Assembly: GCF_900343155.1 (NCBI RefSeq)
Contig: NZ_OUNG01000001.1
Coordinates: 372,001-436,000, forward strand
Source: Lactimicrobium massiliense
Lineage (GTDB): Bacteria > Bacillota_I > Bacilli_A > Erysipelotrichales > Erysipelotrichaceae
Direction of reading: 5' to 3'
Length of the DNA stretch: 64,000 nt
The notes under the pieces were generated by a model. That model was not told where the DNA came from. It did not search any database and saw only the letters and a list, made by a program, of their open reading frames with translations. Positions 1-64,000 of the stretch are shown here, piece by piece. Each line of letters starts with the position of its first letter. Position 1 is the first letter of the stretch. Both the position numbers and the translations under genes were made by a program.

Positions 1-99
1 TATCTGCTGAAACATCCGGATGGCTATTGCCATATCACCAGAGTGGAGCTGGATGCAGTAAAGAAGCTGAATGAAAAAACAGGAAAAGAAAGCAGGTAA
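1..99 (+). CDS. 3' end of an unidentified gene (cut by window edge)
   Basis: An open frame enters from the left edge and ends at a TAA at 97-99, giving the last 32 residues of a protein with a basic, lysine-rich end (ending TGKESR). The fragment is too short to assign a family. It converges on the ybaN-like gene, whose original stop lies at 211-213, leaving about 110 bases between the two genes. No further gene is visible in that gap. Confidence 0.45.
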   Translation, partial: YLLKHPDGYCHITRVELDAVKKLNEKTGKESR

Positions 100-246
100 T
101 ATCGTTCATTCTCTGTGCGGAGCGAATAAGCCACAGCAGTCCTTTTACAGCAGCTTTCTGACCTGATGTCTATGGAGGCAGCTCTGCATCTGAAAGACGA
201 TTTCTCTCTTTTATGCGTCTTCTGCAGCAATTGTTTTTACGCGGAA

Positions 247-1434
247 CGCTATTTTCAAAGATTTAGTTGATGAGGCTGTAAACACCAAAATATCATGAGC
301 TATATGCCTCATAGAGGTTAATTGGCATTTTAAGCTTTGGGATCTCCGCACAGGTAAATGGAATCTGTTCAAACATTGTTTCCATGTATGCTTCTGATTT
401 CCATTTGCGCATGTCCAGCCTGTACTTTAAATATTTCTTCATGACGATCCAATTCAAATAACCCTGGAGATGTCTTGTGCTGATACCATGTTTCTGCCTG
501 ATCATGTTTTTTAGCTCAGAGTGAAGCTCGTTTACTTCAGATACTGTATTGCCCTTTGGTGTTAAATAACCGTTAGATGGAATAATGTCACTGTTGAAGT
601 GATTATCGCCCACGAAAGTTTGAATGCTATGGCTGTCATCACTGATAATTGTTGAATGCGCTGCGAAGTGAGAGCTATATTGATTCAGAATTTCTGCACT
701 CTCTCTGCCTAATCCTCCAATTTTAAAGAGAATATTGTCATGCTCATCAATAGCTGTTACCAGGCAGATCTTGTGATGGCTGGTGCCAGGTAAAGCACGC
801 TTGGTTGAATGACGGCGATGCTTTCCACGCTGTTTGCTGAATCTTGGCATTTTATCCTTCCCGGTCCCTTTCAGGTTGATTTTGGTATAAGTAGGATCCA
901 ATTCAACATTTCCACTTAAGACCACATTATTCTGAATCTTTGCTGCAGCCTGATATAACTTGTGACGCATGTTGAAGCAGGTAGTAACTGATAAGCCTGT
1001 AGCTACACTCTGCTGAGTCAGAGTCATTCCGTTAAGCTCGCCAGAGATAAAAGTAGTCCAGATATCAAAGCTTGTTCTGGAATGAGTAAACATCGTACCT
1101 GTTGTTGCCATAAAAACAGATTTGCATTTTTTACATCTGTATTTCTGACGATTATGTGGGTTAAAGCCATTCTTAACAAAGTGAGTTGAACCACAATGAG
1201 GACATTTCTCAACATGCAAAGAGAGATTCTCGTAATTTGTTGTCGTACAGTTTACTTTCTCTCTGAATAGCTTTTCTAAACCAACACGAATGAATTCAAT
1301 TTCGACAGGAGATAAAGAATTCAGGAAATTCTGATTAACGAGCATATCATCACCTCAACTGAAGTCATGATAAGTTATAGATATTAACTTGATGTACTTG
1401 TTCGGGTACATCAACTATTTATTTGAAAATAGCG
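247..1434 (-). mobile_element. IS1595-family insertion sequence, complete with target duplication
   Basis: The imperfect terminal inverted repeats are at 247-272 and 1409-1434. They share CGCTATTTTCAAA, then four variable bases, then TAGTTGATG. The 8-bp sequence ACGCGGAA lies directly outside both ends (239-246 and 1435-1442) and is a perfect target duplication, matching the 8-bp duplications known for IS1595. The element carries one transposase gene and is inserted near the 3' end of the ybaN-like gene. Intact ends and an intact gene suggest a recent insertion. Confidence 0.93.
293..1345 (-). CDS. IS1595-family DDE transposase (ISXO2-like)
   Basis: This 350-residue protein catalyses cut-and-paste movement of the surrounding element. 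An N-terminal zinc ribbon is visible at about residues 48-76 (CPHCGS, then YRCKKC). It is followed by a DDE/N-type core whose acidic positions are probably in VELDPTY and SDDSHS, with the late N..HSELK motif typical of ISXO2-like enzymes. The length is normal for the family. The start is the only in-frame ATG near the right inverted repeat. The frame is intact, so the enzyme is probably functional. Confidence 0.93.
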   Translation of the reverse strand: MLVNQNFLNSLSPVEIEFIRVGLEKLFREKVNCTTTNYENLSLHVEKCPHCGSTHFVKNGFNPHNRQKYRCKKCKSVFMATTGTMFTHSRTSFDIWTTFISGELNGMTLTQQSVATGLSVTTCFNMRHKLYQAAAKIQNNVVLSGNVELDPTYTKINLKGTGKDKMPRFSKQRGKHRRHSTKRALPGTSHHKICLVTAIDEHDNILFKIGGLGRESAEILNQYSSHFAAHSTIISDDSHSIQTFVGDNHFNSDIIPSNGYLTPKGNTVSEVNELHSELKNMIRQKHGISTRHLQGYLNWIVMKKYLKYRLDMRKWKSEAYMETMFEQIPFTCAEIPKLKMPINLYEAYSS

Positions 1435-1796
1435 ACGCGGAAAAGAAAATAGTAAATATGTGCAAGCCAGACCAGCAGGAGAATCACGCATGGAATCCAG
1501 ATCTTCTTCCATGCCATCATGGCAAAGCCAAATCCCATCAGGAGAGTCACGGTGACGATGGTGCCAGCCTTCGTCCTGACTGTCATCCCCTTTCCGCTTA
1601 CATAGGAAGCAAGATGCTTCTCATACAGCCTGGTGCCAAGAAACCATCTGTGTAGCCTTTGTGAACTGTTGGCAAAGAAGAACAGCGTCAGAAGATAAAA
1701 TGGCACAGTCGGCAGGATTGGCAGAAAGGTGCCCACTGTACCCAGGCCAAGGCTCACAGAGCCAAGAATCAAAAATACAAATTTCTTTAACTTCAT
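1419..1796 (-). CDS. YbaN/DUF454 inner-membrane protein with IS-altered C-terminus
   Basis: A small hydrophobic protein of the YbaN (DUF454) family, function unknown, with three predicted membrane segments: about residues 5-40 (two close together) and 85-115. The last four residues (AIFK) and the stop come from the terminal repeat of the IS1595 element. Joining the flanks through one copy of the 8-bp duplication restores a 129-residue protein ending KTIAAEDA, with a stop at 211-213. The present 125-residue product therefore keeps 121 native residues and may still work. Its start overlaps the stop of the preceding YgbA gene by 4 bases, so the two are translationally coupled. Confidence 0.85.
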   Translation of the reverse strand: MKLKKFVFLILGSVSLGLGTVGTFLPILPTVPFYLLTLFFFANSSQRLHRWFLGTRLYEKHLASYVSGKGMTVRTKAGTIVTVTLLMGFGFAMMAWKKIWIPCVILLLVWLAHIYYFLFRVAIFK

Positions 1797-2131
1797 ATCT
1801 TCCTCAGCCTCTTCTTTTCTCTGTTTGTTTCAATGACATGCCGAACCGCAGTAACAGGATGATGAAATAGCATCCGTGGGCCAGCATAGTGCATAACTTC
1901 CCGGATCCTTTCCCTCATTTTTGGCTGATAGCAGTGCACCCTGCAGTTAGAGCAGAACGTTTTGCTTTCCATAAACGGACATTTGTCACTTCTTGCTCTG
2001 GCATAGTCGGTCAGTTCCTGGCACTCTGGGCACAGATACCCCTTTGCCGTTCCATGATGGCCATGGCAGTACAGGGCAATCATTTCAGTGACCAGTTCTT
2101 TTTCACGTTCCCGTTTGCTGTTTATATCCAT
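1793..2131 (-). CDS. YgbA-family protein (nitrous oxide-stimulated promoter family)
   Basis: A 112-residue soluble protein matching the YgbA_NO family, whose E. coli member is induced by nitrosative stress. Conserved cysteines suggest metal binding: CPECQ near residue 34, then KCPF and FCSNCRVHCY around residues 50-67. A purine-rich ribosome binding site (AAGGGAAAGAGAA) precedes the ATG. It is the first gene of a two-gene operon with the ybaN-like gene. A palindrome lies 32 bases upstream, which could be the operator for a stress- or metal-sensing repressor. Family assignment is good; its biochemical role is not known. Confidence 0.85.
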   Translation of the reverse strand: MDINSKREREKELVTEMIALYCHGHHGTAKGYLCPECQELTDYARARSDKCPFMESKTFCSNCRVHCYQPKMRERIREVMHYAGPRMLFHHPVTAVRHVIETNREKKRLRKI

Positions 2132-2162
2132 TTCTCTTTCCCTTTTCTGTCAGGTTCCAAAC

Positions 2163-2180
2163 AGTTAGTTAAAGCTAACT
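2163..2180 (-). promoter_or_regulatory. Palindromic operator candidate upstream of the ygbA-like gene
   Basis: AGTTAG, six bases, CTAACT is a perfect inverted repeat between the HAD gene terminator and the ygbA-like gene, about 32 bases before its start codon. AT-rich sequence just upstream on the minus strand could supply the promoter. The size and base composition recall metal-repressor sites of the DtxR type, but the regulator is unknown. Confidence 0.4.
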
Positions 2181-2225
2181 TATGACGAATATAATTTATT
2201 TTCAGAAGACCTGCAAGCAGAAACT

Positions 2226-2254
2226 GAAAAACTGCAGGGATATGTTCCCTGCAG
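2226..2254 (-). terminator. Terminator of the HAD phosphatase gene
   Basis: On the minus strand a 9-bp stem (CTGCAGGGA/TCCCTGCAG) with a 5-base loop is followed by TTTTTC. It begins 12 bases after the HAD gene stop codon. Confidence 0.85.
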
Positions 2255-2265
2255 CATGTATACCG

Positions 2266-2940
2266 TTATTCCTTCCTGTACGCTCTTTCCTGTTCACTGT
2301 ATTCTTTCTGAATCAATGAGAGCGCTTCGTTCAAATCATGACAGATGGCATGTGCCTTTTCTTTCATCTCTTCATCCGGTGCCTGAGTATCCGGTACCAT
2401 GATGCCTTTCCCACCGGCACTGTAGGCCGCCCGAATGCCATTATAGGCATCTTCGAAGATATAGCATTCCTGAATGGGAACCCCGATGCACTTTGACGCA
2501 TACAGGAAAAGATCCGGCGCAGGCTTGCCATGGGAAACCTGCGTTCCTGAGCAGATGGCATCAATATACTTTCTGGTATCCGTCATTTCCAGATTGTGTT
2601 CAATCTGATCGCTGGCGGTGCTGGACGCAACGGCAATGCGGAAGCCATGCTCATGCAGCCAGGATAGAATCTCATGAATGCCAGGTTTTTCCGGTACATT
2701 CTTCTCAAGATCGGCATGTACGCGTCTGACACATTCACGATCAATGGGCCAGCCATCAGAAACATGATAGTATTCTGCAACTACTGCTGCCCTGTGTGCT
2801 CCGGATGTACCGGTAATCGCTTTGACAAAATTGGGATCAAGCACAACATGACGTTCTCTGGCGAGTTTCTGCCAGTTATTCTGCCAGATGCGTTCCGTAT
2901 CGAACATCAGGCCGTCCATGTCAAAAATAGCACCTTTCAT
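2266..2940 (-). CDS. HAD-superfamily phosphatase/phosphomutase (beta-PGM-like)
   Basis: A 224-residue haloacid-dehalogenase family hydrolase, probably acting on a sugar phosphate in the cytosol. Motif I is FDMDGLMFD at residues 6-14 with the nucleophile and general-acid Asp pair; motif II is VASS; motif III is the Lys in GKPAPDLF; motif IV is FEDAYNG. A helical cap follows motif I, as in the beta-phosphoglucomutase/YcjU/GS1 group. The longer reading frame starts ten codons earlier, but AAGGAGA sits 6 bases before the ATG at 2940, which fixes the start there. Substrate cannot be predicted. It is divergent from the metallophosphoesterase gene. Confidence 0.9.
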   Translation of the reverse strand: MKGAIFDMDGLMFDTERIWQNNWQKLARERHVVLDPNFVKAITGTSGAHRAAVVAEYYHVSDGWPIDRECVRRVHADLEKNVPEKPGIHEILSWLHEHGFRIAVASSTASDQIEHNLEMTDTRKYIDAICSGTQVSHGKPAPDLFLYASKCIGVPIQECYIFEDAYNGIRAAYSAGGKGIMVPDTQAPDEEMKEKAHAICHDLNEALSLIQKEYSEQERAYRKE

Positions 2941-2994
2941 TGTTGGTCTCCTTGCATGACTAGTATACATCTTTGTGCTACGCTAATTGCCGTG

Positions 2995-4227
2995 ATGAAA
3001 CAAAACATTTTGAAAACTGTACTTGTCTGCCTGTCATTTTCACTGTCAGGCTGCGGCGTGCATGCGGTTGAAAAAGCGCCGGAAGCGGCTCTGATGACAG
3101 CAACAGATCTGCATTATCTTTCTCCTTCCCTGATGGAAAATCAGAATCTTGTTAAAGAAGCGGCGGCTGAAGGTGATGGCAAAACCATAATCTATGGCAG
3201 CCAGCTTACTGATGCCATGATTGAAACCATCATCAGCAGCCATCCGGATGCTTTCATCATGACTGGTGATCTGACCTTGAACGGCGAAAAGATTTCTCAT
3301 GAGGAACTTGCAAAGAAACTTGACCGGATCAATGATGCCGGCATCCCGGTATTGGTCATACCGGGCAATCATGATTTGAATAACAAGCATGCCATTGCCT
3401 ACACCAATGAGGGAGTGCAGCCAGTTGCCTCTGTCACAAATGATGAATTTATTTCAATCTATCACAACGATGGTTATGATGACGCTTTATCCCGTGACTC
3501 TGATTCCCTGAGCTATATGTATCGTCTGGATTCCGGTGTGCGCTGCCTGATGATCGATGTCAATGGCTCCTCGATTCTAGGCGCTGTGTCTGATACAACA
3601 TTGACATGGATTGAGCAGCAGCTGAAAAAAGCAAAGAAAGCAGGTGAAACTGTCCTGGCTTTCTCTCATCAGAACTTTCTTATCCATCTTGATCTGTTTA
3701 CAGATGGCTTTCGGATTGCCAATGGTGATAAGCTTCTTGATTTATTTCAGGAATATGGTGTCAAAGCTGGCTTCTCAGGCCATATGCACTGCCAGCACAT
3801 CGCCTCTAAAGGCAATTTTACCGAAGCTGTAACCGGGGCTGTTTCCATTCTTGACAGCCACATTGCCAATATCACTGTCAAAAAACAAACACTGTCCTAT
3901 CAGACGCAAAGTCTAAATGTGGATGCCTGGGCGAAAGAGCACGGGTGTACGGATGAGAATCTTTTGCATTACAGCCAGTATGCCAGAGACTTCTTCATGA
4001 AGGCCATTTATGCTGAATCCACCGGTAATGCAGAGCTGGATCGCTATATTGCCAGACTAAACGCAGCCTTTTTCACCGGTACCGTTGATACCATAACGGA
4101 TCAGCCGGAACTGGATGAAGAAATTGCCCATATGGATGATACGATGATGGCTGTCTATCTGCAGAGTGTATTAAAGGAGAAAGACCGTGATATGAATGCC
4201 TTCTCCATTTCACTGAGCAAAAAATAA
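2995..4227 (+). CDS. Metallophosphoesterase lipoprotein
   Basis: A 410-residue calcineurin-like phosphoesterase predicted to be anchored outside the cell. The N-terminus MKQNILKTVLVCLSFSLSGC is a lipoprotein signal with lipobox LSGC. Metal-binding motifs follow in order: TDLHYL (D.H), TGDLTLNGE (GD), IPGNHDLN (GNHD), SHQN and SGHMHCQH (GH.H). The start at 2995 is chosen because it gives a clean signal peptide; no good ribosome binding site is present, and an in-frame ATG at 2956 is possible. The substrate may be an extracellular phosphodiester or nucleotide. It stands alone, divergent from the HAD gene. Confidence 0.88.
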   Translation: MKQNILKTVLVCLSFSLSGCGVHAVEKAPEAALMTATDLHYLSPSLMENQNLVKEAAAEGDGKTIIYGSQLTDAMIETIISSHPDAFIMTGDLTLNGEKISHEELAKKLDRINDAGIPVLVIPGNHDLNNKHAIAYTNEGVQPVASVTNDEFISIYHNDGYDDALSRDSDSLSYMYRLDSGVRCLMIDVNGSSILGAVSDTTLTWIEQQLKKAKKAGETVLAFSHQNFLIHLDLFTDGFRIANGDKLLDLFQEYGVKAGFSGHMHCQHIASKGNFTEAVTGAVSILDSHIANITVKKQTLSYQTQSLNVDAWAKEHGCTDENLLHYSQYARDFFMKAIYAESTGNAELDRYIARLNAAFFTGTVDTITDQPELDEEIAHMDDTMMAVYLQSVLKEKDRDMNAFSISLSKK

Positions 4228-4561
4228 CCGCCTGATTCTGTTCGGTCTCTTCCTGTTCAGAAAGATTCATATGCGCAATACCCTGAAAGTGCTGATCAAT
4301 CGTGCTGTTTCTTTCGTGCCTGTCAGGAGAATGTTCCGACTGGCGCCGTCAGTATGTGCTTTCCCGTCAATAACAAACGGCCTGTTGTTGCCAGGCAACC
4401 AGCTAGCCCTGGCATAAAACGCAGTTGGAATGCTCTTCTATATCATTGCTGAACTGCAAAAAACAGGATTTTTTAACCAAGAATACATTATTGCTTTCTT
4501 GATAAAATATCCTGTTAAATCTGTCTATGAATATGATCGTTAACGATTCTAATAAAATTTT
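4228..4561. other. Non-coding stretch between metallophosphoesterase gene and ISL3 element
   Basis: No convincing gene was found. A 48-codon plus-strand frame starting at 4271 has no clear ribosome binding site and no recognisable product. A stem can form from TGCCAGG/CCTGGCA around 4389-4417 but lacks a T-run. The last eight bases (4554-4561, AAAATTTT) are the left target duplication of the ISL3 element, so this stretch originally lay just downstream of tdk. Confidence 0.5.
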
Positions 4562-6209
4562 GGTTCAGTCCTAATTCCTGTTGATAGATGTACCCAGAGG
4601 TCATGAGAATTTCCTGCTGGCATCAATGATCTTCAGGAAGAAATATTCATCATCTGGATAGCCGTATCCTTTGCGTCTCAATGTTTTTATCATCTGGTTG
4701 GTTCCTTCAACTTTGCCTGATGAGATATGGACTCTTGCATGAGAGATAATTCCTTTCATGTGTTCCTCCAGCAGCTTGGCAAACCATATGAAATGCTTGT
4801 TCTCTGTTGCTTTGCAGGTGCGTATGATCCGGTTAATATGAATCTTCATGCCTCTTTCGCTATTTGCTTTGTATGCTTTATCAAGCTGTTCCTTTACCAG
4901 ATCCATGGTGAAGAACAGCTTGTTTTCATCCAATAGCTTCTTGTATTCTTCTTCAATGCCTGCTTTCTGCTTCACCTCCGGCTTCTTGAACAGATCGCTT
5001 CCACGGGCAATGGTTTTGCCCGCTTTGGCATCTTTTTCTTTCTGCTTTCTTGTTTCAGCACTTGTCATCAGAACATACTTAGAGCCTTTGAGAGCTTTGG
5101 CAGCTTCTGTATTGCCTTCTTCTATCAGGCGCTTCTGTTCCTCTTTACGGACTTCTGATACCACCTTGTCATTGAAGTTTTTGACCAGATGGAAATGGTC
5201 ATAGACAATATCCAGCCATTCACAGCGATCTTTAAAGGCTTCTTCAAAGTCACTGTTCATATCACAGGCCACAGCCTTCACGTTCTTCATCCAGTCGATG
5301 CCGACCCAGTCAATAAAGTCATATACAGTCTGTTTCTTCTTGCCATAGGCAAGGTACAGCACATGTCCGCTCTTCAGGTCCATGATCAACGTAGCGTATT
5401 TATGGCCTTTATGAAGAAGAAATTCATCAATGCCAAGATACTCCAGGCATTCTGCAGGCTTCTTCAGTTCCTTGCCTTCACCATTAACGGTATACAGCTC
5501 CTGAAGGCGCTTCTTATCGATCTCCTTGACTGTATTCTTGCTTAAACCGGTAATGATGGATATTTCCTTCATTGTCAGTCCAAAGCGAAGCAGATCGCGT
5601 GTATAGTTCTCAAGAGCAGCTGTAATCAGATGTCCCTGAGCCTTGAAATCTAGTGGTTCTGTATAAGTACTGACCGGACAGTTCTTATTCTGGCAGAGTG
5701 CTCTCTGCTTGGATACAACGATATGAGTATAGATACCTCCCATAGGAATGTGTTTCAAGTCAACCTCAGTTGTGCCGTTATACACCATTTCCTGACCACA
5801 GCAGCTGCAGTAAATCGGCTGTCCGTTCAGACGATTCAGCTTTCCCTTAAAGAAATATTCAGTGACACTGCGCCTGGCAGGTCTGGATGATGTGCCTACA
5901 GAGATCTCTTTAACGGCCGTTTCCGGCATACCAACCTGGGTAAAGGATGGCAGACCTGATGAGAATGTTAAAATGCCACTCTGGAGTTGCACATCAGAAA
6001 TTGAATCAATCAGATCATGTGCATCGGAGCGCAGATCGTCTGATCTGGTATCAAGTAATTCTTCCTGAATAAGCGGCTGTGTGTTAACATTCATATGGAT
6101 CTCCTATCTTGTATGTTTGGGTACACACAATTATACGAGATCCATTTTTATATTCGTACTATATCTCCGTCCCACATGGCGTCATATCAACAGGTTTTGA
6201 GATTGAGCC
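4562..6209 (-). mobile_element. ISL3-family insertion sequence, complete
   Basis: The imperfect inverted ends read GGTTCAGTCCTAATTCCTG at 4562 and GGCTCAATCTCAAAACCTG inward from 6209, both continuing TTGATA. The 8-bp AAAATTTT flanks both ends (4554-4561 and 6210-6217), fitting the 8-bp duplications made by ISL3 elements. The right-hand duplication includes the last base of the tdk stop codon, so tdk is untouched. A 65-bp copy of the left end of this element recurs at 13543-13607. Confidence 0.93.
4601..6094 (-). CDS. ISL3-family transposase
   Basis: This 497-residue protein moves the surrounding ISL3 element. It has an N-terminal zinc finger (CSCCGQEM at about 98-105, then CQNKNCPVS), a helix-turn-helix near MKEISIITGLSKNTVKEID, and a DDE catalytic domain. 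Candidate acidic residues lie in GIDEFLLHKGH, ACDMNSDFEEAF and the late SSGKVEGTNQMIKTLRRK block, which is the ISL3 signature. Length is within the family range. The frame is open throughout and has no sign of decay. Confidence 0.94.
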   Translation of the reverse strand: MNVNTQPLIQEELLDTRSDDLRSDAHDLIDSISDVQLQSGILTFSSGLPSFTQVGMPETAVKEISVGTSSRPARRSVTEYFFKGKLNRLNGQPIYCSCCGQEMVYNGTTEVDLKHIPMGGIYTHIVVSKQRALCQNKNCPVSTYTEPLDFKAQGHLITAALENYTRDLLRFGLTMKEISIITGLSKNTVKEIDKKRLQELYTVNGEGKELKKPAECLEYLGIDEFLLHKGHKYATLIMDLKSGHVLYLAYGKKKQTVYDFIDWVGIDWMKNVKAVACDMNSDFEEAFKDRCEWLDIVYDHFHLVKNFNDKVVSEVRKEEQKRLIEEGNTEAAKALKGSKYVLMTSAETRKQKEKDAKAGKTIARGSDLFKKPEVKQKAGIEEEYKKLLDENKLFFTMDLVKEQLDKAYKANSERGMKIHINRIIRTCKATENKHFIWFAKLLEEHMKGIISHARVHISSGKVEGTNQMIKTLRRKGYGYPDDEYFFLKIIDASRKFS

Positions 6210-6216
6210 AAAATTT

Positions 6217-6816
6217 TTACAAATCATCACCCCTGTTTTGATCACCGGGATCATCAGGACTGAGTTTTCCTTCCAGGAAGTGTTTGCGGCATAAAGCAAT
6301 ATAGTCATCATTGGCACCAAGCATGATCTGGGCACCACTGCGGACAATGCCATGCTTGTTATATCTGGCATTGCAGGTTGCCTTCCTGCCGCACCAGCAG
6401 ACTGTCTTGATCTCTTTGATCTCATCCGCAATCGCCAACAAACGTTCACTGCCTTCAAACAGGTTCAGCTGAAAGTCTGTACGCAGGCCATAACAGAGTA
6501 CCGGAATACCCAGGTCATCGACAATGTGAGCCAGGAAATCAATCTGCCTGGCCGGCGCAAACTGGATTTCGTCCACAATCACAGCATCATATTCCTTGAT
6601 TTCTTCATCGCTCATGGCACAGATATCACTCAGCAGAATGCATTCTCTTTCCAGACCAATCCGGGAACGAATGACATTTTTACCATCTCTTGTATCCGTA
6701 TTGGTCTTGGCCAGTAATACCTTCTGTCCCCTTTCACGATAGTTGTATTCTGCCATCAATGCATTGGCACTTTTGGAGCTGCCCATTGCGCCATAATAAA
6801 AGTACAGTTTTGCCAT
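6217..6816 (-). CDS. tdk: Thymidine kinase, type II
   Basis: A 199-residue enzyme that phosphorylates thymidine with ATP for nucleotide salvage. It shows the P-loop GAMGSSKSA at residues 9-17, the VDEIQF Walker B-like motif near residue 85, the C-terminal lasso region, and a structural zinc site from CWCG, C and CRKH. GGAGG lies 7-11 bases before the ATG. The ISL3 element begins directly after its stop codon and has cut it off from any native terminator, but the coding sequence is intact. Confidence 0.95.
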   Translation of the reverse strand: MAKLYFYYGAMGSSKSANALMAEYNYRERGQKVLLAKTNTDTRDGKNVIRSRIGLERECILLSDICAMSDEEIKEYDAVIVDEIQFAPARQIDFLAHIVDDLGIPVLCYGLRTDFQLNLFEGSERLLAIADEIKEIKTVCWCGRKATCNARYNKHGIVRSGAQIMLGANDDYIALCRKHFLEGKLSPDDPGDQNRGDDL

Positions 6817-6891
6817 GATTGAAATCCTCCGTGAAGCTTACCAGAAGTATTGTATTACAGAATGGCTGGAAACAAGGTACCAATGTAATAG

Positions 6892-6915
6892 AAAAAAAGC
6901 TGTCTTTCTGACAGC
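6892..6915 (-). terminator. Terminator of tRNA-Leu
   Basis: On the minus strand GCTGTC, a 5-base loop and GACAGC are followed by seven T residues, eight bases beyond the 3' end of the tRNA. Confidence 0.85.
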
Positions 6916-6922
6916 AGGAAGG

Positions 6923-7006
6923 TGCCCGTGGCCGGACTCGAACCGGCACGGTATCGCTACCGGGGGATTTTGAGTCCCCTACGTCTACCAATTCCATCAC
7001 ACGGGC
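6923..7006 (-). tRNA. tRNA-Leu (anticodon CAA)
   Basis: A minus-strand cloverleaf with acceptor stem GCCCGTG/CACGGGC, an anticodon stem-loop GGGGA-CTCAAAA-TCCCC, a long variable arm (a class II tRNA), and a T arm with GGTTCGAGTCC. The anticodon CAA reads UUG. The full CCA tail is not encoded: CC is followed by T. Confidence 0.95.
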
Positions 7007-7036
7007 ATTGCCTGAATATTTTAATGCAATCACGCA

Positions 7037-7071
7037 TAAAAAGCAATGCAGGCCATCTGCCTGCATTGCTT
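7037..7071 (-). terminator. Terminator of the EF-G-like gene
   Basis: A perfect 13-bp stem (AAGCAATGCAGGC and its complement) with a 5-base loop is followed on the minus strand by TTTTT. It starts 12 bases after the EF-G-like stop and ends just before the tRNA-Leu promoter region. Confidence 0.9.
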
Positions 7072-7082
7072 ATATGCTTTAC

Positions 7083-9155
7083 TTACTTTGCACTCTTCGC
7101 CTTTGCCTGGGCAATGACTTCATCAGCCACTTCCTGCGGTGCAGGTTCATAGCGGTCAAATTCCAGTACATAGGTGCCTCTGCCCTGCGTCATGGACCGC
7201 AGCTCATTGGCATACATCTGCACTTCTCTCAGCGGTACTTCACCATTAATGACCTGATCGCCGTCATCATTGGAGCCCACATCCAGAATGGAGCCGCGGC
7301 GCTTGGTCAGATCACCAATCAATGTACCAGTGTATTCCTCTGGTGCTGTGATTGTAATTTCACCGATTGGTTCCAGCAATACCGGCTTTGCCTTTGGCAT
7401 GCCAGCGTTATAGGCAAGTCTGGCAGCTTCCTTGAAGGCAGCTTCCTTGGAATCTACCGGATGATAAGAGCCATCATACAATGTTGCCTTGACACCAACA
7501 ACCTTATATCCGGCAAGCACACCTTTCTGCATGCATTCTCTGAGTCCCTGCTCAACCGGCGGGAAGAACTGCTTCGGCACTGCACCGCCGAAGACATCCT
7601 CGGCAAATACCATATCCTCTGAATCGGTCGGTTCAAACTTGACCCATACATCACCAAACATACCTGCACCGCCATTCTGCTTCTTATAGCGGCCCTGCGC
7701 CTCAGCTGTGGCAGTAATGGTTTCACGATACTGAATCGTCGGTGTTGTCAAGGAAACATCTACCTTATACTTGGATTTCAGCTTGGCACAGATCAGAGAA
7801 ATGTGCTGGTCGCCCAGTCCATAGAGTACCTGTTCATGTGTTTCTTCATTGTTGACAAGACGGACGGTTGGATCTTCCTGTTCCATGTTGCGGATACCAA
7901 CCGACATCTTGTCTTCATCGGCCTTGGTCTTCGGCCAGATGGCATAGCCAAGCATCGGCTGCGGATATTCAATGCCATCATAGGAAACAACACGGCTGCG
8001 CGTGCACAGTGTATCGTTCGTCTGGGTTGAGGCAAGCTTGGTCACCGCACCAATATCACCGGTAAACAGCTTGCCAAGACCAATCTGATACTTGCCATTG
8101 ACGGCATAAATCTGACCGATCTTTTCGGTAACTTCACGGGTGGAGTTATAAACTTCAGAATCAGAGTTGAGCACACCGGACATCACCTTGAGGTAGGAGA
8201 TTCTGCCAACAAATGGATCAATGACCGTCTTGAAGACAAATGCACTGAGTGCTTCCTGTTCATTGGTCTCCATGGCAATGGTGCCGCCGCGCTGGCTGTT
8301 GGCATCAATATGGCCCTTCTCTGCATAGCTCGGGAAGTATTCGGTAATCAGATCCATCAGTCTTTCAATACCGGTCTGCTGGACAGCAGAACCTGAATAA
8401 ACCGGACGGATATCACCAGAACGGACACCAATTCTCAAACCTTTGGCAAGCTCATGTTCATCGAATTCTTCCCCATTGGAGAACTTCTCCAGCAGGTCAT
8501 CATCCGTCATGGCAATCGCTTCGGCAATCTCGCCATAGTACTCTTCCACCTTGTCCGCAAGCTCTTCCGGAACCGGCTGGGCCTGGGTGCGGTTGTCATG
8601 GTACCATGCCTTCTTACGCAGAATATTGACCGAGCCAATATTCTTGCCATCTTTCATGATCGGCATTTCAAACGGAATGACAGAATTGCCGAACTTCTCT
8701 CTTAATTCTGAGAGCACTTTATCAAAATCAGCGTTTTCATCGTCCATCTTGTTCACAAAGAAGATAGTTGGCAGCTTCTGTTTCAGACTGGCTTTCTTCC
8801 AGGCACGCTCTGTACCAGGCTCCACACCTTCTTTGCCATTGACAACAATCAGCGCATTATCCCCTACATACAATCCGGTCTCTTCCTCACCCGCATAATC
8901 CATATAGCCCGGAGTATCAATGAAGTTGATCTTGCGGTCCTTCCATTCGACCGGTGCAAGATGGGCATAGCACGATGTACCGCGCTTGCCTTCTTCCGGA
9001 TCGAAATCGAGGACGCTTGTGCCGTCATGGTTCTTGCCAAACTTCGAAATCAGTTTTGTAAAGTACATGCAGGCTTCGATGACGGCTGTCTTGCCAGAGC
9101 CAGAATGTCCAAGCACAACGACATTTCTGACATTATTCGCCAAATAGTCTTTCAT
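7083..9155 (-). CDS. EF-G-like translational GTPase (second-type EF-G paralogue)
   Basis: A 690-residue translation factor with the five-domain layout of EF-G. The GTPase motifs are GHSGSGKT at residues 16-23 (G1), DTPGYMDYAGEE (G3) and NKMDDENA (G4); domains II-V follow, including TGTLIGDLTKRRGSI from the C-terminal EF-G domain. The P-loop GHSGSGKT differs from the GHVDAGKT/GHIDAGKT of canonical EF-G and is typical of the non-canonical 'EF-G-like' paralogue found in many Bacillota. The start is set at 9155, where AGGAGGG lies upstream; the stop codon of the ankyrin gene overlaps that ribosome binding site, so the two are co-translated. It may act in ribosome recycling or stress translation; no direct evidence is visible. 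Confidence 0.88.
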   Translation of the reverse strand: MKDYLANNVRNVVVLGHSGSGKTAVIEACMYFTKLISKFGKNHDGTSVLDFDPEEGKRGTSCYAHLAPVEWKDRKINFIDTPGYMDYAGEEETGLYVGDNALIVVNGKEGVEPGTERAWKKASLKQKLPTIFFVNKMDDENADFDKVLSELREKFGNSVIPFEMPIMKDGKNIGSVNILRKKAWYHDNRTQAQPVPEELADKVEEYYGEIAEAIAMTDDDLLEKFSNGEEFDEHELAKGLRIGVRSGDIRPVYSGSAVQQTGIERLMDLITEYFPSYAEKGHIDANSQRGGTIAMETNEQEALSAFVFKTVIDPFVGRISYLKVMSGVLNSDSEVYNSTREVTEKIGQIYAVNGKYQIGLGKLFTGDIGAVTKLASTQTNDTLCTRSRVVSYDGIEYPQPMLGYAIWPKTKADEDKMSVGIRNMEQEDPTVRLVNNEETHEQVLYGLGDQHISLICAKLKSKYKVDVSLTTPTIQYRETITATAEAQGRYKKQNGGAGMFGDVWVKFEPTDSEDMVFAEDVFGGAVPKQFFPPVEQGLRECMQKGVLAGYKVVGVKATLYDGSYHPVDSKEAAFKEAARLAYNAGMPKAKPVLLEPIGEITITAPEEYTGTLIGDLTKRRGSILDVGSNDDGDQVINGEVPLREVQMYANELRSMTQGRGTYVLEFDRYEPAPQEVADEVIAQAKAKSAK

Positions 9156-9169
9156 GATCGAATGCCCTC

Positions 9170-9838
9170 CTACTTCAGCAGATCCTTCAGATCTGCAAGG
9201 CATTCTTTACGCACATAGTGAATGGCCATGTTAGCTTCATTATCTTTGATGTACTTATCTGCACCATGGTCCAGCAGTGTTTTGACAAGTTCCGGATAGC
9301 CGATATAAGCAGCCCGCATCAGAGCTGTGCAGCCGCGGTTGTCAGCCGCATTGACATCGGCACCATGCTCAATCAGGAAGGAAATGATATCACTGTTATA
9401 GGCATTGACAGCCTCCATCAGTGCAGTTCTGCCCTGTTCATCACGGGCATTGACATCAGCACCCTTGGAGACAAGATACGCAACGGTCTCACCTTCGCCC
9501 AGCAATGCGGCTCTCATCAGAGCGGTACGGCCCTTGTTGTCATGGGAATTCACATCAGCACCGGCATGCACAAGCATCCGGCAGATCTCTACATGTCCCT
9601 TTTTCGCAGCTCCCATCAGAGCTGTCTTATTATTCTTGTCACGGGCATGCGTATCGGCACCGTTATCCAGCAGAAAGCGCACAATGTCCGTATAGCCGCG
9701 CTTGGCAGAACGCATCAATGCAGTGCGTCCATCACCATTTGCCACATTGACATCTGCGCCCTTTGAGACTTCTGAGCAGACCTTGGCAAAATCGCCCTTG
9801 GCTGCTGCTTCGAAGAATTCCAGATTTGTCTGATCCAT
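9170..9838 (-). CDS. Ankyrin-repeat protein
   Basis: A 222-residue protein built almost entirely of about six ankyrin repeats of 33 residues, with recurring G-TALM-AA and GADVN cores beginning near residue 28. No signal peptide or membrane segment is visible, so it should be a cytosolic protein-binding scaffold. AGGAGG precedes the ATG. The gene lies 14 bases before the EF-G-like gene and shares its transcript, which makes that factor or a ribosome partner a candidate target; this is inference from position only. Confidence 0.9.
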   Translation of the reverse strand: MDQTNLEFFEAAAKGDFAKVCSEVSKGADVNVANGDGRTALMRSAKRGYTDIVRFLLDNGADTHARDKNNKTALMGAAKKGHVEICRMLVHAGADVNSHDNKGRTALMRAALLGEGETVAYLVSKGADVNARDEQGRTALMEAVNAYNSDIISFLIEHGADVNAADNRGCTALMRAAYIGYPELVKTLLDHGADKYIKDNEANMAIHYVRKECLADLKDLLK

Positions 9839-9878
9839 ATTCGTTTCCTCCTATTATTCATGAAGTCAAACAACCGAC

Positions 9879-9901
9879 AAAAAAGATGGACATTGTCCAT
9901 C
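9879..9901 (-). terminator. Terminator behind the 34-residue peptide gene
   Basis: The 17-bp palindrome GATGGACA-A-TGTCCATC, read on the minus strand, is followed by TTTTTT. It starts at the base after the stop codon of the small peptide gene, 41 bases upstream of the ankyrin gene start. It could also act as an attenuator for the ankyrin operon. Confidence 0.7.
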
Positions 9902-10006
9902 TCAAATGTCATATGCAAAGCAGACCGCAACCCCGCCGAAAACAACCAGGCTTTCTTCTGAGCCGGTGACTGTCGATACTGAAAAACCAGTTACTCTGTC
10001 GTCCAT
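9902..10006 (-). CDS. 34-residue peptide with its own promoter and terminator
   Basis: A short frame encodes 34 residues starting MDDRVTGFSVSTVTGSEESL and ending in a hydrophobic stretch with one Cys (about residues 21-33). It is supported by context: GGAG sits 9 bases before the ATG, a -35/-10 pair with 16-bp spacing lies upstream, and a palindromic terminator begins at its stop codon. No family is recognised. The hydrophobic tail could associate with the membrane. It may be a small regulatory or toxin-like peptide, or a leader for the ankyrin/EF-G-like operon; the sequence does not decide. Confidence 0.5.
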   Translation of the reverse strand: MDDRVTGFSVSTVTGSEESLVVFGGVAVCFAYDI

Positions 10007-10047
10007 TGTCTTTGTCTCCGATCTGTCTGCGGTGATTCTTTACCTTT

Positions 10048-10075
10048 ATTTTAACAGAACCACAGCAAACTGCAA
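10048..10075 (-). promoter_or_regulatory. Promoter of the 34-residue peptide gene
   Basis: On the minus strand TTGCAG (10070-10075) and TAAAAT (10048-10053) are separated by 16 bases, placing the transcript start about 35 bases before the peptide start codon. It may also feed the ankyrin/EF-G-like operon by read-through. Confidence 0.55.
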
Positions 10076-10220
10076 GGGCTTACATTCATGATCAAGAGTT
10101 GTTTCATAAAGGAACAAACGCCATGCTGTGATATGCTTTTCCGATCAGCTTGCATCCCTTCTAACCGTATGCTTGAAAAAAGAGGCTCTTGTCATCTCTG
10201 TCGCCGCAATCAATGCGCAT

Positions 10221-10252
10221 GGAAAACTGATTTTCAATTTTTGACAATCAGT
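10221..10252 (-). terminator. Terminator of the ABC exporter operon
   Basis: On the minus strand ACTGATT-g-TCAA, a 3-base loop and TTGA-a-AATCAGT form a stem with one mismatch, followed by TTTTCC. It begins 4 bases after the last permease gene. Confidence 0.65.
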
Positions 10253-10256
10253 GATT

Positions 10257-11057
10257 TTAGTACCGTTCCCAGCCGCCGGTCCGATAGTTATGTCTTTCAA
10301 TCTTTTTGACAAGAAATGATGTTGCCAGAATCAGTATAAGATGAATCAGGATAAAGCCTGCTGCGTGGAAGGATGGCTGATAGGATTGCAGCAGGATATG
10401 ACGGAAGAGTTCGATCAGGTAGGCTGAGGGGAAGATGCTTGCGGCAAACAGAAGGATGTGCGGCAGGGCAGCGATGGGAAAGCTTGTCCCGCTGAGCAGG
10501 CTCATAGGTTTGTCACAGAGGATGAAGACGGCATTGGAGTCACGTGAGAAAAGAAACAGTGTTGTTATGAAACCTCCCCAGATGGTGCTGGACAGGATCA
10601 ATATGATATAGCCCAATAAGAGATATGCAATACTGGAGAGTGAGAATCTGTCATAGATAAGAAAAATGGCAAAGGAGAATACTGTCAGCATCCACGTATT
10701 AAAGACAACAGCTCCAAATGAGCGTCCATAGACGAAAGCGTTGCGGTCAGCCGGGCTCAGGAAGATCTTTTCCAGCGTACCATTGATTCTATCATAGCGG
10801 ATCTGTCCGGCACTTTGCACAACAGACCAGTAGCAGTTATAGACCAGACCGCCGCACAGCAGGAAAACAAAAAGTTCTGCTTTGCTGGAAATACCATATA
10901 CACTCAGTTTGTCGGCTTGGAATGACTGGTACGTAAAGTAACTGATGGCACACGACAGGATCGGCCACAGGACCAGTGTGACCAGGGCAGAGAAGCGGCC
11001 AAAGAAATTGCGGCGCTGACTGGCAAATTCACCAATGAAAACTCTGAAGAACTTCAT
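10257..11057 (-). CDS. ABC-2 type transporter permease
   Basis: A 266-residue integral membrane protein with about six membrane segments and the layout of ABC-2 export permeases; an N-terminal helix-rich region is followed by hydrophobic blocks near residues 25-45, 60-80, 105-130, 140-165, 175-200 and 230-250. Its start overlaps the stop of the ATPase gene by 4 bases. With the ATPase and the other permease it should form a heterodimeric exporter. Cargo is not evident; the radical-SAM remnant upstream suggests a modified peptide, by inference. Confidence 0.85.
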   Translation of the reverse strand: MKFFRVFIGEFASQRRNFFGRFSALVTLVLWPILSCAISYFTYQSFQADKLSVYGISSKAELFVFLLCGGLVYNCYWSVVQSAGQIRYDRINGTLEKIFLSPADRNAFVYGRSFGAVVFNTWMLTVFSFAIFLIYDRFSLSSIAYLLLGYIILILSSTIWGGFITTLFLFSRDSNAVFILCDKPMSLLSGTSFPIAALPHILLFAASIFPSAYLIELFRHILLQSYQPSFHAAGFILIHLILILATSFLVKKIERHNYRTGGWERY

Positions 11058-12010
11058 GATGCTTTTTCCTTGGAAATAATCTGCATGATGCAGTCTTCCA
11101 GACTGGCTTCCTGCTGGTGGAATCCGTTGATTCTGATGTGATTGTCTTCAGCCAGTGCAAACAGCTGTGGAACAATATTTGCTTTGGACTTGAGACTGAC
11201 AAGATTCTTATTCTGTGAGAAGGTGCAGTCCAGCTGTGGCAGCATTGTGACCAGCTTATCAGCATCGCTTGTTTCCAGAGTGTATTCATAGAATTCTGTG
11301 AATTTCTGCTTTAACTGATCGATCGTACCTTCGGCTGCTTTCTCGCCATGGTCAATGACATAGACATAGTCGCAAAGTTCTTCAGCTTCTTTCATGTAGT
11401 GAGTGGAGAGAATCACAGCCATGTTTTCCTGTCTGGAAAGCTGTCGGATATACTGGCGCAGATTCTGGGCAATGGCAATATCAAGCCCCAGAGTTGGTTC
11501 ATCCATGAACAGGTAGGAGGGATCATTGATGATGCCGCGGGCAATCTGCAGACGCTGCTTCATGCCTTTGGAGTATGTTTCGACCAGCTGATCTGCATTG
11601 TCAAGGAGCCCGACAATCCGCAGACACTCCTCGATTCTTACTCTGGCATTGCCAATCCCATACAGAGAGGCAAAATATTCCAGGTTCTCTCTGCCGGTTA
11701 ATCTCCAGTACAGGCTTCTTTCACCACCTGAGATCAGATTGATCTTCTCTTTGATCCTGCGCAGGTTTTTCTCACAATAATCTAGATCATCGAGTTTAAT
11801 CGTTCCACTGGTAGGAGCCAGCAGTGTTGCCAGCATCTTAATGGTGGTTGTTTTACCGGCGCCATTGACACCAAGAATGCCTGTGATTTTTCCTTTTTCA
11901 ATGCTGAGATCCAGATTTTTCACGGCTTCCTTCTTCTCGGTATGGTGGCGGAAGCCTTTATCTTTGACTTTCAATTCATATGTTTTTGATAAGCTTACTG
12001 CCTGTATCAT
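11054..12010 (-). CDS. ABC transporter ATP-binding protein
   Basis: A 318-residue ATPase that powers the neighbouring ABC-2 permeases. Walker A is GVNGAGKTT near residue 47, the signature is YSKGMKQRL near 146, Walker B is LFMDEPTLGLD near 166, and the H-loop is LSTHY. The C-terminal hundred residues form the extra regulatory domain seen in DrrA/NatA-type exporters. It lies 12 bases after the first permease gene and overlaps the second, so all three are one operon. Confidence 0.92.
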   Translation of the reverse strand: MIQAVSLSKTYELKVKDKGFRHHTEKKEAVKNLDLSIEKGKITGILGVNGAGKTTTIKMLATLLAPTSGTIKLDDLDYCEKNLRRIKEKINLISGGERSLYWRLTGRENLEYFASLYGIGNARVRIEECLRIVGLLDNADQLVETYSKGMKQRLQIARGIINDPSYLFMDEPTLGLDIAIAQNLRQYIRQLSRQENMAVILSTHYMKEAEELCDYVYVIDHGEKAAEGTIDQLKQKFTEFYEYTLETSDADKLVTMLPQLDCTFSQNKNLVSLKSKANIVPQLFALAEDNHIRINGFHQQEASLEDCIMQIISKEKAS

Positions 12011-12022
12011 ACGTGCATTACC

Positions 12023-12877
12023 TCACATCAATACCTTTTCCACAAGAATTTTCCTGACTTTTCTTTCATACCAGAAATAACCGATCACAAAGTAAAACAG
12101 GCTCAGCAGAATAATCGGCCAGATCAGATATGCGCTTTCTGCCAGCGATGCTTTTTCAATCGCAAGAGCACGGAACAGTTTGATCAGATAAGTGACTGGC
12201 ATCACATAAGAAATGCTGCGCAGGATGCCTGGCATGTAGGCGGGCGGAAAGAAAATGCCGCTGAACAGACTGATGAAAAGAGACAATGTGCTTTCGGTCA
12301 GGTACGTGTCCTTGAAATAGATGATCCATGTGCTCAGGAAGATAGAGACACTGAAACCGCTGATTATCAGCAGAACAAATACGACAAGCAAAGCACCAGG
12401 TGATAACAACAGGCCGCGCACCCCAAGCAGTAAGCCAAGCAGCCAGATGACCAGTGCTTGTCCTATTGCCTGCAGCAGAGTTTCAATGAAAGCACCAATG
12501 AAAAACAACATTGTCGAGGATGGCGAAATCAGAAAGTGATTGAACGTTCCTTCATGAATATCATTTAGAATGGCGTAGCCGGTGCTCATCAGAGAAGAAA
12601 AGACAAAGACGCCCATCATCTGACCGGCAATCAGATAACTCACATAGTCAGAAGTATTTGCATAGGACACAAAGCTGTCAGAAACATTGCCATGATAGAT
12701 GAAGTAATAAATAAACAATGGCAGCATCACTGAAAGAATGGCATTGATCACATTCTCAAACAGCATACTCCATGGATATGCACGATATTTTTGCAAAGTG
12801 CGGTCAACAATCACATTCCGGATGATATGGAGATTTGTCTTCAGCCGATGATCATTTCTGGTTTCATGTTTTTCCAT
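12023..12877 (-). CDS. ABC-2 type transporter permease
   Basis: A 284-residue membrane protein of the ABC-2 family with about six hydrophobic segments, partner of the permease at 10257-11057. The longer frame adds 12 residues at the N-terminus; the ATG at 12877 (MEKHETRN) is preferred, although its ribosome binding site is weak (GTGGA). The start lies inside the 3' end of the radical-SAM fragment, 37 bases before its stop, which indicates translational coupling in the ancestral operon. It heads the surviving three-gene exporter unit. Confidence 0.8.
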   Translation of the reverse strand: MEKHETRNDHRLKTNLHIIRNVIVDRTLQKYRAYPWSMLFENVINAILSVMLPLFIYYFIYHGNVSDSFVSYANTSDYVSYLIAGQMMGVFVFSSLMSTGYAILNDIHEGTFNHFLISPSSTMLFFIGAFIETLLQAIGQALVIWLLGLLLGVRGLLLSPGALLVVFVLLIISGFSVSIFLSTWIIYFKDTYLTESTLSLFISLFSGIFFPPAYMPGILRSISYVMPVTYLIKLFRALAIEKASLAESAYLIWPIILLSLFYFVIGYFWYERKVRKILVEKVLM

Positions 12878-13146
12878 ATCATCCACTTTAGTGCTTTCAG
12901 AGCAAAATGACAATAAGCTTTATCCGGTTTCCAAATAGTCCCGTTTATCATGTCGGCATTACGCGGACAGCCTCCACCGCAGGTTGCAAGGGCGGGACAA
13001 TTTTGGCAGTCTTCAAGATTTAGAGGAGACCGCAAACTCCACTCTTTGAAAATCTCATTTTTATCGGGTAAAAAAGATTTTTCAAAAACTGTATGCTCAA
13101 AAGTTTTTCTGCTCCCCATATAGCCTTGGCAAATTCCAACTTGCAA
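12841..13146 (-). pseudogene. Radical SAM protein remnant (C-terminal SPASM domain)
   Basis: About 95 residues resemble the C-terminal SPASM domain of peptide-modifying radical SAM enzymes, with cysteines CQNCPALATCGGGCPRN and a later YCHF that would bind auxiliary Fe-S clusters. The catalytic CxxxCxxC core is missing: a stop codon lies directly upstream in frame and the adjacent sequence belongs to a relaxase fragment. The gene is therefore 5'-truncated. Its 3' end overlaps the first exporter gene, so it probably was the maturase of a ribosomally made peptide exported by those genes. Confidence 0.75.
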
Positions 13147-13199
13147 TCAGGAATTCTTCTGCAGCCGTCTCCGGCTGACACGCATATGCCGTAATCAGC

Positions 13200-13313
13200 T
13201 TCTCCGTCTTCCGTCTTTTCCGGATTTTGTGAATATTCAATCCGCTCATGCATGCTTGCGAATGCGCCTTTACTCTTGTTCACATGCAGAGCGATCAGTC
13301 TTGTTGCTGCCAT
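13200..13313 (-). pseudogene. Relaxase N-terminal fragment (conjugative element remnant)
   Basis: The first 38 residues, starting MAATRLIALHVNKSKG and including YSQNPEKTEDGE, match the conserved N-terminus of MobA/VirD2-type relaxases carried by Tn5252-like and clostridial conjugative transposons. A strong AGGAGG precedes the ATG. After about residue 38 the similarity ends; the frame runs on to 13020 but that part overlaps the radical-SAM remnant in another frame and is probably not meaningful. This is the debris of an integrated conjugative element deleted by recombination. Confidence 0.7.
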
Positions 13314-13330
13314 TTTTCCTCCTGATCAAT

Positions 13331-13361
13331 AAAACAAGATCACCTTTGGTGACTTTGTTTT
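13331..13361 (-). terminator. Terminator-like stem-loop before the relaxase fragment
   Basis: AAAACAA and TCACC pair with GGTGA and TTGTTTT around a 3-base loop, with a 2-bp internal mismatch. On the minus strand it is followed by an AT-rich run and starts 14 bases beyond the stop of the orphan frame at 13375-13581. Confidence 0.55.
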
Positions 13362-13374
13362 ATAAAATAGTGGA

Positions 13375-13581
13375 TTATTTATTTTCTTCTAAGGGGATAA
13401 TCTCGTAAACGGCAATCACGCCATTACTAATATCACTATCTTCTTTCAAATAGCAAGCTTTGATTGTATCTCCGATTTGCGCTCTTTTTACATACTCAAC
13501 TGTATTAAGTTCTCCTAAATCCTCTGTGTCAATGGCAATACTTTGATGCCAGCAGGGAATTCTCATGACCTCTGGGTACAT
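13375..13581 (-). pseudogene. Orphan C-terminal fragment behind an ISL3 scar
   Basis: A 68-codon frame whose first dozen codons lie in the ISL3 remnant (13543-13607) read backwards. Only the part from about residue 14 on, starting IAIDTEDLGELNTVEYVKRA and ending IIPLEENK, is native; it looks like the acidic C-terminal part of a small soluble protein of unknown family. No good ribosome binding site is available because the original 5' end was replaced by IS DNA. It is probably not expressed as a meaningful product. Confidence 0.4.
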
Positions 13582-13607
13582 CTATCAACAGGAATTAGGA
13601 CTGAACC
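13543..13607 (+). mobile_element. 65-bp ISL3 end remnant
   Basis: This segment is almost identical (one mismatch over 65 bases) to the transposase-3' end of the complete ISL3 element, read as the complement of 4562-4626. It stops exactly at the element's terminal GGACTGAACC. It preserves the last codons of the transposase and the inverted repeat. The rest of the element is gone, so this marks the edge of a deletion. Confidence 0.9.
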
Positions 13608-13773
13608 TTTTTATTAGCAAGGAAATTTGTCTGTTGCATTGCATTAAATAGGTTTGAACTCGGGTAATGATATTCGGTTGGTTATAGCATGAAAGAATCA
13701 AAAAGAGCCCTCACTATGCCTTACAACAAATATTCGCTGTCAGGCAAAGATCTGTCATTTTTTGAAACTGATC

Positions 13774-14640
13774 TTATTTTCTTTCAACTGTCACAATCGG
13801 ATACGGGATCTCAATTCCTCTCTGATTGAATTCTTTCAGGATGCCTTCCCTGACAATTGGCGCAACCGTAAAGTAGGCACCGAAGCTTTCCACATGAATT
13901 GGAAACTTGATCTCAATGGCAGAATCCTGGAAAGCATTGACTTGCACAGGTACAAAAGGCTCACTTTTGTCCGTACGGCCGTCAATGATGCCAGGCGTAT
14001 TGGCCAGCACATGGCAGATGGCTTCCTTGACCGCATCAATATCGGAATCATAGGCAACCCCGATCAGTTCATAGTGGGTGTAGTCCGTCTGGCCAAACGT
14101 GCGGTTTTCAAGAATACAGCTGTTCATCATGCTGTTGGGGATCATGATCTGCGTATTTTCTACGGTTGTCAATGTTGTGTGGCGCAGGCTGATGCCGGTC
14201 ACTGTACCGGCAACATTTTTCTCCGGCAGAGAAATGTTATCCCCTACCTTGAATGGATGGTACAGAGCCACAAAGAAGCCTGCGATGTAGTTGCCAAAGG
14301 TTTCCTGGGCAGCCAGGGATACTGCAACAGCCAGAATCGAGGCACTGCCAACTGCCAAATTGCCTAATCCTTTCAAAGGAATGATATCCGAGAGAACCGA
14401 GAAGGCACATAGAATATAGACAATCGTTTTGATGGTTTTGGCAAGATACTGCAGGATCAGCTGGTTGCTTGTATCTTCTCTGCGGCTCTGGTGTTCCAGG
14501 CCTCTGCGCAACAGATGAACAACTATTTTGGCTGCCAGAAATATCAGGCCGGCATGAATCAGAAACAGAAACAAGCCGTTTTGAAACAGATTATTGCCAA
14601 ATGTCCAGATACCCTGAGATGTGTTTGTGATCTCTTCCAT
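13774..14640 (-). CDS. mscS: Small-conductance mechanosensitive channel (MscS family)
   Basis: A 288-residue channel that opens under membrane tension to release solutes in osmotic downshock. Three membrane segments are visible near residues 22-45, 68-92 and 95-125; the last, glycine/alanine-rich segment (VGSASILAVAVSLAAQ) is the pore-lining TM3, followed by the conserved GNYIAG and the beta domain with FKVGD and PNS. Length matches E. coli MscS. AGGAGG precedes the ATG, 8 bases after the YgjP-type gene, so it ends a four-gene operon. Confidence 0.93.
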   Translation of the reverse strand: MEEITNTSQGIWTFGNNLFQNGLFLFLIHAGLIFLAAKIVVHLLRRGLEHQSRREDTSNQLILQYLAKTIKTIVYILCAFSVLSDIIPLKGLGNLAVGSASILAVAVSLAAQETFGNYIAGFFVALYHPFKVGDNISLPEKNVAGTVTGISLRHTTLTTVENTQIMIPNSMMNSCILENRTFGQTDYTHYELIGVAYDSDIDAVKEAICHVLANTPGIIDGRTDKSEPFVPVQVNAFQDSAIEIKFPIHVESFGAYFTVAPIVREGILKEFNQRGIEIPYPIVTVERK

Positions 14641-14648
14641 AGATCCTC

Positions 14649-15359
14649 CTATTTCAGTTTGTCACTGGCTGATTTCCAGTCTGGCATATAGGATGCGACA
14701 GTCTGGTAGAACTTGGCAGGATGTCCTGGTACCAGCAGATGTACATATTCATGCAGCAGAACATACTGCAGACATTCATACGGATAATGCATCAGACGTA
14801 CATTCATAGAAATATGATTCCTTGCCGGTGTGCAGGATCCCCAGCGGGAACGCATGCTGCGGATCGTGATGGCAGGATGTGGGAAACCATGGGCATCACA
14901 GATGATCCTGTCCCACTGCACCCGTTCCTTTGCGATCGCCATCTTCAGCTGCTCTCTGGCATAGCGCTCATATAGCAGTGACAAATGTCCGCCAGCATCA
15001 TCATTTGTATAGAATGTGAAAATGCCATCCTGTATGCACACTTTCTCACGCTTTGCCGGCATGACATGGATTGGATAAGCTTTGCCAAGCCAGGTAACCA
15101 TGCCTGCTTGTCCAGATGCTTCTTTGCTCTGTTTCTTTTTTGCATGATGGGAAGCTTTCAGGATCCACTCCTGTTTTTCGTTGAGAAAGGCCTCCACCTG
15201 TGCCTGGGACATGAACACGGGCACGCTGATGGCAAGGCTGCCATCCTCCTGGATGCGCAGGTACAGATTGCGGATCCGTTTTCTTGTCACTGCAGCAGGA
15301 ATGGTTTCCTCATTGATCTGTATCGTGATGTGCTGCGGTATAGACGTGGCCCTTGTCAT
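14649..15359 (-). CDS. YgjP-type (DUF45) zinc metallopeptidase-like protein
   Basis: A 236-residue protein of the YgjP/WLM-like M48-related family. The zinc-binding motif is HEYVHLLVPGHP near residue 190, preceded by the family hallmark MRSRWGSCTPARNHISMN. The role is unclear; relatives are found beside restriction or tRNA-modification genes. The start is placed at the second of two adjacent ATGs (15359), 6 bases after GGAGG, giving a 50-base overlap with the ttcA-like gene; the longer frame upstream has no ribosome binding site. It shares an operon with the sulfur-transfer genes. Confidence 0.88.
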   Translation of the reverse strand: MTRATSIPQHITIQINEETIPAAVTRKRIRNLYLRIQEDGSLAISVPVFMSQAQVEAFLNEKQEWILKASHHAKKKQSKEASGQAGMVTWLGKAYPIHVMPAKREKVCIQDGIFTFYTNDDAGGHLSLLYERYAREQLKMAIAKERVQWDRIICDAHGFPHPAITIRSMRSRWGSCTPARNHISMNVRLMHYPYECLQYVLLHEYVHLLVPGHPAKFYQTVASYMPDWKSASDKLK

Positions 15360-16194
15360 CATAGTCCTCCAGGAAGCTGTGCATCTCACCATTGGCCTTG
15401 TAGCCAGGGAAACTTTCAATCTGTACGGCATGCAGAGCCCGGAAGATATTGTCCTCGATCATTGGATTGGTTTTGGACAGCCTGCGGATCAGGTTCTTGA
15501 CTTCCTGGCGTTTGGATCCTCCGCCGCCATTGTCACAGATCGTGCAGTTCTCTGTGAAGCGGCAGGCACACTGGATGAACTGCAGATCATTGGCCCTTGC
15601 CCAGGCAATGATGTCAGCTTCCTTGATGCAGTACATCGGCCGGATCAGTTCCAGACCCGGGAAGTTTTCACTGTGTGATTTAGGAATAATCGTCTCCAGC
15701 TTGCTGGAATAGAACATCGACATGACGGTTGTCTCGATGACATCATTGAGATGATGGCCAAGCGCGATTTTATTGCAGCCGATTTCCCTGGCATGGTTAT
15801 AGAGATAGCCTCTGCGCATCCTGGCACACAGATAACATGGGCTTTTATCCGAGTTATTGGCAACCGCAAAAATATTGGTCTCAAAGATTTCTGCCGGAAT
15901 ACCAAGCAATTGCAGATTGCTTTCAATCTTTGCCCGGTTAATCTCATTGTAGCCGGGATCCATGACCACAAACTTCACTTCAAAGTCAACCAGATGATAG
16001 CGCTGGTAGAGCTGAATAAGCTTGGCCATGCACATGCTGTCCTTGCCGCCGGAGATGCAGACCATGACCTTGTCACCCGGCTGGATCAGTTCATATTTTC
16101 CCACCGCAATCTGAAACTTAGACCACAGTTCTCTTCTGAACTGCTTGGTCAGTGTATGTTCAATCTGCTGTGCTGGTGTCAGTTTCTTTTCCAT
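15310..16194 (-). CDS. ttcA: TtcA-family tRNA 2-thiocytidine synthase
   Basis: A 294-residue PP-loop ATPase that probably thiolates cytidine 32 of tRNA. The PP-loop ISGGKDS is at residues 48-54, and cysteines of the family lie in SPCYLCARMRRG near residue 118 and CACRFTENCTIC near residue 220. These fit the TtcA scheme in which an Fe-S cluster and active cysteines carry sulfur. The gene begins at the base after the cysteine desulfurase stop codon, a natural source of the sulfur. The C-terminal tail is longer than in E. coli TtcA and His/Asp-rich. Confidence 0.88.
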   Translation of the reverse strand: MEKKLTPAQQIEHTLTKQFRRELWSKFQIAVGKYELIQPGDKVMVCISGGKDSMCMAKLIQLYQRYHLVDFEVKFVVMDPGYNEINRAKIESNLQLLGIPAEIFETNIFAVANNSDKSPCYLCARMRRGYLYNHAREIGCNKIALGHHLNDVIETTVMSMFYSSKLETIIPKSHSENFPGLELIRPMYCIKEADIIAWARANDLQFIQCACRFTENCTICDNGGGGSKRQEVKNLIRRLSKTNPMIEDNIFRALHAVQIESFPGYKANGEMHSFLEDYDDKGHVYTAAHHDTDQ

Positions 16195-17319
16195 TTATTT
16201 ATCCTCACTGATTTCTCGAACTGCCTGTACAAGTCCTTCACACTGCTCCAACGTTGTAAGTGGTGACACTGAGATCCGGAAACTTTCCAGGGCTCTTCTT
16301 CTGTCTCTGGTGATGGCCATAACGGCATGGGATGGCAGATAATCCGATGTGCAGGCACTTTTAACGGAGACGCAGTATCCCTTTTCATCCAGTGCTTTCT
16401 GCGTCTCAAAGCCTTTTCTGCCGGAGAGAGACAGATTCAAAATCTGCGGTACTGCCGCAGCAGGTGAATTGATCTTTACCCCCGCGATCTTTGTCAGTTC
16501 CTGGCGCAGATAAGCATTGCACTTTGCACAGTGCTGCTGCCACTGATTCTGATGAGCATACAGGTTCTCCAGAGCACACAGACATGCGGCAGCCATAGCC
16601 GGATCCGGTGTGCCGGAACGGTAAAGAGTTGTTGAAGCACCGCCGCTGTTCTGTGGTACCAGCGGTACATGTTCATGTTTGATCAATACACCGCAGCCAT
16701 TGAGGCCAAAGAACTTGTGCGGAGCAAAAGAAATGGTATCGCCGCAGTCAAAATCCACCGGCGTCTTTCCCATTGCCTGGGTAGCATCCACGTGCAGCAA
16801 TGTGTGTGGATGAGAATGTACAATTTTTCTGATTTCATTCACCGGCTGGATCACACCTGCCTCACTGTCCACAAGACTGATGGAGACAAGGCACGTATCA
16901 TCCCGCACAAGATCCTCAAGTTCTTCCAGATCAATGGTGCCATCACCAGAAAGCGGGCAAAGATCAATCTCATAGCCTTCCTGCTGCAGCATGCTCAGAC
17001 TGGCACTGATGGAACTGTGTTCGAGGCTTGTTGAAACAATATGTTTGCCAACATGGCGGGTAGCTGCGGCAATGCCTTTGAGGGCAAGATTATTGGCCTC
17101 GGTTGCACCGGATGTCAGGATGATCTCATTCGGTTTAACATGCAGAAGATCTGCCATCTTTGCCAGCACATCATCCATGATGGATTTGCTTGCTCTGCCC
17201 ATGCTGTGGACAGAATTGGCATTGCCAATGCACTGGGATGCCGTTTTGACATATGTATCCAGAACAGAAGGGTCCACAGGTGTATTGGCGCAGTAATCAA
17301 AATAGACTGGTTTATTCAT
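16195..17319 (-). CDS. Cysteine desulfurase (NifS/IscS family)
   Basis: A 374-residue PLP enzyme that removes sulfur from cysteine and passes it on as a persulfide. The PLP lysine is in SFAPHKFFG, the cofactor Asp/Gln in HVDATQAMGK, and the catalytic Cys in SVKSACTSD near residue 323, on a short loop as in the class II/NifS-like group. It directly precedes the ttcA-like gene with no gap. It has no Shine-Dalgarno site; a -10 box TACAAT lies 10 bases before the ATG, and an IS605-type element begins about 25 bases upstream. Confidence 0.92.
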   Translation of the reverse strand: MNKPVYFDYCANTPVDPSVLDTYVKTASQCIGNANSVHSMGRASKSIMDDVLAKMADLLHVKPNEIILTSGATEANNLALKGIAAATRHVGKHIVSTSLEHSSISASLSMLQQEGYEIDLCPLSGDGTIDLEELEDLVRDDTCLVSISLVDSEAGVIQPVNEIRKIVHSHPHTLLHVDATQAMGKTPVDFDCGDTISFAPHKFFGLNGCGVLIKHEHVPLVPQNSGGASTTLYRSGTPDPAMAAACLCALENLYAHQNQWQQHCAKCNAYLRQELTKIAGVKINSPAAAVPQILNLSLSGRKGFETQKALDEKGYCVSVKSACTSDYLPSHAVMAITRDRRRALESFRISVSPLTTLEQCEGLVQAVREISEDK

Positions 17320-17329
17320 CGCGTGCTAT

Positions 17330-17335
17330 ATTGTA
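17330..17335 (-). promoter_or_regulatory. -10 box close to the desulfurase start
   Basis: TACAAT on the minus strand, 10 bases before the ATG at 17319. A transcript from here would start about three bases before the start codon. The -35 region would fall at or inside the end of the IS605-type element, so the insertion may have changed expression of this operon. Confidence 0.4.
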
Positions 17336-17350
17336 CACCAAAGTGAATTA

Positions 17351-17391
17351 CCATGTCTGACTTATCCGCTGATGCGGAAAGTCACGCATGG
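17351..17391 (-). repeat. Right-end hairpin of the IS605-type element, possible guide-RNA scaffold
   Basis: On the minus strand CCATG, TGACTT and CCGC pair with GCGG, AAGTCA and CATGG around an ATCA loop. A second, smaller stem (GGAAC/GTTCC) lies at 17410-17427. In this family such structures at the end next to tnpB are recognised by TnpA and belong to the omega RNA that guides TnpB. Confidence 0.6.
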
Positions 17392-17475
17392 CTTCATTTT
17401 CTGCAGGCGGAACAGTTTACCGTTCCGTACAGTGGGGCATTCACGGTCCCATATGCGGTTCTGCCCGCACTGCTT

Positions 17476-18858
17476 TTATGCCAGCTTCAGATCAGGATGA
17501 TAATATGCCCTTATATTTCTGAAATCAGGCTCTATCCCGCTTTCAAAAGCGTCCGGTATGGCTTTTCTCAGAATGTTTGCCGAGCCATTCAGATCCGCAT
17601 TCATCTTTGTGCCATCTGCAGATCTGTACAGCCCACGTTTTTCTCTGACACCTGAAAATTTATGATGCTCTTCTGAATCTCGGCTGTACACCGGAATTTT
17701 ATCTCTGTCCAGGAAAGATGCTTTTGATGTGTATGATTCTTCCTGATAAATGATACGGATTCCCAGGCGCTCTGCTGAATAGGTAATAATTCTTTTCAGC
17801 CTTTCAAATGGAATCTGCATAAAGTTTTGATTGCTCGTACCTCCCATACTGCATTCCTGCTTCCAGAATTTGTTTTCACCTATCACAATGGTGTCGATAC
17901 GTTTTTCTACGCACCATGTGATAAGACGTTTGCAATCTTTAAGCATGCAGTCATTTATGCGATTATTTCTTTTCTGGAGGATGCGATAATACCGTTTTGT
18001 CGGGAAAAACTTGTCAGTGCTTCCACTTGTCTGCTCTGACTGGATGCGGGCAGACATCTGATTGAAATAATGGTTTGCAGATTTTGCAGCCCCGCCTTTG
18101 AACAGCAGACATTCAGCACCAACGTTGTTAGTCACAGCCATCAGGTTGTCTACACCGAGATCAATTGCAGCAATACGCTCTGCTGTATCAGCAGTTGCCG
18201 GTGCATTTGTCCCATCATCGAACACAAATGACAGTTTGTACGTGCCGTTTCTGGGCGTTACGTTAAGCTGAACAAATTTGCCGTGTACTTCTCTGCCAAG
18301 GCGCACAACTTGTTTCGTAAAAGGCAGTTTTGCGGTATACCGGTGTTTCTTGTTTTTGCGAATAACGCAGTCCTGATTTGTAACAATAAAAGCGCACGCA
18401 CCTTTCTTGTGCTTGTATCCAGGCATTTTCGGCCGCCCTGTAAATTTGCCCGGATCACGCTTGTAGCTCTTCAATGCCGCAAAGAATGAGCAAATATCCC
18501 GCAAAGTCATTTTCAATATCTGCTGTGCGGTTTGTCTTGGCAATCCAGTACAGCAGTAATCTGGATTTTTGCATAGCTTCATCATACAGTCCAGAGTTGC
18601 ATAGCTGATGGATCCGGAAGGCGGAAGTATTTTCTGCTTGTCTTTCGGGAGATAATAGTTCATCCACTCAAACTCGCTCATCACTTCCAGTTCGTTATCG
18701 CTCAGATCGAAGATGTTTGTTCTTTTTGCAGCAAACATCATCTGCCGTTCACGAAAAAGTGCGGCGTTGTAAAGGTTGTTCGCCTTGTGAGCAATATCGT
18801 CACACCATGCAAATAACGGATCCGATCTTTGTACAAATATCGTCTTTGCACTATACAT
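17476..18858 (-). CDS. tnpB: TnpB (RuvC-like RNA-guided nuclease), zinc ribbon lost
   Basis: A 460-residue TnpB homologue. The RuvC acidic residues appear to be present in AIDLGVDNL, IGENKFW and NADLNGSANILRK. Where most TnpB proteins have a four-cysteine zinc ribbon after YTSK, this one has YTSKASFLDRDKIP and later GLYRSADGTKMNAD with no cysteines. A TnpB subgroup of this type is known, so the loss is probably not a simple decay event; the frame is fully open. It would be a guide-RNA directed nuclease that helps retain the element. The 3' end adjoins the hairpin end of the element. Confidence 0.88.
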   Translation of the reverse strand: MYSAKTIFVQRSDPLFAWCDDIAHKANNLYNAALFRERQMMFAAKRTNIFDLSDNELEVMSEFEWMNYYLPKDKQKILPPSGSISYATLDCMMKLCKNPDYCCTGLPRQTAQQILKMTLRDICSFFAALKSYKRDPGKFTGRPKMPGYKHKKGACAFIVTNQDCVIRKNKKHRYTAKLPFTKQVVRLGREVHGKFVQLNVTPRNGTYKLSFVFDDGTNAPATADTAERIAAIDLGVDNLMAVTNNVGAECLLFKGGAAKSANHYFNQMSARIQSEQTSGSTDKFFPTKRYYRILQKRNNRINDCMLKDCKRLITWCVEKRIDTIVIGENKFWKQECSMGGTSNQNFMQIPFERLKRIITYSAERLGIRIIYQEESYTSKASFLDRDKIPVYSRDSEEHHKFSGVREKRGLYRSADGTKMNADLNGSANILRKAIPDAFESGIEPDFRNIRAYYHPDLKLA

Positions 18859-18957
18859 CAGTTAATAATCATCCTTTCTAAGCATAAAAGCTTTTATTTA
18901 TGCTAAATATATTATATCCTAAAAGATGTCAGTTATACACAATGTGGAGGCCGATGT

Positions 18958-19377
18958 ATGCACAAGAAACAGCATGAAGAATACTACTATAATCAGCACA
19001 GCTGCTTTCTGCTGCAGTATCATCTTGTACTGATTACAAAATACAGAAAATCGGCAATAACGGGAAAACTCGAGGATTTTCTGAAAGATTATACGTGCAG
19101 ATACTTTAAAGAGCATGAACTTCGTGTGCAGGCGATTGAAACAATGCCGGATCATATGCATATATTGTTTGATGCGTATCCGCAGCTCAATCTTGCGGAG
19201 TTTATTAACGCATTTAAATCTGCTTCATCACGGCAGATCAGGAAAGCCTTCAGTCCTGAGCTGGCTCAATATTATTGGAAGCCTTATTTCTGGAGTCTTT
19301 CCTACTTTATTGGAAGCGTAAGCGATAAAACGGAAACTGTGGTTAAAACCTACATTAACAATCAGAAAATCAAATAG
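18958..19377 (+). CDS. tnpA: TnpA, Y1 (HUH) transposase of the IS605-type element
   Basis: A 139-residue single-strand transposase. The metal-binding HUH motif is MPDHMHILF near residue 67 and the nucleophilic tyrosine is in KTYINNQ near residue 133. It cuts at the hairpin ends and moves the element as a single-stranded circle. GGAGG precedes the ATG with a spacing of 8 bases. Compared with the other two TnpA proteins in this window, it belongs to a distinct, more divergent subgroup. Confidence 0.92.
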   Translation: MHKKQHEEYYYNQHSCFLLQYHLVLITKYRKSAITGKLEDFLKDYTCRYFKEHELRVQAIETMPDHMHILFDAYPQLNLAEFINAFKSASSRQIRKAFSPELAQYYWKPYFWSLSYFIGSVSDKTETVVKTYINNQKIK

Positions 19378-19389
19378 TCGGCGATTCAT

Positions 19390-19443
19390 CTACGTCTGAA
19401 CGCCGATATGCCGACACAGGCGGCTGCGGCTTTTCAGACGTAG
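19390..19443 (+). repeat. Left-end hairpin of the IS605-type element
   Basis: CTACGTCTGAA pairs with TTCAGACGTAG around a GC-rich interior that can itself fold. It lies 12 bases after the tnpA stop codon. Confidence 0.6.
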
Positions 19444-19511
19444 TGCTCTCGCCTATTTTTGATAGACAGATTGCATTTTCTGCCGCATGGTCCCTGTTGA
19501 AAAAATAATGC

Positions 19512-19540
19512 TTGCATGAAACGACTGCATCAGGTATCAT
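19512..19540 (+). promoter_or_regulatory. Promoter of tRNA-His
   Basis: TTGCAT (19512-19517) and TATCAT (19535-19540) are 17 bases apart, 13 bases before the mature tRNA. Confidence 0.7.
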
Positions 19541-19553
19541 ATTACCTGCGCAT

Positions 19554-19631
19554 GGCGGCTATGGTGAAGTTGGTTAACACACTGGATTGTGGCTCCAGCA
19601 CCCCAGGGTTCGAGTCCCTGTAGTCGCCCCA
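19554..19631 (+). tRNA. tRNA-His (anticodon GTG)
   Basis: A plus-strand cloverleaf with the extra G at position -1 that marks tRNA-His, an anticodon stem-loop CTGGA-TTGTGGC-TCCAG, a T arm with GGTTCGAGTCC, discriminator C and an encoded CCA end. Confidence 0.96.
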
Positions 19632-19639
19632 TTGTGTGA

Positions 19640-19670
19640 AGAAGAATGGTGATGAGCCATTCTTCTTTTT
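19640..19670 (+). terminator. Terminator of tRNA-His
   Basis: AGAAGAATGG and CCATTCTTCT form a 10-bp stem with a 7-base loop followed by TTTT. The end overlaps the stop codon of the convergent CpaB-like gene. Confidence 0.85.
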
Positions 19671-20406
19671 AGTTTTCCTGAATATCCGCAGTTTCCAGCA
19701 TCGATAACAGATAGCTGCAGGCAGCACTGTCTGCCCTGGCGGCCTCCATCTCGCTATGATAGGCATTATCACTGCCGGCATACAAACGCAGCTTCCCCAC
19801 TGTTTCTGCCAGTGACAATAGATCAATATCCTTTACATCAACAGCCAAAGTCAGAAGATACGGAATATGGCTGCTTTTCGGGTCCTCAATCAACAGACCA
19901 TTATGGTCTTTGATCGTCAGGATGCGGGCATTCTGAATGAGTGCACCCGTTAATGGCGGACCATCCCGGCGCTCAATGGCCGCATGGACATTGACTCTCT
20001 GCCCGGATGCCAGGCCATTGGCATCACTCTGATCTACAGGCAGAGAATAGACCGCCTGGCCATCTTTCAGCAGTAAAGCCGGCAGATCAGGCAGATCTGC
20101 CTCCTCATACAGCATCGAACGGTAAAACAAAGAGCCTGCCGGGATTTTACCCTGCAGGTCCGTATAGCGGCCGATGATCTCTTCTTTCTTCATCACAGCC
20201 GCATCACTGAGATAAGCTGATGGCACTTTGATACTGATAAGATCATCCTCTTCGATCTTTGTGCGCGGGGCAATGTCATGAGCTGCCATCCATGTGGAAA
20301 CAAGATTGATCTGCCGGGCCGCATAAATACGGATGCCAAAGACACAAAGCATCACAAGCATGGCAGCACAGCCGATCGTCAATACCATTTTCTTCCAGAG
20401 TTTCAT
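19669..20406 (-). CDS. CpaB-like protein with SAF domain
   Basis: A 245-residue protein with one N-terminal membrane anchor (about residues 8-30) and an SAF domain (about 38-105, including PAGSLFYRSML), followed by an RcpC/CpaB-like region. This is the layout of CpaB, an assembly factor of Flp/Tad pili, but no other tad genes are nearby, so it may serve another cell-envelope purpose. AGGAGG precedes the ATG. It follows the PepX-like gene by 44 bases on the same strand with no terminator between them, suggesting a shared transcript. Confidence 0.7.
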   Translation of the reverse strand: MKLWKKMVLTIGCAAMLVMLCVFGIRIYAARQINLVSTWMAAHDIAPRTKIEEDDLISIKVPSAYLSDAAVMKKEEIIGRYTDLQGKIPAGSLFYRSMLYEEADLPDLPALLLKDGQAVYSLPVDQSDANGLASGQRVNVHAAIERRDGPPLTGALIQNARILTIKDHNGLLIEDPKSSHIPYLLTLAVDVKDIDLLSLAETVGKLRLYAGSDNAYHSEMEAARADSAACSYLLSMLETADIQEN

Positions 20407-20450
20407 ACTGTCCTCCTGCTCTTGTATGGCCGCAGAAAGGACAGATTCCC

Positions 20451-22508
20451 CTATTTCAGCATCATTGTTTTTCCATTTTTTCCAGGCAGATCAACATGGA
20501 TGCTGGCCGCATCCACAAGTACCTGATAGTCCTTGTGCACAAGTGTCGTGCATGGATCTTCGGTGGCAATCAGCACAGCAAGATGGTGATGCTTTTCGAC
20601 TGTATACACATCCGGATTCAGCCAGGCTGTATAGCGATGCATTTCACCTGATTTCAAGGTGATATGTCCCGCAGCAGAGGAAGGCAGGTAGCCAGCATCC
20701 GGATTGCATAGATCCAGATATCCTCTTGCAAAGACTTTAAAGCATTTATGGGTTGGCACAAGCTTCTTCTCGTCCAGCACAAAACCACCGCCCAGTGCAA
20801 TGCCATCTTTTCTGACAAGAGATGTCTCTACTTCTGTACGCGGTGCATCATGGCAGCCATAGCTGTCAAATGGCTGCTCGCATACATCTGCCAGCATCAC
20901 GGTCAGCTTGAGATCATCACATGTCAGTCTGTCTTTGCCAAGATGAAATGTACGCTGATCTGCATCGCTGACATTCTCTGCAAAGGCAGGATTCAGATCG
21001 TCAAGTGCTGCGGCAAATGAGACACGCGCAGAGCCTTTGAGGAAAACATCTTCCAAAAGTTCATCACTGATCAGACGCACTGCCGTATTGCTGTGATCCA
21101 GACACAGCTTTTCTTCATAGTTGTCTGCCGTGATGTCCTCTTTGTCAAAATCTGTGGAAATCAGAATGTTTCCAGCATGTTCACTTTCCAGGATCGTATG
21201 TTTTTTTGAAAAGTATTCCGGATAGGTATCCCATCTGTTTCCATCATGACAGTTCTGTACCAAAAGATCCGGAAACTGCCTGACTTTGGTGCCAAAGAGT
21301 TCCCGGGAAAACCATGCATTGACAAGATCATCGTATACCATGCCGTCAATACGCATGCCATAGTGTCCTGCCGGCATATCCGGGGTCATATGATGGCCCT
21401 GGTGCAGAATCATGGATACCGGCAGATTGTGCTTTTTGAAAGAGTCGTACATCATCTCTGCCTGTTTGGTCGAGACATTTTCATCATTAAGGCCATGAAT
21501 GATCAATGCCGAACAGTTCAGCTGATCACTGTGCTCATAGTAGTTGGACTCTTCCCAGTATGGCCCATAGTCAAAGCCGTTTTCTGCCTGTTTGCGGATA
21601 CGCCAGTCAAAGAACTGTTCCGCTTTTTCTCTGCGGCTCTGTTTTGTAAGATCATCAAGAGAGGACATGCAGTAAAGATCCAGCCAGGCAGAGGTCATCT
21701 CCTTTGGCCAGTAGCGCTGTGCGCCCTGCTGGTTGAGGAAGGAATACCAGTCGGCAATGCCAGCAACCGGCACAATCGTTTTTAATCCCTCTATTCCCTC
21801 ACAGGCAATGGCATATGGCATCGTACCGCCATAGGAGCGTCCCGTCATACCGACAAGGCCGCTGCACCATTCCGGCTTTACAGCAATATCAGATGTCAAT
21901 GTTGTATAGGCAGTACGGTCACCATGAAGCCATTGAATGACACTGGCAAATGCCATCTTTTCTTCATACATGCCGCAGCCATTAAAGCCAGCAGAGCCGC
22001 GGGTGCCCAGGCCTGCACAGCATACCACCGCATAGCCGCGCGCCAGATAGCTGTCATACCAGTCAAGATCCTCATAGCACATGGTGCCTTTGGATAAGGG
22101 ATCCTCATAGTACCAGTCAGACTGTCTGGCATTCTGCGCATGGACAAGACTGGTGATTTCATCAGACGGAATGACTGGGGCAGGACTGCTGCGCTTGAAA
22201 TCCATTGGTTTGACTGTCTTTTGTGCAAAGCGCTTCATCGCTTCATAGGAATCTGCTCTTGTCCCGGCAATGTAAGGTCTTGCCTCATAGATCACCGGTG
22301 CCTTGTAATCCCCTTCCAAAGCAGAACGGGGTACCTGTACGAGTGCCTTGACACGGTCTCTTCTGCCATCCATGTCTGTGTCATAGTCTGTTTCAACATA
22401 AACACAGAAGCGGATGATATCGCTGTCTGCGTTTGTATACCCTTCCTTTCTGCCATCGGTAAAAGGAAAGACGGGCATCGCTTCACCGTTTTCAAATACT
22501 GGTTTCAT
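20451..22508 (-). CDS. Xaa-Pro dipeptidyl-peptidase-like alpha/beta hydrolase (S15, PepX/CocE type)
   Basis: A 685-residue serine hydrolase with an N-terminal alpha/beta domain and a C-terminal jelly-roll domain as in PepX and CocE. The nucleophile is in GRSYGG near residue 226, the acid in HGLNDENV near 345 and the base in HQGHHMT near 374. It probably removes X-Pro dipeptides from proline-rich peptides. No signal peptide is seen, so it should be cytosolic. The start is set at the ATG at 22508 because GAGGTG lies 6 bases before it; an in-frame GTG three codons earlier is part of that site. Confidence 0.9.
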   Translation of the reverse strand: MKPVFENGEAMPVFPFTDGRKEGYTNADSDIIRFCVYVETDYDTDMDGRRDRVKALVQVPRSALEGDYKAPVIYEARPYIAGTRADSYEAMKRFAQKTVKPMDFKRSSPAPVIPSDEITSLVHAQNARQSDWYYEDPLSKGTMCYEDLDWYDSYLARGYAVVCCAGLGTRGSAGFNGCGMYEEKMAFASVIQWLHGDRTAYTTLTSDIAVKPEWCSGLVGMTGRSYGGTMPYAIACEGIEGLKTIVPVAGIADWYSFLNQQGAQRYWPKEMTSAWLDLYCMSSLDDLTKQSRREKAEQFFDWRIRKQAENGFDYGPYWEESNYYEHSDQLNCSALIIHGLNDENVSTKQAEMMYDSFKKHNLPVSMILHQGHHMTPDMPAGHYGMRIDGMVYDDLVNAWFSRELFGTKVRQFPDLLVQNCHDGNRWDTYPEYFSKKHTILESEHAGNILISTDFDKEDITADNYEEKLCLDHSNTAVRLISDELLEDVFLKGSARVSFAAALDDLNPAFAENVSDADQRTFHLGKDRLTCDDLKLTVMLADVCEQPFDSYGCHDAPRTEVETSLVRKDGIALGGGFVLDEKKLVPTHKCFKVFARGYLDLCNPDAGYLPSSAAGHITLKSGEMHRYTAWLNPDVYTVEKHHHLAVLIATEDPCTTLVHKDYQVLVDAASIHVDLPGKNGKTMMLK

Positions 22509-22533
22509 TTGTTTCACCTCACTTCTATGGTAA

Positions 22534-22566
22534 CAAAAAAGATCTGCCAGTTCACTGACAGATCTT
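22534..22566 (-). terminator. Terminator of the rnf operon
   Basis: On the minus strand AAGATCTG and CAGATCTT frame an imperfect stem followed by TTTTTTG, 8 bases after the last rnf gene. Confidence 0.85.
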
Positions 22567-22574
22567 CATCTGAC

Positions 22575-22862
22575 TTATGCAGCCAGATCGTGTTCCTTCA
22601 TGTATTCCTTGATCTTTGTGCGCTGATCAGGCTTGCAAGGCTTGCAGTCTTCGATATGGGACTTGCCGGAAACAAGTGCCTCGGCCATGCCGGAGCAGCC
22701 AGGGTTTCCGCAGCCGCCGCAGTTGTAACCAGGCAGCATGGCAAGCAGATCTGCAACTCTTGTGTCCTCTTTGACAGCCAGCTTGTTGCCGGCAATGCCA
22801 AGGAATAAGCCGATGACTGCACCAAGGATCACCATCAGCAAGAATGCCTTAAGAATTTCCAT
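22575..22862 (-). CDS. rnfB: Short RnfB-like subunit (no ferredoxin domain)
   Basis: A 95-residue protein with the N-terminal membrane helix of RnfB (about residues 5-27) and the cysteine domain for one [4Fe-4S] cluster, with CGGCGNPGC at about 49-57 and a later Cys in DCKPCKP. Typical RnfB proteins run to 250-330 residues with two more ferredoxin-type clusters; those are absent here and the stop is followed by the operon terminator, so this is the complete product. It would be the electron-entry subunit of the Rnf complex. It overlaps the preceding Cys-rich gene by 14 bases. Confidence 0.82.
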   Translation of the reverse strand: MEILKAFLLMVILGAVIGLFLGIAGNKLAVKEDTRVADLLAMLPGYNCGGCGNPGCSGMAEALVSGKSHIEDCKPCKPDQRTKIKEYMKEHDLAA

Positions 22863-23055
22863 CTTTCTTCAGTTCCTCCTCAATCTTGTTTAAAACGTTG
22901 CTGCGGAGCTCACAGTCCGTCAGACCGCAGGCTTTGCAGTCCGGATGCAGATTCTCGCATCCCTTCGGAACAGGTGTCCGCTTGTTGGCACGGTAGCTCC
23001 AGATCACCAGAGCAAACAGTGCAACAACAATCAGAACCGCATACACGTATTTCAT
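22849..23055 (-). CDS. Small membrane protein with four-cysteine motif, Rnf-associated
   Basis: A 68-residue protein with one N-terminal membrane helix (about residues 3-22) and a cysteine motif C-x6-C-x2-C-x4-C at about 33-48 (CENLHPDCKACGLTDC), then a charged helical tail. The pattern could hold an Fe-S cluster and echoes that of RnfB. It lies between rnfA and the short rnfB with a 3-base gap on one side and an overlap on the other, so it is made together with the complex. It may supply a cluster missing from RnfB. No known family is recognised. Confidence 0.75.
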   Translation of the reverse strand: MKYVYAVLIVVALFALVIWSYRANKRTPVPKGCENLHPDCKACGLTDCELRSNVLNKIEEELKKDGNS

Positions 23056-23058
23056 GAA

Positions 23059-23631
23059 TTAAACCAAACCTGCCAAAGCACTGAAGGCAAGAGCCATGAT
23101 ACCAGCGCAGACGAAGGCAATCGGGTTGCCTCTGAATGCTTTCGGAAGATCATTGGTTGCAAGTCTTGTACGGATGGTGGCGAAGATGACCAGCATTAGC
23201 ATGAAGCCTGCCGGTACAGCGATGGAGTTCACCATGGTTTCAGCCAGCGTATACTTCTGTGTAATGTTATCCATTGCGACATAGAGCACGGTGCAGTTTG
23301 TCGTGATCAGAGGCAGATAGATACCAAGAGACTTATACAGAGCCGGAGCCTTCTTCTTGATGAACATTTCAACCAGCTGAACGAATGCAGCAATCAGCAG
23401 GATGAAGCAGATCAGCTCCATGTATTCCAGTCCCAGCGGAACCAGTACGCCATAGTACAGAGCCCATGACAGTACGGATGCACAGAAGATGACGAAGATC
23501 ACAGCGGCGCCCATGCCAATAGCAGAATCCAGCTTGGTGGAGACACCCATGAACGGGCACATGCCAAGGAACTTTGTCAGGATGATGTTATTAATCAGCA
23601 TGCCGCTGATGAACAGTGTAAACAGATTCAT
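23059..23631 (-). CDS. rnfA: RnfA, membrane subunit of the Rnf complex
   Basis: A 190-residue protein with six membrane segments. RnfA pairs with RnfE inside the membrane, and the two bind a [2Fe-2S] cluster with conserved cysteines, here in LGMCPFMGV near residue 25 and TTNCTVLYV near residue 113. It passes electrons between the cytoplasmic RnfB/RnfC side and the outer RnfG/RnfD flavins while Na+ or H+ is moved. The length is normal. It sits 3 bases after rnfE. Confidence 0.94.
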   Translation of the reverse strand: MNLFTLFISGMLINNIILTKFLGMCPFMGVSTKLDSAIGMGAAVIFVIFCASVLSWALYYGVLVPLGLEYMELICFILLIAAFVQLVEMFIKKKAPALYKSLGIYLPLITTNCTVLYVAMDNITQKYTLAETMVNSIAVPAGFMLMLVIFATIRTRLATNDLPKAFRGNPIAFVCAGIMALAFSALAGLV

Positions 23632-23634
23632 TTG

Positions 23635-24297
23635 TCAGTCCTTCTTTCCTTTGGATTCCTTGCTGGAGCTCTCTTTGTAAATGGCAATGGCAGCAGCCAG
23701 GCAGGCAAATGTGAAGAATGCGCCGGTCTGTGCTGTCAGGATGCTGATCTCATATCCCTTTGGAATCAGTCTCAGGGAGAAGATCACCTGGTTTGTGAAC
23801 GGGTTGGACAGTGACAGTACGCCAGTGCCAAGGATCTGTCTGATCAGACTCATGGCAAGCAGTGAGCATGTGTAGGCAAAGCCCATCATCAGGCCATCCT
23901 TTGCGGAAGCACCAACCGGGTTCTTGCAGGCAAATGCCTCAGCACGTCCCAGGATAATGCAGTTAACAACGATCAGGTCAAGGAATGCTCCCAGTGCTGT
24001 GTACAGAGATTCTGTGTACGCATGCATGAACATTTCAATGACGGTAACCAGCGTTGCGATGATGGCAATGTAAACCGGAATATGAATATCATCCGGTGTG
24101 ATGTTGCGCACCATGGAAACAAGCATGTTGGACAGGGTTAAGACAACCATAACGGCGATGCCCATGCCCAGTGCGTTGTTCAGGCTTGTGGTGATGGCAA
24201 GTGTGGAGCAGATGCCAAGATACAGGCCGAATACAGGGTTCTGTGTCAGAAGCTTATGGATAAAGCTTTCTTTTTTCTCAGTGTTCTTTTCACTCAT
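23635..24297 (-). CDS. rnfE: RnfE, membrane subunit of the Rnf complex
   Basis: A 220-residue homologue and partner of RnfA with six membrane segments and cysteines in LGICSTLAI near residue 29 and VVNCIILGR near residue 119. These match the positions that share the intramembrane cluster with RnfA. The C-terminus is lysine/serine-rich and cytoplasmic. It is 12 bases downstream of rnfG in the same operon. Confidence 0.94.
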   Translation of the reverse strand: MSEKNTEKKESFIHKLLTQNPVFGLYLGICSTLAITTSLNNALGMGIAVMVVLTLSNMLVSMVRNITPDDIHIPVYIAIIATLVTVIEMFMHAYTESLYTALGAFLDLIVVNCIILGRAEAFACKNPVGASAKDGLMMGFAYTCSLLAMSLIRQILGTGVLSLSNPFTNQVIFSLRLIPKGYEISILTAQTGAFFTFACLAAAIAIYKESSSKESKGKKD

Positions 24298-24309
24298 GAT
24301 TCAGCCTCC

Positions 24310-24840
24310 TTATCCATTGATCTTGTTGAACAGATCTTCGGCAGCGAGAATGCCGTTCTTGACAGCAGTAGATGTCAGTGTAGCACCGGAAATCATCGGA
24401 ATATCATCGCCGATCTTGATGCTTTCCACTTTCTTCACATTGTCATCATCGAAGTACTTGGAACCAACACCGTTGGTTTCATTCTGTTCCAGAGCCTTGA
24501 AGCCGGAAACGGAACCATCTGTGTTGAAGCCGATCAGGAAGGTCAGACCATTGGAGTTATAACCAATGCCATGGCACTTGAAGATGTAGCCGGAATTGTC
24601 GGTTGTCGCATAGACATTGTCGATCAGACCGGTCTCATCCTGAGCCAGATACTTGTCAGTCACATCCTCGAAGTCTGAATCCGGATAGAATTCCTGCAGA
24701 GAAGACTTGATGGCAGCGATCTTGTTTTCGGCAATGACCGGTGCTGTCAGAGAGTTGGCTACAGAAAGCAGAAGTCCGCACACAGCACATACAATGCCGA
24801 GCAGGATCATCTTATAGGTACTTGAGTCCTTGTTCTTCAT
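24310..24840 (-). CDS. rnfG: RnfG, FMN-binding subunit of the Rnf complex
   Basis: A 176-residue protein with one N-terminal membrane helix (about residues 12-32) and an extracytoplasmic FMN-binding domain. The covalent flavin site is SGATLTSTAV near residue 156, where ApbE-type transferases attach FMN to a Thr. The apbE gene lies just upstream of the operon on the other strand. A second FMN-binding domain is fused to RnfD in the next gene, so this operon encodes two such domains. Confidence 0.93.
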   Translation of the reverse strand: MKNKDSSTYKMILLGIVCAVCGLLLSVANSLTAPVIAENKIAAIKSSLQEFYPDSDFEDVTDKYLAQDETGLIDNVYATTDNSGYIFKCHGIGYNSNGLTFLIGFNTDGSVSGFKALEQNETNGVGSKYFDDDNVKKVESIKIGDDIPMISGATLTSTAVKNGILAAEDLFNKING

Positions 24841-24854
24841 TGGGTTCTACCTCC

Positions 24855-26354
24855 TCACTTTCCGGCAGCCGCCAGTGCAGCTGCAGCCATAGAAGCAATG
24901 GATGTTGAAGTATAGGTTGCACCAGTTGTGGCATCTACGCTGTCATCAGCACCCAGTCCCTTGTAAGCAGCCAGGGCATCATCGGCAACAGCCGCATCGC
25001 CGACACCCTTTGTGTCGCCGAACTTGGTTACTTCAACCGAAACAATCTTGCCGTCCTTGACGGTAATGGTTGCCTCATTCTCAGAATAATTGCCGCCCAT
25101 GTTGTTGATCAGACCGAAGCCCTTTGCCTTGCAGGCATAAACGCCATCGGACTGCTCTTCACAGGTTGCTTCATTGTCCTTGAAATCACCATTCAGGGCA
25201 ATGCCGGTATCCGAAGCAGAGGCAGAAGCTGCTGCAGTGCTTGAACTTGTTGATGCAGATGTGGAAGCGGCAGATTCTGTACTTTCAGAAGCAGCCGGCT
25301 TGACAGTAGCACCCATAGCAATGGCAATTACCAGGCAGATGCCGCTGACAATCAGTGTTGTTCTGGCAATCTTCTTGGCATCCTTGATCTGGCTGCCTGC
25401 ACATGCACGGTCAATAGCCGGTGTCAGCATGTTCATCAGCAGGATGGAATACAGAACGCCATCCGGCAGATTTGCACGCCAGCGGATGATGCAGGTCAGT
25501 GCCGCAGCCCCAACCGCAAACATGTACTTGCCCGGAATCGTCACAGGTGATGTGACCGGATCTGTCAGCATGAAGACAGCGCCAAACAGTGTGCCGCCAG
25601 CCAGTACGTTGAGCAGAACTGTACCCATGGCATTGCCATTGATCGCAGCTGCAATCAGCGAAATGACGACGATGGAGCCGACATAGACAAGCGGTGTTCT
25701 CCAGTTGATATCTTCACGGACAACAAGGAAGATGTAGCACAGGATGATCAGCAGTGTACTTGTCGAGCCGATCACACTTGGGTAGTAGCCCAGGAACATC
25801 TTGCCGAAGCCGCCATACTGTGCCATGAAGGAAGAGAAATCAGATCCTTTCATGACCCAGCCTGCACTCTTGATGGTTGCCATCGGTGTGGCGGTTGTTG
25901 TGAAGTCAGCATTTGTGGAGCTTGCAAAGCCATTCATGATGATGGCTTCTCCAAAGGCAGCCGGATTAAAGATGTTCTGGCCGAAGCCGCCGAAGACCAT
26001 CTTGCCAAAGATGATGGCAAAGATAGTAGCTACTGCAATGGCATAGTAGGAAACTGTGATCTTGGAGATCAGCACCATGATCAGGGCTGTCACCCATCCA
26101 TAGGAATGAGCCAGAGATGATCTGACATCCTTGTGTACAGCCTTGAACCAGAGAGCCTCGGTGATCATTGCCGCCGCAACGCCAGTCAATGCCATGCAGG
26201 CAACTCTGACACCATAGTTCACGCCATAAAAGACGCCATAGTAAACAATTGAGAACAGCAGAACCGCAAGCAGGCATACCGTGAGATCGCGCATGATCTC
26301 AGATGTTGACTTGCTGTCTCTGTAGTTCGGAGACGCATGGAACGAAAGTTTCAT
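24855..26354 (-). CDS. rnfD: RnfD fused to a C-terminal FMN-binding domain
   Basis: A 499-residue membrane subunit of the Rnf complex. Residues 1 to about 345 are RnfD, with about ten membrane segments. A Ser/Ala/Thr-rich linker follows (about 350-380), then an RnfG-like FMN-binding domain (about 385-499) ending with the attachment motif TTGATYTSTS. Normal RnfD has about 310-350 residues and no such domain. RnfD's own flavin site is usually GAT; here the corresponding stretch reads TTTATPMA. The ATG overlaps the rnfC stop codon by 4 bases. Confidence 0.92.
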   Translation of the reverse strand: MKLSFHASPNYRDSKSTSEIMRDLTVCLLAVLLFSIVYYGVFYGVNYGVRVACMALTGVAAAMITEALWFKAVHKDVRSSLAHSYGWVTALIMVLISKITVSYYAIAVATIFAIIFGKMVFGGFGQNIFNPAAFGEAIIMNGFASSTNADFTTTATPMATIKSAGWVMKGSDFSSFMAQYGGFGKMFLGYYPSVIGSTSTLLIILCYIFLVVREDINWRTPLVYVGSIVVISLIAAAINGNAMGTVLLNVLAGGTLFGAVFMLTDPVTSPVTIPGKYMFAVGAAALTCIIRWRANLPDGVLYSILLMNMLTPAIDRACAGSQIKDAKKIARTTLIVSGICLVIAIAMGATVKPAASESTESAASTSASTSSSTAAASASASDTGIALNGDFKDNEATCEEQSDGVYACKAKGFGLINNMGGNYSENEATITVKDGKIVSVEVTKFGDTKGVGDAAVADDALAAYKGLGADDSVDATTGATYTSTSIASMAAAALAAAGK

Positions 26355-27655
26355 TTTTTAGCACCTGCCTTTTTCATCTGCATCATGATCAGTCTCTTGC
26401 CTGTGCGGACATTCTCCGTCACAGCAATCTTGGAAGGACATACATAGCTGCAAAGACCACACTCAATGCAGTCCATCGTATGCAGCTTGTTTAAAGCCTC
26501 CATGTCTCTGCCCTTGGCAGCTGCAGCGATCTGAACAGGTTCCAGACCAGCCGGGCAGCTCTCGGTGCATCTGCCGCAGCGCAGGCAGGCGACCTCATCC
26601 TCAGGCTTGTTAATCAGAACGGTAAGACCATTGTTCTGCGGTGCAATAGAGAACTCATCCTTGGTGATTGTGCGGCCCATCATTGGTCCGCCGGCAATCA
26701 GATACACATCATCAGCCGTATAACCGCCGCAGGCATCAATGATGTCATGGGCAGTTGTACCAACCGGTACATAGACATTCTGCGGATGGCCGACACCATC
26801 ACCGGATACCGTCACATACTTGTGTGTGATCGGCATGCCGTTGGTCAGCGCATTGCCAAAGGCAATCGCTGTTGTTGCATTGTTCACAATGCAGCCAGCC
26901 TGAATCGGCAGCTTGTCATAACGGCGTCCTGTAACCTCATAGACCAGGGTTCTCTCCCAGCCCATCGGATACACATTCGGTACAATCCGGATCTCAACAC
27001 CAGTACCCTCAAATGTCTGCTTCAGAGCAGCGATCTGCTTGACCTTGTCTTCCTTGATGGCAACGCATGCCTTCTTGGCCTTGGCCAGCTTCCAGAAAGC
27101 AAGAACACCGGTCTTGAGAAGATCCATGTTTGCTTCAATATTCTTATAATCTGCAGTCAGGTAAGGCTCACACTCAACCGCATTGATGATCAGCTGCTCG
27201 ACGTTCTTCGGATCAGCATACTTTACGTATGTCGGGAAGCCCGCACCTCCAAGGCCAAGCATACCGGCATTCTTGCAGAATGCCTGCAGCTCCTCCCAGG
27301 AAGCCTTCTCATAATCGAGCGGTGCAAACGGCTTTTCAGCCGTATGCTTGTGATCATTCTGAATCACAAGATGGTCTGCCATCGTAAGACCAGAGGTCAT
27401 ACGCTTCTCAATTCCCGTTACCGTACCGGAAACGGAAGAGAAAAGAGGCAGATAAAAGTGATCATTGCGTTCAGCAACCTTCGTTCCGACTTTGACGTCA
27501 TCTCCGACTTTCACGCAAGGCGCACACGGCGCATTGCCGTTGACCAGCGGAATGTAAATCACATCCGGGTCAATGGATCTGTTGACTTCTGCAGTCAGTG
27601 TCAAATCCTTATGTCCATCCAGATGACGATGCATCGGTCCTGTAAACAGTGACAT
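26351..27655 (-). CDS. rnfC: RnfC, NADH/flavin and Fe-S subunit of the Rnf complex
   Basis: A 434-residue cytoplasmic subunit that exchanges electrons with NAD(H). It has the N-terminal RnfC barrel, the glycine-rich GLGGAGFPTYVK nucleotide/flavin site near residue 133, an SLBB domain, and two [4Fe-4S] sites, CLRCGRCTESCP near 366 and CIECGLCSYVCP near 405. The order rnfC-D-G-E-A-x-B matches that of clostridial operons. It is the first gene, preceded by a consensus promoter with a palindrome over the -35 box. The ribosome binding site lies in AAAGGAACTGAGG. Confidence 0.95.
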   Translation of the reverse strand: MSLFTGPMHRHLDGHKDLTLTAEVNRSIDPDVIYIPLVNGNAPCAPCVKVGDDVKVGTKVAERNDHFYLPLFSSVSGTVTGIEKRMTSGLTMADHLVIQNDHKHTAEKPFAPLDYEKASWEELQAFCKNAGMLGLGGAGFPTYVKYADPKNVEQLIINAVECEPYLTADYKNIEANMDLLKTGVLAFWKLAKAKKACVAIKEDKVKQIAALKQTFEGTGVEIRIVPNVYPMGWERTLVYEVTGRRYDKLPIQAGCIVNNATTAIAFGNALTNGMPITHKYVTVSGDGVGHPQNVYVPVGTTAHDIIDACGGYTADDVYLIAGGPMMGRTITKDEFSIAPQNNGLTVLINKPEDEVACLRCGRCTESCPAGLEPVQIAAAAKGRDMEALNKLHTMDCIECGLCSYVCPSKIAVTENVRTGKRLIMMQMKKAGAKK

Positions 27656-27689
27656 ATCCTCAGTTCCTTTCCCTTAAACAATCGTGAAC

Positions 27690-27725
27690 ATTATAGCATT
27701 ATTAGCAAATTGTCAAATAGACAAT
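27690..27725 (-). promoter_or_regulatory. Promoter of the rnf operon with palindromic operator
   Basis: On the minus strand TTGACA (27711-27716) and TATAAT (27690-27695) are perfect consensus boxes with a short 15-base spacing. The inverted repeat ATTGTC-TATTT-GACAAT (27709-27725) covers the -35 box, an arrangement expected for a repressor site. The regulator is unknown; a redox sensor would fit the operon but the sequence is not the Rex consensus. Confidence 0.65.
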
Positions 27726-27824
27726 GCACCTCCTGTTGTAACCTTCTCCCACAATTTCCACATACTTTACCCATTATTCATATTCATTCAGACATCGCTG
27801 AAAACATGCTATAATCCCTACGCT

Positions 27825-28958
27825 ATGAAAAAAATATTGCTTGCGGCCGGTCTGGCTTCCCTGGTTCTGTGCGGATGTTCGACATCCAAAACAGCCAGCA
27901 CTGCCAGCAGTGACGTTCCCCTGTATTCCAACGTCTCTACCGATGCCGGCTTTGACACAGTTTTCTACTACCAGGAATACAACCAGGACAAGGATGCCTC
28001 GGAAGCACACTTCAATGAAGCCGTCAGCCTGTTTACGCACTACAACGATCTGTTCGATATCTATAACAACTACGCTGGCATGAACAACCTCAAGACCGTA
28101 AATGACAATGCCGGCATTGCCCCGGTTACGGTGGATCCTGAGATCATTGCCATGCTGGAGGAAGCGAAGCAGTTCTATACGTGGAGTGATGGCGAGTTTG
28201 ACATCACCATGGGTGCTTTGCTCAATGTATGGCATACATATCGTGAAAATGGCATCACCCTGAATGAGGAAAACAAGCAGGGTCCCCTGCCGACGGATGC
28301 AGAGCTCAGTGAGGCTGCATCTCATAAAGGATGGGACAAGGTCGTGATCGATGATTCTGCCAATACCGTATATATAACGGATGCGTCGGTGTCCATTGAT
28401 GTCGGCGGTATTGCCAAGGGGTATGCTACGGAAAAGATTGCCCAGAAGCTTGCCTCGGAAGACAACATCGGTACGATTGCGATTAATGCCGGCGGCAACA
28501 ACCGCACCATCAATGCCAAGCCGGATGGATCCCCATGGCGGGTACGCATTCAGAATCCGGATGGCGAAGACAAGCTGATCATTGTCTCTGAAACCGGCAG
28601 CTGGTCCTTTGTGACATCAGGTGATTATGAACGCTACTATGTAGCCACGGATGGCAAGAAGTACCATCACATCATTGATCCTGAAACAAACTATCCTGCT
28701 GACCGCTACCGTTCCGTTTCCATTATTACCAAAGATTCCAGCGCTGCGGACTGTTTGAGCACGACGCTGTTCACCCTGTCCATGGAAGATGGCCAGAAGG
28801 TGCTGGATGAATACGAACAGGCTACCGGCAATCATGCCGATGCGATCTGGGTCATGTCAGAAGATAAAAAGGTCGAAGCCAAGAATGGCAAAGACCACAT
28901 GGGTTTCTACATTGCCTGGACAGACGGCCTGGATGGAGTGATTACATGGGAGCAGTAA
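27825..28958 (+). CDS. apbE: FAD:protein FMN transferase (ApbE) lipoprotein
   Basis: A 377-residue enzyme that attaches FMN from FAD to threonine in RnfG and RnfD through a phosphoester. MKKILLAAGLASLVLCGC is a lipoprotein signal with lipobox VLCGC. The catalytic domain shows IDVGGIAKGYA near residue 190, the FAD-binding GGNNR region and the late SAADCLSTTLFTL motif with a metal-binding Asp. It is divergent from rnfC. TATAAT lies only 9 bases before the ATG and there is no ribosome binding site, suggesting a leaderless transcript. It overlaps the next gene by 13 bases. Confidence 0.94.
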   Translation: MKKILLAAGLASLVLCGCSTSKTASTASSDVPLYSNVSTDAGFDTVFYYQEYNQDKDASEAHFNEAVSLFTHYNDLFDIYNNYAGMNNLKTVNDNAGIAPVTVDPEIIAMLEEAKQFYTWSDGEFDITMGALLNVWHTYRENGITLNEENKQGPLPTDAELSEAASHKGWDKVVIDDSANTVYITDASVSIDVGGIAKGYATEKIAQKLASEDNIGTIAINAGGNNRTINAKPDGSPWRVRIQNPDGEDKLIIVSETGSWSFVTSGDYERYYVATDGKKYHHIIDPETNYPADRYRSVSIITKDSSAADCLSTTLFTLSMEDGQKVLDEYEQATGNHADAIWVMSEDKKVEAKNGKDHMGFYIAWTDGLDGVITWEQ

Positions 28959-29782
28959 TCAAAGCAATCCTGCTTGACACCATCTCAGATGTTGCCAAGA
29001 TCATTCCGTTCCTGTTTGTTACCTACCTTGTGCTGGAATGGATGGAACATGAAACCGGAAAGAAGTTTGAACACTTTCTGGAAGGCCACCGGAAAATTGC
29101 GCCATTGGCAGGTGCCCTGTTTGGTATCGTACCAGAATGCGGCTTTTCTTCAGCAGCCAGCAGCCTGTACGCAACTGGTGTGATCTCGGCCGGCACATTG
29201 GCTGCCGTCTATCTTTCCACCAGCGATGAAATGCTGCCGCTGATGATCTCTTCCCATGCCCCGGCAGACAAGATTCTGCCCCTGCTTGCAGTCAAGGTCA
29301 TCACTGCCATCATTGCCGGCTATCTGGCCGATCTGTTCAGCCGGCACAGCAATATCGATGTTGAGTCTTTCTGCCAGAGAGAGCACTGTGACTGCGAGCA
29401 TGGCATCCTGCACTCAGCCATTATGCATACACTGACCATCACGATCTGGCTGTTTGTCATCACATTACTGCTCAACGGTGCTGTTGATCTCATCGGCATG
29501 GATACCCTGCGTGCCTTTGTCTCCCGGTATCCCAGCCGCTCCGTGCTTGTATGCACACTGATCGGCATGATTCCAAACTGTGCATCTTCCCTGTTATTGA
29601 CGCAGATGTATCTGGATCAGATGATCCCGTTTGCGGCCGTTGCCGCAGGTCTGCTTGCCAATGCCGGCGTTGGCATGATGGTATTGTTCCGGGTCAATCC
29701 CAACATGAAGAACAACTTGAGGATTGTTGGCTATGTCTGGGCGGTATCGTTTGTGACCGGCATCATCCTGCATCTGTTTTAA
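28946..29782 (+). CDS. ArsP_2-type heavy-metal/manganese exporter (putative)
   Basis: A 278-residue integral membrane protein resembling the 'putative manganese transporter / 10TM heavy-metal exporter' family. Two homologous halves carry the repeated motifs GIVPECGFSSAASSLY near residue 51 and GMIPNCASSLLLTQMY near residue 205, each with a membrane Cys. A His/Cys-rich cytoplasmic loop (EHCDCEHG near 146) may bind metal. It overlaps apbE by 13 bases, so it is co-expressed with it. Substrate is not established. Confidence 0.8.
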   Translation: MGAVIKAILLDTISDVAKIIPFLFVTYLVLEWMEHETGKKFEHFLEGHRKIAPLAGALFGIVPECGFSSAASSLYATGVISAGTLAAVYLSTSDEMLPLMISSHAPADKILPLLAVKVITAIIAGYLADLFSRHSNIDVESFCQREHCDCEHGILHSAIMHTLTITIWLFVITLLLNGAVDLIGMDTLRAFVSRYPSRSVLVCTLIGMIPNCASSLLLTQMYLDQMIPFAAVAAGLLANAGVGMMVLFRVNPNMKNNLRIVGYVWAVSFVTGIILHLF

Positions 29783-29827
29783 AAAGAGCATTGTCACCTT
29801 GTTTACAGGTATGACAATGCTCTTTTC
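29783..29827 (+). terminator. Terminator of the apbE-exporter operon
   Basis: AAAGAGCATTGTCA and its complement form a 14-bp stem with a 15-base loop, followed by a T-run. The group II intron begins directly behind it. Confidence 0.9.
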
Positions 29828-30368
29828 TGTACACCCGACATGGGTGATAACTCGAGGGTGAAAGTCCCTTGCGCATGTATAGCGGCATGATTCAAAGCGC
29901 TAGCCAAAGGCAACGTGGACATCGTGAGGTGTCAACGGAAGGAAGCCGGATGCGGGAACATACTAACCGTGTGGCAAAATCCCGGGCCTACGTACAGAAA
30001 CCGGATATAAGGCTGTCAGTCTGGACGATCTTCCAGAACAAAGAGAAGTCCAAGCCGCTGAATATGGCAAAGCAGTAAATCCGGAGGCTGGATGGGAGGA
30101 AAGTTATCACGCCTTCTTCGGGGAGGTCTCATCGACGAAAGCCGAGGTGAAGAACATCATGCAGGTAAGTAGCAGTAACAACGAACGATGAGAAGTCAGC
30201 AGAGGCCGTAGTAGTGAAGAAATCCCGCAATGGGGATGGAGCAAAGGGCCGAACGAATCACCAGCTTCATTTCATGAATGTAGTCAAATCTCTCTGAATG
30301 GTCTGTGAGCTCGGATAAAGTCCGTTAAGACCAGAGACGAGACAGCGACGGAAAGGAGAAGCAGACAA

Positions 30369-30952
30369 ATGGCATCACAGTTACTGGAGCTGATTCTTTC
30401 AGATAGAAATCTGGAAGAAGCCAGTCGCAAGGTTATGATTAACAAGGGATCTGCAGGTATTGACCGTATGCCTGTAAGCCGATTGCCGGAATATATCGGG
30501 CTTCATAAAGATGAAGTGCGGGAACTTATCCGGCACAGACATTACAGACCACTGCCAGTCAAGCGTGTGGAAATTCCGAAGGATGATGGCTCGAAGAGAA
30601 ATCTGGGTGTGCCGGCAGTCAAAGACAGGCGGATCGAACAAGCAGTAACACAGGTTCTGTCACCAATCTTTGATCGTACATTCTCAGACAGCAGCTATGG
30701 GTTCCGACCAGGAAGAAGGGCCAAGCAGGCAATCCTGAAAGCACTCGAATATATGAACGATGGCTATGACTGGATTGTCGACCTAGACCTTTCAAAGTTC
30801 TTTGATAACGTCAATCAGGATATATTGATGATTCTGGTACACAACGTTATTAAAGATCCGGACACTGAATCACTCATCAGACGATTCCTGCAGGGAGGCG
30901 TTCTGATAGAAGGCAGCTTTGAAGAGACACGGAAAGGAACCGCACAGGGCGG
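30369..30952 (+). pseudogene. Group II intron reverse transcriptase, 5' part
   Basis: The first 194 codons of an LtrA-type intron-encoded protein: KGSAGIDRMPV (RT0/1 region), PLPVKRVEIPKDDG, LGVPAVKDRRIEQAV, YGFRPGRRAKQAI and DLDLSKFFDNVNQD, then the GTAQG block where the RIT element enters. After that point the frame runs only 13 more codons of foreign sequence. Removal of 30953-34475 joins GG and A to restore a Gly codon and a continuous 425-residue protein with the 3' part. Confidence 0.93.
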
Positions 30953-30953
30953 T

Positions 30954-31010
30954 TTATGTGGAGCTCGGCATAAACCGCCTTATGTAGAGTGAGATATTAT
31001 GCGGAGTTAA
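30954..31010 (+). repeat. Left end of the RIT element, recombinase-site array
   Basis: Four copies of a 10-bp word like TTATGTGGAG occur: TTATGTGGAG at 30954-30963, CTCGGCATAA (inverted) at 30964-30973, TTATGTAGAG at 30980-30989 and TTATGCGGAG at 30998-31007. The first two abut as an imperfect palindrome, flanked by GCGG/CCGC. These are likely binding sites for the three recombinases. Confidence 0.7.
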
Positions 31011-31064
31011 TTCTATTCAGTATTCAATTTATGCGTCATATAAGTTTTCTGACTCTGCGTAATG

Positions 31065-32078
31065 CTATTTGAAACTGTTGAGGAAATCCAGGAGATCCTG
31101 GTTCTGCGACCAGTCACCGAATACAGATTCTCCTGCCACTTTCGGTGCAAGTTTAGTAATCGCTTCTGTCTTGAGCCGATTATCTGTACGTGCATAAATC
31201 ATAGTTGTGGAAATATCTTCGTGACCCAGAAAATCCCGGATATATACGATGTTTATACCAGCAGCCAACATATGCATAGCTTTACTGTGACGTAATACAT
31301 GCGGATGAACATTTTCCGGAAATGACGGATCGCTCTTACGTATTTCTGCAGAATACTTTTCAACGATATAACTGATTCCGTCTCTGCTCATCTTACCTTT
31401 TTCACGATTGACAATAAGAGGACTATCGCTTGGCGCAAATCTTCTTTGGCGTGAAATATATTCAGAAACCAGTTCACCGGTGTTATCAGATATCACAACA
31501 GTTCTATATTTATCACCCTTTCCGTGCAGACGTAATGTTGGATTACTTCCCAGATGTATATCCCGTAACTGAATATCACATAATTCTTGGACACGACATC
31601 CACTGTCGTAAAGAAGTGTAAGAACAGCTCTATGTCTCAATCCAGTAGGTTTGTTAATATCCGGCAAATTGATCAGCTTCGAAACCTGTTCGACTGTGAG
31701 GTATTTAATCTCCCTGCTTGTTGTCTTTGTCTGCTTGATGGTTATCACAGTCTGCAGATTACTGAGATATTCAACGTTTTCAAGTCCTGCGTAATCTGCG
31801 AATGATTTCAGCGCCGCAAGCCTTTGGTTGGTTGTAGATATACCTGATCCGTTACTGCGCAGCCACTCAAGATACTCGATCATCAATGAGCGATTGAAAT
31901 CATTCATCTTAAAATCTGACCAGCTAAGACTTTTCTCCTCCATGATAAATCTGACAAGTAGCTTAAGTGCGTCCTTATAACTGCATACAGTGTTATGAGA
32001 ATAATTCCTCTGCAGAGGAAGATAATTGGTCAGATAGTCAGTAACCAACCCTGCGAAATCAGTAGTATTCTTTGTCAC
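31065..32078 (-). CDS. RIT tyrosine recombinase C (third gene)
   Basis: A 337-residue integrase of the XerC/D type. An N-terminal SAM-like core-binding domain (about residues 8-100) precedes the catalytic domain with Arg in SGCRVQELCDIQ near 175, Lys in GKGDKYRTV, HVLRHSKAM (H..R) near 273, LGHEDIS and the nucleophile in MIYARTD near 305. The start overlaps the end of the second recombinase by 20 bases. In RIT elements all three proteins are thought to act together. Confidence 0.92.
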   Translation of the reverse strand: MTKNTTDFAGLVTDYLTNYLPLQRNYSHNTVCSYKDALKLLVRFIMEEKSLSWSDFKMNDFNRSLMIEYLEWLRSNGSGISTTNQRLAALKSFADYAGLENVEYLSNLQTVITIKQTKTTSREIKYLTVEQVSKLINLPDINKPTGLRHRAVLTLLYDSGCRVQELCDIQLRDIHLGSNPTLRLHGKGDKYRTVVISDNTGELVSEYISRQRRFAPSDSPLIVNREKGKMSRDGISYIVEKYSAEIRKSDPSFPENVHPHVLRHSKAMHMLAAGINIVYIRDFLGHEDISTTMIYARTDNRLKTEAITKLAPKVAGESVFGDWSQNQDLLDFLNSFK

Positions 32079-33042
32079 TGAAGGTCACCTCCTCAATGAT
32101 GTTGGGAAATGATCTGGAAAGACTTTCTCTGATTGCAGGAAATGACGCGGCAGTAAGTTTAAGATAATAAGCTGTCTCCTCGAATGTTTCATGCCCAAGC
32201 ATAGTCCGCATATATGGAAGGAAAGCCAATAAATCTTTTTCTTCTTCTACCCATTTTCTTAACAGATTTACACAATAAGTATGCCGAAAATCATGTACAC
32301 GCGGCCCTTTACCGGTGTGCGGAATTCCAGCTTTGTCAAGATACCGCCGGAAATTATGATAAATGTTATTCAGTTTCATTTCCCGACCAGGACGGATCAT
32401 GAAGAAATATTCATCCTCAGGGGAATTCAAATGAATCGCATTTTTTAACTCAATACATTTCTGAACTAATGAGGGATGTATTGGGACGATACGATCTTTG
32501 TGGTTCTTAGCCATCCGAACAGTCAAATATCCATCAGTAAGGTTAAAGTCACAAATCTTCGCCAATCTCAGTTCTGAAACACGGAGTCCGCTTGTGTAGA
32601 GTATCCGGAAAAACACCGGCATTACCTGCGCACGGTACGGACATTCAGCAGGTACCGATTGACTTAGATCCACTGCATTGAAAAATCTCTTCAATTCGTC
32701 ATCGCTATAGATATGCGCATCATATTTTGGAGAATGGCGAGTTAAACCTTTTCTCGGAATATATGCAGGTATATGTATACTGTCCAGATAAGTACAGAAC
32801 ACTCTGAACTGGCTGATTCTTGAAGCTTGATTGGAACTGGTTTCCCAACTGCGTTTTCTGCACCACTCATCAGAGATTTCTCTCGTGATGACTTTTTCCG
32901 TAACACCGTTTTCTATCAGAAAACGATCAATTCGTCTAAAGCCAAGTTTCTCAGTTTTATATGAGAAACCCAAGGCCTGTTTTAAGCTGACAAGATCACG
33001 AAATTCATCGTGGAATACACTCTTATATTTAATGTCGGTCAT
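32059..33042 (-). CDS. RIT tyrosine recombinase B (second gene)
   Basis: A 327-residue tyrosine recombinase. Catalytic residues: Arg in TSGLRVSELRLA, Lys in KNHKDRIVP, HDFRHTYCV, LGHETFEE and Tyr in TAYYLKLT. An insertion near MIRPGREMKLNNIYHN marks the middle-gene type of RIT elements. The ATG at 33042 lies 2 bases after the stop of the first gene, which sets the start; the longer frame reaches back into that gene. Confidence 0.9.
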   Translation of the reverse strand: MTDIKYKSVFHDEFRDLVSLKQALGFSYKTEKLGFRRIDRFLIENGVTEKVITREISDEWCRKRSWETSSNQASRISQFRVFCTYLDSIHIPAYIPRKGLTRHSPKYDAHIYSDDELKRFFNAVDLSQSVPAECPYRAQVMPVFFRILYTSGLRVSELRLAKICDFNLTDGYLTVRMAKNHKDRIVPIHPSLVQKCIELKNAIHLNSPEDEYFFMIRPGREMKLNNIYHNFRRYLDKAGIPHTGKGPRVHDFRHTYCVNLLRKWVEEEKDLLAFLPYMRTMLGHETFEETAYYLKLTAASFPAIRESLSRSFPNIIEEVTFSDKEYY

Positions 33043-33044
33043 AC

Positions 33045-34271
33045 TCACAACCCCGGTGGCGCTAATACGCATTCCGCCAATCTCTTCAGATCCGTTTTCA
33101 GATAAACGCCTGTGACATCCATATCGGAATGGCCAAGGACTTCAGAAATAACAGGAAGTGGGGTACCCATTTCCAATAACATAGTTCCTGCCGAGTGCCT
33201 GAGAGAATGAAAACCAGAATGTTTATTCTTGTCCCTGCGGATTCCAGCCTTATTCATGTATTGAAATATGACATTGCTTAAATGATCATTATCTGGGAAA
33301 TGGTCGAAGGGAGGCATGTGCTTGATGAAAACATAATCAGAACCATCGTATTTGGGTCTGCCATTCTGGATATAGTCAATAACTGCCCAGCCAACAGGTT
33401 CAGGAATAGGCAGTGTCAATGGTTTATGTGTTTTGTTTTGAATGATATTAAGTGTTTTGGACTCCCAATCAAAGTTACTGAATCTAAGATCTTTGATGTC
33501 CCCTACACGGAAGCCCAAAACGCATGCAATCAGGATCATTGCATAATTCCTTTTACCAATAGGGCTTGAACGATCAATGACACTAATCAATCGCTTGATT
33601 TCATCAAGCGTCCAGGCGGAAGGGATTTTTGCGCTTTTTGAAATCGGCGCCATATGAATCATCGAGGGTATATCTTCAGTGAGTATTTGTTGGCTGATCA
33701 AATATCTAAGGAAATGTCGTAATCCGCAAATCTTTTGTTCAACCGATTTATAGCTTAAGCCCGCAAAAGTGTGGATATACAGATTACAAAGCTCAAGATT
33801 CAAGCCGCTCAGATCATAAACATCTTTTTGATTTAGATAGTCCAGAAATTCCGTTGCCGTACATTCATAATGCTTTACAGTGCATTTAGACAGTTCGCCC
33901 GATTTCAAATATGTCAGATAACCATTGTAAATCTCCAGATGTTCTTTACAGATCTGTATTGGATTGTGTGATGCGTAATATCGACGTGTGAGAACTTGAT
34001 AAATCCTGTAATCTTCAAGCATATTGACAACGCGTAACAGCTGCACACGCTGTTGTGATAGTGTTCCGTCGTTATATCGTGTTTTCAAACCATACTGCTT
34101 TTCAAGGTAACGTAGACCCTTCTCAATGTCGAATGAAGTATCGCCATATGTCTCATTGAGGAAAGATCCAATCTTAGTCCATTCACGCTGGTAAAACTGA
34201 ATGGTTACTGGATTGTAGTTATTTTTGTTGAGTAACTGTATTAAACCTGCCGTTATTTCTTCCAGCCTCAT
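33045..34271 (-). CDS. RIT tyrosine recombinase A (first gene)
   Basis: A 408-residue tyrosine recombinase, longest of the three, with an extended N-terminal region (about 110 residues) before the core-binding domain. Catalytic residues: Arg in LGFRVGDIKDLR, Lys in NKTHKPL, HSLRHSAGTM, LGHSDMDV and Tyr in GVYLKTD. As the first gene it follows about 200 bases of non-coding element end that should hold the promoter. The frame is intact. Confidence 0.92.
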   Translation of the reverse strand: MRLEEITAGLIQLLNKNNYNPVTIQFYQREWTKIGSFLNETYGDTSFDIEKGLRYLEKQYGLKTRYNDGTLSQQRVQLLRVVNMLEDYRIYQVLTRRYYASHNPIQICKEHLEIYNGYLTYLKSGELSKCTVKHYECTATEFLDYLNQKDVYDLSGLNLELCNLYIHTFAGLSYKSVEQKICGLRHFLRYLISQQILTEDIPSMIHMAPISKSAKIPSAWTLDEIKRLISVIDRSSPIGKRNYAMILIACVLGFRVGDIKDLRFSNFDWESKTLNIIQNKTHKPLTLPIPEPVGWAVIDYIQNGRPKYDGSDYVFIKHMPPFDHFPDNDHLSNVIFQYMNKAGIRRDKNKHSGFHSLRHSAGTMLLEMGTPLPVISEVLGHSDMDVTGVYLKTDLKRLAECVLAPPGL

Positions 34272-34390
34272 GTCCGATTCTCCTTTCTAAGATGTGGCAT
34301 CTTCAATATCAAGATAGATAGAAAATCGGTTCATTATAAGTCTTATAGTCAGCCTTTTGCAGAGTCATAATGAAAGAAGAGGGATCAGTA

Positions 34391-34474
34391 TTATGTGGAG
34401 ATAATCAGAACAGTGGTGGGAGATAACACGGATATAATCCGGTTAACTCGGCATAATGCAATACTCTACATAAG
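34391..34474 (-). repeat. Right end of the RIT element, recombinase-site array
   Basis: TTATGTGGAG at 34391-34400 is followed by inverted copies CTCGGCATAA at 34447-34456 and CTCTACATAA at 34464-34473. The terminal 32 bases (34443-34474) are an inverted version of 30979-31010. The remaining 200-base stretch from 34272 holds no gene. Confidence 0.7.
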
Positions 34475-34475
34475 G

Positions 34476-35169
34476 ATCTCCGATTTCTCCACTGCTGGCA
34501 AATGTCTATCTGAATGAATTCGACAAGGAACTTGAATCCAGAGGTCTGCACTTTACCAGATACGCAGATGACTGCATCATCTGTGTCAGAAGTGAAGCAG
34601 CAGCCAACAGAGTGATGAAGTCGGTAACAAACTGGCTCGAAAAACGTCTTCGCGTACAGGTTAATGCAGCGAAAACAAAAGTAGCACGGCCTAACCAAAT
34701 CAAATATCTTGGACATTCCTTTTACTTCAAAGATGGAAAGTGGAGACCTAAGCCGCATATCAAATCATTGAAGAAGCTGGAATACAAGCTGGTGCCGCTG
34801 TTAACAAGGAAATATAACATTCCGATGGACCAGAGGATAACCAAAATAAATCAGGTTGTACGGGGATGGGTCAATTACTATCGTCTGTGTAACATGAAGA
34901 CGGCCCTGAAAAAGATTGACAGCTGGGTACGGCTGCATATCCGGATGATCTACTGGAAACAGTGGAAAACGGTCAGAAACCGGGCTAACCACCTGTACGC
35001 ACTTGGTATGAAAACATACTGGGCATGGCGTTATGCCAATACGCGTAAAGGAATCTATGCCTCGGGACTATTCCTAAGTCGCTGGATTACCAATGACCTC
35101 TTGAAAAGAGAGGCCGGATTGATCAGCTCGGAAGAGTATTTTACCTTGGTACATGTAACAGTGTTGTAA
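34476..35169 (+). pseudogene. Group II intron reverse transcriptase, 3' part
   Basis: The last 231 codons of the interrupted intron protein, starting SPISPLLANVYLNEFD. It holds the catalytic RYADDCIIC motif (RT5), the LGHSFYFKDGK region, and the maturase domain X with GWVNYYRLCN. The segment lacks its own start; an internal ATG at 34612 could only give a fragment without the active site. Stop at 35167-35169, directly before domain V. Confidence 0.92.
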
Positions 35170-35183
35170 TTTGTTGGTGTTTC

Positions 35184-35267
35184 GAACCGCCGGACGCCGA
35201 ACGGCTTCTCCGGTGGTGTGAGAGGAAAAAAAAGATGAGAGCTCACGCTCTCATCCTCCTACTCGAT
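35184..35267 (+). ncRNA. Group II intron domains V and VI
   Basis: ACCGCCGGA pairs with TCCGGTGGT around an inner GCC-GAAC-GGC hairpin, the compact domain V fold. GATGAGAG/CTCTCATC then forms domain VI, ending CTACTCGAT, the usual 3' boundary. This is the catalytic RNA core and could splice if a maturase were supplied in trans. Confidence 0.8.
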
Positions 35268-35293
35268 TCTAATCTGATCACTTACTATCCTAT

Positions 35294-36655
35294 TTAATAG
35301 GAATACGTGCCATCGGCAGGCAGATGATGCAGGATAGCTACAATGAACGGCAGTGAAACCAGTGCTGAAATGACTTGTGATACGGCCTGTGCACTCTCCA
35401 GTCCGCTTAAGCCAAACAGAGCTGTTAACAGCAGCACCGCCGGAATCATGACCAGGCCGCTGCGAAGAGCGGCAAGGAAAGTTGCCACTTTGGCTTTGCC
35501 AATGGACTGGAACAGCATGTTGCCAAAGACAGACAGTGGTTCCAGCCACAGGGCCAGGCACTGCCTGTGCATGGCATGGATACCGATTTCAATGACTTCC
35601 GGGTCGTTGCGGAAGAAGGCAACCATCTGGGCACCGGCAAACATGCCGGCAAAGCCAAGGACTGCCATGATGACAGTTCCCAGCAGTAAGCCAAACAGGA
35701 AGCCGTTCTTTACGCGGGAATAGATTCTGGCACCATAGTTGAATGCCGATACAGGCTGGAAGCCCTGGCCGATGCCAATGGATACACACAGCAGGAAATT
35801 CATGATGCGGTTGACGATGGAGATCGCCGCTACGGCGGCATCTCCATAGCCGCCTGCACATGTATTCAATACCATCATGGATACCGAGTTCAGTCCCTGG
35901 CGCATCAAAGACGGCATACCAACCGCAATAATATTGGAAGTAACTTCGCGGGTCGGCTTGAAGTAAGACCAGCCCATGCGGCTCTGTGTTTTGCCCTGCA
36001 GATATGGCAGCAGCAGAATTACGGCGCTGATGTATTGGGAGACTGCTGTGGAAAGACCGGCACCGGCGATACCCATATGGAAAACACGGATCAGCAGGGC
36101 ATCACCAAAGATATTCAGAATACCGCCGGTCGTCAGGCCGACCATGGCATAGAAGGCTTTGCCCTCATAGCGCAGGATGTTATTCATGACACAGCTGGAT
36201 GTAAATGCCGGTCCGGCAATCAGGATATAGAATGCATAGGTGCGGGCATAAGGCAGGATTGTTTCCGTTGAGCCAAGCAACCGCATAAACGGATTGATGA
36301 ATGCCATGCCAAGTGCCATGATGATCAATCCTGCAAAGATGGAAAGATAGAAACTGACAGCACTGTACTGTCTGGCTCCTTCAATATCTCTGGCACCCAA
36401 TCGGCGGGAAATGTTGGATCCGGCCCCATGGCCGAACATGAAGCCAAAGGCCTGCAGGATGGCCATCAGGCCAAACACAATGCCGGTGGCACCGGAAGCG
36501 CTGGTGCTGATCGTGCCAACAAAGTAGGTATCCGCCATGTTGTAGATGTTGGTGACCAGCATGGAAACAATGGTCGGGATACTCAGTGATAAGATCAGTT
36601 TTGATACCGGGGTCTTGACCATCCGGTTATATTGCTGTTCTGCATCTTGTTCCAT
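35294..36655 (-). CDS. MATE-family efflux transporter
   Basis: A 453-residue antiporter with twelve membrane segments, likely exporting drugs or metabolites against Na+ or H+. The N-terminal VSKLILSLSIPTIVSM, DTYFVG and the GAG-rich second segment are characteristic of the NorM/DinF group, and the two halves are homologous. It lies alone and converges on the group II intron. No ribosome binding site is present; TATAAT lies 7 bases before the ATG, a leaderless arrangement. Confidence 0.93.
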   Translation of the reverse strand: MEQDAEQQYNRMVKTPVSKLILSLSIPTIVSMLVTNIYNMADTYFVGTISTSASGATGIVFGLMAILQAFGFMFGHGAGSNISRRLGARDIEGARQYSAVSFYLSIFAGLIIMALGMAFINPFMRLLGSTETILPYARTYAFYILIAGPAFTSSCVMNNILRYEGKAFYAMVGLTTGGILNIFGDALLIRVFHMGIAGAGLSTAVSQYISAVILLLPYLQGKTQSRMGWSYFKPTREVTSNIIAVGMPSLMRQGLNSVSMMVLNTCAGGYGDAAVAAISIVNRIMNFLLCVSIGIGQGFQPVSAFNYGARIYSRVKNGFLFGLLLGTVIMAVLGFAGMFAGAQMVAFFRNDPEVIEIGIHAMHRQCLALWLEPLSVFGNMLFQSIGKAKVATFLAALRSGLVMIPAVLLLTALFGLSGLESAQAVSQVISALVSLPFIVAILHHLPADGTYSY

Positions 36656-36699
36656 GGGTGCAATTATAACCAGAATTTTACCGTTCTGTGATTTTTTTA

Positions 36700-37647
36700 T
36701 TACAGTTGTTTTTCATACAGCACACTGTCATCAAAACTGGATGTATCCGGAACACATGTATACATCATCATTTCTGACAGCTCGTTATTCAACTGTCTGA
36801 CAGTGCGGATCACACCGTCTGCACCCTCCTGCAGCAGTGGTTTCAGAATCACTCTGCCAAGCGATACCGCATCCGCACCAAGGGCAAGCGTCTTGTAGCA
36901 GTCATAGCCGCTTGCAAGGCCGCAGTCACAGAAGATGGCAACCCCGCTGCCCGCCAGTGCTTTTTTAATGTCTTTGAGCATCGCCGCCGGAGGCATACCG
37001 CACGGAATGCGGCCGTGGTGGTGGGAAACCACAATCGCAGCACAGCCAGCTTCTTTGGCTTTCACAGCATCCGTCACACTCAGCACGCCTTTTGCCACAA
37101 ACGGCACGGCACTGTGCTGGCAGTATTCCTTCAGATCCGCAAAGTATACCGGACCTAAAGGCATGCCATCCACGACATCATAGCCGCCATCTTTGCCGGC
37201 AATGTGATCAATGTCGACGCCAACCGCAACGGCCCCCTGATCACAGGCAAAATCAATCTGTTCCAGGATCGTATCATGATCCGCAAAAGGCTTGATAATC
37301 CGCACCGTATCGGCACCTGTTTCCATGATGCGCGCAAAGGTTTCATCTGATTCCATGCCGACCCAGTTCAGCATATGCAATTGCTTTGCAGCAAGCGCAT
37401 ATGCCTCCATCGGCATATGGCCATTTTCACCAACTTTATTCAAATGTGAAAAGGCAGGCATCATCAGCGGCGTATCATACGTACGGCCAAAGATCTTTGT
37501 ATGCAGATCCGGCTTGACGCTGTCAATCACCCGCATCTCTACCAGCATATGATCCAGATAACGCCGGTTATGCACATTGGCATCATCCTCTCTGCCATCC
37601 GTTACCGGAATCAGTCCCTTGGGTCCCGGCCATTTCTCTTCACTCAT
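36700..37647 (-). CDS. FMN-dependent alpha-hydroxy acid oxidase/dehydrogenase-like protein
   Basis: A 315-residue TIM-barrel flavoprotein related to lactate oxidase and type 2 isopentenyl isomerase-like enzymes. FMN contacts are seen in PAFSHL, KGVLSVTDA, FCDCGLASGYD and SLGRVILKPLL. The usual active-site block SNHGGRQ is replaced by SHHHGRIPCG near residue 208, so a typical 2-hydroxy acid substrate is uncertain. AGGAGG precedes the ATG. It lies 44 bases upstream of the MATE gene on the same strand. Confidence 0.8.
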   Translation of the reverse strand: MSEEKWPGPKGLIPVTDGREDDANVHNRRYLDHMLVEMRVIDSVKPDLHTKIFGRTYDTPLMMPAFSHLNKVGENGHMPMEAYALAAKQLHMLNWVGMESDETFARIMETGADTVRIIKPFADHDTILEQIDFACDQGAVAVGVDIDHIAGKDGGYDVVDGMPLGPVYFADLKEYCQHSAVPFVAKGVLSVTDAVKAKEAGCAAIVVSHHHGRIPCGMPPAAMLKDIKKALAGSGVAIFCDCGLASGYDCYKTLALGADAVSLGRVILKPLLQEGADGVIRTVRQLNNELSEMMMYTCVPDTSSFDDSVLYEKQL

Positions 37648-37701
37648 CTTTTACTCCTCCTGTTCAGCTTCATTGTAGCCCTGTTTCACTTTGTTCTGCC
37701 A

Positions 37702-37739
37702 CAAGAAAACCCCGCCGCTGCATCACAGGCTTCGGGGTT
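37702..37739 (-). terminator. Terminator of the oligopeptide-binding protein gene
   Basis: On the minus strand AACCCCG and CGGGGTT form the stem with an 18-base interior that can partly fold, followed by TTCTTGT. It starts 23 bases after the stop codon. Confidence 0.65.
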
Positions 37740-37761
37740 CTCTTATCATATTCTGCTGTAC

Positions 37762-39387
37762 TCAGGCTTCTTTCTTGACGTGGCGGTAGCTTGTTGTACT
37801 GACCGTCAGGATATAGCCGCTCACCTTCGGATTGATCATCAGGGCACCGCCGTTCTGATAGATCGGCACACAGGCATAATCATCCAGAAGCACTTTCTCA
37901 GCCGCGATCAGATCATTCCAGCGTGCTTGGGAATCTGCCGCATCTTCCCCGGTTTCTGCCTGATCAAGCAGCGCATCATATTCACTGTTGAAATAGGAAC
38001 CGGTATACCCTGGAGAATTGGACTTGTACAGATCCAGGAAGGTCTGTGGATCATCATAGTCAGGTCCCCATCTGGTCAGGCCGATCTCATAGTCATTGCT
38101 GTTCATCAGCTGCAGTCTTGTCTTCTTGGGCCTGCTGTCAAGGGAAACTGTCAGACCAGGCAGATTTGTCTGCAGCTGTGACTGCAGGTTTTCAGCCACG
38201 GCCTTGCACTCCTCAGAGTCATCATACAGCAGCGTAATGCTCACATCCCCGCCAAGGGCTTCCTTTGCCCTTGCATAGGCGGCCTGTGCTTCTGCTACAT
38301 CTTCGCTGATCAGATCACCGGCCGTATCACGGAAGTATGTGCCATCCGGTCCCGAAGCAAACTGCTGGGGAATAAATCCCTGGGCTGCCACAGAACCATC
38401 CTTCAATACATTATCGGTAATGCTTGTGCGGTCAATAGCCTTGGAAATGGCTTCACGCAGATCCTTGTTCTGGAAGCGTTCATCCGTGAAGTTAAACGCA
38501 AGTCTCCAGGAAGAGCCCTGCATTCTGGTTGTAAAGCCAGCTTCATTCTTCATGGCATCTACCTGTTCACTTGTCAATGTCACAAAGTCAATATTGCCGC
38601 TCTGATATTCCAGCAGTGCAGACTGCGTATCCTGCAGGAAGCGGATGCGGATCTGATCTGTATAGATCGTATCTTTGCCCCAGTAATCGGGATTCTTGGT
38701 AAAGGTATACTGGTTGCCCGTTTCCCAGTCGGTCATTGTATATGGCCCGCAATACAGCAGGTCATCCACACTCTGGGCATAATTGTCACCCTCAGATTCA
38801 TAGAATTTCTGGTTCAGCGGGAAGAAAGACGGGAAACTCATCAGTGAAAGCATGAAGGAACACGGCAGGCTCAGATGTACGACAAACGTCTGATCATCGG
38901 TGGCTTCTACACCAAGTTCACTGACCGGCAGTGTACCGGCAATGACTTCATCTGCATTTTCAACATGGATCGCCGAAGCAATGAAGTTATATTCCGATGC
39001 GGTATCAGGATCCACAAGCCGCTGCCAGCCATAAACAAAATCAGCAGCCGTGACGGGATCGCCATTGGACCACTTGATACCATCCCGCAGATGGAATGTA
39101 TAGGTCTTGCCATCATTCGAAATATCCCAGCTCTCTGCCAGATCCGGCTGGGCTTCCCCGTTTTCATCACGCTCTGTCAGGCCTGACTCACATAAGCCCT
39201 GCATGACAAAGGATGTACCATCGGTTGCTGTTTCATAGTCCATCGTATTCAGGTCCGCATCCACCGCAATTGTCACAAGACTGGAACTGCTGGATGTTGA
39301 GGCAGACGATGGCGTGGCCGCCGCCGTGCCGCAGGATGCCAGCAGTGCGGCAGTCAGGCCTAGAAAACCAATACTTCTTGCATGCAT
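37762..39387 (-). CDS. Oligopeptide ABC transporter substrate-binding lipoprotein (OppA-like)
   Basis: A 541-residue extracytoplasmic binding protein of SBP family 5. MHARSIGFLGLTAALLASCG is a lipoprotein signal with lipobox LLASC, followed by a Ser/Thr-rich spacer. The body shows the family signature WSNGDPVTAADFVYGWQRL near residue 107 and the usual GPYTMTDWETG region. It delivers peptides to an Opp permease, but no permease or ATPase genes are adjacent, so it is an orphan that shares a system elsewhere. GAGGGA precedes the ATG. Confidence 0.92.
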   Translation of the reverse strand: MHARSIGFLGLTAALLASCGTAAATPSSASTSSSSSLVTIAVDADLNTMDYETATDGTSFVMQGLCESGLTERDENGEAQPDLAESWDISNDGKTYTFHLRDGIKWSNGDPVTAADFVYGWQRLVDPDTASEYNFIASAIHVENADEVIAGTLPVSELGVEATDDQTFVVHLSLPCSFMLSLMSFPSFFPLNQKFYESEGDNYAQSVDDLLYCGPYTMTDWETGNQYTFTKNPDYWGKDTIYTDQIRIRFLQDTQSALLEYQSGNIDFVTLTSEQVDAMKNEAGFTTRMQGSSWRLAFNFTDERFQNKDLREAISKAIDRTSITDNVLKDGSVAAQGFIPQQFASGPDGTYFRDTAGDLISEDVAEAQAAYARAKEALGGDVSITLLYDDSEECKAVAENLQSQLQTNLPGLTVSLDSRPKKTRLQLMNSNDYEIGLTRWGPDYDDPQTFLDLYKSNSPGYTGSYFNSEYDALLDQAETGEDAADSQARWNDLIAAEKVLLDDYACVPIYQNGGALMINPKVSGYILTVSTTSYRHVKKEA

Positions 39388-39512
39388 AATACTTTCCCTC
39401 TCTTTCTATGAGCGAAAGTGTAGTCTTCCCAAAGCACGGCCTCAAGAAAATGCAAGATGTTTCTGTAAGAAGGATGGCATTATTTTCGAATAAAATGTAA
39501 ATTGTTGCAATT

Positions 39513-39536
39513 AAAAAAGATGGCCCGAAGGCCATC
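39513..39536 (-). terminator. Terminator of the 49-residue gene
   Basis: On the minus strand GATGGCC-TTCG-GGCCATC, a 7-bp stem with a stable TTCG loop, followed by TTTTTT. Confidence 0.93.
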
Positions 39537-39550
39537 CTAGCTTGCAAGAC

Positions 39551-39700
39551 TCAGAATACTTTGTGGTCCATGATTCTGATCTGACCATTATGTTCCAGAT
39601 TTTTCAATACGTGGAAATCAACTTCAGACATATAGGCATGGACAACAGAATTCTGTGTCTCGTAAGTAACAACAAAAACGTCACTCTTACGATTCATCAT
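39551..39700 (-). CDS. 49-residue hypothetical protein
   Basis: A short frame encodes 49 residues beginning MMNRKSDVFVVTYETQNSVV with alternating hydrophobic residues, predicted beta-rich, and ending MDHKVF. AAAGGAA sits 6 bases before the first of two ATGs and a strong terminator starts 14 bases after the stop, so it is a self-contained gene. No signal peptide, membrane segment or known family is recognised. It lies between the YdbC-like gene and the OppA-like gene, on the same strand. Confidence 0.65.
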   Translation of the reverse strand: MMNRKSDVFVVTYETQNSVVHAYMSEVDFHVLKNLEHNGQIRIMDHKVF

Positions 39701-39777
39701 TCTATTTCCTTTCTGTAACGCTTGAATGCTTACGATGATATGTTAGCAGTTGATTCCTTCACTTGCAAATGTGATGC

Positions 39778-40035
39778 TCAGTCTTCCAGATCCTGCATAT
39801 CATTCAGCAAGTTCTTCAGCTCTTTCAGCTCATCCAGCGTAAACGTAATGCCCTTCCCCATGCGGCGGGTGCCATCACTCATCTTTGACCAGTTGCGCAG
39901 ATCATACACCGGTTCCCCGTCATTGTAGCTGATCAGATTTAATTCTTTTGTATACACACTGCCGGTTCTGGCCTCTTTCTTACTTACAGTCCCAAAAGAC
40001 TGCTCAATATCATAATGAAACTCACTGTCCGCCAT
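39778..40035 (-). CDS. YdbC-family PC4-like ssDNA-binding protein
   Basis: An 85-residue protein of the YdbC/PC4 (p15 coactivator) fold. The core VYTKELNLISYNDGEPVYDLRNW, interrupted here for length as TKELNLISYN and EPVYDLRNWS, and the later MGKGITFTLDELKEL are the family hallmarks. Relatives bind single-stranded DNA as dimers and are thought to act in transcription or DNA repair. AGGAGGG lies before the ATG. It is followed on the same strand by the 49-residue gene. Confidence 0.85.
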   Translation of the reverse strand: MADSEFHYDIEQSFGTVSKKEARTGSVYTKELNLISYNDGEPVYDLRNWSKMSDGTRRMGKGITFTLDELKELKNLLNDMQDLED

Positions 40036-40076
40036 GATAATCCCTCCTGTGTTTTCTCACATGATACATGCCTGCA

Positions 40077-40271
40077 TCATCTGGATGCAATACCTTTGGC
40101 AAAGAAAGCAAAGCCAATGCCATCATTGCCGGCATAAGATCCAATGACAGCACCCATGCGGGAAATCAGGAAGGAAGCAGGATCCTTTCCCTCATACAGG
40201 ACCGCAGAATCTTTGATATATTTCTGCAGCATGTGATCGTCAAAGCCAGAGTACACCATGCCAAAAGGCTC
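40077..40271 (-). pseudogene. degV-family gene, 3' fragment
   Basis: The final 64 residues of a DegV/FakB-type fatty-acid-binding protein, with IGSYAGNDGIGFAFF, the C-terminal lipid-pocket motif of the family. It is cut off from the middle part by the IS4-family element. Rejoining the three parts (44743-44591, 42506-41997, 40271-40077) gives 286 codons in one frame, the normal DegV length. Confidence 0.88.
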
Positions 40272-40311
40272 CTCCAGATGCCAATGTCATTAAGTTAGGG
40301 CTTGATGATTG

Positions 40312-40351
40312 AAACGCTTTGTATTTTGTAAGAATACAAGGCGTTTTTTTT
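40312..40351 (+). terminator. Terminator-like hairpin inside the left end of the IS4-family element
   Basis: AAACGC and TTGTATT pair with AATACAA and GCGTTT around a 7-base loop, followed by a run of T. It can shield the transposase gene from outside promoters. Confidence 0.6.
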
Positions 40352-40462
40352 GATGGCCAAAAGGTCCGTATTTTTTTGGATGATTTTCTAAAAAACACTT
40401 GACAGCCAAAAATCAGCCTTTTTTACACAATCCGAAGGAAATTGTAGGAGGAAAAATTCATT

Positions 40463-41767
40463 ATGATTTCCATTGATTCTGTTAAGTGCGTAGATGACAT
40501 TTTAGCCAAGGCCATTGATATGGTCGAGCAAAATATAAGCTGCTATTGTACGCAGCCAGGTGTTGACTTCACTCGGATACGTGCACTGCCCGCTGGTATT
40601 CTGATTCGCTTCCTTATCCAGAAACAGGCCAAGGCATTAAACCAGGAACTCTCTGATTTCTTTGTTTCCAAAGTCCCGCCGTCTGCTTCGGCTTTCTGCC
40701 AGCAGCGTTCAAAGCTCGATCCCGAAGCTCTTGAAAGAGTAATGCACTTAATGACTGAAAACATTCCTGGAACCAGATTCTTCAAAGGCTATCGTGTATT
40801 CGCTTGTGATGGATCAGATGTACGTATCCCTTATAACCCTGATGATCCAGAGACATTTCTGAAGAATGATGAGAACAGCCAGGGCTACAATCAGCTTCAT
40901 CTCAATGCTCTGTATGACGTTCTGAATCGCGTATATACAGACGCTATGATAGATACGAAACAGAAGTCTCATGAGAAAGGCGCTCTGCTTGATATGCTTA
41001 AAGCCCATGATCTGCCAGCCAAAACGATTATTACTGCTGACCGCGGCTACGAAAGCTATGAGCTGCTTGCCTATATGCTTGAAAACAGCATTCACTTCGC
41101 CATTCGTATAAAGGATATATTCAGCAGCGGGATCTTATCTGCCATTGATCTGCCAGATGAAGAATTCGATCGAGATATCACTCGTATATTGACAAGAAGC
41201 CAGACGAAAGAGATCAAGCAAAACAAGCAGAAATACGTATTCCTGCCATCAAACGTAAATTTCAGTTATCTGGATTTTGATCATCCGTTCTACAATATGA
41301 CTTTCCGTGTCGCCCGTTTCAAAATCACGGACGGTACTTATGAGTGCCTGGTTACGAATCTGCCCAAAGATGAATTTTCCATCACTGAGCTTAAGGAACT
41401 TTACCATATGCGCTGGGAGATTGAAGGTGCATTCCGCCACTTGAAATACGATACAAACATGGTTTACTTCAATTCAATCAAGCAGAAAAACGCAAGACAG
41501 GAAATCTATGCCGCTCTCATCATGTACAACTACACCCAGCTTCTGATCAATGCTGTGCCGGTAGAAAAGGATGGCAGAAAATGGACGTATCAGATTGCTT
41601 TTAAGCCTGCCGTTACGAATGCGCGATTATTCCTGAAGAAGCTTATTACGACAAAAGCATTCATAGACAGAATAAAAAACTTCCTGAGTCCCGTACGACC
41701 AGGAAGAAAGTTCAAGCGCAATATAAAGTCACAACCCGCAAGACTGTCACTCTATAGAGCTGCCTAA
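40463..41767 (+). CDS. IS4-family DDE transposase
   Basis: A 434-residue transposase. The catalytic acidic residues are probably in FACDGSDV near residue 115, ITADRGYES near 193 and the YHMRWEIEGAFRHLK block near 314, which is the Y-(2)-R-(3)-E-(6)-K signature of the IS4 family. A beta-strand insertion lies between the second and third acidic residues, as expected. GGAGG precedes the ATG. The frame is intact. Confidence 0.94.
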   Translation: MISIDSVKCVDDILAKAIDMVEQNISCYCTQPGVDFTRIRALPAGILIRFLIQKQAKALNQELSDFFVSKVPPSASAFCQQRSKLDPEALERVMHLMTENIPGTRFFKGYRVFACDGSDVRIPYNPDDPETFLKNDENSQGYNQLHLNALYDVLNRVYTDAMIDTKQKSHEKGALLDMLKAHDLPAKTIITADRGYESYELLAYMLENSIHFAIRIKDIFSSGILSAIDLPDEEFDRDITRILTRSQTKEIKQNKQKYVFLPSNVNFSYLDFDHPFYNMTFRVARFKITDGTYECLVTNLPKDEFSITELKELYHMRWEIEGAFRHLKYDTNMVYFNSIKQKNARQEIYAALIMYNYTQLLINAVPVEKDGRKWTYQIAFKPAVTNARLFLKKLITTKAFIDRIKNFLSPVRPGRKFKRNIKSQPARLSLYRAA

Positions 41768-41996
41768 GCAACTTCATTATACGAGGTCAGCCTTTGGATT
41801 CAATGATAAAGTGACAGATTGCTCAAAAGATGTTTTCGTCATGCCTTCTTTTCGAGAACCTCTGGATTGTCCTCTAAGAGCTGAGCAAAAAAGAAGCTGA
41901 GTCCTGAAGAATAACATTATTATTCTTCATCCAGCTTCTTAACTTAACGGGTCAAAATCTCAATATCACTTTCATGAGCTTATCTTAATGACATTG

Positions 41997-42506
41997 CTCC
42001 AGATGCAATCCTTCTTTTTGCACATACTGCATCAGCAGATTGCCGCCGCTTTTCGAACCGCGGGCTGTGCCAAGCAGTGATACTTCACCATCCACAATCT
42101 GGATGACCGGCTTGATGCCAAGCACTCTGCCAGCCATGGCTTTCACGGCAGAGATACGGCCGCCCTTCTTCAGATATTCCAGTGTATTCAGCAAGGCAAT
42201 GATCCGGATCTGTTTTCTGTCTGCCTCCAGCCGGGAAACAATGGTCTCTGCATCCAGGCCTGCCTCACGGTACATACATGCCTTGCGCACAAGCAGCTGT
42301 TCTCCCATACTGCATGTCTCGCTGTCCACAACATAGACGTGTTTCATCTCTCTTGTACCAAGCAGCGCAGAATGATAGCAGCCGGAAAGCTTTGAAGCAA
42401 TCGTCAGTATGACTGCTTCATCTTTTTCCTGCATTTCACTCTGCAAAGCTTCCTCATATTGAAACGGCGGAATCTGGGATGTCTTGGGAAATACATCTGT
42501 TTCAAT
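41997..42506 (-). pseudogene. degV-family gene, middle fragment
   Basis: About 170 codons from IETDVFPKTSQIPPF through AVILTIASKLSGCYHSAL, VVDSETCSMG and the LEYLKKGGRISAVKAMAG motif typical of DegV. At 42506 it abuts the IS605-type element and at 41997 the IS4-family element; beyond the junction the frame reads QCH and a stop from IS sequence. Standing alone it has no native start and lacks parts of the lipid pocket. Confidence 0.9.
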
Positions 42507-42535
42507 GAGGAAAATAAGCAAGAAATCCCAGCAAT

Positions 42536-43018
42536 TTATTGCGGGGAGGAATTGCTTTCTTTTTCTCTTTCCGGGGAGTGATCACCACCTTTGCCATCAT
42601 ACTGGTTCTGAATATAACGCTTGATAGTTTCTTTGCTCATGTTGCCTACACTGCCAACATAGTAGCTTGGCGCCCATAACCTGTCTCCCCAGAACATCGC
42701 TTTTCTGATTTCCGGATGTGCTTTCAGAAACAGTCTGGCAGATGCACCTTTCAGGTTTTTTACAACATCGGTAATGCTGTACTTTGGCTTGAAGCTGCAT
42801 AGCAAATGGACATGATCAGGCATCACTTCCATTTCCTGAATATCCACATCTGCCAGTCCTGCAATGCTTTGAAGAATGCCCTTCATCTCATTCACCAGTT
42901 CCGGTGTGCAAAAGCATGGGCTGCGATACTTCGTGCACCAGATAATATGGAAATGCAGATTATATACGTATCCGCGTTCATAAACAGCGTCCTCAATTCG
43001 GTCAATATGTCTTTTCAT
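42536..43018 (-). CDS. tnpA: TnpA, Y1 (HUH) transposase of the second IS605-type element
   Basis: A 160-residue single-strand transposase with the HUH motif MPDHVHLLCSF near residue 66 and the nucleophilic Tyr in IKRYIQNQ near residue 139. The N-terminal VYNLHFHIIWCTKYRSPCF is typical of the IS200/IS605 family. AAAGGG precedes the ATG. It is 77 bases away from and divergent to tnpB. It is only distantly similar to the other TnpA proteins in this window. Confidence 0.93.
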   Translation of the reverse strand: MKRHIDRIEDAVYERGYVYNLHFHIIWCTKYRSPCFCTPELVNEMKGILQSIAGLADVDIQEMEVMPDHVHLLCSFKPKYSITDVVKNLKGASARLFLKAHPEIRKAMFWGDRLWAPSYYVGSVGNMSKETIKRYIQNQYDGKGGDHSPEREKESNSSPQ

Positions 43019-43095
43019 ATGTGTAACCCTTTCACACTTGGATTATACATTAATATTGTTCAAATAGTACAATACATATGTGTTATAATATAGGC

Positions 43096-44391
43096 ATGAA
43101 GAAGATGGCAGAATACACGTTTCATATTGGACTGCAGATGCGGGCTTATCCGTCTTACAGGCAGAAATCCGTCATCCGTATGAATGGCGGTGCATCACGC
43201 TTTGTATACAACCGTCTTGTGGCTGTACACAACGAGATGTTCCAGCTGAAAAAGAGTGCGGCTGTGTCATCAGCAGATGCCGGCAGGCTTTCTTTTCTGC
43301 AGGCGTCCTATCAGGATGCCAGAGCGATTAAGAATGCCGCACCGTTCCTGTGGGACTGTGATTCAGACATGGTTCTTCATACGATAGCCAACTATCAGCG
43401 TGCCTGGAAACAGTTCAGGAGCGTTAAGGGAACACGCATTCCGACCTTTCATAAATTCGATAACACATATTGCTATCAGACGAGCAATCACTATGCCAGA
43501 AAGAAGCTTGATGCCATTCCACATGTGATTGGTCTGTATGAAGGAAGCGCCCGCTTCAAGGACAAAAATCATATTGTGCTCCCCATGCTTGGCACGATTC
43601 GTGTCAAAGGCTCACCAAAGCTTGTGAGTGCATTGCTGGATCGCACATCTGAGACACGCATAGGCACGGTTTCCATCCGTCTGGATGCATGCGGTGACTG
43701 TTACATTTCGCTTGCCCTGGCATCCGATGAGCCATTTCATCATGCTTATACGCAGACAGGGACAGCCGTCGGTATAGACATGAATCTGACAAACTTTTTC
43801 ACAGACAGTGACGGCGTGGCTGTTGATCAGCCGCACTGGCTGAAGAAGGCGGAGAGGAAGCTGTGCAAGGCACAGCGGGCGCTGTCACGCAAGTACGAGG
43901 CTGCAAAGCGTGACGGCAGAGACTATCGTACATGCAGAAACTATCAGGAAGCACGTATCAGACTGGCAGAGTGCCATCGCCATGTGGCAAATCAGAGATT
44001 GAACTTTATCAGATGCATGGCAGACAAAGAAGTCAAAAGCCACGATTATTTGTTTGCAGAAGATCTGAAAGTTTGCAATCTGAAGAAGAATCACACATTG
44101 GCAAAAGCAATCTCAGACAGTGGATGGCGTACTTTTCTGACAGAACTGCAGAACACTGCTTCCAAACACGGTAAAACATGTCTGCTTGTCGATCCAAAGC
44201 ACACGACGCAGACATGCTCAAAGTGTGAGCATGTCATGTCAGGCGACAGCAAAATTGTGCTTGGTCAGGAAGAGTGGACATGCCCGATATGCGGCACGCA
44301 TCATGTGCGTGATTACAATGCCGCAGTAAATATCAAAAATGCCGGTCTTTCATTATTGAAAGAATCCGGCATGGCAATAGATATCCGCTGA
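43096..44391 (+). CDS. tnpB: TnpB (RuvC-like RNA-guided nuclease) with zinc ribbon
   Basis: A 431-residue TnpB protein, the family ancestral to Cas12. RuvC residues appear in GIDMNLTNFF, FAEDLKVCNL and VRDYNAAVNIKNA, and the zinc ribbon is complete (CSKCEHVMS, CPICGTHH). A helix-rich N-terminal RNA-binding part follows the MKKMAEYTFHIGLQMRAYPS start. TATAAT lies 6 bases before the chosen ATG and there is no ribosome binding site, so the transcript may be leaderless; an ATG at 43105 is an alternative. Confidence 0.92.
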   Translation: MKKMAEYTFHIGLQMRAYPSYRQKSVIRMNGGASRFVYNRLVAVHNEMFQLKKSAAVSSADAGRLSFLQASYQDARAIKNAAPFLWDCDSDMVLHTIANYQRAWKQFRSVKGTRIPTFHKFDNTYCYQTSNHYARKKLDAIPHVIGLYEGSARFKDKNHIVLPMLGTIRVKGSPKLVSALLDRTSETRIGTVSIRLDACGDCYISLALASDEPFHHAYTQTGTAVGIDMNLTNFFTDSDGVAVDQPHWLKKAERKLCKAQRALSRKYEAAKRDGRDYRTCRNYQEARIRLAECHRHVANQRLNFIRCMADKEVKSHDYLFAEDLKVCNLKKNHTLAKAISDSGWRTFLTELQNTASKHGKTCLLVDPKHTTQTCSKCEHVMSGDSKIVLGQEEWTCPICGTHHVRDYNAAVNIKNAGLSLLKESGMAIDIR

Positions 44392-44590
44392 TCAGCGGTA
44401 TGGCAGTATGTTCTGCCTAATAGTTTGGCAACTCACTATGATAACCGCCCTCTCATTGGCAGACCTCCACTTACCTGCTGAGGCAGATAAGCGAGTCCGC
44501 TGTATCAGGGCAAGTTGAAGTGTATCAGTGCATGTCATGCATGTACTGATGTTCCTTCAAGCCTGCAGCTTCAGCTGCGGGTAGTTGACC
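44392..44590 (+). ncRNA. Right end of the IS605-type element, predicted omega RNA region
   Basis: A 199-base non-coding stretch directly behind tnpB with several stems, among them ATCAG-TGCATG/CATGTA-CTGAT around 44523-44549 and the right-end hairpin at 44559-44578. In this family the tnpB 3' end and the element's right end yield the omega RNA, whose 3' end reads into flanking DNA as the guide. Here the guide would be degV sequence from 44591. Processing ends cannot be determined. Confidence 0.5.
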
Positions 44591-44743
44591 CAGTTTTGCA
44601 TAGAATTCATCCGGTGTCATGATCACACCATCCAGGTATTCCTGCTCTTTAAAGCGCACATGCAGAGGCAGGATGGTTACGCCAAGCGCAGCTGCCTGTT
44701 TTTGACTCAGGTCACAGCCGCTGTCCGCAAAGATTCTGATCAT
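44591..44743 (-). pseudogene. degV-family gene, 5' fragment
   Basis: The first 51 codons, starting MIRIFADSGCDLSQKQA and including the LHVRFKEQEYLDG strand region of DegV proteins, which bind fatty acids (FakB role in fatty-acid phosphorylation). GGAGG sits 5 bases before the ATG at 44743. Read through the IS605 end it would give a 72-residue hybrid product. The lipid-binding fold cannot be made. Confidence 0.9.
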
Positions 44744-44756
44744 GGTATCCTCCATT

Positions 44757-44780
44757 GCGACATTTATTTATAAATGTCGC
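44757..44780 (-). promoter_or_regulatory. Palindromic operator candidate of degV
   Basis: GCGACATTTA, four bases and TAAATGTCGC form a perfect 10-bp inverted repeat 13 bases before the degV start codon. No T-run follows on the minus strand, so it is more likely a repressor site than a terminator. The size suits a TetR-type dimer. Confidence 0.5.
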
Positions 44781-44824
44781 ATAGAGATGGATAGTCTACC
44801 GTGATCAGAGGATGCCTGTCAACG

Positions 44825-44855
44825 CAAAAAAGAATCTCAGGCATGCTGAGAATTC
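44825..44855 (-). terminator. Terminator of the P-type ATPase gene
   Basis: On the minus strand CTCAG, a 5-base loop and CTGAG, extended by flanking GAAT/ATTC pairs, are followed by TTTTTT. The stem includes the stop codon of the ATPase gene. Confidence 0.85.
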
Positions 44856-47245
44856 TTCTTTGTAAAGCGCTGCTGAAGATGATGTATATGATCCAGGATC
44901 CAATGATACAGTCGGTTGAGCTTGAGGATGGTCCAGCGCACCGCCTGCATGGTTGGATATGTCAGTAACATGAACAGGATGAAGATCATGATTGCCTGCA
45001 GTGACAGTGATGTCAAAGAGAGCAGACTGTCAAAGAAGAAAATACAGAAGAGGGCTGCTGCCGCACATCCCGCCAGGACAAACCCGCGGAACAGATTGAA
45101 TGGCTTGCAGGCATGATAGAGAATGACCAGTCCGACCGTCATGGCAATGATGACTGCCATGGTATTGGCTTCTGCTTCCGAAAAACCAAACGCACTGGCA
45201 TACACATTCACGCCTCCGATCAGGATCAGCTCACACAGGCCGCCGGGGAATGCATGATAGAGCACATTCGACAGAAAGTGCCCCTTGATGCGGCCGTCAT
45301 TTGGCTGCATCGCCAGGAAGAAGCCCGGGATGCCAATGGTCAATGCACTGATAAATGACAGCTGCAATGGTTTGAGCGGATAGGACAGGTGCAGGATAAC
45401 ACACATGATGGACAGGGTTACCGAGAAGATGTTTTTGCTGAGGAACAGCCGGGCGGAACGGTCAATGTTATTGATGACCCGTCTGCCTTCGGCAACGATA
45501 TCCGGCACTGCAGAAAAGTTGGAATCCAGCAGAACAAGCTGGGCAATCTGGCTTGCCGCATCTGAGCCGCTGGCCATGGCAATGCCGCAGTCTGCCTCTT
45601 TCAAGGCAAGCACGTCATTGACACCATCACCCGTCATAGCCACATGATGGCCCTGTTTCTGCAGTGCCACCACCATCTTTTTCTTCTGGGCCGGCGTTGT
45701 TCTGCCAAATACCGTATATTTCGCCACTGCTGCAGCGATATCCTCATCACTCGTTAATGTGGAGGCATCCACATAGCTTTCACTATGGGGAATATGTACC
45801 TGTGAAGCAATCCGGGAAACCGTTTCCGGATCATCACCAGAGATCACCTTCACCCGCACTTTCTGCTTTGCAAAGTAGGCAAATGTATCCGCCGCATTCT
45901 TGCGGATGTTATTGGAAAGAATGATCAAGCCAAGCGGTTTGGCATCTTCGGCATGAATCACCCCGCCATCCAGATGATCCACCGTTACAGCAAGAAGAAC
46001 ACGCATTCCCTTGCGTACATACGGTTCCAGATGCGGTCTGATCTCATCCATCTTTTCGTGGTAGATAAACTGCGGTGCGCCAACGGCGACATTCCATCCT
46101 TCTGAAAAGGATGCCGCCGAATATTTGATCGAAGAAGTAAACGGCACGATCTTTGTGCAGTGCCAGTGCGGATCTTCCCTGAAGAACGCTTTCAGGGCAT
46201 CACCGGTCTCATTGCTTTGGTCAAACGCATTGGCATAGGCACTCATGATGGATACAAATTCCGGCTTGGATAACGAACGATCCAACACTTCATAGGCTTC
46301 TGTCTTCATGCCGGGCTCCGTGATGGTGCCGGTTTTATCTACGCAGAGCGTATCAATACGTGCCAGTGTTTCAACGCAATTGAGGTCCCGTACAAGCACA
46401 CGCTTCTGGGTCAGCCGCAATACGGATGCCGCCAGTGCAACGGAAGTCAAAAGATACAGGCCTTCCGGAATCATGCCAATCAATGCAGCAACAGTAGACT
46501 GAATGGCATCGCCAAAGCTGTTATGCAGTGTCAGATACTCATTGCAGAACAAGAGAATACCAATCGGCACAAGCATGAAGCCGATGACCATGATCAAACG
46601 GTCAAGTGACCGCATCATGTCACTCTTGGCAACCTTGACATTAGTAGTCGCCTCTTTGGAAAGGCGTGATGCATAGGATTCATCACCAACGGCAGTCAGT
46701 CTGACAAGGCATTTTCCGGTTGTGCAGGCAGAGCCTGAATGCAATGTATCACCAATTGTTTTTTCAATGTCATCTTCCTCACCGGTAAGCAATGATTCAT
46801 TGACTTTTACTTTGCCCGAAAGAATGACGGCATCAGCCGGAATCTGATCTCCGCCGCACAGTTCCACGACATCATCACGCACAAGCTGATCGCTTGGAAT
46901 CTCAATTCTGCCCTCAGCCCGAATGACCGGATATTTTCTGGCCGAAAGAATGGTCAGCTTATCAACGGCTTCCTTACTCTTAAGCTCCTGGATGGTACCA
47001 ATCAGGGTGTTGCAGATGACAACACCAAGGAAAGTGATGTCCTTGTACTTACCCGCGATCAATAAAAGAATTGCCAGAACAATAAAGATCAGGTTAAAGG
47101 GAGTCAGCACATTACGGCGGATAATCTCTTCTTTTGTCTTCGTACCGCTTTCTGCCGCTTTATTGACAAGACCATGCCGGATGCGGCTATCCACCTCATC
47201 CTGACGAAGTCCTCTCATTTCAATCTTTTCTTCACTCATATCCAT
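44837..47245 (-). CDS. P-type cation-transporting ATPase (CtpE/Exp7-like)
   Basis: An 802-residue ATP-driven cation pump. Visible motifs: LLTGEEDDI (actuator TGE) near residue 153, IPEGLYLLT in membrane segment 4 near 262, the phosphorylation site DKTGTIT near 303 and TGDGVNDVLALKEAD near 545. PEGL instead of PEGLP/CPC places it with the Exp7/CtpE group implicated in calcium uptake and not with heavy-metal pumps. About eight to ten membrane segments. The start is at 47245, with an ATG two codons later also possible after GGTGG. It stands alone with its own terminator. Confidence 0.92.
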   Translation of the reverse strand: MDMSEEKIEMRGLRQDEVDSRIRHGLVNKAAESGTKTKEEIIRRNVLTPFNLIFIVLAILLLIAGKYKDITFLGVVICNTLIGTIQELKSKEAVDKLTILSARKYPVIRAEGRIEIPSDQLVRDDVVELCGGDQIPADAVILSGKVKVNESLLTGEEDDIEKTIGDTLHSGSACTTGKCLVRLTAVGDESYASRLSKEATTNVKVAKSDMMRSLDRLIMVIGFMLVPIGILLFCNEYLTLHNSFGDAIQSTVAALIGMIPEGLYLLTSVALAASVLRLTQKRVLVRDLNCVETLARIDTLCVDKTGTITEPGMKTEAYEVLDRSLSKPEFVSIMSAYANAFDQSNETGDALKAFFREDPHWHCTKIVPFTSSIKYSAASFSEGWNVAVGAPQFIYHEKMDEIRPHLEPYVRKGMRVLLAVTVDHLDGGVIHAEDAKPLGLIILSNNIRKNAADTFAYFAKQKVRVKVISGDDPETVSRIASQVHIPHSESYVDASTLTSDEDIAAAVAKYTVFGRTTPAQKKKMVVALQKQGHHVAMTGDGVNDVLALKEADCGIAMASGSDAASQIAQLVLLDSNFSAVPDIVAEGRRVINNIDRSARLFLSKNIFSVTLSIMCVILHLSYPLKPLQLSFISALTIGIPGFFLAMQPNDGRIKGHFLSNVLYHAFPGGLCELILIGGVNVYASAFGFSEAEANTMAVIIAMTVGLVILYHACKPFNLFRGFVLAGCAAAALFCIFFFDSLLSLTSLSLQAIMIFILFMLLTYPTMQAVRWTILKLNRLYHWILDHIHHLQQRFTKKNSQHA

Positions 47246-47361
47246 TCACCACCTTCATTGTAATGCCTGAAAGCGCAGGCTGTGAATTGCATCAAAGAGA
47301 CAGAATTTCACAATTGTTTAAAATGACAGAATCCTGCCCATAGGAATGTTATGATAATAGC

Positions 47362-47835
47362 ATGAAAAGACATGATGAAAATGAACAAATCCAGAATCCT
47401 AAACAGCTGCAGCTGCTGCTGGATCAAAGAAGACTGCCATTAACGCCGGAAGGAGAACAGAAAGTGCTGCAGCAGCTCGCTGCCACCGTTTCATCTTCCC
47501 ATTTTCTGGCAGCGATACAGCCAGTGCCGGAAATGAGCGGATCACCTGAGGTGCCGGCAGATCACATCAGCCATGTCACTTTACTGCAGGCAGACGGCAA
47601 ACGCTACCTCCCCGTTTTCTCCTGTGAAGAAATGATGCAGTATATGCCAGGAAAGATTGATGAGCACATGCAGCTGTACTGGGCCGATATTGTTGATCTG
47701 GCATCATTCCTTTCCATCAACCGCAATGTGGAAGCAGCCGTCGTCAATCCCGGCAAAGATGATCTTGTCTTAGATCTTCCTCTTTTAACAAATCTTCTGA
47801 ACCAATACAATACCAGCCCATTCATACAGGCATAA
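47362..47835 (+). CDS. SseB-family protein
   Basis: A 157-residue soluble protein with the SseB N-terminal fold (enhanced serine sensitivity), from about residue 15 to 150, including YLPVFSCEEMMQYM and AAVVNPGKDDLVLD. Function is unknown; relatives accompany secretion loci or stand alone, as here. TATGAT with an upstream TG lies 6 bases before the ATG and no ribosome binding site is present, a leaderless arrangement. It is divergent from the P-type ATPase gene. Confidence 0.85.
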   Translation: MKRHDENEQIQNPKQLQLLLDQRRLPLTPEGEQKVLQQLAATVSSSHFLAAIQPVPEMSGSPEVPADHISHVTLLQADGKRYLPVFSCEEMMQYMPGKIDEHMQLYWADIVDLASFLSINRNVEAAVVNPGKDDLVLDLPLLTNLLNQYNTSPFIQA

Positions 47836-47870
47836 CAAAGGATAGCTACCTGTTCATCTAAGTACTGCAA

Positions 47871-48065
47871 TTACTTTTCTTCCAAGCTGATCAAATAGGC
47901 ACAGTACACCTCACAAACCCCAACCGCAAGCATTGCAAACAAGTTGAAGTTGTAAACAATTTTGTGATCCAGTGCAAGTATGAAGGTAATACTGGTAAAT
48001 GCGGCAATTACATGAATCATCATATTCAGCGTTTTCAGACGTTTTTTCCTGTCATTCTTATCCAT
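47871..48065 (-). CDS. Small two-helix membrane protein
   Basis: A 64-residue protein with a basic N-terminus (KKRLKTLN) and two predicted membrane helices (about residues 14-34 and 38-60), ending in a short acidic tail. AAAGGA precedes the ATG with 9 bases between. No family is recognised. It lies convergently behind the sseB-like gene and downstream of the phosphoglucomutase terminator, so it should have its own promoter. Confidence 0.65.
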   Translation of the reverse strand: MDKNDRKKRLKTLNMMIHVIAAFTSITFILALDHKIVYNFNLFAMLAVGVCEVYCAYLISLEEK

Positions 48066-48124
48066 TTATTGAAATCCTTTCGACACTAAACAATTGGCGC
48101 AGGACACTGCAAATGCAGTGTACC

Positions 48125-48150
48125 AAAAAGGACCGAATGGTCCTTTTATT
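48125..48150 (-). terminator. Terminator of the phosphoglucomutase gene
   Basis: On the minus strand AAAAGGACC-ATTC-GGTCCTTTT, then TGG; a 9-bp stem with the T-run partly in the stem, 17 bases after the stop codon. Confidence 0.85.
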
Positions 48151-48167
48151 GAGAAGATATTGTGCTG

Positions 48168-49865
48168 TTACTCTACATTCTGGATCATGGCCAGAATGTC
48201 ATCCTTGATGGCATTGTTCACATCCAGAGCCGTTTTTCTGTCTTTCTGCATGGAGTAGAAATAGAACTTGATCTTTGGCTCAGTGCCGGATGGACGAATG
48301 GCAAACCAGCTTTCGTTGGCAAGGAAGAAGCGCAGTACATTGCTTGCCGGGATGTCTTCATATCCATCTTTGTAATCGATGACTTTTACAACCGGAATAC
48401 CAGCCACTTCCTTTGGCAGATTGGCTCTGACATATGCCATCATGCGGGAAATGCGCTGGGCACCAGGGATGCCTTCCAGAATGATGTTTGGTTCTGCTTC
48501 GGCATAATAGCCATACTTCTGGTAGATATCATCCAGGACATCAAACAGTGTCTTGCCCTGTTTGCGGTAATAGGCTGCGGCTTCTGCCACCAGCATTCCC
48601 GCCGAAATACCATCTTTATCACGGATTTCCGGATGGGCTGCATAGCCAACCGACTCCTCATAGCCAAACAGATACGTATAGCCCTGCTTCTGCAGATCCG
48701 GAATGCGGCCGCAGATGTTCTTGAATCCGGTTAAAGACTCAAACATTCTGACTCCATATGCCTTGGCAATACGGGTGGAAAGATCAGATGTCACAATGGA
48801 CTTGACCATGGCACCATTCGCAGGCAGCGTTCCTGCTGTCTTATGTCCTTCCAGAATGTAATTGACAAGGATATAGCCAGTCTGGTTGCCGTTGAGCGGG
48901 ATGTAGTTTCCTTTATCATCCCGGATTTCAATGGCAAACCGGTCACTGTCAGGATCGGTTGCCATCAGCAGTTCTGCTCCGCTCTTTCTGCCAAGCTCTT
49001 CACTCATTTTGAACGCCTTGGGATCTTCCGGATTCGGATAGCCGACGGTCGTGAAATCAGGATCCGGATTTTCCTGTTCCGGCACAATCTGCCAGTTGGT
49101 AAAACCGCGGTCTTTCAGCATCTGCCGGAACGGCTTTGAGCCGGCACCATTGAGCGGTGTATAAACAAGCGGAATGGAAAGATCCAGTTCATCGCCATGG
49201 TGAATGGCCAGGCTTTCAATGGCATCCAGATACATGCGGTCATAGCTGTGATCCAGCACGGTAATCAGGCCGTCTTTGACGCCCTGTTCAAACGGAATGG
49301 CATGAACGCCATGGAACAGATCCACCTTCTCAATGCATGCTGTCATGCCATCCGCGATATCACTGGATACCTGGCAGCCATCACTCCAGTATGCCTTGTA
49401 GCCATTGTATTCTTTCGGGTTGTGGCTGGCGGTGATATTGATGCCGGATGTGGTATGCAGTTTGCGGATTAAAAAGGCAAGCTCCGGGGTTGGCCGCAGA
49501 TCATCAAAGACATAGACTTTGATTCCCTTTGCAGCATAGATCGATGCGGCCAGTTGTGAAAATTCTTTGGAGAAATGGCGGGGATCATGGGCAATGATCA
49601 CTCCTTTGTTCATTGCCTCTTTGCCATGGGCGGCAATATAATCCGCAATTCCCTGAGAGGCACGTCCAACTGTATATCTATTCATGCGGTTGGTGCCAGC
49701 ACCCACTTTGCCGCGCAGACCGGCGGTGCCAAAAGACAGATCCTGATAAAAGCGGTCTTCGATCTCAGACGGATCATCTTTGATCGCCGTCAGCTCACCA
49801 CGCAAAGGATCATCCTGCTCCAGCGCATCCAGCCACTGCCGGTATCTCTCCTGTGCATTCTTCAT
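48168..49865 (-). CDS. pgcA: Phosphoglucomutase/phosphomannomutase
   Basis: A 565-residue alpha-D-phosphohexomutase that interconverts glucose 1- and 6-phosphate for UDP-glucose and cell-wall glycan synthesis. The four-domain layout is visible: the phosphoserine loop TASHNPKEYNGYK near residue 142, the magnesium loop TDPDSDRFA near 300, the sugar loop GYEESVGY near 400 and the phosphate loop AIRPSGTEPKIK near 525. GTAGLRG near residue 47 marks the PgcA-type. GAGG is about 10 bases before the ATG. Single gene, divergent from the lipoprotein gene. Confidence 0.95.
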   Translation of the reverse strand: MKNAQERYRQWLDALEQDDPLRGELTAIKDDPSEIEDRFYQDLSFGTAGLRGKVGAGTNRMNRYTVGRASQGIADYIAAHGKEAMNKGVIIAHDPRHFSKEFSQLAASIYAAKGIKVYVFDDLRPTPELAFLIRKLHTTSGINITASHNPKEYNGYKAYWSDGCQVSSDIADGMTACIEKVDLFHGVHAIPFEQGVKDGLITVLDHSYDRMYLDAIESLAIHHGDELDLSIPLVYTPLNGAGSKPFRQMLKDRGFTNWQIVPEQENPDPDFTTVGYPNPEDPKAFKMSEELGRKSGAELLMATDPDSDRFAIEIRDDKGNYIPLNGNQTGYILVNYILEGHKTAGTLPANGAMVKSIVTSDLSTRIAKAYGVRMFESLTGFKNICGRIPDLQKQGYTYLFGYEESVGYAAHPEIRDKDGISAGMLVAEAAAYYRKQGKTLFDVLDDIYQKYGYYAEAEPNIILEGIPGAQRISRMMAYVRANLPKEVAGIPVVKVIDYKDGYEDIPASNVLRFFLANESWFAIRPSGTEPKIKFYFYSMQKDRKTALDVNNAIKDDILAMIQNVE

Positions 49866-49995
49866 TCTGATTATTCCTCAACTTTCCTGTTCTTCAGATA
49901 TAGTAGCATTTTTCACCCATTCTCCGGAAACGGTTTTCATAAGTGGCTAATGTGAGTATCAATGTGAACATTTCGTACATTTGGCCTGAATTCAT

Positions 49996-50024
49996 TTGAA
50001 CCGTAAATGCAAAGATGCTACTAT
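49996..50024 (+). promoter_or_regulatory. Promoter of the lipoprotein gene
   Basis: TTGAAC (49996-50001) and TACTAT (50019-50024) with 17-base spacing, about 40 bases before the start codon. Confidence 0.65.
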
Positions 50025-50071
50025 TGTGATGCGCTTTCATTATAGCGTGATCAAAGGAGAGTAAAGAAATT

Positions 50072-50563
50072 ATGAAGAAGTTAATCAAACTGGCAGCTGC
50101 TGGCATCATGGCAGCATCCCTGGCAGCTTGCGGCAGCTCCTCAACAACTGCAGCAGCTTCCAGCGCAGCAGCTACAAAGGCTGCTGAGTCTACAGCAGCA
50201 GCTACTGCTACAACAGTACCTACAGAAGGACATTACAACATTACCAACGCTACTGGCGAGAAGGTTACTGCTCTGTATGTCTACAAGACAGGTTCTTCTG
50301 ACAAGGGCACAAACTATGCTGAGAATGGTCTGGATGATGGTGCTTCCGTCAAGGTTGATGTCAAGGTTGACGAGAAGGACGCTTCCGGCTATATGCAGAC
50401 AGTTGAGTTCACAACTGAGTCCGGCGATACTGAGGATTCCTTCCAGACTCTGAGCCTGGAGGAAGCTGACTTCAGCCTGGTCAAGGTTGCTGATCTGAGC
50501 TCTTCTGCTACACAGCAGAATGTCACCTTCAACAAGGATGCTTCTGCAGTCAAGGCTAAGTAA
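50072..50563 (+). CDS. Small secreted lipoprotein, probably abundant
   Basis: A 163-residue protein with lipoprotein signal MKKLIKLAAAGIMAASLAAC (lipobox LAAC) and an Ala/Ser/Thr-rich spacer to about residue 50. The remaining domain (about 52-163, including NITNATGEKVTALYVYKTGS) looks like a single beta sandwich. No family is recognised. Codon use is strikingly narrow (mostly AAG for Lys, GCT/GCA for Ala, GTT for Val) compared with neighbours, and AAAGGAGAG precedes the ATG, both signs of high expression. It is divergent from pgcA. Confidence 0.75.
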   Translation: MKKLIKLAAAGIMAASLAACGSSSTTAAASSAAATKAAESTAAATATTVPTEGHYNITNATGEKVTALYVYKTGSSDKGTNYAENGLDDGASVKVDVKVDEKDASGYMQTVEFTTESGDTEDSFQTLSLEEADFSLVKVADLSSSATQQNVTFNKDASAVKAK

Positions 50564-50585
50564 GTTACCTGCTGACAATAAGTAT

Positions 50586-50609
50586 CCACCAGCTGAGCTG
50601 GTGGTTTTT
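50586..50609 (+). terminator. Terminator behind the lipoprotein gene, or IS200 end hairpin
   Basis: CCACCAGC-TGA-GCTGGTGG, an 8-bp stem, followed by TTTTT. It lies 22 bases after the lipoprotein stop and at the likely right end of the IS200 element, so it may belong to either. Confidence 0.7.
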
Positions 50610-50680
50610 CACAAGACGGGCGTAGCCCTCTTATTACTGGCTGCGCTCAGAAGCGCATGAAGCGGTCTGCCACACGCAAA

Positions 50681-51139
50681 CTACCGCTTTTTCCCGTTAA
50701 ACGGGTCTCCCAGATCAAGTGTCAGCTGGTCTGCTGCCTTATCTTCGTCCAGCTGATGTGCGATGTATTCCTTTATTTTCTTCGTGTTCTTTCCAACCGT
50801 ATCTACGTAATATCCTCTGCACCAGAATTCCCGATTACGATACTTGTACTTCATGTTTCCCCATTTCTCATAAATCATCAAACTGCTTTTTCCTTTCAGG
50901 AATCCCATGAATTGAGATACGCTGTACTTTGGTGGAATCTCTACAAGCATGTGTACATGGTCCGGACATACCTCTGCTTCCAGGATTGTTACCCCTTTCC
51001 ATTTACACAGTTGTCTCAGAATTGCCCCAATCTCCAGTCTCTTCTCTCCATAAAATACTTGTCTCCTGTACTTTGGTGCAAATACGATATGGTACTTACA
51101 GTTCCAAGTTGTGTGGGATAATGTATGTGTCTCTGACAT
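50681..51139 (-). CDS. tnpA: TnpA, Y1 (HUH) transposase of the IS200-type element
   Basis: A 152-residue transposase with the N-terminal TWNCKYHIVFAPKYRRQ block typical of IS200, the HUH motif CPDHVHMLVEI near residue 59 and the nucleophilic Tyr in KIKEYIAHQ near residue 125. AGGAGGG precedes the ATG. The C-terminal extension (about residues 130-152) is charged. It is the canonical IS200 type, unlike the two TnpA proteins of the IS605-type elements. Confidence 0.94.
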   Translation of the reverse strand: MSETHTLSHTTWNCKYHIVFAPKYRRQVFYGEKRLEIGAILRQLCKWKGVTILEAEVCPDHVHMLVEIPPKYSVSQFMGFLKGKSSLMIYEKWGNMKYKYRNREFWCRGYYVDTVGKNTKKIKEYIAHQLDEDKAADQLTLDLGDPFNGKKR

Positions 51140-51263
51140 GCGCCCTCCTATAATGTTTTGCAGTTGGCAGACCGCAATTTCATTATAGCTACGCTGTCAG
51201 AGACTCATCGGTTAACCTCTTTTGAACTCCCGGACTATCCGGGAGTTTTCTATAAACAAAAAC

Positions 51264-51290
51264 GAGACAGCTTCGGCTGTCTCATTTTTT
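51264..51290. terminator. Bidirectional terminator next to the HAD gene
   Basis: GAGACAGC-TTCG-GCTGTCTC, an 8-bp stem with a stable loop, has T-runs on both strands. It lies 9 bases after the stop of the HAD gene. Confidence 0.9.
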
Positions 51291-51299
51291 ATGCTTTGA

Positions 51300-52061
51300 T
51301 CAGATTTTTGCAAAGATTGCCAGTGCTTCGGCAACGGTATCCACAAGATAGTCTGCCTTTTCTTTCACCTCATCCTCACTGGCATGGAAACTGAAGGAGA
51401 TATCCGCCGCTTCCAGAAGTGGGATATCGTTGACAGAATCACCGATGCCGGCAATGACATCTCCGTGCAGCAGCTGCTTTGCATGCAGGGCACCGGTTCC
51501 TTTGGATACACCGGCATGGACAACATCGATCCACTGGGTATTCTGATACCCTGCCATTTCTTTGCCATACATGGCATTGATACGGGCTGCGATCAAAGAA
51601 GCTGTACGATTGGATGGCGTCCATACGGATACGCATGTGATATGGCGGCCATTCAGTGCATCAATGGATGGCAGAACTGTCTGCTGCGGATATTGGGGCC
51701 GGCGCTCATACAGCGTAAAGATATGGCCGTCCGCATGAATATAGAAAATGCTCTCTTTACCGAATGTTTCGTCCAGCATGGCAATCTGCTTTGTGGTCAG
51801 AACGCTTTCAAACACCGGGACAAACGTATCCTCTTTTTTTTCAGCAACAACCGCACCGCTTGAAGCCACAATGAAATCCAGTTCCGGGCCATGATCCAGA
51901 TCATTGCCAAAGCCAAACAGCGGTCTGCCTGTACACAGGCCAAACTGTCCGCCATGGTCCTGAAAATCCAGAATGGCAGATAGATCGCCCGAGCGGAAGT
52001 AACCGCCCGTGCGGTCCATGAAATGCAGTGTGTTATCAAAGTCAGATGCGAATACCTTCAT
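51300..52061 (-). CDS. HAD-superfamily Cof-type phosphatase
   Basis: A 253-residue class IIB HAD phosphatase. Motif I is FASDFDNTL at residues 3-11, motif II CTGRP near 43, the Lys of motif III lies in GVSKGTGAL near 190, and motif IV is GIGDSVNDIPLLEAA near 209. A mobile cap domain fills residues 80-180. Substrates of this group are sugar phosphates, flavin or PLP-type phosphates. The start overlaps the LysR stop by 4 bases. Confidence 0.92.
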   Translation of the reverse strand: MKVFASDFDNTLHFMDRTGGYFRSGDLSAILDFQDHGGQFGLCTGRPLFGFGNDLDHGPELDFIVASSGAVVAEKKEDTFVPVFESVLTTKQIAMLDETFGKESIFYIHADGHIFTLYERRPQYPQQTVLPSIDALNGRHITCVSVWTPSNRTASLIAARINAMYGKEMAGYQNTQWIDVVHAGVSKGTGALHAKQLLHGDVIAGIGDSVNDIPLLEAADISFSFHASEDEVKEKADYLVDTVAEALAIFAKI

Positions 52062-52927
52062 ACACTTTCTCCTGTTTTATCTTCAGCGCTGCCAATGGCA
52101 GCCAGCTGGTGAAAAATCTGATTCATCCCGTCAGAGCGGTATTTTGTCTTCAGGGCACAAAGCACATAATGCCGCTGCAGGATGCCATCTGTCAATTCCA
52201 GTTTGACAAGTCCTGCTTCCTCTGCCAGCTGTTCCGGCACAAACACAATGCCTTTTCCTGCTTTGGCAAGCTTCATCAAAGCCAGATCTGAAATGCCCTG
52301 CACGGCAATATGCATGGCACAGCCATGGGCCTGGAATAAGGATGCGACGTTCTGATAGGAGCCGCTGCCATTTTCTCTGACCAGAAGCGGCAGTTCACTC
52401 AGATGTGCAGCCGATAATTTTGTCTGCTTCTGATACCCTTTCCGGCAGGCCGGCACAATGTCCTGCTGCATAAAAGGAATTCTTTCAAGATCCTCACTGT
52501 CTGTATCATCCACAATGCCAAAATCGAGTGCATTGTGCCGCAGCATCTTCAGCACTGCTTCATTGTTATCAATGTGCATTGTCACATCTGCCTGGCCAAG
52601 ATGGCCAAAGATGGCATCCATCATGGTTTCCGCAATTGTTTCATTCAGGCCAAGCCGGCAGTGCACCGGCCCATGATTCTCATGGAAGATGGTATGCATT
52701 TCATTGAGCTGAGACAGAATGCTGTTGGCATAGGCAAGCATCTTCCTGCCATCATCCGTCAGATAGACCGTGCGGTTGGCACGGTCAAACAGCCGAATGC
52801 CATAGTACGCCTCCAGATCACGGATGGCACTGCTGACTGCCGGCTGGCTCATGTGCATCTGTTCGGCTGTCTTGGTAAACGAGCCAAGTTCTGCTGCTCT
52901 TTGAAAAACTTCTAACTGTTTAATCAT
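52058..52927 (-). CDS. LysR-family transcriptional regulator
   Basis: A 289-residue regulator with a winged helix-turn-helix at about residues 1-60 (FTKTAEQMHMSQPAVSSAIR) and a periplasmic-binding-like effector domain from about 90 on. LysR proteins usually control the divergent gene: here the chromate-transport pair starting 86 bases away, with a palindrome between. The gene has no clear ribosome binding site. It overlaps the HAD phosphatase gene and so controls its own operon as well, by inference. Confidence 0.92.
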   Translation of the reverse strand: MIKQLEVFQRAAELGSFTKTAEQMHMSQPAVSSAIRDLEAYYGIRLFDRANRTVYLTDDGRKMLAYANSILSQLNEMHTIFHENHGPVHCRLGLNETIAETMMDAIFGHLGQADVTMHIDNNEAVLKMLRHNALDFGIVDDTDSEDLERIPFMQQDIVPACRKGYQKQTKLSAAHLSELPLLVRENGSGSYQNVASLFQAHGCAMHIAVQGISDLALMKLAKAGKGIVFVPEQLAEEAGLVKLELTDGILQRHYVLCALKTKYRSDGMNQIFHQLAAIGSAEDKTGESV

Positions 52928-52958
52928 ATGTTTTTACTTATGTATTTTATTTTAACAT

Positions 52959-52972
52959 ATGAATTGATTCAT
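52959..52972. promoter_or_regulatory. Palindrome between lysR and the chromate transporter genes
   Basis: ATGAAT-TG-ATTCAT lies in the 85-bp divergent promoter region. It has the T-N11-A pattern expected of LysR-type binding sites and is the natural candidate operator. Confidence 0.5.
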
Positions 52973-53012
52973 GCATTTTCTTTTCTTACCATAGAAGCGT
53001 TGGAGGAAGGTT

Positions 53013-53564
53013 ATGGAAGAACACAAAGAGCTGACCCTGTTTACAACATTCTTCAAAATCGGCGCATTCACCTTTGGCGGCGGCTATGCCATGATCCCGA
53101 TGATTCAGCGGGAAATCGTGGACAAGCGCCATTGGATCGATGCCGATGAGATTCTCGATATTATTGCGATTGCCGAAAGCACACCAGGCCCCATCGCAGT
53201 GAACAGCGCTACCTTTGTCGGGGCAAAGATTGCCGGTAAGAAAGGTGCCTTCATGGCAACCCTTGGCGTCGTGCTGCCATCCTTTCTGATCATTCTGGCA
53301 ATCTCTCATATCCTGAATGCCTTTGAGACAAACAAGTATGTCAGTTATGCCTTTACTGGCATCCGTGCCGGTGTCATGGCATTGATCCTGAATGCGGCCA
53401 TCTCGATGTACAAACAGTGTCCCAAGGATCTGGTCTCCATCATTCTGATGGCGGCTGCTCTGGTTCTTGTCACCTTCTTCAATGTCAATGCCATTCTGGT
53501 ACTGCTGCTTTGTGCCGGTATCGGCCTGCTTTCTTCTTTGCGGATCAGGAAAGGAGGAAACTGA
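53013..53564 (+). CDS. chrA: Chromate transporter, first half (short CHR protein)
   Basis: A 183-residue membrane protein of the CHR family with the conserved FKIGAFTFGGGYAMIP near residue 10, DEILDIIAIAESTPGPIAVN near 48 and about six membrane segments. Short CHR proteins come as tandem pairs that together equal one long ChrA. They export chromate or an unidentified anion. GGAGG precedes the ATG; the second half follows after a single base. Confidence 0.92.
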   Translation: MEEHKELTLFTTFFKIGAFTFGGGYAMIPMIQREIVDKRHWIDADEILDIIAIAESTPGPIAVNSATFVGAKIAGKKGAFMATLGVVLPSFLIILAISHILNAFETNKYVSYAFTGIRAGVMALILNAAISMYKQCPKDLVSIILMAAALVLVTFFNVNAILVLLLCAGIGLLSSLRIRKGGN

Positions 53565-53565
53565 G

Positions 53566-54132
53566 ATGGTTTTCTGGGAATTGTTTATTACCTTCTTTAA
53601 GATCGGTGCCTTCACCTTTGGCGGCGGCTATGCCATGCTGCCGCTGGTAGAGCAGGAAGTGGCAGCCCATGGCTGGATGACCATGGATGAGCTGATCAAT
53701 TTCATTGCTGTATCTGAAAGCACGCCCGGCCCGTTTGCCGTCAATGTTTCCACCTATGTCGGCTCCATTGCAGCTGGCATCCCCGGTGCCTTTGTAGCAA
53801 CACTCGGTGTCGTGCTGCCAAGCTTCATTGTCATTCTGCTTGTTGCCAGGTTCTTTGAAGCATTCAAAACTTCCAAAGTTGTTTCCGGCATGATGAAAGG
53901 GCTGCGTCCTGCCGTTGTCGGCATGATCACAGCCTCCTTCCTCTCCGTTGCCAAAGCCGTCTTCTTCCCCGCCAGCATTACCCTGACACGCCTGAGTGCT
54001 GTTTCCTTCTGGCTCAGTGCAGGCATTTTTGCCCTGACGATGTACCTGCTGCACAAAAAGGTCAATCCGATTCTGCTGATCCTGCTGTCTGCCGGCATTG
54101 GCATCGCCGCAGGGACAATGGGACTGTTATGA
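53566..54132 (+). CDS. chrA: Chromate transporter, second half (short CHR protein)
   Basis: A 188-residue partner of the preceding protein, with the same FKIGAFTFGGGYAMLPL and ESTPGPFAVN motifs and about six membrane segments. The frame is open further upstream, but GGAGG 8 bases before the ATG at 53566 fixes the start. The pair probably forms a heterodimer. Its end overlaps the convergent NUDIX gene by 6 bases. Confidence 0.92.
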   Translation: MVFWELFITFFKIGAFTFGGGYAMLPLVEQEVAAHGWMTMDELINFIAVSESTPGPFAVNVSTYVGSIAAGIPGAFVATLGVVLPSFIVILLVARFFEAFKTSKVVSGMMKGLRPAVVGMITASFLSVAKAVFFPASITLTRLSAVSFWLSAGIFALTMYLLHKKVNPILLILLSAGIGIAAGTMGLL

Positions 54133-54702
54133 GTGATGACTGGCCAGATAGATGGCCAGTTTCTGATTGAGCTTGCTGTAAATGCGCTGTTTGAACCATG
54201 GCTCACTGGAGGCATCAATGGCTTCCTGCAGGCCAAACCATTTCACACCTGTATTTTCATCCGGCTTGATGCGCAGCGGTTCATGCATATCTGCCTGCAG
54301 TAAATACGTCACATTCAGATGCAGGTGCGAGGAGACATATTCTCCTCTTTTTTCATGCCCGTCCACGCACAGAATCTCCAAAGAGAAAATATCCTGGGAA
54401 AGCGGGATGACATTCTGCAGCCCGCTTTCTTCCTGTACTTCACGGATTGCTGTATGCAGCAGGTCTCTGTCTCCATCCGCATGGCCGCCAAGCCAGCTCC
54501 AGGAATGATAGATCTTGTGATAGCACATCAGTACATGTGCATAATCCTTTGAAACAACCCAGGCACTGGCAGTCAGATGCGCACCATGATTATCACGTGT
54601 ATAGATTTCTTCCGATGTCAGACGGCGCAGAATCTCAATTCTGTCTTTTTCTTCCTGCTCATTGAACGGCTGATACGCTTCTAGCTGACTTTTCAAATCC
54701 AT
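54127..54702 (-). CDS. NUDIX hydrolase
   Basis: A 191-residue pyrophosphohydrolase. The Nudix box is GGHADGDRDLLHTAIREVQE followed by ESG at about residues 72-94, with Asp at the first acidic position where Glu is more common. The fold and the SWSWLGGHAD context resemble the IDI/DHNTPase-like group acting on nucleotide derivatives. AAGGAG precedes the ATG. It lies 10 bases downstream of rsmF on the same strand and is probably co-transcribed. Confidence 0.88.
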   Translation of the reverse strand: MDLKSQLEAYQPFNEQEEKDRIEILRRLTSEEIYTRDNHGAHLTASAWVVSKDYAHVLMCYHKIYHSWSWLGGHADGDRDLLHTAIREVQEESGLQNVIPLSQDIFSLEILCVDGHEKRGEYVSSHLHLNVTYLLQADMHEPLRIKPDENTGVKWFGLQEAIDASSEPWFKQRIYSKLNQKLAIYLASHHS

Positions 54703-54712
54703 ATGTAACTCC

Positions 54713-56014
54713 TTAATGCATCACCCATGAGGATGACAGCTTGTTTTTCAATATGTGTCCTGTCACTTTGCCAAAGCCAAGCGGATTGTGATCCACACAG
54801 ACAAGACACCATCCCGGTTTGACTGGTTCATCATGAATATCGATCGTTTCTCCCCGCAGATAGCGCATCACGCGCTCATCCTTTCGGAACAGATACAGAC
54901 AGTTTTCAGCATCCTCTTCACGCATTGCCATCGCCATCGGCTGGCTGAAGGCAAACTGCTTTCCTTTATCTTCTCCCAGCAATAGACCGCTGCGCAGCAC
55001 CCGGATGCCATGCAGGTCAATATCGATATCCGGCTCCAGAAGTATCTTTTCTTTGATTCTTCTGATCTGAGCATGGTCTGCCGTAACCTGCATGCCATCC
55101 TTTGCAAAGGCAACATCCTGTTTCTCAATATGCTTTTCACTGCTTCCATCCTTTGCAAGCAGGCAGACAAAGTGTCCTTCCCCTTTGATGCGGTGAGGGA
55201 ACAATTTGGTGCCGTACGCATTCTGCACAAAGCCGTCTGTATAAGGCACTGACACAACATGCAGATCAGAAAAACGGTCAAGGGCATCCTGGATGACTTC
55301 TTCATCTTCCTTGATGGAAAAGGTACAGGTGCTGTAAACAAGCCTGCCGCCTGGCTTTAACATATGCACGGCATTGGCCAGAATCTCTTTCTGCAATGGC
55401 GCATAGTAGTCCGGTCCTTTTTCCAGCCAGGATGTGCGCATGGCAGGGTCTTTGCGGAACATGCCCTCTCCAGAACATGGCGCATCGACCAGAATCTTGT
55501 CAAACCAGCCCGCAAAAAGATCAGACAGCTGGGATGGTGCCGCACTGGTGACAATACTGTTTTTCACACCCGCTCTTTCCAGAGCGCGCAACAGAATTTG
55601 ACAGCGTGAGACAGAGAGGTCATTGGCAATCAGTACACCCTGGCCCTGCAGCTTTGCGGCAAGCTGGGTTGTCTTGCCGCCCGGGGCAGCACAAAGATCC
55701 AGTACCTTGTCACCAGGTTCAACCGGCAGAACCGATGCGGGCAAAGAGGCACTTGGCTCCTGCACATAGTACAGGCCGGCATAATCATACGGATCTGTTG
55801 TGATGCCATCCTGATGATAATAGAACGATGTGGAACACCATGGCACTGGTGAAAGATCATAAGGAAAGGCAGCCAGAAAGTCCGGTACAGAGATCTTCAG
55901 CGTATTGATGCGCAGTGCATGCAGAGCCGGCTTGTGCAAAGCAGAAAGATAGTCCGTATATTCCTCTTTTAGCAATTGTTTCATTTCCTGCTGGTAACTC
56001 TCTGGCAGTTCCAT
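54713..56014 (-). CDS. rsmF: RsmF-like 16S rRNA m5C methyltransferase
   Basis: A 433-residue SAM-dependent methyltransferase of the NOL1/NOP2/Sun family. The SAM site is VLDLCAAPGGKTTQ near residue 103, the catalytic cysteines lie in VDAPCSGEGMFRKD near 175 and STCTFS near 226, and an RNA-binding C-terminal part (about 290-433) is present as in RsmF/YebU. It makes 5-methylcytosine in rRNA. AGGAGAA precedes the ATG. It starts a transcript that continues into the NUDIX gene. Confidence 0.92.
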   Translation of the reverse strand: MELPESYQQEMKQLLKEEYTDYLSALHKPALHALRINTLKISVPDFLAAFPYDLSPVPWCSTSFYYHQDGITTDPYDYAGLYYVQEPSASLPASVLPVEPGDKVLDLCAAPGGKTTQLAAKLQGQGVLIANDLSVSRCQILLRALERAGVKNSIVTSAAPSQLSDLFAGWFDKILVDAPCSGEGMFRKDPAMRTSWLEKGPDYYAPLQKEILANAVHMLKPGGRLVYSTCTFSIKEDEEVIQDALDRFSDLHVVSVPYTDGFVQNAYGTKLFPHRIKGEGHFVCLLAKDGSSEKHIEKQDVAFAKDGMQVTADHAQIRRIKEKILLEPDIDIDLHGIRVLRSGLLLGEDKGKQFAFSQPMAMAMREEDAENCLYLFRKDERVMRYLRGETIDIHDEPVKPGWCLVCVDHNPLGFGKVTGHILKNKLSSSWVMH

Positions 56015-56071
56015 ATGCGTTCTCCTGTATGCAGTCCATTATACACATTTGTGATTCCTGCTTTGCATAAG

Positions 56072-56095
56072 AAAACCGCATGCGCAGGCATGCGG
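56072..56095 (-). terminator. Terminator of the HMA-domain gene
   Basis: On the minus strand CCGCATGC-CTGC-GCATGCGG followed by TTTTC, 22 bases after the stop codon. Confidence 0.9.
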
Positions 56096-56117
56096 CATAA
56101 TTCATCTGCTTTGTACC

Positions 56118-56489
56118 TCAGGCATTGAAGCGGGCAATATCTGTCACGGTATAACCAGCTGAGGCAACAGCCTCTTTCAAACTGGCATCGGGAATATCAT
56201 GACTGGAGATGATCACCGTTTTTCCCTTGGTATGGGAAGACTTCACCTTTTTCACCTGGAACTGTTTGCGGATGGCATCTGAAACATGAGCTTCGCACTG
56301 GCCGCACATCATGCCATCTACCTGCAGCACAAGCTTCACGGCACCATGGCCATTGTAATCCGATGCAATCTTTTCATGCTTATGGGGATGAAAGAACCCA
56401 AACACAGCCCGTAAACCTGCTGCCATCAGAACCAGAATCAGCAGAATGACAATGACATCTGCTGTATTTAACGTAATATTTGTATGCAT
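56118..56489 (-). CDS. Membrane-anchored heavy-metal-associated (HMA) protein
   Basis: A 123-residue protein with one N-terminal membrane helix (about residues 10-30), a His-rich junction (FFHPHKHEK) and a C-terminal HMA domain with the metal motif GMMCGQCEAHV near residue 60. The motif has the C..C pair that binds Cu(I) or similar ions. It may pass metal to a membrane pump, but no such pump is adjacent. AGGAGG precedes the ATG. It is a single gene with its own terminator. Confidence 0.85.
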   Translation of the reverse strand: MHTNITLNTADVIVILLILVLMAAGLRAVFGFFHPHKHEKIASDYNGHGAVKLVLQVDGMMCGQCEAHVSDAIRKQFQVKKVKSSHTKGKTVIISSHDIPDASLKEAVASAGYTVTDIARFNA

Positions 56490-56550
56490 CTCTACCTCCT
56501 GTTAGAAAGCACTAACCAATATAATCATGTTCACAGAAGATGTCAAAATG

Positions 56551-56570
56551 AAAACCGGGTTTCCCCGGTT
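56551..56570 (-). terminator. Terminator of the dlt-like operon
   Basis: On the minus strand AACCGGG-GAAA-CCCGGTT followed by TTCATTTT, 8 bases after the carrier-protein gene. Confidence 0.85.
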
Positions 56571-56578
56571 CAATGTTG

Positions 56579-56806
56579 TCAGTTTTCCTGCAGTCTCTGT
56601 ACCATCTTCCAGATCGCTTCGGCTGAGTTGAAGTTCTCCGGTGTCATTTCAGCGGCATCAACCTCAATGTCGAAGGCATCTTCCAGTTCAGAGACCAGTG
56701 AGATGATGGCAAAGGAATCCAGCAGATGGTTGTCAATCAGCTTTGTCTCTTTTGTATAGTCAATACTGTCATCAATATCGTTGAGAATTTCCAATACACG
56801 ATCCAT
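56579..56806 (-). CDS. Acyl/aminoacyl carrier protein (DltC-like)
   Basis: A 75-residue acidic helical carrier protein. The Ser that would take the phosphopantetheine arm is in LLDSFAIIS near residue 31, matching the DltC/ACP motif. It is the last gene of the operon, 15 bases after the decarboxylase gene, and should carry an activated amino acid as a thioester for transfer to a surface polymer. GGAGG precedes the ATG. Confidence 0.88.
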   Translation of the reverse strand: MDRVLEILNDIDDSIDYTKETKLIDNHLLDSFAIISLVSELEDAFDIEVDAAEMTPENFNSAEAIWKMVQRLQEN

Positions 56807-56821
56807 GATTTTATCCTCCAG

Positions 56822-58015
56822 TTACTCTGCTATTGTAGCGCATCCGGCACCATTGAGCATCCATGTTTCACGTCTGCTTCTGGCCAGCAGCAATCCATTC
56901 TGGTCCACAAGCCAGACAGCCGGCAGCTCATGAGAGAGAAACAGACTCATACCTTCATAGAATGAATAAGCTCCGGTATTGCCAAAGACAAGGATATCAC
57001 CTTTGTGCAGCTGGGCATGTTTGAATCCCGAGACAAGGATGTCATTGGTCGTACATAATGACCCACAGATGGCATAGGTTTCTTCTGATCCAGGCTGCTG
57101 TGTGGAAATGACGTCGATGTTGGGAATGTACATGCCGCGCAGCTGGCCGTCATAATGCAGCTGATGAATGCCGCCGTCACAGATGACATAGTTGGTGCTG
57201 TCGGTTGTTTTCAGATCCTCAACCGCTGTGCAGTAGCTGCCGCAGGAATAAGCAAGTGCCCTGCCCATCTCCACACTCTTATGTCCCTGCCACTTCATGC
57301 CGGCAAGCAGAGCCTTGAATTCAGCCAGACTTTCCGGTGTTGTGACAGTTTCCTTCTGATCCACAAAGTACGGCACACCAAAACCGGTGCCATATTCCAG
57401 CATCTGCAGATGATATCCTGTTTCTGCTTCAGCCGACTGCAGGAAGGCATCAAGCATCGCAATTTCTTTGGTATGTTTCTTCAGCATCTTTTTCTGGGTG
57501 CCGGAGAAGAAATGAATGCCCTTGATATGCAGATATGGATACTGGTCACGATGCGCAATCAGGCCTTTGACAGTCTCAGCATCCATGCCAAACTGAGAGC
57601 CGCTGGAAAGCCGCGGCAGTACTTCTAATGTCAGGCCAAGCGCTTTGCCGCAGGCATTGAGAATCTCCATCTGGTCAGGTGATTCAGCAGTGTACAATGC
57701 CGCATCTTTGCCATAGCCAGCCATTTCTCTGGCATCTTCTTCTTTCTTGAGAACACCGGAGATCAGCAGTTTTTCCGGCCTGATGCCAAGATGGCGGCAC
57801 AGACAGAACTCGCCAAACGAACAGACTTCAATGTGTTCGGCAATCTTTGCAGCAGTGCTGGTCAGAAAGGGATTGGCCTTCATGGAGAATGTCATGCCCG
57901 TGTCTAAGCCAATGCCATTGTGCAGATAGGCAAAACGATTGCGGAAGACGTCCAGATCAAACACATAGGCTGGCGTGCCTTCCTTTTCCAGCTGAGAAAG
58001 CAGATCCTTGTTCAT
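56822..58015 (-). CDS. PLP-dependent decarboxylase, ornithine/DAP type (BtrK-like)
   Basis: A 397-residue fold-type III enzyme. The PLP Lys is in FSMKANPF near residue 47; the barrel carries GSQFGMD, HFFSGTQ and EYGTGFGVPYF, and the C-terminal domain has CGSLCTTNDIL and GAYSFYEGMSLF. These fit the diaminopimelate/ornithine decarboxylase family, which includes BtrK, a decarboxylase of carrier-bound glutamate. The neighbours are an adenylating enzyme (4-base overlap) and a carrier protein (15 bases). It therefore probably decarboxylates an amino acid, possibly while bound to the carrier. It is not an alanine racemase. Substrate unknown. Confidence 0.85.
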   Translation of the reverse strand: MNKDLLSQLEKEGTPAYVFDLDVFRNRFAYLHNGIGLDTGMTFSMKANPFLTSTAAKIAEHIEVCSFGEFCLCRHLGIRPEKLLISGVLKKEEDAREMAGYGKDAALYTAESPDQMEILNACGKALGLTLEVLPRLSSGSQFGMDAETVKGLIAHRDQYPYLHIKGIHFFSGTQKKMLKKHTKEIAMLDAFLQSAEAETGYHLQMLEYGTGFGVPYFVDQKETVTTPESLAEFKALLAGMKWQGHKSVEMGRALAYSCGSYCTAVEDLKTTDSTNYVICDGGIHQLHYDGQLRGMYIPNIDVISTQQPGSEETYAICGSLCTTNDILVSGFKHAQLHKGDILVFGNTGAYSFYEGMSLFLSHELPAVWLVDQNGLLLARSRRETWMLNGAGCATIAE

Positions 58016-59517
58016 TGTACAACCTCCAGATTGGCCAGCTGTTTACGGTCAATCTTGCCATTCTTATTCAGAATGAATGATTTTACGTGGACGAAGCGGT
58101 TTGGCACCATGTATACAGGCAGCTTGCTCTTGAGCGCAATATGCAGATCACGCTTGTCACAGGTGCCGGTGTAATAGGCAATGATCAGGCTTCTTTCCTG
58201 ATTGTAGGCACAGCAGCTGCGCGCTACCCCATCCATGCTGTCAATGCCGCGCTCCACTTCTTCCAGCTCAATTCTGTGGCCCATATGCTTGATCTGGAAA
58301 TCACGGCGGCCGGCAAAGTACAGCTTGCCATCTTCACCAATCACGGCAAGATCGCCTGTCAGATATGTACGCACACCATCACGCATCACAAAATGCGTTC
58401 TGGTCTGTTCAGGGTTGTGATAATAGCCCAGTGCGAGTGATTCACCCGATACGGCAATCTCACCTTCGGCGCCAATGCCATCAACCTGCCTGCCGTCTTT
58501 ATCCAGCAAAACGACCTTACGGCCCGGGAACACCTTGCCAAGAGAGAGCTTTTCACCCTTCTGCACCACATGATCAATGACTTCATACGTGCAGTTGCAG
58601 GTGATTTCACTTGGTCCATACAGATTGACATACAACGCATCCGGCAGATATTTCTGCCAAATGGCAAGCTGTCTTGCCGGCATCACCTCACCAGAGAACA
58701 TGACGCGGTGAATTGCGGATGGAACTTTATAGCTGAATCCCTTCAGACCAGAGATGATGCACAGGGCACTGACAGCCCAGGTCAGGCTTGTTACCTTCTG
58801 ATCGATCAGATAATCAATCAGACGTGCCGGCGTAGAGAAGTATTCACGGGGAATCAGCACCATTCTGGCACCTGTGGCCATACTGCTGTAAATATCTTTG
58901 GTGGATACATCAAAATCAAATGGTGCCTGGTTGCCAATGACATCATCATGTGAAAAGTGGAAGATTTCCACAAAGTGGCCGATGAAATCCAGCACATCGC
59001 CATGAGAGATCAGCACACACTTCGGCACGCCGGTAGAGCCGGATGTAAACAGGCCGTACAGTGGTGAATTGCGGTTGATCTGACCTCTGTTTTTGTTCAG
59101 CAGATCTTCATCTGCTGTTTCCTGGAATACATCTTCCAGCAGGAGTGTTCTGCCTTTCCAGCCAGTACTGTTCAATGTTTCCACAAGAGATTTCTGCACG
59201 ATGACAGCGGCTGGTTCCAGTACTGTCAGAATACTGGCAATGCGGGCAGAAGGCTGTTCAGGATTGATCGGCACATAGAAGCCCCCGGCATAGACAGCGC
59301 CAAACATTGCTGCCAGCATGGCGCAGGATTTATCCGCAAATACAGCCACTGGCAGACAAATATTGTCGCAGCCGTCTTTGCATAATGCTGTGCCAATTCC
59401 CCTGGCAGCAGAGACAAGTTCATGCCAGCTTAAGGCAGATGAAGGATCACAGACAGCTGTTTCACTGCCATATGTTCCTGCTGTTTTTTCCAGCACATCA
59501 AGAATATTCTCAGGCAT
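58012..59517 (-). CDS. DltA-like amino-acid adenylating enzyme
   Basis: A 501-residue ANL-superfamily ligase that activates an amino acid with ATP and loads it on the carrier protein. Core motifs: GLFTSGSTGVPKCVLISH near residue 152, NLYGPSEITCNCTYE near 300, YLTGDLAVIGEDGKLYFAGR near 385 and KNGKIDRKQL near the end, with the catalytic Lys. Length and the CNCTYE region resemble DltA. The specificity pocket cannot be read reliably, so the amino acid is unknown. It overlaps the DltD-like gene by 8 bases. Confidence 0.88.
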   Translation of the reverse strand: MPENILDVLEKTAGTYGSETAVCDPSSALSWHELVSAARGIGTALCKDGCDNICLPVAVFADKSCAMLAAMFGAVYAGGFYVPINPEQPSARIASILTVLEPAAVIVQKSLVETLNSTGWKGRTLLLEDVFQETADEDLLNKNRGQINRNSPLYGLFTSGSTGVPKCVLISHGDVLDFIGHFVEIFHFSHDDVIGNQAPFDFDVSTKDIYSSMATGARMVLIPREYFSTPARLIDYLIDQKVTSLTWAVSALCIISGLKGFSYKVPSAIHRVMFSGEVMPARQLAIWQKYLPDALYVNLYGPSEITCNCTYEVIDHVVQKGEKLSLGKVFPGRKVVLLDKDGRQVDGIGAEGEIAVSGESLALGYYHNPEQTRTHFVMRDGVRTYLTGDLAVIGEDGKLYFAGRRDFQIKHMGHRIELEEVERGIDSMDGVARSCCAYNQERSLIIAYYTGTCDKRDLHIALKSKLPVYMVPNRFVHVKSFILNKNGKIDRKQLANLEVVQ

Positions 59518-60460
59518 TGTTTCCTCCTTTGGCCTTCAGATACTTTGCGGCCAGCGAATTCCAGACTGCAGCCACATCATCATTGCGGTGGTCCTGCAGA
59601 TCATAGTGGTCAGCGAGATAGCTGCCAAGATAGGCAGTTGTCTTTTCAGCACCGAAGAAGTTGAGATGATCTCCCTTGTCACGCGTATCCGCGTCCCAGG
59701 AGATATTCAGCTCTTTCAGTTTTGTATTCAGATCAATGTATTCCAGATTTTCATCCGCCGCAAGCTCTTCCAGAGCATTGTGCTTGGCAACCGTATAATT
59801 CTTCGGACTCGGTGCTGAGTACAGGATCAAAGAAGCGCCGTTTTCCTCGCACAGCTTTTCAATGGCATGCAGAGATTCAATATTGGCTTCCGGAATATTT
59901 TTGATCTTGCCAGTTTCTTCCATGTAATCACCGCCTTTATAAGGCTTGACGCTGCGGTTGATGGAGAAACCCATGAAACTCTGGGAAGAAAATGGTGTAA
60001 ACAGCGTCTTCCAGAAGTTGTGATAGCGCAGGATCGGGAATGTGTTGTAAATTACTTCGGCAAGATCTGACTTCTGCTGGGTCAGTGATGATGCTTTGAC
60101 CTTGCGGAAAAAGCCATTGGTTTCCAGCAGAATCACGCTTGGTTTCTGCGTTTGGAAAACAAGCCGCAAAACTTCTACCGTTTCCTGCAGCTTGGCACCC
60201 GGCTGACCGCCGTCATAGCTTGTGTAGCCGTATTTCAGCCAAAGCTCCATCGGATTCATGGAACTATAGGAAAGCGAGTCACCAACCGCAATGACATCCA
60301 GGGAATTCTTTTCCTGGCTGGCAATGCCGCTGTAAACTGCATTCCTGCCTGAGACAAGATTGTGATCGATCATATAGTTCGGGGTCAGGATCTTACCCGG
60401 CACAATGAGCAGAGCGGCAAGGATGATGAAGAACAGAAGATTTCGCATTACTTTTTTCAT
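59510..60460 (-). CDS. DltD-like SGNH-fold membrane-anchored protein
   Basis: A 316-residue protein with an N-terminal membrane anchor (about residues 5-25) and an extracytoplasmic SGNH-type domain: GDSLSYSS near residue 60 holds the Ser and DKGDHLNFFGAEK near 270 the Asp/His pair. This fits DltD or AlgJ/X-like partners of MBOAT acyltransferases, which finish transfer to the polymer outside the cell. The start is fixed at 60460 by AAGGAGG; the longer frame is not supported. It begins 13 bases after the MBOAT gene. Confidence 0.85.
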   Translation of the reverse strand: MKKVMRNLLFFIILAALLIVPGKILTPNYMIDHNLVSGRNAVYSGIASQEKNSLDVIAVGDSLSYSSMNPMELWLKYGYTSYDGGQPGAKLQETVEVLRLVFQTQKPSVILLETNGFFRKVKASSLTQQKSDLAEVIYNTFPILRYHNFWKTLFTPFSSQSFMGFSINRSVKPYKGGDYMEETGKIKNIPEANIESLHAIEKLCEENGASLILYSAPSPKNYTVAKHNALEELAADENLEYIDLNTKLKELNISWDADTRDKGDHLNFFGAEKTTAYLGSYLADHYDLQDHRNDDVAAVWNSLAAKYLKAKGGNNA

Positions 60461-60473
60461 CTTATGTTCCTCC

Positions 60474-62015
60474 TTAGAACCCAGCATAGATCAGATCTAC
60501 CGGATCATAGCCGGCACCATAGGCACCCAGCAGCGCAATGGCAATGATCAGACTGTAGTAGATAGCCCAGCGGCGCGGTGTGGAAAGCTGCGGCACATTG
60601 GTTAACAGATCCGGATTCTTCTCCATCCTGAGATCTACAATGGCAACGATGATGATGCCAGCCAGAATCACGATGTAATCACCCAGATCAAGATTCAGAT
60701 CCATGACATTGGCAAGAAAACCAGAGATAAACGGTGTGGTAAACAGTTCCTTCATCATGTGGCCAAACTGGGCCAGCGTGCTGCAGCGGAACAGTGTTTC
60801 ACCCAGACAGATAATAATCCAGGTACGCACCCGGCAGAACCATACAAACCCTGCTGCATTCTCAGACCAGTGCAGCTTTTCCAGCAGTTTGTCCTGTACA
60901 GGTTTGAGCATAACTTCCAGCAGCAGAATAACAAAGTAATAGACGCCATACATGATGTAGGGCCACTCACCGCCATGCCACAGTCCGTTTAACAGCCATA
61001 CTGGCAGTAAGGCAATGGCACTGGTGACGACATTGGTCAGATATTTACCGCAGTGTTTGCGGCCGAATCTGCCCCATTTCTTCATCAATTTCGAGGTAGA
61101 TACCGGGAAGAAGATGTAGTTCTTGAACCAGGTGCCAAGAGAGATATGCCATCTACGCCAAAATTCCGCCGCATTGCGGGCCAGGAATGGCTGCCGGAAA
61201 TTCTCAGGCAGTTTGACTCCAAACAACTGGGCACTGCCGATGACAATATCGATCGTACCGGAGAATTCCAGATACAGCTGGACAGTCACGACAACTGATG
61301 AAAAGATGACCATCATGCCGGTGTATTCGGCATGGACAGAGAACAGTTCATTGACCAGGGTGTTCATGCGGTCAGAGATGACCATGCGCTTGAACAGGCC
61401 CCATAGAATTCGTACACCGCCGGTTGTGATGCTCAGACCGGTAATCGGATTGCCGGCAAACAAGGTATCGGCTTCATCTTCCCATCTGCCCATCGGGCCT
61501 TCCATGACTGTGGCAAAAAACATCAGGTACAGCATGACCTTCAATGGGTTGTGTTCTGCCTTGATTCTGCCCCAGTGGACATCCAGCAGATAACTGATGG
61601 CCTGCAGGGAATAGAAGGAAATACCAATCGGTGCAATCAGTTTGGGAATGGTGATCTCATGATGGGTAATTGCCGCATAATTACTCAGGACAAAAGGTGT
61701 GTATTTCAGATAAGCAAGTGCTGCAACGATCAGGAATCCCGCTGCAAAGCAGACTCTGCCGGAAGCTTTCTTCATCTTTTTCCGGCTTTCCCGATCAACT
61801 GCCTTCTTTTGAAAATGTTCCATCCAAAGACCTGCTGCCCAGCAGATCAGTGCGGCGGCGATGCACCATACAATCAGCTCATGACTGATGAGCCAGAAAA
61901 AGACGGCACTGCCGCCAAGCAGCGTAAGCCAACGGAACTTCTTCGGGGTCAGCTGGTAGGCCAGCATCAGTGCCGGCAGGAAATATATAAAGTAAACGTT
62001 AACGTTATAAGACAT
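60474..62015 (-). CDS. MBOAT-family membrane transferase (DltB-like)
   Basis: A 513-residue polytopic protein of the MBOAT family. The conserved block FWRRWHISLGTWFKNYIFFP near residue 295 and the catalytic His in NGLWHGGEW near residue 345 are clear. About ten to twelve membrane segments. It is longer than DltB (about 400 residues), with an added C-terminal membrane part. It should take the aminoacyl group from the carrier and pass it across the membrane. GTGAGGTG precedes the ATG at 62015, which defines the start; it heads a five-gene operon. Confidence 0.88.
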   Translation of the reverse strand: MSYNVNVYFIYFLPALMLAYQLTPKKFRWLTLLGGSAVFFWLISHELIVWCIAAALICWAAGLWMEHFQKKAVDRESRKKMKKASGRVCFAAGFLIVAALAYLKYTPFVLSNYAAITHHEITIPKLIAPIGISFYSLQAISYLLDVHWGRIKAEHNPLKVMLYLMFFATVMEGPMGRWEDEADTLFAGNPITGLSITTGGVRILWGLFKRMVISDRMNTLVNELFSVHAEYTGMMVIFSSVVVTVQLYLEFSGTIDIVIGSAQLFGVKLPENFRQPFLARNAAEFWRRWHISLGTWFKNYIFFPVSTSKLMKKWGRFGRKHCGKYLTNVVTSAIALLPVWLLNGLWHGGEWPYIMYGVYYFVILLLEVMLKPVQDKLLEKLHWSENAAGFVWFCRVRTWIIICLGETLFRCSTLAQFGHMMKELFTTPFISGFLANVMDLNLDLGDYIVILAGIIIVAIVDLRMEKNPDLLTNVPQLSTPRRWAIYYSLIIAIALLGAYGAGYDPVDLIYAGF

Positions 62016-62095
62016 GGACACCTCACATGCAACGACAGCTAGTATATCCCTGTCAAAGCACAGTGTCATAAGAATTCAGTAATCTTAAGGTTTTT

Positions 62096-62521
62096 TTAAC
62101 GCTTCAGAATACGGATATTCCAGATATCGCCAATCGCAATCTTACTGCGGTCATCAAACTCCATCATGCCGCTGTCAATCCGGCGTACACTGCCTTCCTT
62201 TTCCTGATAATGGCCGCCATCTTTCTTTTCATCTTTCACAAAGTAACAGACATCAACAGCCGGGTGGTCCAGCTGCAGTATTTCCTGCAGTACGGCATTG
62301 ATCTCATCCTGCTCATCAGCCCCCGGCAGATGCCTGGCATCTACCTGTCTTCCGGTTTCATTGATTGCTTCCCCATAACCTGTCAGCGCTGAAAACGGTG
62401 CAAACTGGGCAGCCCGTGCAGCCCGGGCCATCTGCGGATGTTTCTTTGACACATGATGCGGCAGATCAAGGATGTCATCATAGCGGTGAGGATCATTCTG
62501 ATTCAAAGAAATCGGTGTCAT
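62096..62521 (-). CDS. YolD-like protein
   Basis: A 141-residue YolD-family protein with the motif RAARAAQFAPFSALTGY near residue 33 and the later ICYF-like VCYFVKDE strand region. YolD proteins are usually partners of Y-family polymerases on the same transcript, as here, where the start overlaps the polymerase stop by 4 bases. A role in controlling the polymerase has been suggested from this linkage. Confidence 0.88.
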   Translation of the reverse strand: MTPISLNQNDPHRYDDILDLPHHVSKKHPQMARAARAAQFAPFSALTGYGEAINETGRQVDARHLPGADEQDEINAVLQEILQLDHPAVDVCYFVKDEKKDGGHYQEKEGSVRRIDSGMMEFDDRSKIAIGDIWNIRILKR

Positions 62522-64000
62522 GCTTTATGTCCTCCAATCTGTGCATTGCGCTGTCTGCCCGTAGCCCCTTCCTCAAGATCCATGCCTTTGACTACAGCAT
62601 TCTTGCCATACTTCTGCCGTACCTTCAGAATCGCTTCCTGCGCTTTATGTTCTTTTTCCATTGCCCGTTTCCAGGCAGCATCATCATTTTCTTCACGGGC
62701 ACTGTCAAACAGGCTGGTCTGTTCGTTTTTGACAACCTTGCCAGCTTTGCTTTCATCCACAATATTCAAAGCAGTCAGATTCACTCTTCTGACTTTCAGG
62801 GAAGGATTGGTGATCTTCTCATACAGGCTGAAAAAGGCTTTCCGCAGCATGGCAGCACTGTTGGTACGGTAATCAAGACGCACACTGCCATGGGCAGAAG
62901 ACGGCACTTTGCGACCATACCAGTCTGTTGATACATTTCCGTCAAAATTATCATCATGCACAGAAGACGCATCATAGCCGATGCCAAGAAACAATTCATA
63001 TGTCACCAGATGTTTTTCTGTCAGATCCAGGGCCAGGGAATCACTCATCTCCTTGACGATCAATCCTGCTTTTTCATAGCTGTACGGCTCCATCAATACC
63101 TGTCCTGCACCTAAGGAATTGGCCGAAGGCGCATAGCCCTTGATATCTGCCATCGTACATGGTTCATAGCCCCAGGCATGATCAATCAGCAGTTCGGCAT
63201 TGATGCCAAACATGGAATACAAAAGATCTTCGTTGAAGAATTCACCTTTTTTCCCAAGCGAACATCTGGCCACATCACCCATGGTATACATGCCATTGGC
63301 TTCCAGCCGTCTGGCAATGCCATGGCCGACCCGCCAGAAATCGGTCAGCGGCTTATGGGTCCACAGGGTTCTTCGAAAACTCATTTCATCCAGGCAGGCA
63401 ATGCGCACACCATCTTTGTCCGCCGGAATATGCTTGGCCACAATATCCATGGCGCATTTACACAGGAAAAGATTTGTGCCGATGCCCGCTGTTGCCGTAA
63501 TACCGGTCTCATTCAGCACATCATGAATCATCTTTACGGCAAGCTGTCTTGCACTCAGATGCATGGCTTCCAGATAGTCCGTTGCATCCATGAACACTTC
63601 ATCAATGGAATACACATGGATATCATCCATGGATATGTATTTCAGATAGATATCATAGATCTTCGTACTTATCTCGATGTAATGGGCCATATGCGGCTTT
63701 GCGGCAATAAAGCCAAGCTTGAGGTAAGGATCTTTCTGCAGTTCAATCATGTCGGTTGAGACACCATGGAACGGTGCACCATGAATCGCCATACGGCGTT
63801 TCCGGTTGATCGCAGCGACATCCTGTTTGACTTCATACAGGCGCGGTCTGCCCGGGATGCCAAAGCTTTTCAAAGCCGGTGACACAGCCAGACAGATTGT
63901 CTTATCGGTGCGGGAAACATCCGCCACCACCAGATTGGTGCGCAGAGGATCCAGTCCACGCTTGCGGCATTCGACTGAGGCATAGAACGATTTCAGATCA
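62518..64000 (-). CDS. Y-family DNA polymerase (UmuC/UvrX-like), 5' end beyond window
   Basis: A translesion polymerase that copies damaged DNA. The frame continues to the window edge; the first visible residues are DLKSFYASVECRKRG, the catalytic motif with the metal-binding Asp. The second catalytic site is YSIDEVFMDATDYL. TAGIGTNLFLCKCAMD and a C-terminal little-finger domain follow; the tail (RAMEKEHKAQEAILKVRQKYG) is typical of the Bacillota UmuC-like group. Only a few N-terminal residues are missing. It is co-transcribed with the YolD-like gene and may be part of an SOS operon. Confidence 0.93.
   Translation of the reverse strand, partial: DLKSFYASVECRKRGLDPLRTNLVVADVSRTDKTICLAVSPALKSFGIPGRPRLYEVKQDVAAINRKRRMAIHGAPFHGVSTDMIELQKDPYLKLGFIAAKPHMAHYIEISTKIYDIYLKYISMDDIHVYSIDEVFMDATDYLEAMHLSARQLAVKMIHDVLNETGITATAGIGTNLFLCKCAMDIVAKHIPADKDGVRIACLDEMSFRRTLWTHKPLTDFWRVGHGIARRLEANGMYTMGDVARCSLGKKGEFFNEDLLYSMFGINAELLIDHAWGYEPCTMADIKGYAPSANSLGAGQVLMEPYSYEKAGLIVKEMSDSLALDLTEKHLVTYELFLGIGYDASSVHDDNFDGNVSTDWYGRKVPSSAHGSVRLDYRTNSAAMLRKAFFSLYEKITNPSLKVRRVNLTALNIVDESKAGKVVKNEQTSLFDSAREENDDAAWKRAMEKEHKAQEAILKVRQKYGKNAVVKGMDLEEGATGRQRNAQIGGHKA

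Follow-up and report, generated by a model that had tools for sequence, protein, structure and literature searches.

The 64,000-nucleotide stretch of DNA analyzed here (the window) carries five coupled genes on the minus strand (56579-62015), encoding an MBOAT acyltransferase, an SGNH-type protein, an adenylation enzyme, a PLP decarboxylase and a carrier protein. The gene set is conserved in relatives and its active-site residues are intact; the adenylation enzyme has lost the D-Ala cavity of DltA, the decarboxylase has lost the Glu typical of LysA, and an acyl-shuttle motif is fused to the MBOAT. For many bacteria, masking envelope charge with D-alanine is among the main defences against cationic peptides, with D-alanylation as the textbook chemistry. 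The module is probably a new relative of this surface coating. As a mechanism class, Dlt-type aminoacylation of the envelope with decarboxylation on the carrier is, in our view, reasonably likely. If this holds, a conserved second chemistry, in which the charged unit is made by on-carrier decarboxylation, would widen the known cargo of MBOAT/SGNH pairs, and “D-alanine ligase” labels would need care in whole lineages. The module also offers a small purified-enzyme system for testing the idea directly.

A five-gene operon and its conservation

The initial annotation described five tightly packed genes, and all five open reading frames were confirmed at the same place and on the same strand. Neighboring genes overlap or lie at most 15 bases apart, with Shine-Dalgarno-like sequences ahead of the inner starts. 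A promoter-like site (62041..62069, minus strand; ATGACA-17-TATACT, 10/12, a consensus match only) precedes the MBOAT gene, whose start we set at 62015 because an ATG at 62069 falls inside this site. A terminator-like hairpin (56552..56571, minus strand; 8-pair stem and T-rich tail, a pattern match only) lies 3′ of the carrier gene. Both signals are suggestive only, since the promoter and terminator scans yield about twice as many hits as shuffled sequences. In Pfam, the MBOAT, AMP-binding and both Orn/DAP/Arg decarboxylase domains exceed their cut-offs, and searches with the SGNH protein and the carrier of the window gave no match for either.

Genes for the adenylation enzyme, the carrier and the MBOAT are present in 23/23 loci found through the decarboxylase, and the SGNH gene in 21 of these; the remaining two stretches end before reaching its position. 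The loci come from genomes of five families, and the module is conserved across genera and families. This co-occurrence upholds the earlier suggestion that a decarboxylase forms an integral part of a dlt-like system. The conserved gene order that had been proposed as a check was recovered as gene content but not as order, which takes four arrangements among the loci. Three matches flagged with one stop (G411, G208, and G295) have full-length open frames. The grouping exceeds chance: among 12 clustered loci only four flanking families recur, each in two loci, and not one of the other four genes is present in any of 20 loci (2.5-4.2 kb) surrounding LysA-level matches of the same query. In a sample of 395 genomes of the class, the 17 top-ranked adenylation matches (E <= 4.6e-195) fall in the same 17 genomes that carry the decarboxylase, a ranking that is partly by construction because the profile (A2) was built from the linked loci. 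The other 14 adenylation paralogues of this sample (a count that leaves out L110, an NRPS-like A domain) have no such decarboxylase alongside. Between-locus distances of the genes are correlated (r 0.73-0.89; 0/2000 permutations as high) for six of the ten gene pairs, calculated over 20 of the 23 loci, with L045, L075 and L111 set aside for split or truncated genes.

A mobile origin of the operon was considered and found no support in plasmid, viral or GC comparisons. Plasmid records matching the decarboxylase number 176, with identity of at most 28.8% among the 25 listed, and no relative was confirmed on viral contigs. Third-position GC is 53-60% in the five operon genes and 51-53% in three neighboring genes. 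One plasmid match (H1) sits in an unannotated stretch.

The adenylation pocket and the decarboxylase

The stand-alone adenylation enzyme, an amino acid-carrier ligase (58012..59517, minus strand; 501 aa; AMP-binding E 1.4e-54 in Pfam), has DltA as its best-scoring named family (TIGR01734, 288 bits against a cut-off of 559.85), and its structural model (pLDDT 88.8) matches DltA 3e7w with a TM of 0.90. The DltA cut-off is reached in none of 21 genomes (its own and 20 relatives) and in 2 of 14 control genomes. The D-Ala cavity of DltA is formed by Leu, Met and Cys (PMC8972799, excerpt), which are replaced here by Val204, Lys207 and Ser275; this equivalence was set by motif spacing, and Lys207 was placed by alignment. 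The gene had been annotated as DltA-like; because it misses the cut-off and its cavity residues are changed, with a conserved Lys instead, the enzyme is not DltA. Two further dlt-like types occur in the same class without a decarboxylase (DAKS-type and SMSS-type pocket codes), both lacking the DltA cavity.

The same cut-off and cavity residues led us to reject ordinary D-alanylation with the decarboxylase as a bystander. Although this explanation has in its favor that DltA is the best-scoring named family and that the MBOAT profile matches only DltB among solved structures, the decarboxylase is linked in every locus and the gene distances are correlated, and we regard it as exceedingly improbable.

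The pocket segment Asp203 to Lys207 (58897..58911, minus strand) corresponds to GrsA positions 235 to 239. Asp203, Val204 and Lys207 are found in 22/23 decarboxylase-linked loci, and the 23rd (L036) has Ile, Ala and Arg; a pocket Lys or Arg is present in all 23. The Ile of L036, standing where the amine-binding Asp is found elsewhere, counts against the best reading. Of the 14 decarboxylase-free paralogues, 5 likewise have Lys at position 239, and thus the pocket Lys alone is no marker of decarboxylation. In Pls_A, the distal charge of the substrate is met by a salt bridge from E217, four positions beyond the amine-binding Asp (D213; PMC11253843, excerpt), and therefore a Lys in this place predicts a far carboxylate. 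A dicarboxylic substrate, which the conserved Lys would fit, is supported in this way. The excerpted papers on NRPS codes give no clear-cut rule for a Lys in position 239 (PMC6518819; PMC9113097; PMC11253843): domains for Asp and 3-methyl-Glu have Lys at position 278, not 239 (PMC9113097), and no Lys is among the eight listed positions of the fungal Glu code (PMC6518819). In beta-amino-acid enzymes, the Asp equivalent to Asp203 contacts the amino group (PMC11284099, excerpt). Because this amine-binding Asp is retained, a route from Asp to a beta-alanyl group is favored over one from Glu to GABA.

If Lys207 acted as E217 does in the excerpted account of Pls_A, the alpha-carboxyl would be activated and PLP-dependent alpha-decarboxylation of carrier-bound Asp or Glu would be blocked. 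This geometry would suit DAP, whose alpha-carboxyl could be activated close to Asp203 with Lys207 gripping the far carboxylate (PMC11253843); with one end loaded and the other decarboxylated by a LysA relative, lysyl-S-carrier and then lysyl esters would result. The decarboxylase does lie within the LysA superfamily, but it has lost the LysA Glu in 22/22 proteins, loading free lysine would be simpler, and no precedent was met in the literature looked at; we judge this variant very unlikely.

The decarboxylase (56822..58015, minus strand; 397 aa; PF00278 and PF02784) belongs to the alanine-racemase fold, and its active site is intact: the PLP Lys46, Glu249-x-Gly-Arg, Cys321 and Asp325 are invariant in 22/22 proteins (the tree and residue counts cover 22 of the 23 loci, leaving out L111). 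In LysA, the Glu of the CESGD motif reads the second amino center of the substrate. Cys321 is followed by Thr in 19 proteins and by Ser in 3, never by Glu, whereas Glu follows the motif Cys in 15 of 16 LysA-type proteins from 21 loci inspected, 14 of them with exact CESGD. The lysA model gives 137.7 bits against a cut-off of 297.9, and the genome has a second LysA-like gene (motif CENND, at G000:C7:268221). On these grounds we rejected identity with the LysA of lysine synthesis. A scan of the genome contigs with the single decarboxylase returned one weak relative (L035), which bears the LysA motif.

Among solved structures, the family profile is nearest to BtrK (205 bits), followed by SbnH (6knh; 180) and LysA (167), and the motif L-C-T-x-x-D is common to this decarboxylase and BtrK. 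The single window protein instead favors LysA (91.6 bits against 76.2 for BtrK), and Foldseek places LysA structures at ranks 1-3 and BtrK at rank 4 (TM 0.85). The BtrK-family assignment of the initial annotation, for which modeling against BtrK had been suggested, is thus sustained at the level of the family profile. BtrK and SbnH are enzymes for conjugated amino acids, and the product of BtrK is a carrier-bound GABA thioester (PMC7857480, excerpt). Glutamate could accordingly be loaded through its gamma-carboxyl and, in the manner of BtrK, be converted by decarboxylation to GABA-S-carrier, giving GABA esters on the polymer; however, Asp203 is kept in 22/23 loci, as in the beta-amino-acid enzymes (PMC11284099, excerpt), and a gamma-activated Glu puts the amine one carbon further away, and we consider glutamate rather unlikely. 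The decarboxylase might also act on a free amino acid, for example turning Asp into beta-alanine or Glu into GABA, and the product would then be loaded, as in incednine biosynthesis, where IdnL3 turns beta-glutamate into 3-aminobutyrate and an A enzyme loads the product (PMC11284099). Gene adjacency alone leaves the order of steps unfixed, but in this case the pocket Lys/Arg would lack a carboxylate partner and the family profile lies nearest to enzymes for conjugated substrates; we find decarboxylation before loading quite unlikely.

Proposed delivery by the MBOAT and the SGNH-type protein

The MBOAT (60474..62015, minus strand; 513 aa; PF03062, E 6.6e-13) is related to DltB (TIGR04091, 147 bits, E 8.6e-43 over residues 3-378; equivalog cut-off 375) and has a C-terminal extension; DltB structures are the only PDB matches of its family profile. 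His347, Tyr510 and Phe513 are invariant in 16/16 aligned MBOATs (of 23 loci). The protein ends in the hexapeptide LIYAGF (60477..60494, minus strand), and Y-x-x-F ends every MBOAT C-terminus read through (22 linked loci and L046; L111 is truncated). FXYXXF is an acyl-shuttle motif (PMC12148441, excerpt), the first position of which is relaxed here to F, P, L or M. No separate DltX microprotein is encoded among the five genes, and the gaps of at most 15 bases leave no room for a further gene between them; judging from the motif, the fused LIYAGF probably takes the role that DltX has in Dlt.

The next gene (59510..60460, minus strand) encodes a protein of 316 aa from MKKV (start 60460; another ATG further upstream, at 60487, would overlap the end of the MBOAT gene) with a hydrophobic N-terminus. 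The label “DltD-like” did not survive, as no DltD match was found in Pfam, NCBIfam or the PDB, and the family profile matched nothing in the PDB. Ser62 and His265 are invariant in 17/17 aligned proteins (of 21 known), and 3 of these 17 show a weak Lipase_GDSL_2 match. The motifs around these two residues, together with the neighboring MBOAT gene, lead us to class the protein as SGNH-type; it is the presumed final transferase. The carrier (56579..56806, minus strand; 75 aa) scores 42.5 bits with the DltC model PRK05087, below the cut-off of 68, but has the D-S-F serine, with Ser31 in L-D-S-F as the presumed phosphopantetheine site. This Ser is conserved in every locus row compared, and one ACPS-type transferase was found in the genome.

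From these features we infer the substrate, the order of steps, the acceptor and the occurrence of decarboxylation on the carrier. The adenylation enzyme would activate an acidic amino acid (likeliest aspartate, less so glutamate) at its side-chain carboxyl. Asp203 would bind the amino group and Lys207 the other carboxylate, and the activated amino acid would be loaded onto the phosphopantetheine of Ser31. The decarboxylase would then strip the free alpha-carboxylate on the carrier, leaving beta-alanyl-S-carrier (or GABA-S-carrier). The MBOAT would pass the amine-bearing acyl group through the membrane onto its own Tyr510, from which the SGNH protein, via its Ser, may transfer it onto a hydroxyl group on an envelope polymer, which would thereby gain positive charge. 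Teichoic acid, the acceptor first suggested, is a candidate only. Beta-alanyl specifically as the transferred group is a tentative choice, somewhat short of an even chance. For a new envelope charge modification in which a self-shuttling MBOAT delivers carrier-decarboxylated beta-alanyl (or GABA, or DAP-derived lysyl) esters, we see the chances as evenly balanced. The surface group first loaded and then decarboxylated, as originally envisaged, agrees with the gene set, the BtrK-like profile and a pocket fitting a dicarboxylate; the preferred conversion is Asp to beta-alanyl over Glu to GABA.

Comparison with known systems

No paper describing the five-gene module was among the matches listed in the open-licence literature. 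Dlt (DltA, DltB, DltC, DltD, and DltX) shares with the operon an adenylation enzyme, a carrier, an MBOAT, an SGNH-type partner and an acyl-Tyr shuttle motif; the operon differs in adding a decarboxylase, losing the D-Ala cavity and fusing the shuttle Tyr to the MBOAT, and its SGNH protein cannot be recognized as DltD from sequence. Butirosin biosynthesis likewise pairs an AR-fold PLP decarboxylase having the L-C-T-x-x-D motif with a partner carrier (BtrK and BtrI). However, the presumed product here goes to an MBOAT/SGNH pair for the envelope and not to an antibiotic, and the ligase is an AMP-forming A enzyme, whereas BtrJ is presumably a ligase of another kind. The exosortase A-associated ligase and decarboxylase, compared as NCBI family models, belong to the same superfamilies but score far under their cut-offs (TIGR03098, 163 bits against 592; TIGR03099, 134 against 478.45). 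PatA/PatB, which O-acetylate peptidoglycan, also combine an MBOAT carrying a C-terminal FXYXXF shuttle with an SGNH partner (PMC12148441, excerpt), the donor being acetyl-CoA there and presumably a carrier-bound amino-acyl group here.

The parallel first drawn with BtrJ/BtrK holds for the decarboxylase profile, while the nearest published logic is that of VinN/VinL/VinO and FlvN, since loading in the operon falls to the same type of AMP-forming ligase (PMC11284099, excerpt). In those systems an A enzyme loads a dicarboxylic beta-amino acid onto a stand-alone carrier, where a PLP enzyme decarboxylates it; in VinN/VinL/VinO decarboxylation occurs only after loading, and FlvN recognizes Asp (PMC11284099). 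The vicenistatin and fluvirucin products feed a polyketide synthase, whereas the acyl group made here would be delivered to the cell envelope.

Gene content and arrangement

Five closely spaced genes on the minus strand of the window, from 62015 to 56579, encode an MBOAT protein, an SGNH-type protein, a stand-alone adenylation enzyme (A), a PLP decarboxylase (DC) of the alanine-racemase fold and a carrier protein (CP) of 75 residues. A four-base overlap joins the adenylation gene to the decarboxylase gene, and Shine-Dalgarno-like sequences are present at the inner genes of the operon. The flanking genes look unrelated to the module; from ORF reading, we take the upstream flank to be a DNA-polymerase-Y/YolD-like pair and the downstream flank to be a metal-binding-domain-like protein.

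When 60 relatives were searched with the decarboxylase, 10 close matches were found in addition to that of the own genome, with E values from 4.5e-91 to 1.3e-72; the strongest match after these lay at E 1.7e-18 and the remainder were weak, at the level of LysA. At E <= 1e-50, the decarboxylase occurs in 17 of 395 genomes of a class sample, from five families, and it was detected in 15 of 392 genomes of a phylum sample, one of them new relative to the earlier samples. Gene surroundings were read at 23 distinct loci, the window included, and the A, decarboxylase, carrier and MBOAT genes are co-located in all of them. The SGNH gene is present in 21/23; the stretches of the other two loci (L040 and L111) end just after or inside the MBOAT gene. 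Where the decarboxylase query gave LysA-level hits, none of the other four genes was found at any of the 20 surrounding loci read, which are only 2.5-4.2 kb long.

The genes run A-DC-CP-MBOAT-SGNH in 13 of the 23 loci, with which the two truncated loci agree, MBOAT-SGNH-A-DC-CP in four (including the window), SGNH-MBOAT-A-DC-CP in three and MBOAT-SGNH-A-CP-DC in one (L036). With four arrangements among 23 loci, the gene set is thus conserved and the order is not, so that the fixed MBOAT-DltD-DltA-decarboxylase-carrier order anticipated by the initial annotation gives way to a conserved content. Between-locus protein distances correlate for the six gene pairs tested (r 0.73-0.89, 20/23 loci), a level reached in 0 of 2000 permutations, although shared host descent could contribute. 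At two loci (L045:3084-4616 and L075:6500-8010) the MBOAT gene is split into two open frames, reflecting decay or sequencing error, and the decarboxylase frame of L075 is also short.

Decarboxylase and adenylation families

The decarboxylases keep their catalytic residues (PLP Lys46, E-x-G-R, Cys321 and Asp325, invariant in 22/22) and form one side of a supported branch opposite 16 LysA-type proteins in a tree with long branches. LysA identity itself was rejected: the score is 137.7 bits against a cut-off of 297.9, and the Glu following the motif Cys, kept in 15/16 LysA-type proteins, is absent in 22/22. Among solved structures, the family profile scores highest with BtrK (205 bits), ahead of SbnH (6knh; 180) and LysA (167), which agrees with the BtrK relation first proposed; the single window decarboxylase, however, ranks LysA (91.6) over BtrK (76.2), and Foldseek places BtrK fourth for it. 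Decarboxylation of DAP to a lysyl group on the carrier is conceivable but quite unlikely. BtrK turns a glutamyl carrier into a GABA carrier by decarboxylation, and BtrK, SbnH and MccE, which share one clade with LysA, act on conjugated amino acids (PMC7857480).

DltA and NRPS A domains are the closest matches of the adenylation enzyme, but at 288 bits it does not reach the DltA cut-off of 559.85. None of 21 genomes, the own one and 20 relatives, has a DltA over the curated cut-off, although DltA-like enzymes at E <= 1e-60 occur in 8 of them; annotation as D-alanine ligase may be mistaken in this lineage. The A-enzyme profile gave 31 matches at E <= 1e-100 in 28/395 genomes of the class sample, and the best 17 (E <= 4.6e-195) fall in the same 17 genomes as the decarboxylase, a ranking that is partly by construction, the profile having been built from linked loci. 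No decarboxylase was seen beside the other 14. In the A-enzyme tree (long branches present), 22 of the 23 linked enzymes group together (SH-aLRT 93), with the divergent L036 outside.

Pocket residues and the proposed reaction

Pocket columns were placed by motif alignment at what we take to be GrsA positions 235, 236, 239, 278, 299, 301, 322, 330, 331 and 517. The code is D-V-K-S-(M/L/I)-S-(L/V)-C-N-K in 22/23 linked enzymes. The divergent module (L036:7215-12970) has I-A-R-A-L-S-Q-A-S-K, Ile and Arg replacing the pocket Asp and Lys, and is neighbored by glycosyltransferase-like and flippase-like genes (sub-cut-off matches). The initial comparison with DltA holds for overall kinship but not for the cavity: the Leu, Met and Cys that house the D-Ala methyl, with Cys setting enantiomer choice (PMC8972799), correspond to Val204, Lys207 and Ser275.

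In Pls_A (PMC11253843), the amine is held by D213, while a salt bridge to the far amino group comes from E217, the fourth residue after D213. Lys207 lies four residues past Asp203, and by analogy with this spacing a far carboxylate would be its natural partner. The same Lys nevertheless occurs in 5/14 decarboxylase-free paralogues (DAKS type: L046, L116, L117, L119 and L126), the Lys of NRPS domains specific for Asp and methyl-Glu stands at position 278 (PMC9113097), and a fungal Glu code lacks this Lys (PMC6518819), all of which count against a simple reading of the pocket Lys. Loading of Glu and its conversion to GABA on the carrier, the BtrK reaction, instead of Asp to beta-alanyl, is conceivable but unlikely.

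The other 9/14 paralogues (L118, L120, L121, L122, L123, L124, L125, L127 and L128) have an SMSS-type code in which Ser replaces the amine-binding Asp and an Asp stands at position 330 instead; eight of the nine adjoin carrier and MBOAT genes in the stretch read, and they possibly use another unusual substrate. The own genome also holds a second dlt-like locus (L046:3505-7940; G000:C7 near 146400), ordered A-CP-MBOAT-SGNH without a decarboxylase, with pocket code DAKSAGLGMK, an SGNH motif GDC rather than GDS, and an adjoining asparagine-synthase-like gene.

Among published schemes, the module is best fitted by that of VinN/VinL/VinO, where the A enzyme puts 3-methylaspartate on a stand-alone carrier and the PLP enzyme decarboxylates it there, the thioester being formed first; FlvN recognizes Asp (PMC11284099). 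Decarboxylation preceding loading, the reverse of that sequence, is conceivable but quite unlikely here. By the favored reading, Asp203 would hold the amine of the bound Asp and Lys207 the alpha-carboxylate, the adenylation enzyme would activate the beta-carboxyl, and decarboxylation would leave beta-alanyl-S-carrier. A search of the own genome turned up one ACPS-type transferase, which could prime the carrier. As a class of mechanism, Dlt-type envelope aminoacylation with carrier-bound decarboxylation is fairly probable.

Proposed envelope transfer and known systems

With regard to a possible acceptor polymer, the own genome encodes an LTA-synthase-like protein, with a sulfatase domain over its cut-off and an LtaS score of 43 against 970 bits, and a phosphoglycerol-transferase-like protein, also below cut-off. 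Ser62 and His265 of the SGNH protein are conserved in 17/17 aligned sequences; the DltD-like label first given to it was dropped, as it matched DltD in none of the searches made. DltB is the sole PDB match of the MBOAT family profile, and the window MBOAT is longer than the DltB chains (513 versus 425 and 440 residues). Its last six residues form an acyl-shuttle motif in which the Tyr and the final Phe are invariant. This motif is carried in Dlt by the microprotein DltX, unlike here, and in PatA, as here, by the C-terminus of the MBOAT itself, where in PatA its Tyr is acetylated (PMC12148441). No system uniting these five parts is described among the matches listed in the open-licence literature; each half of the module is already known, and the combination and its conservation are, as far as we have seen, new.
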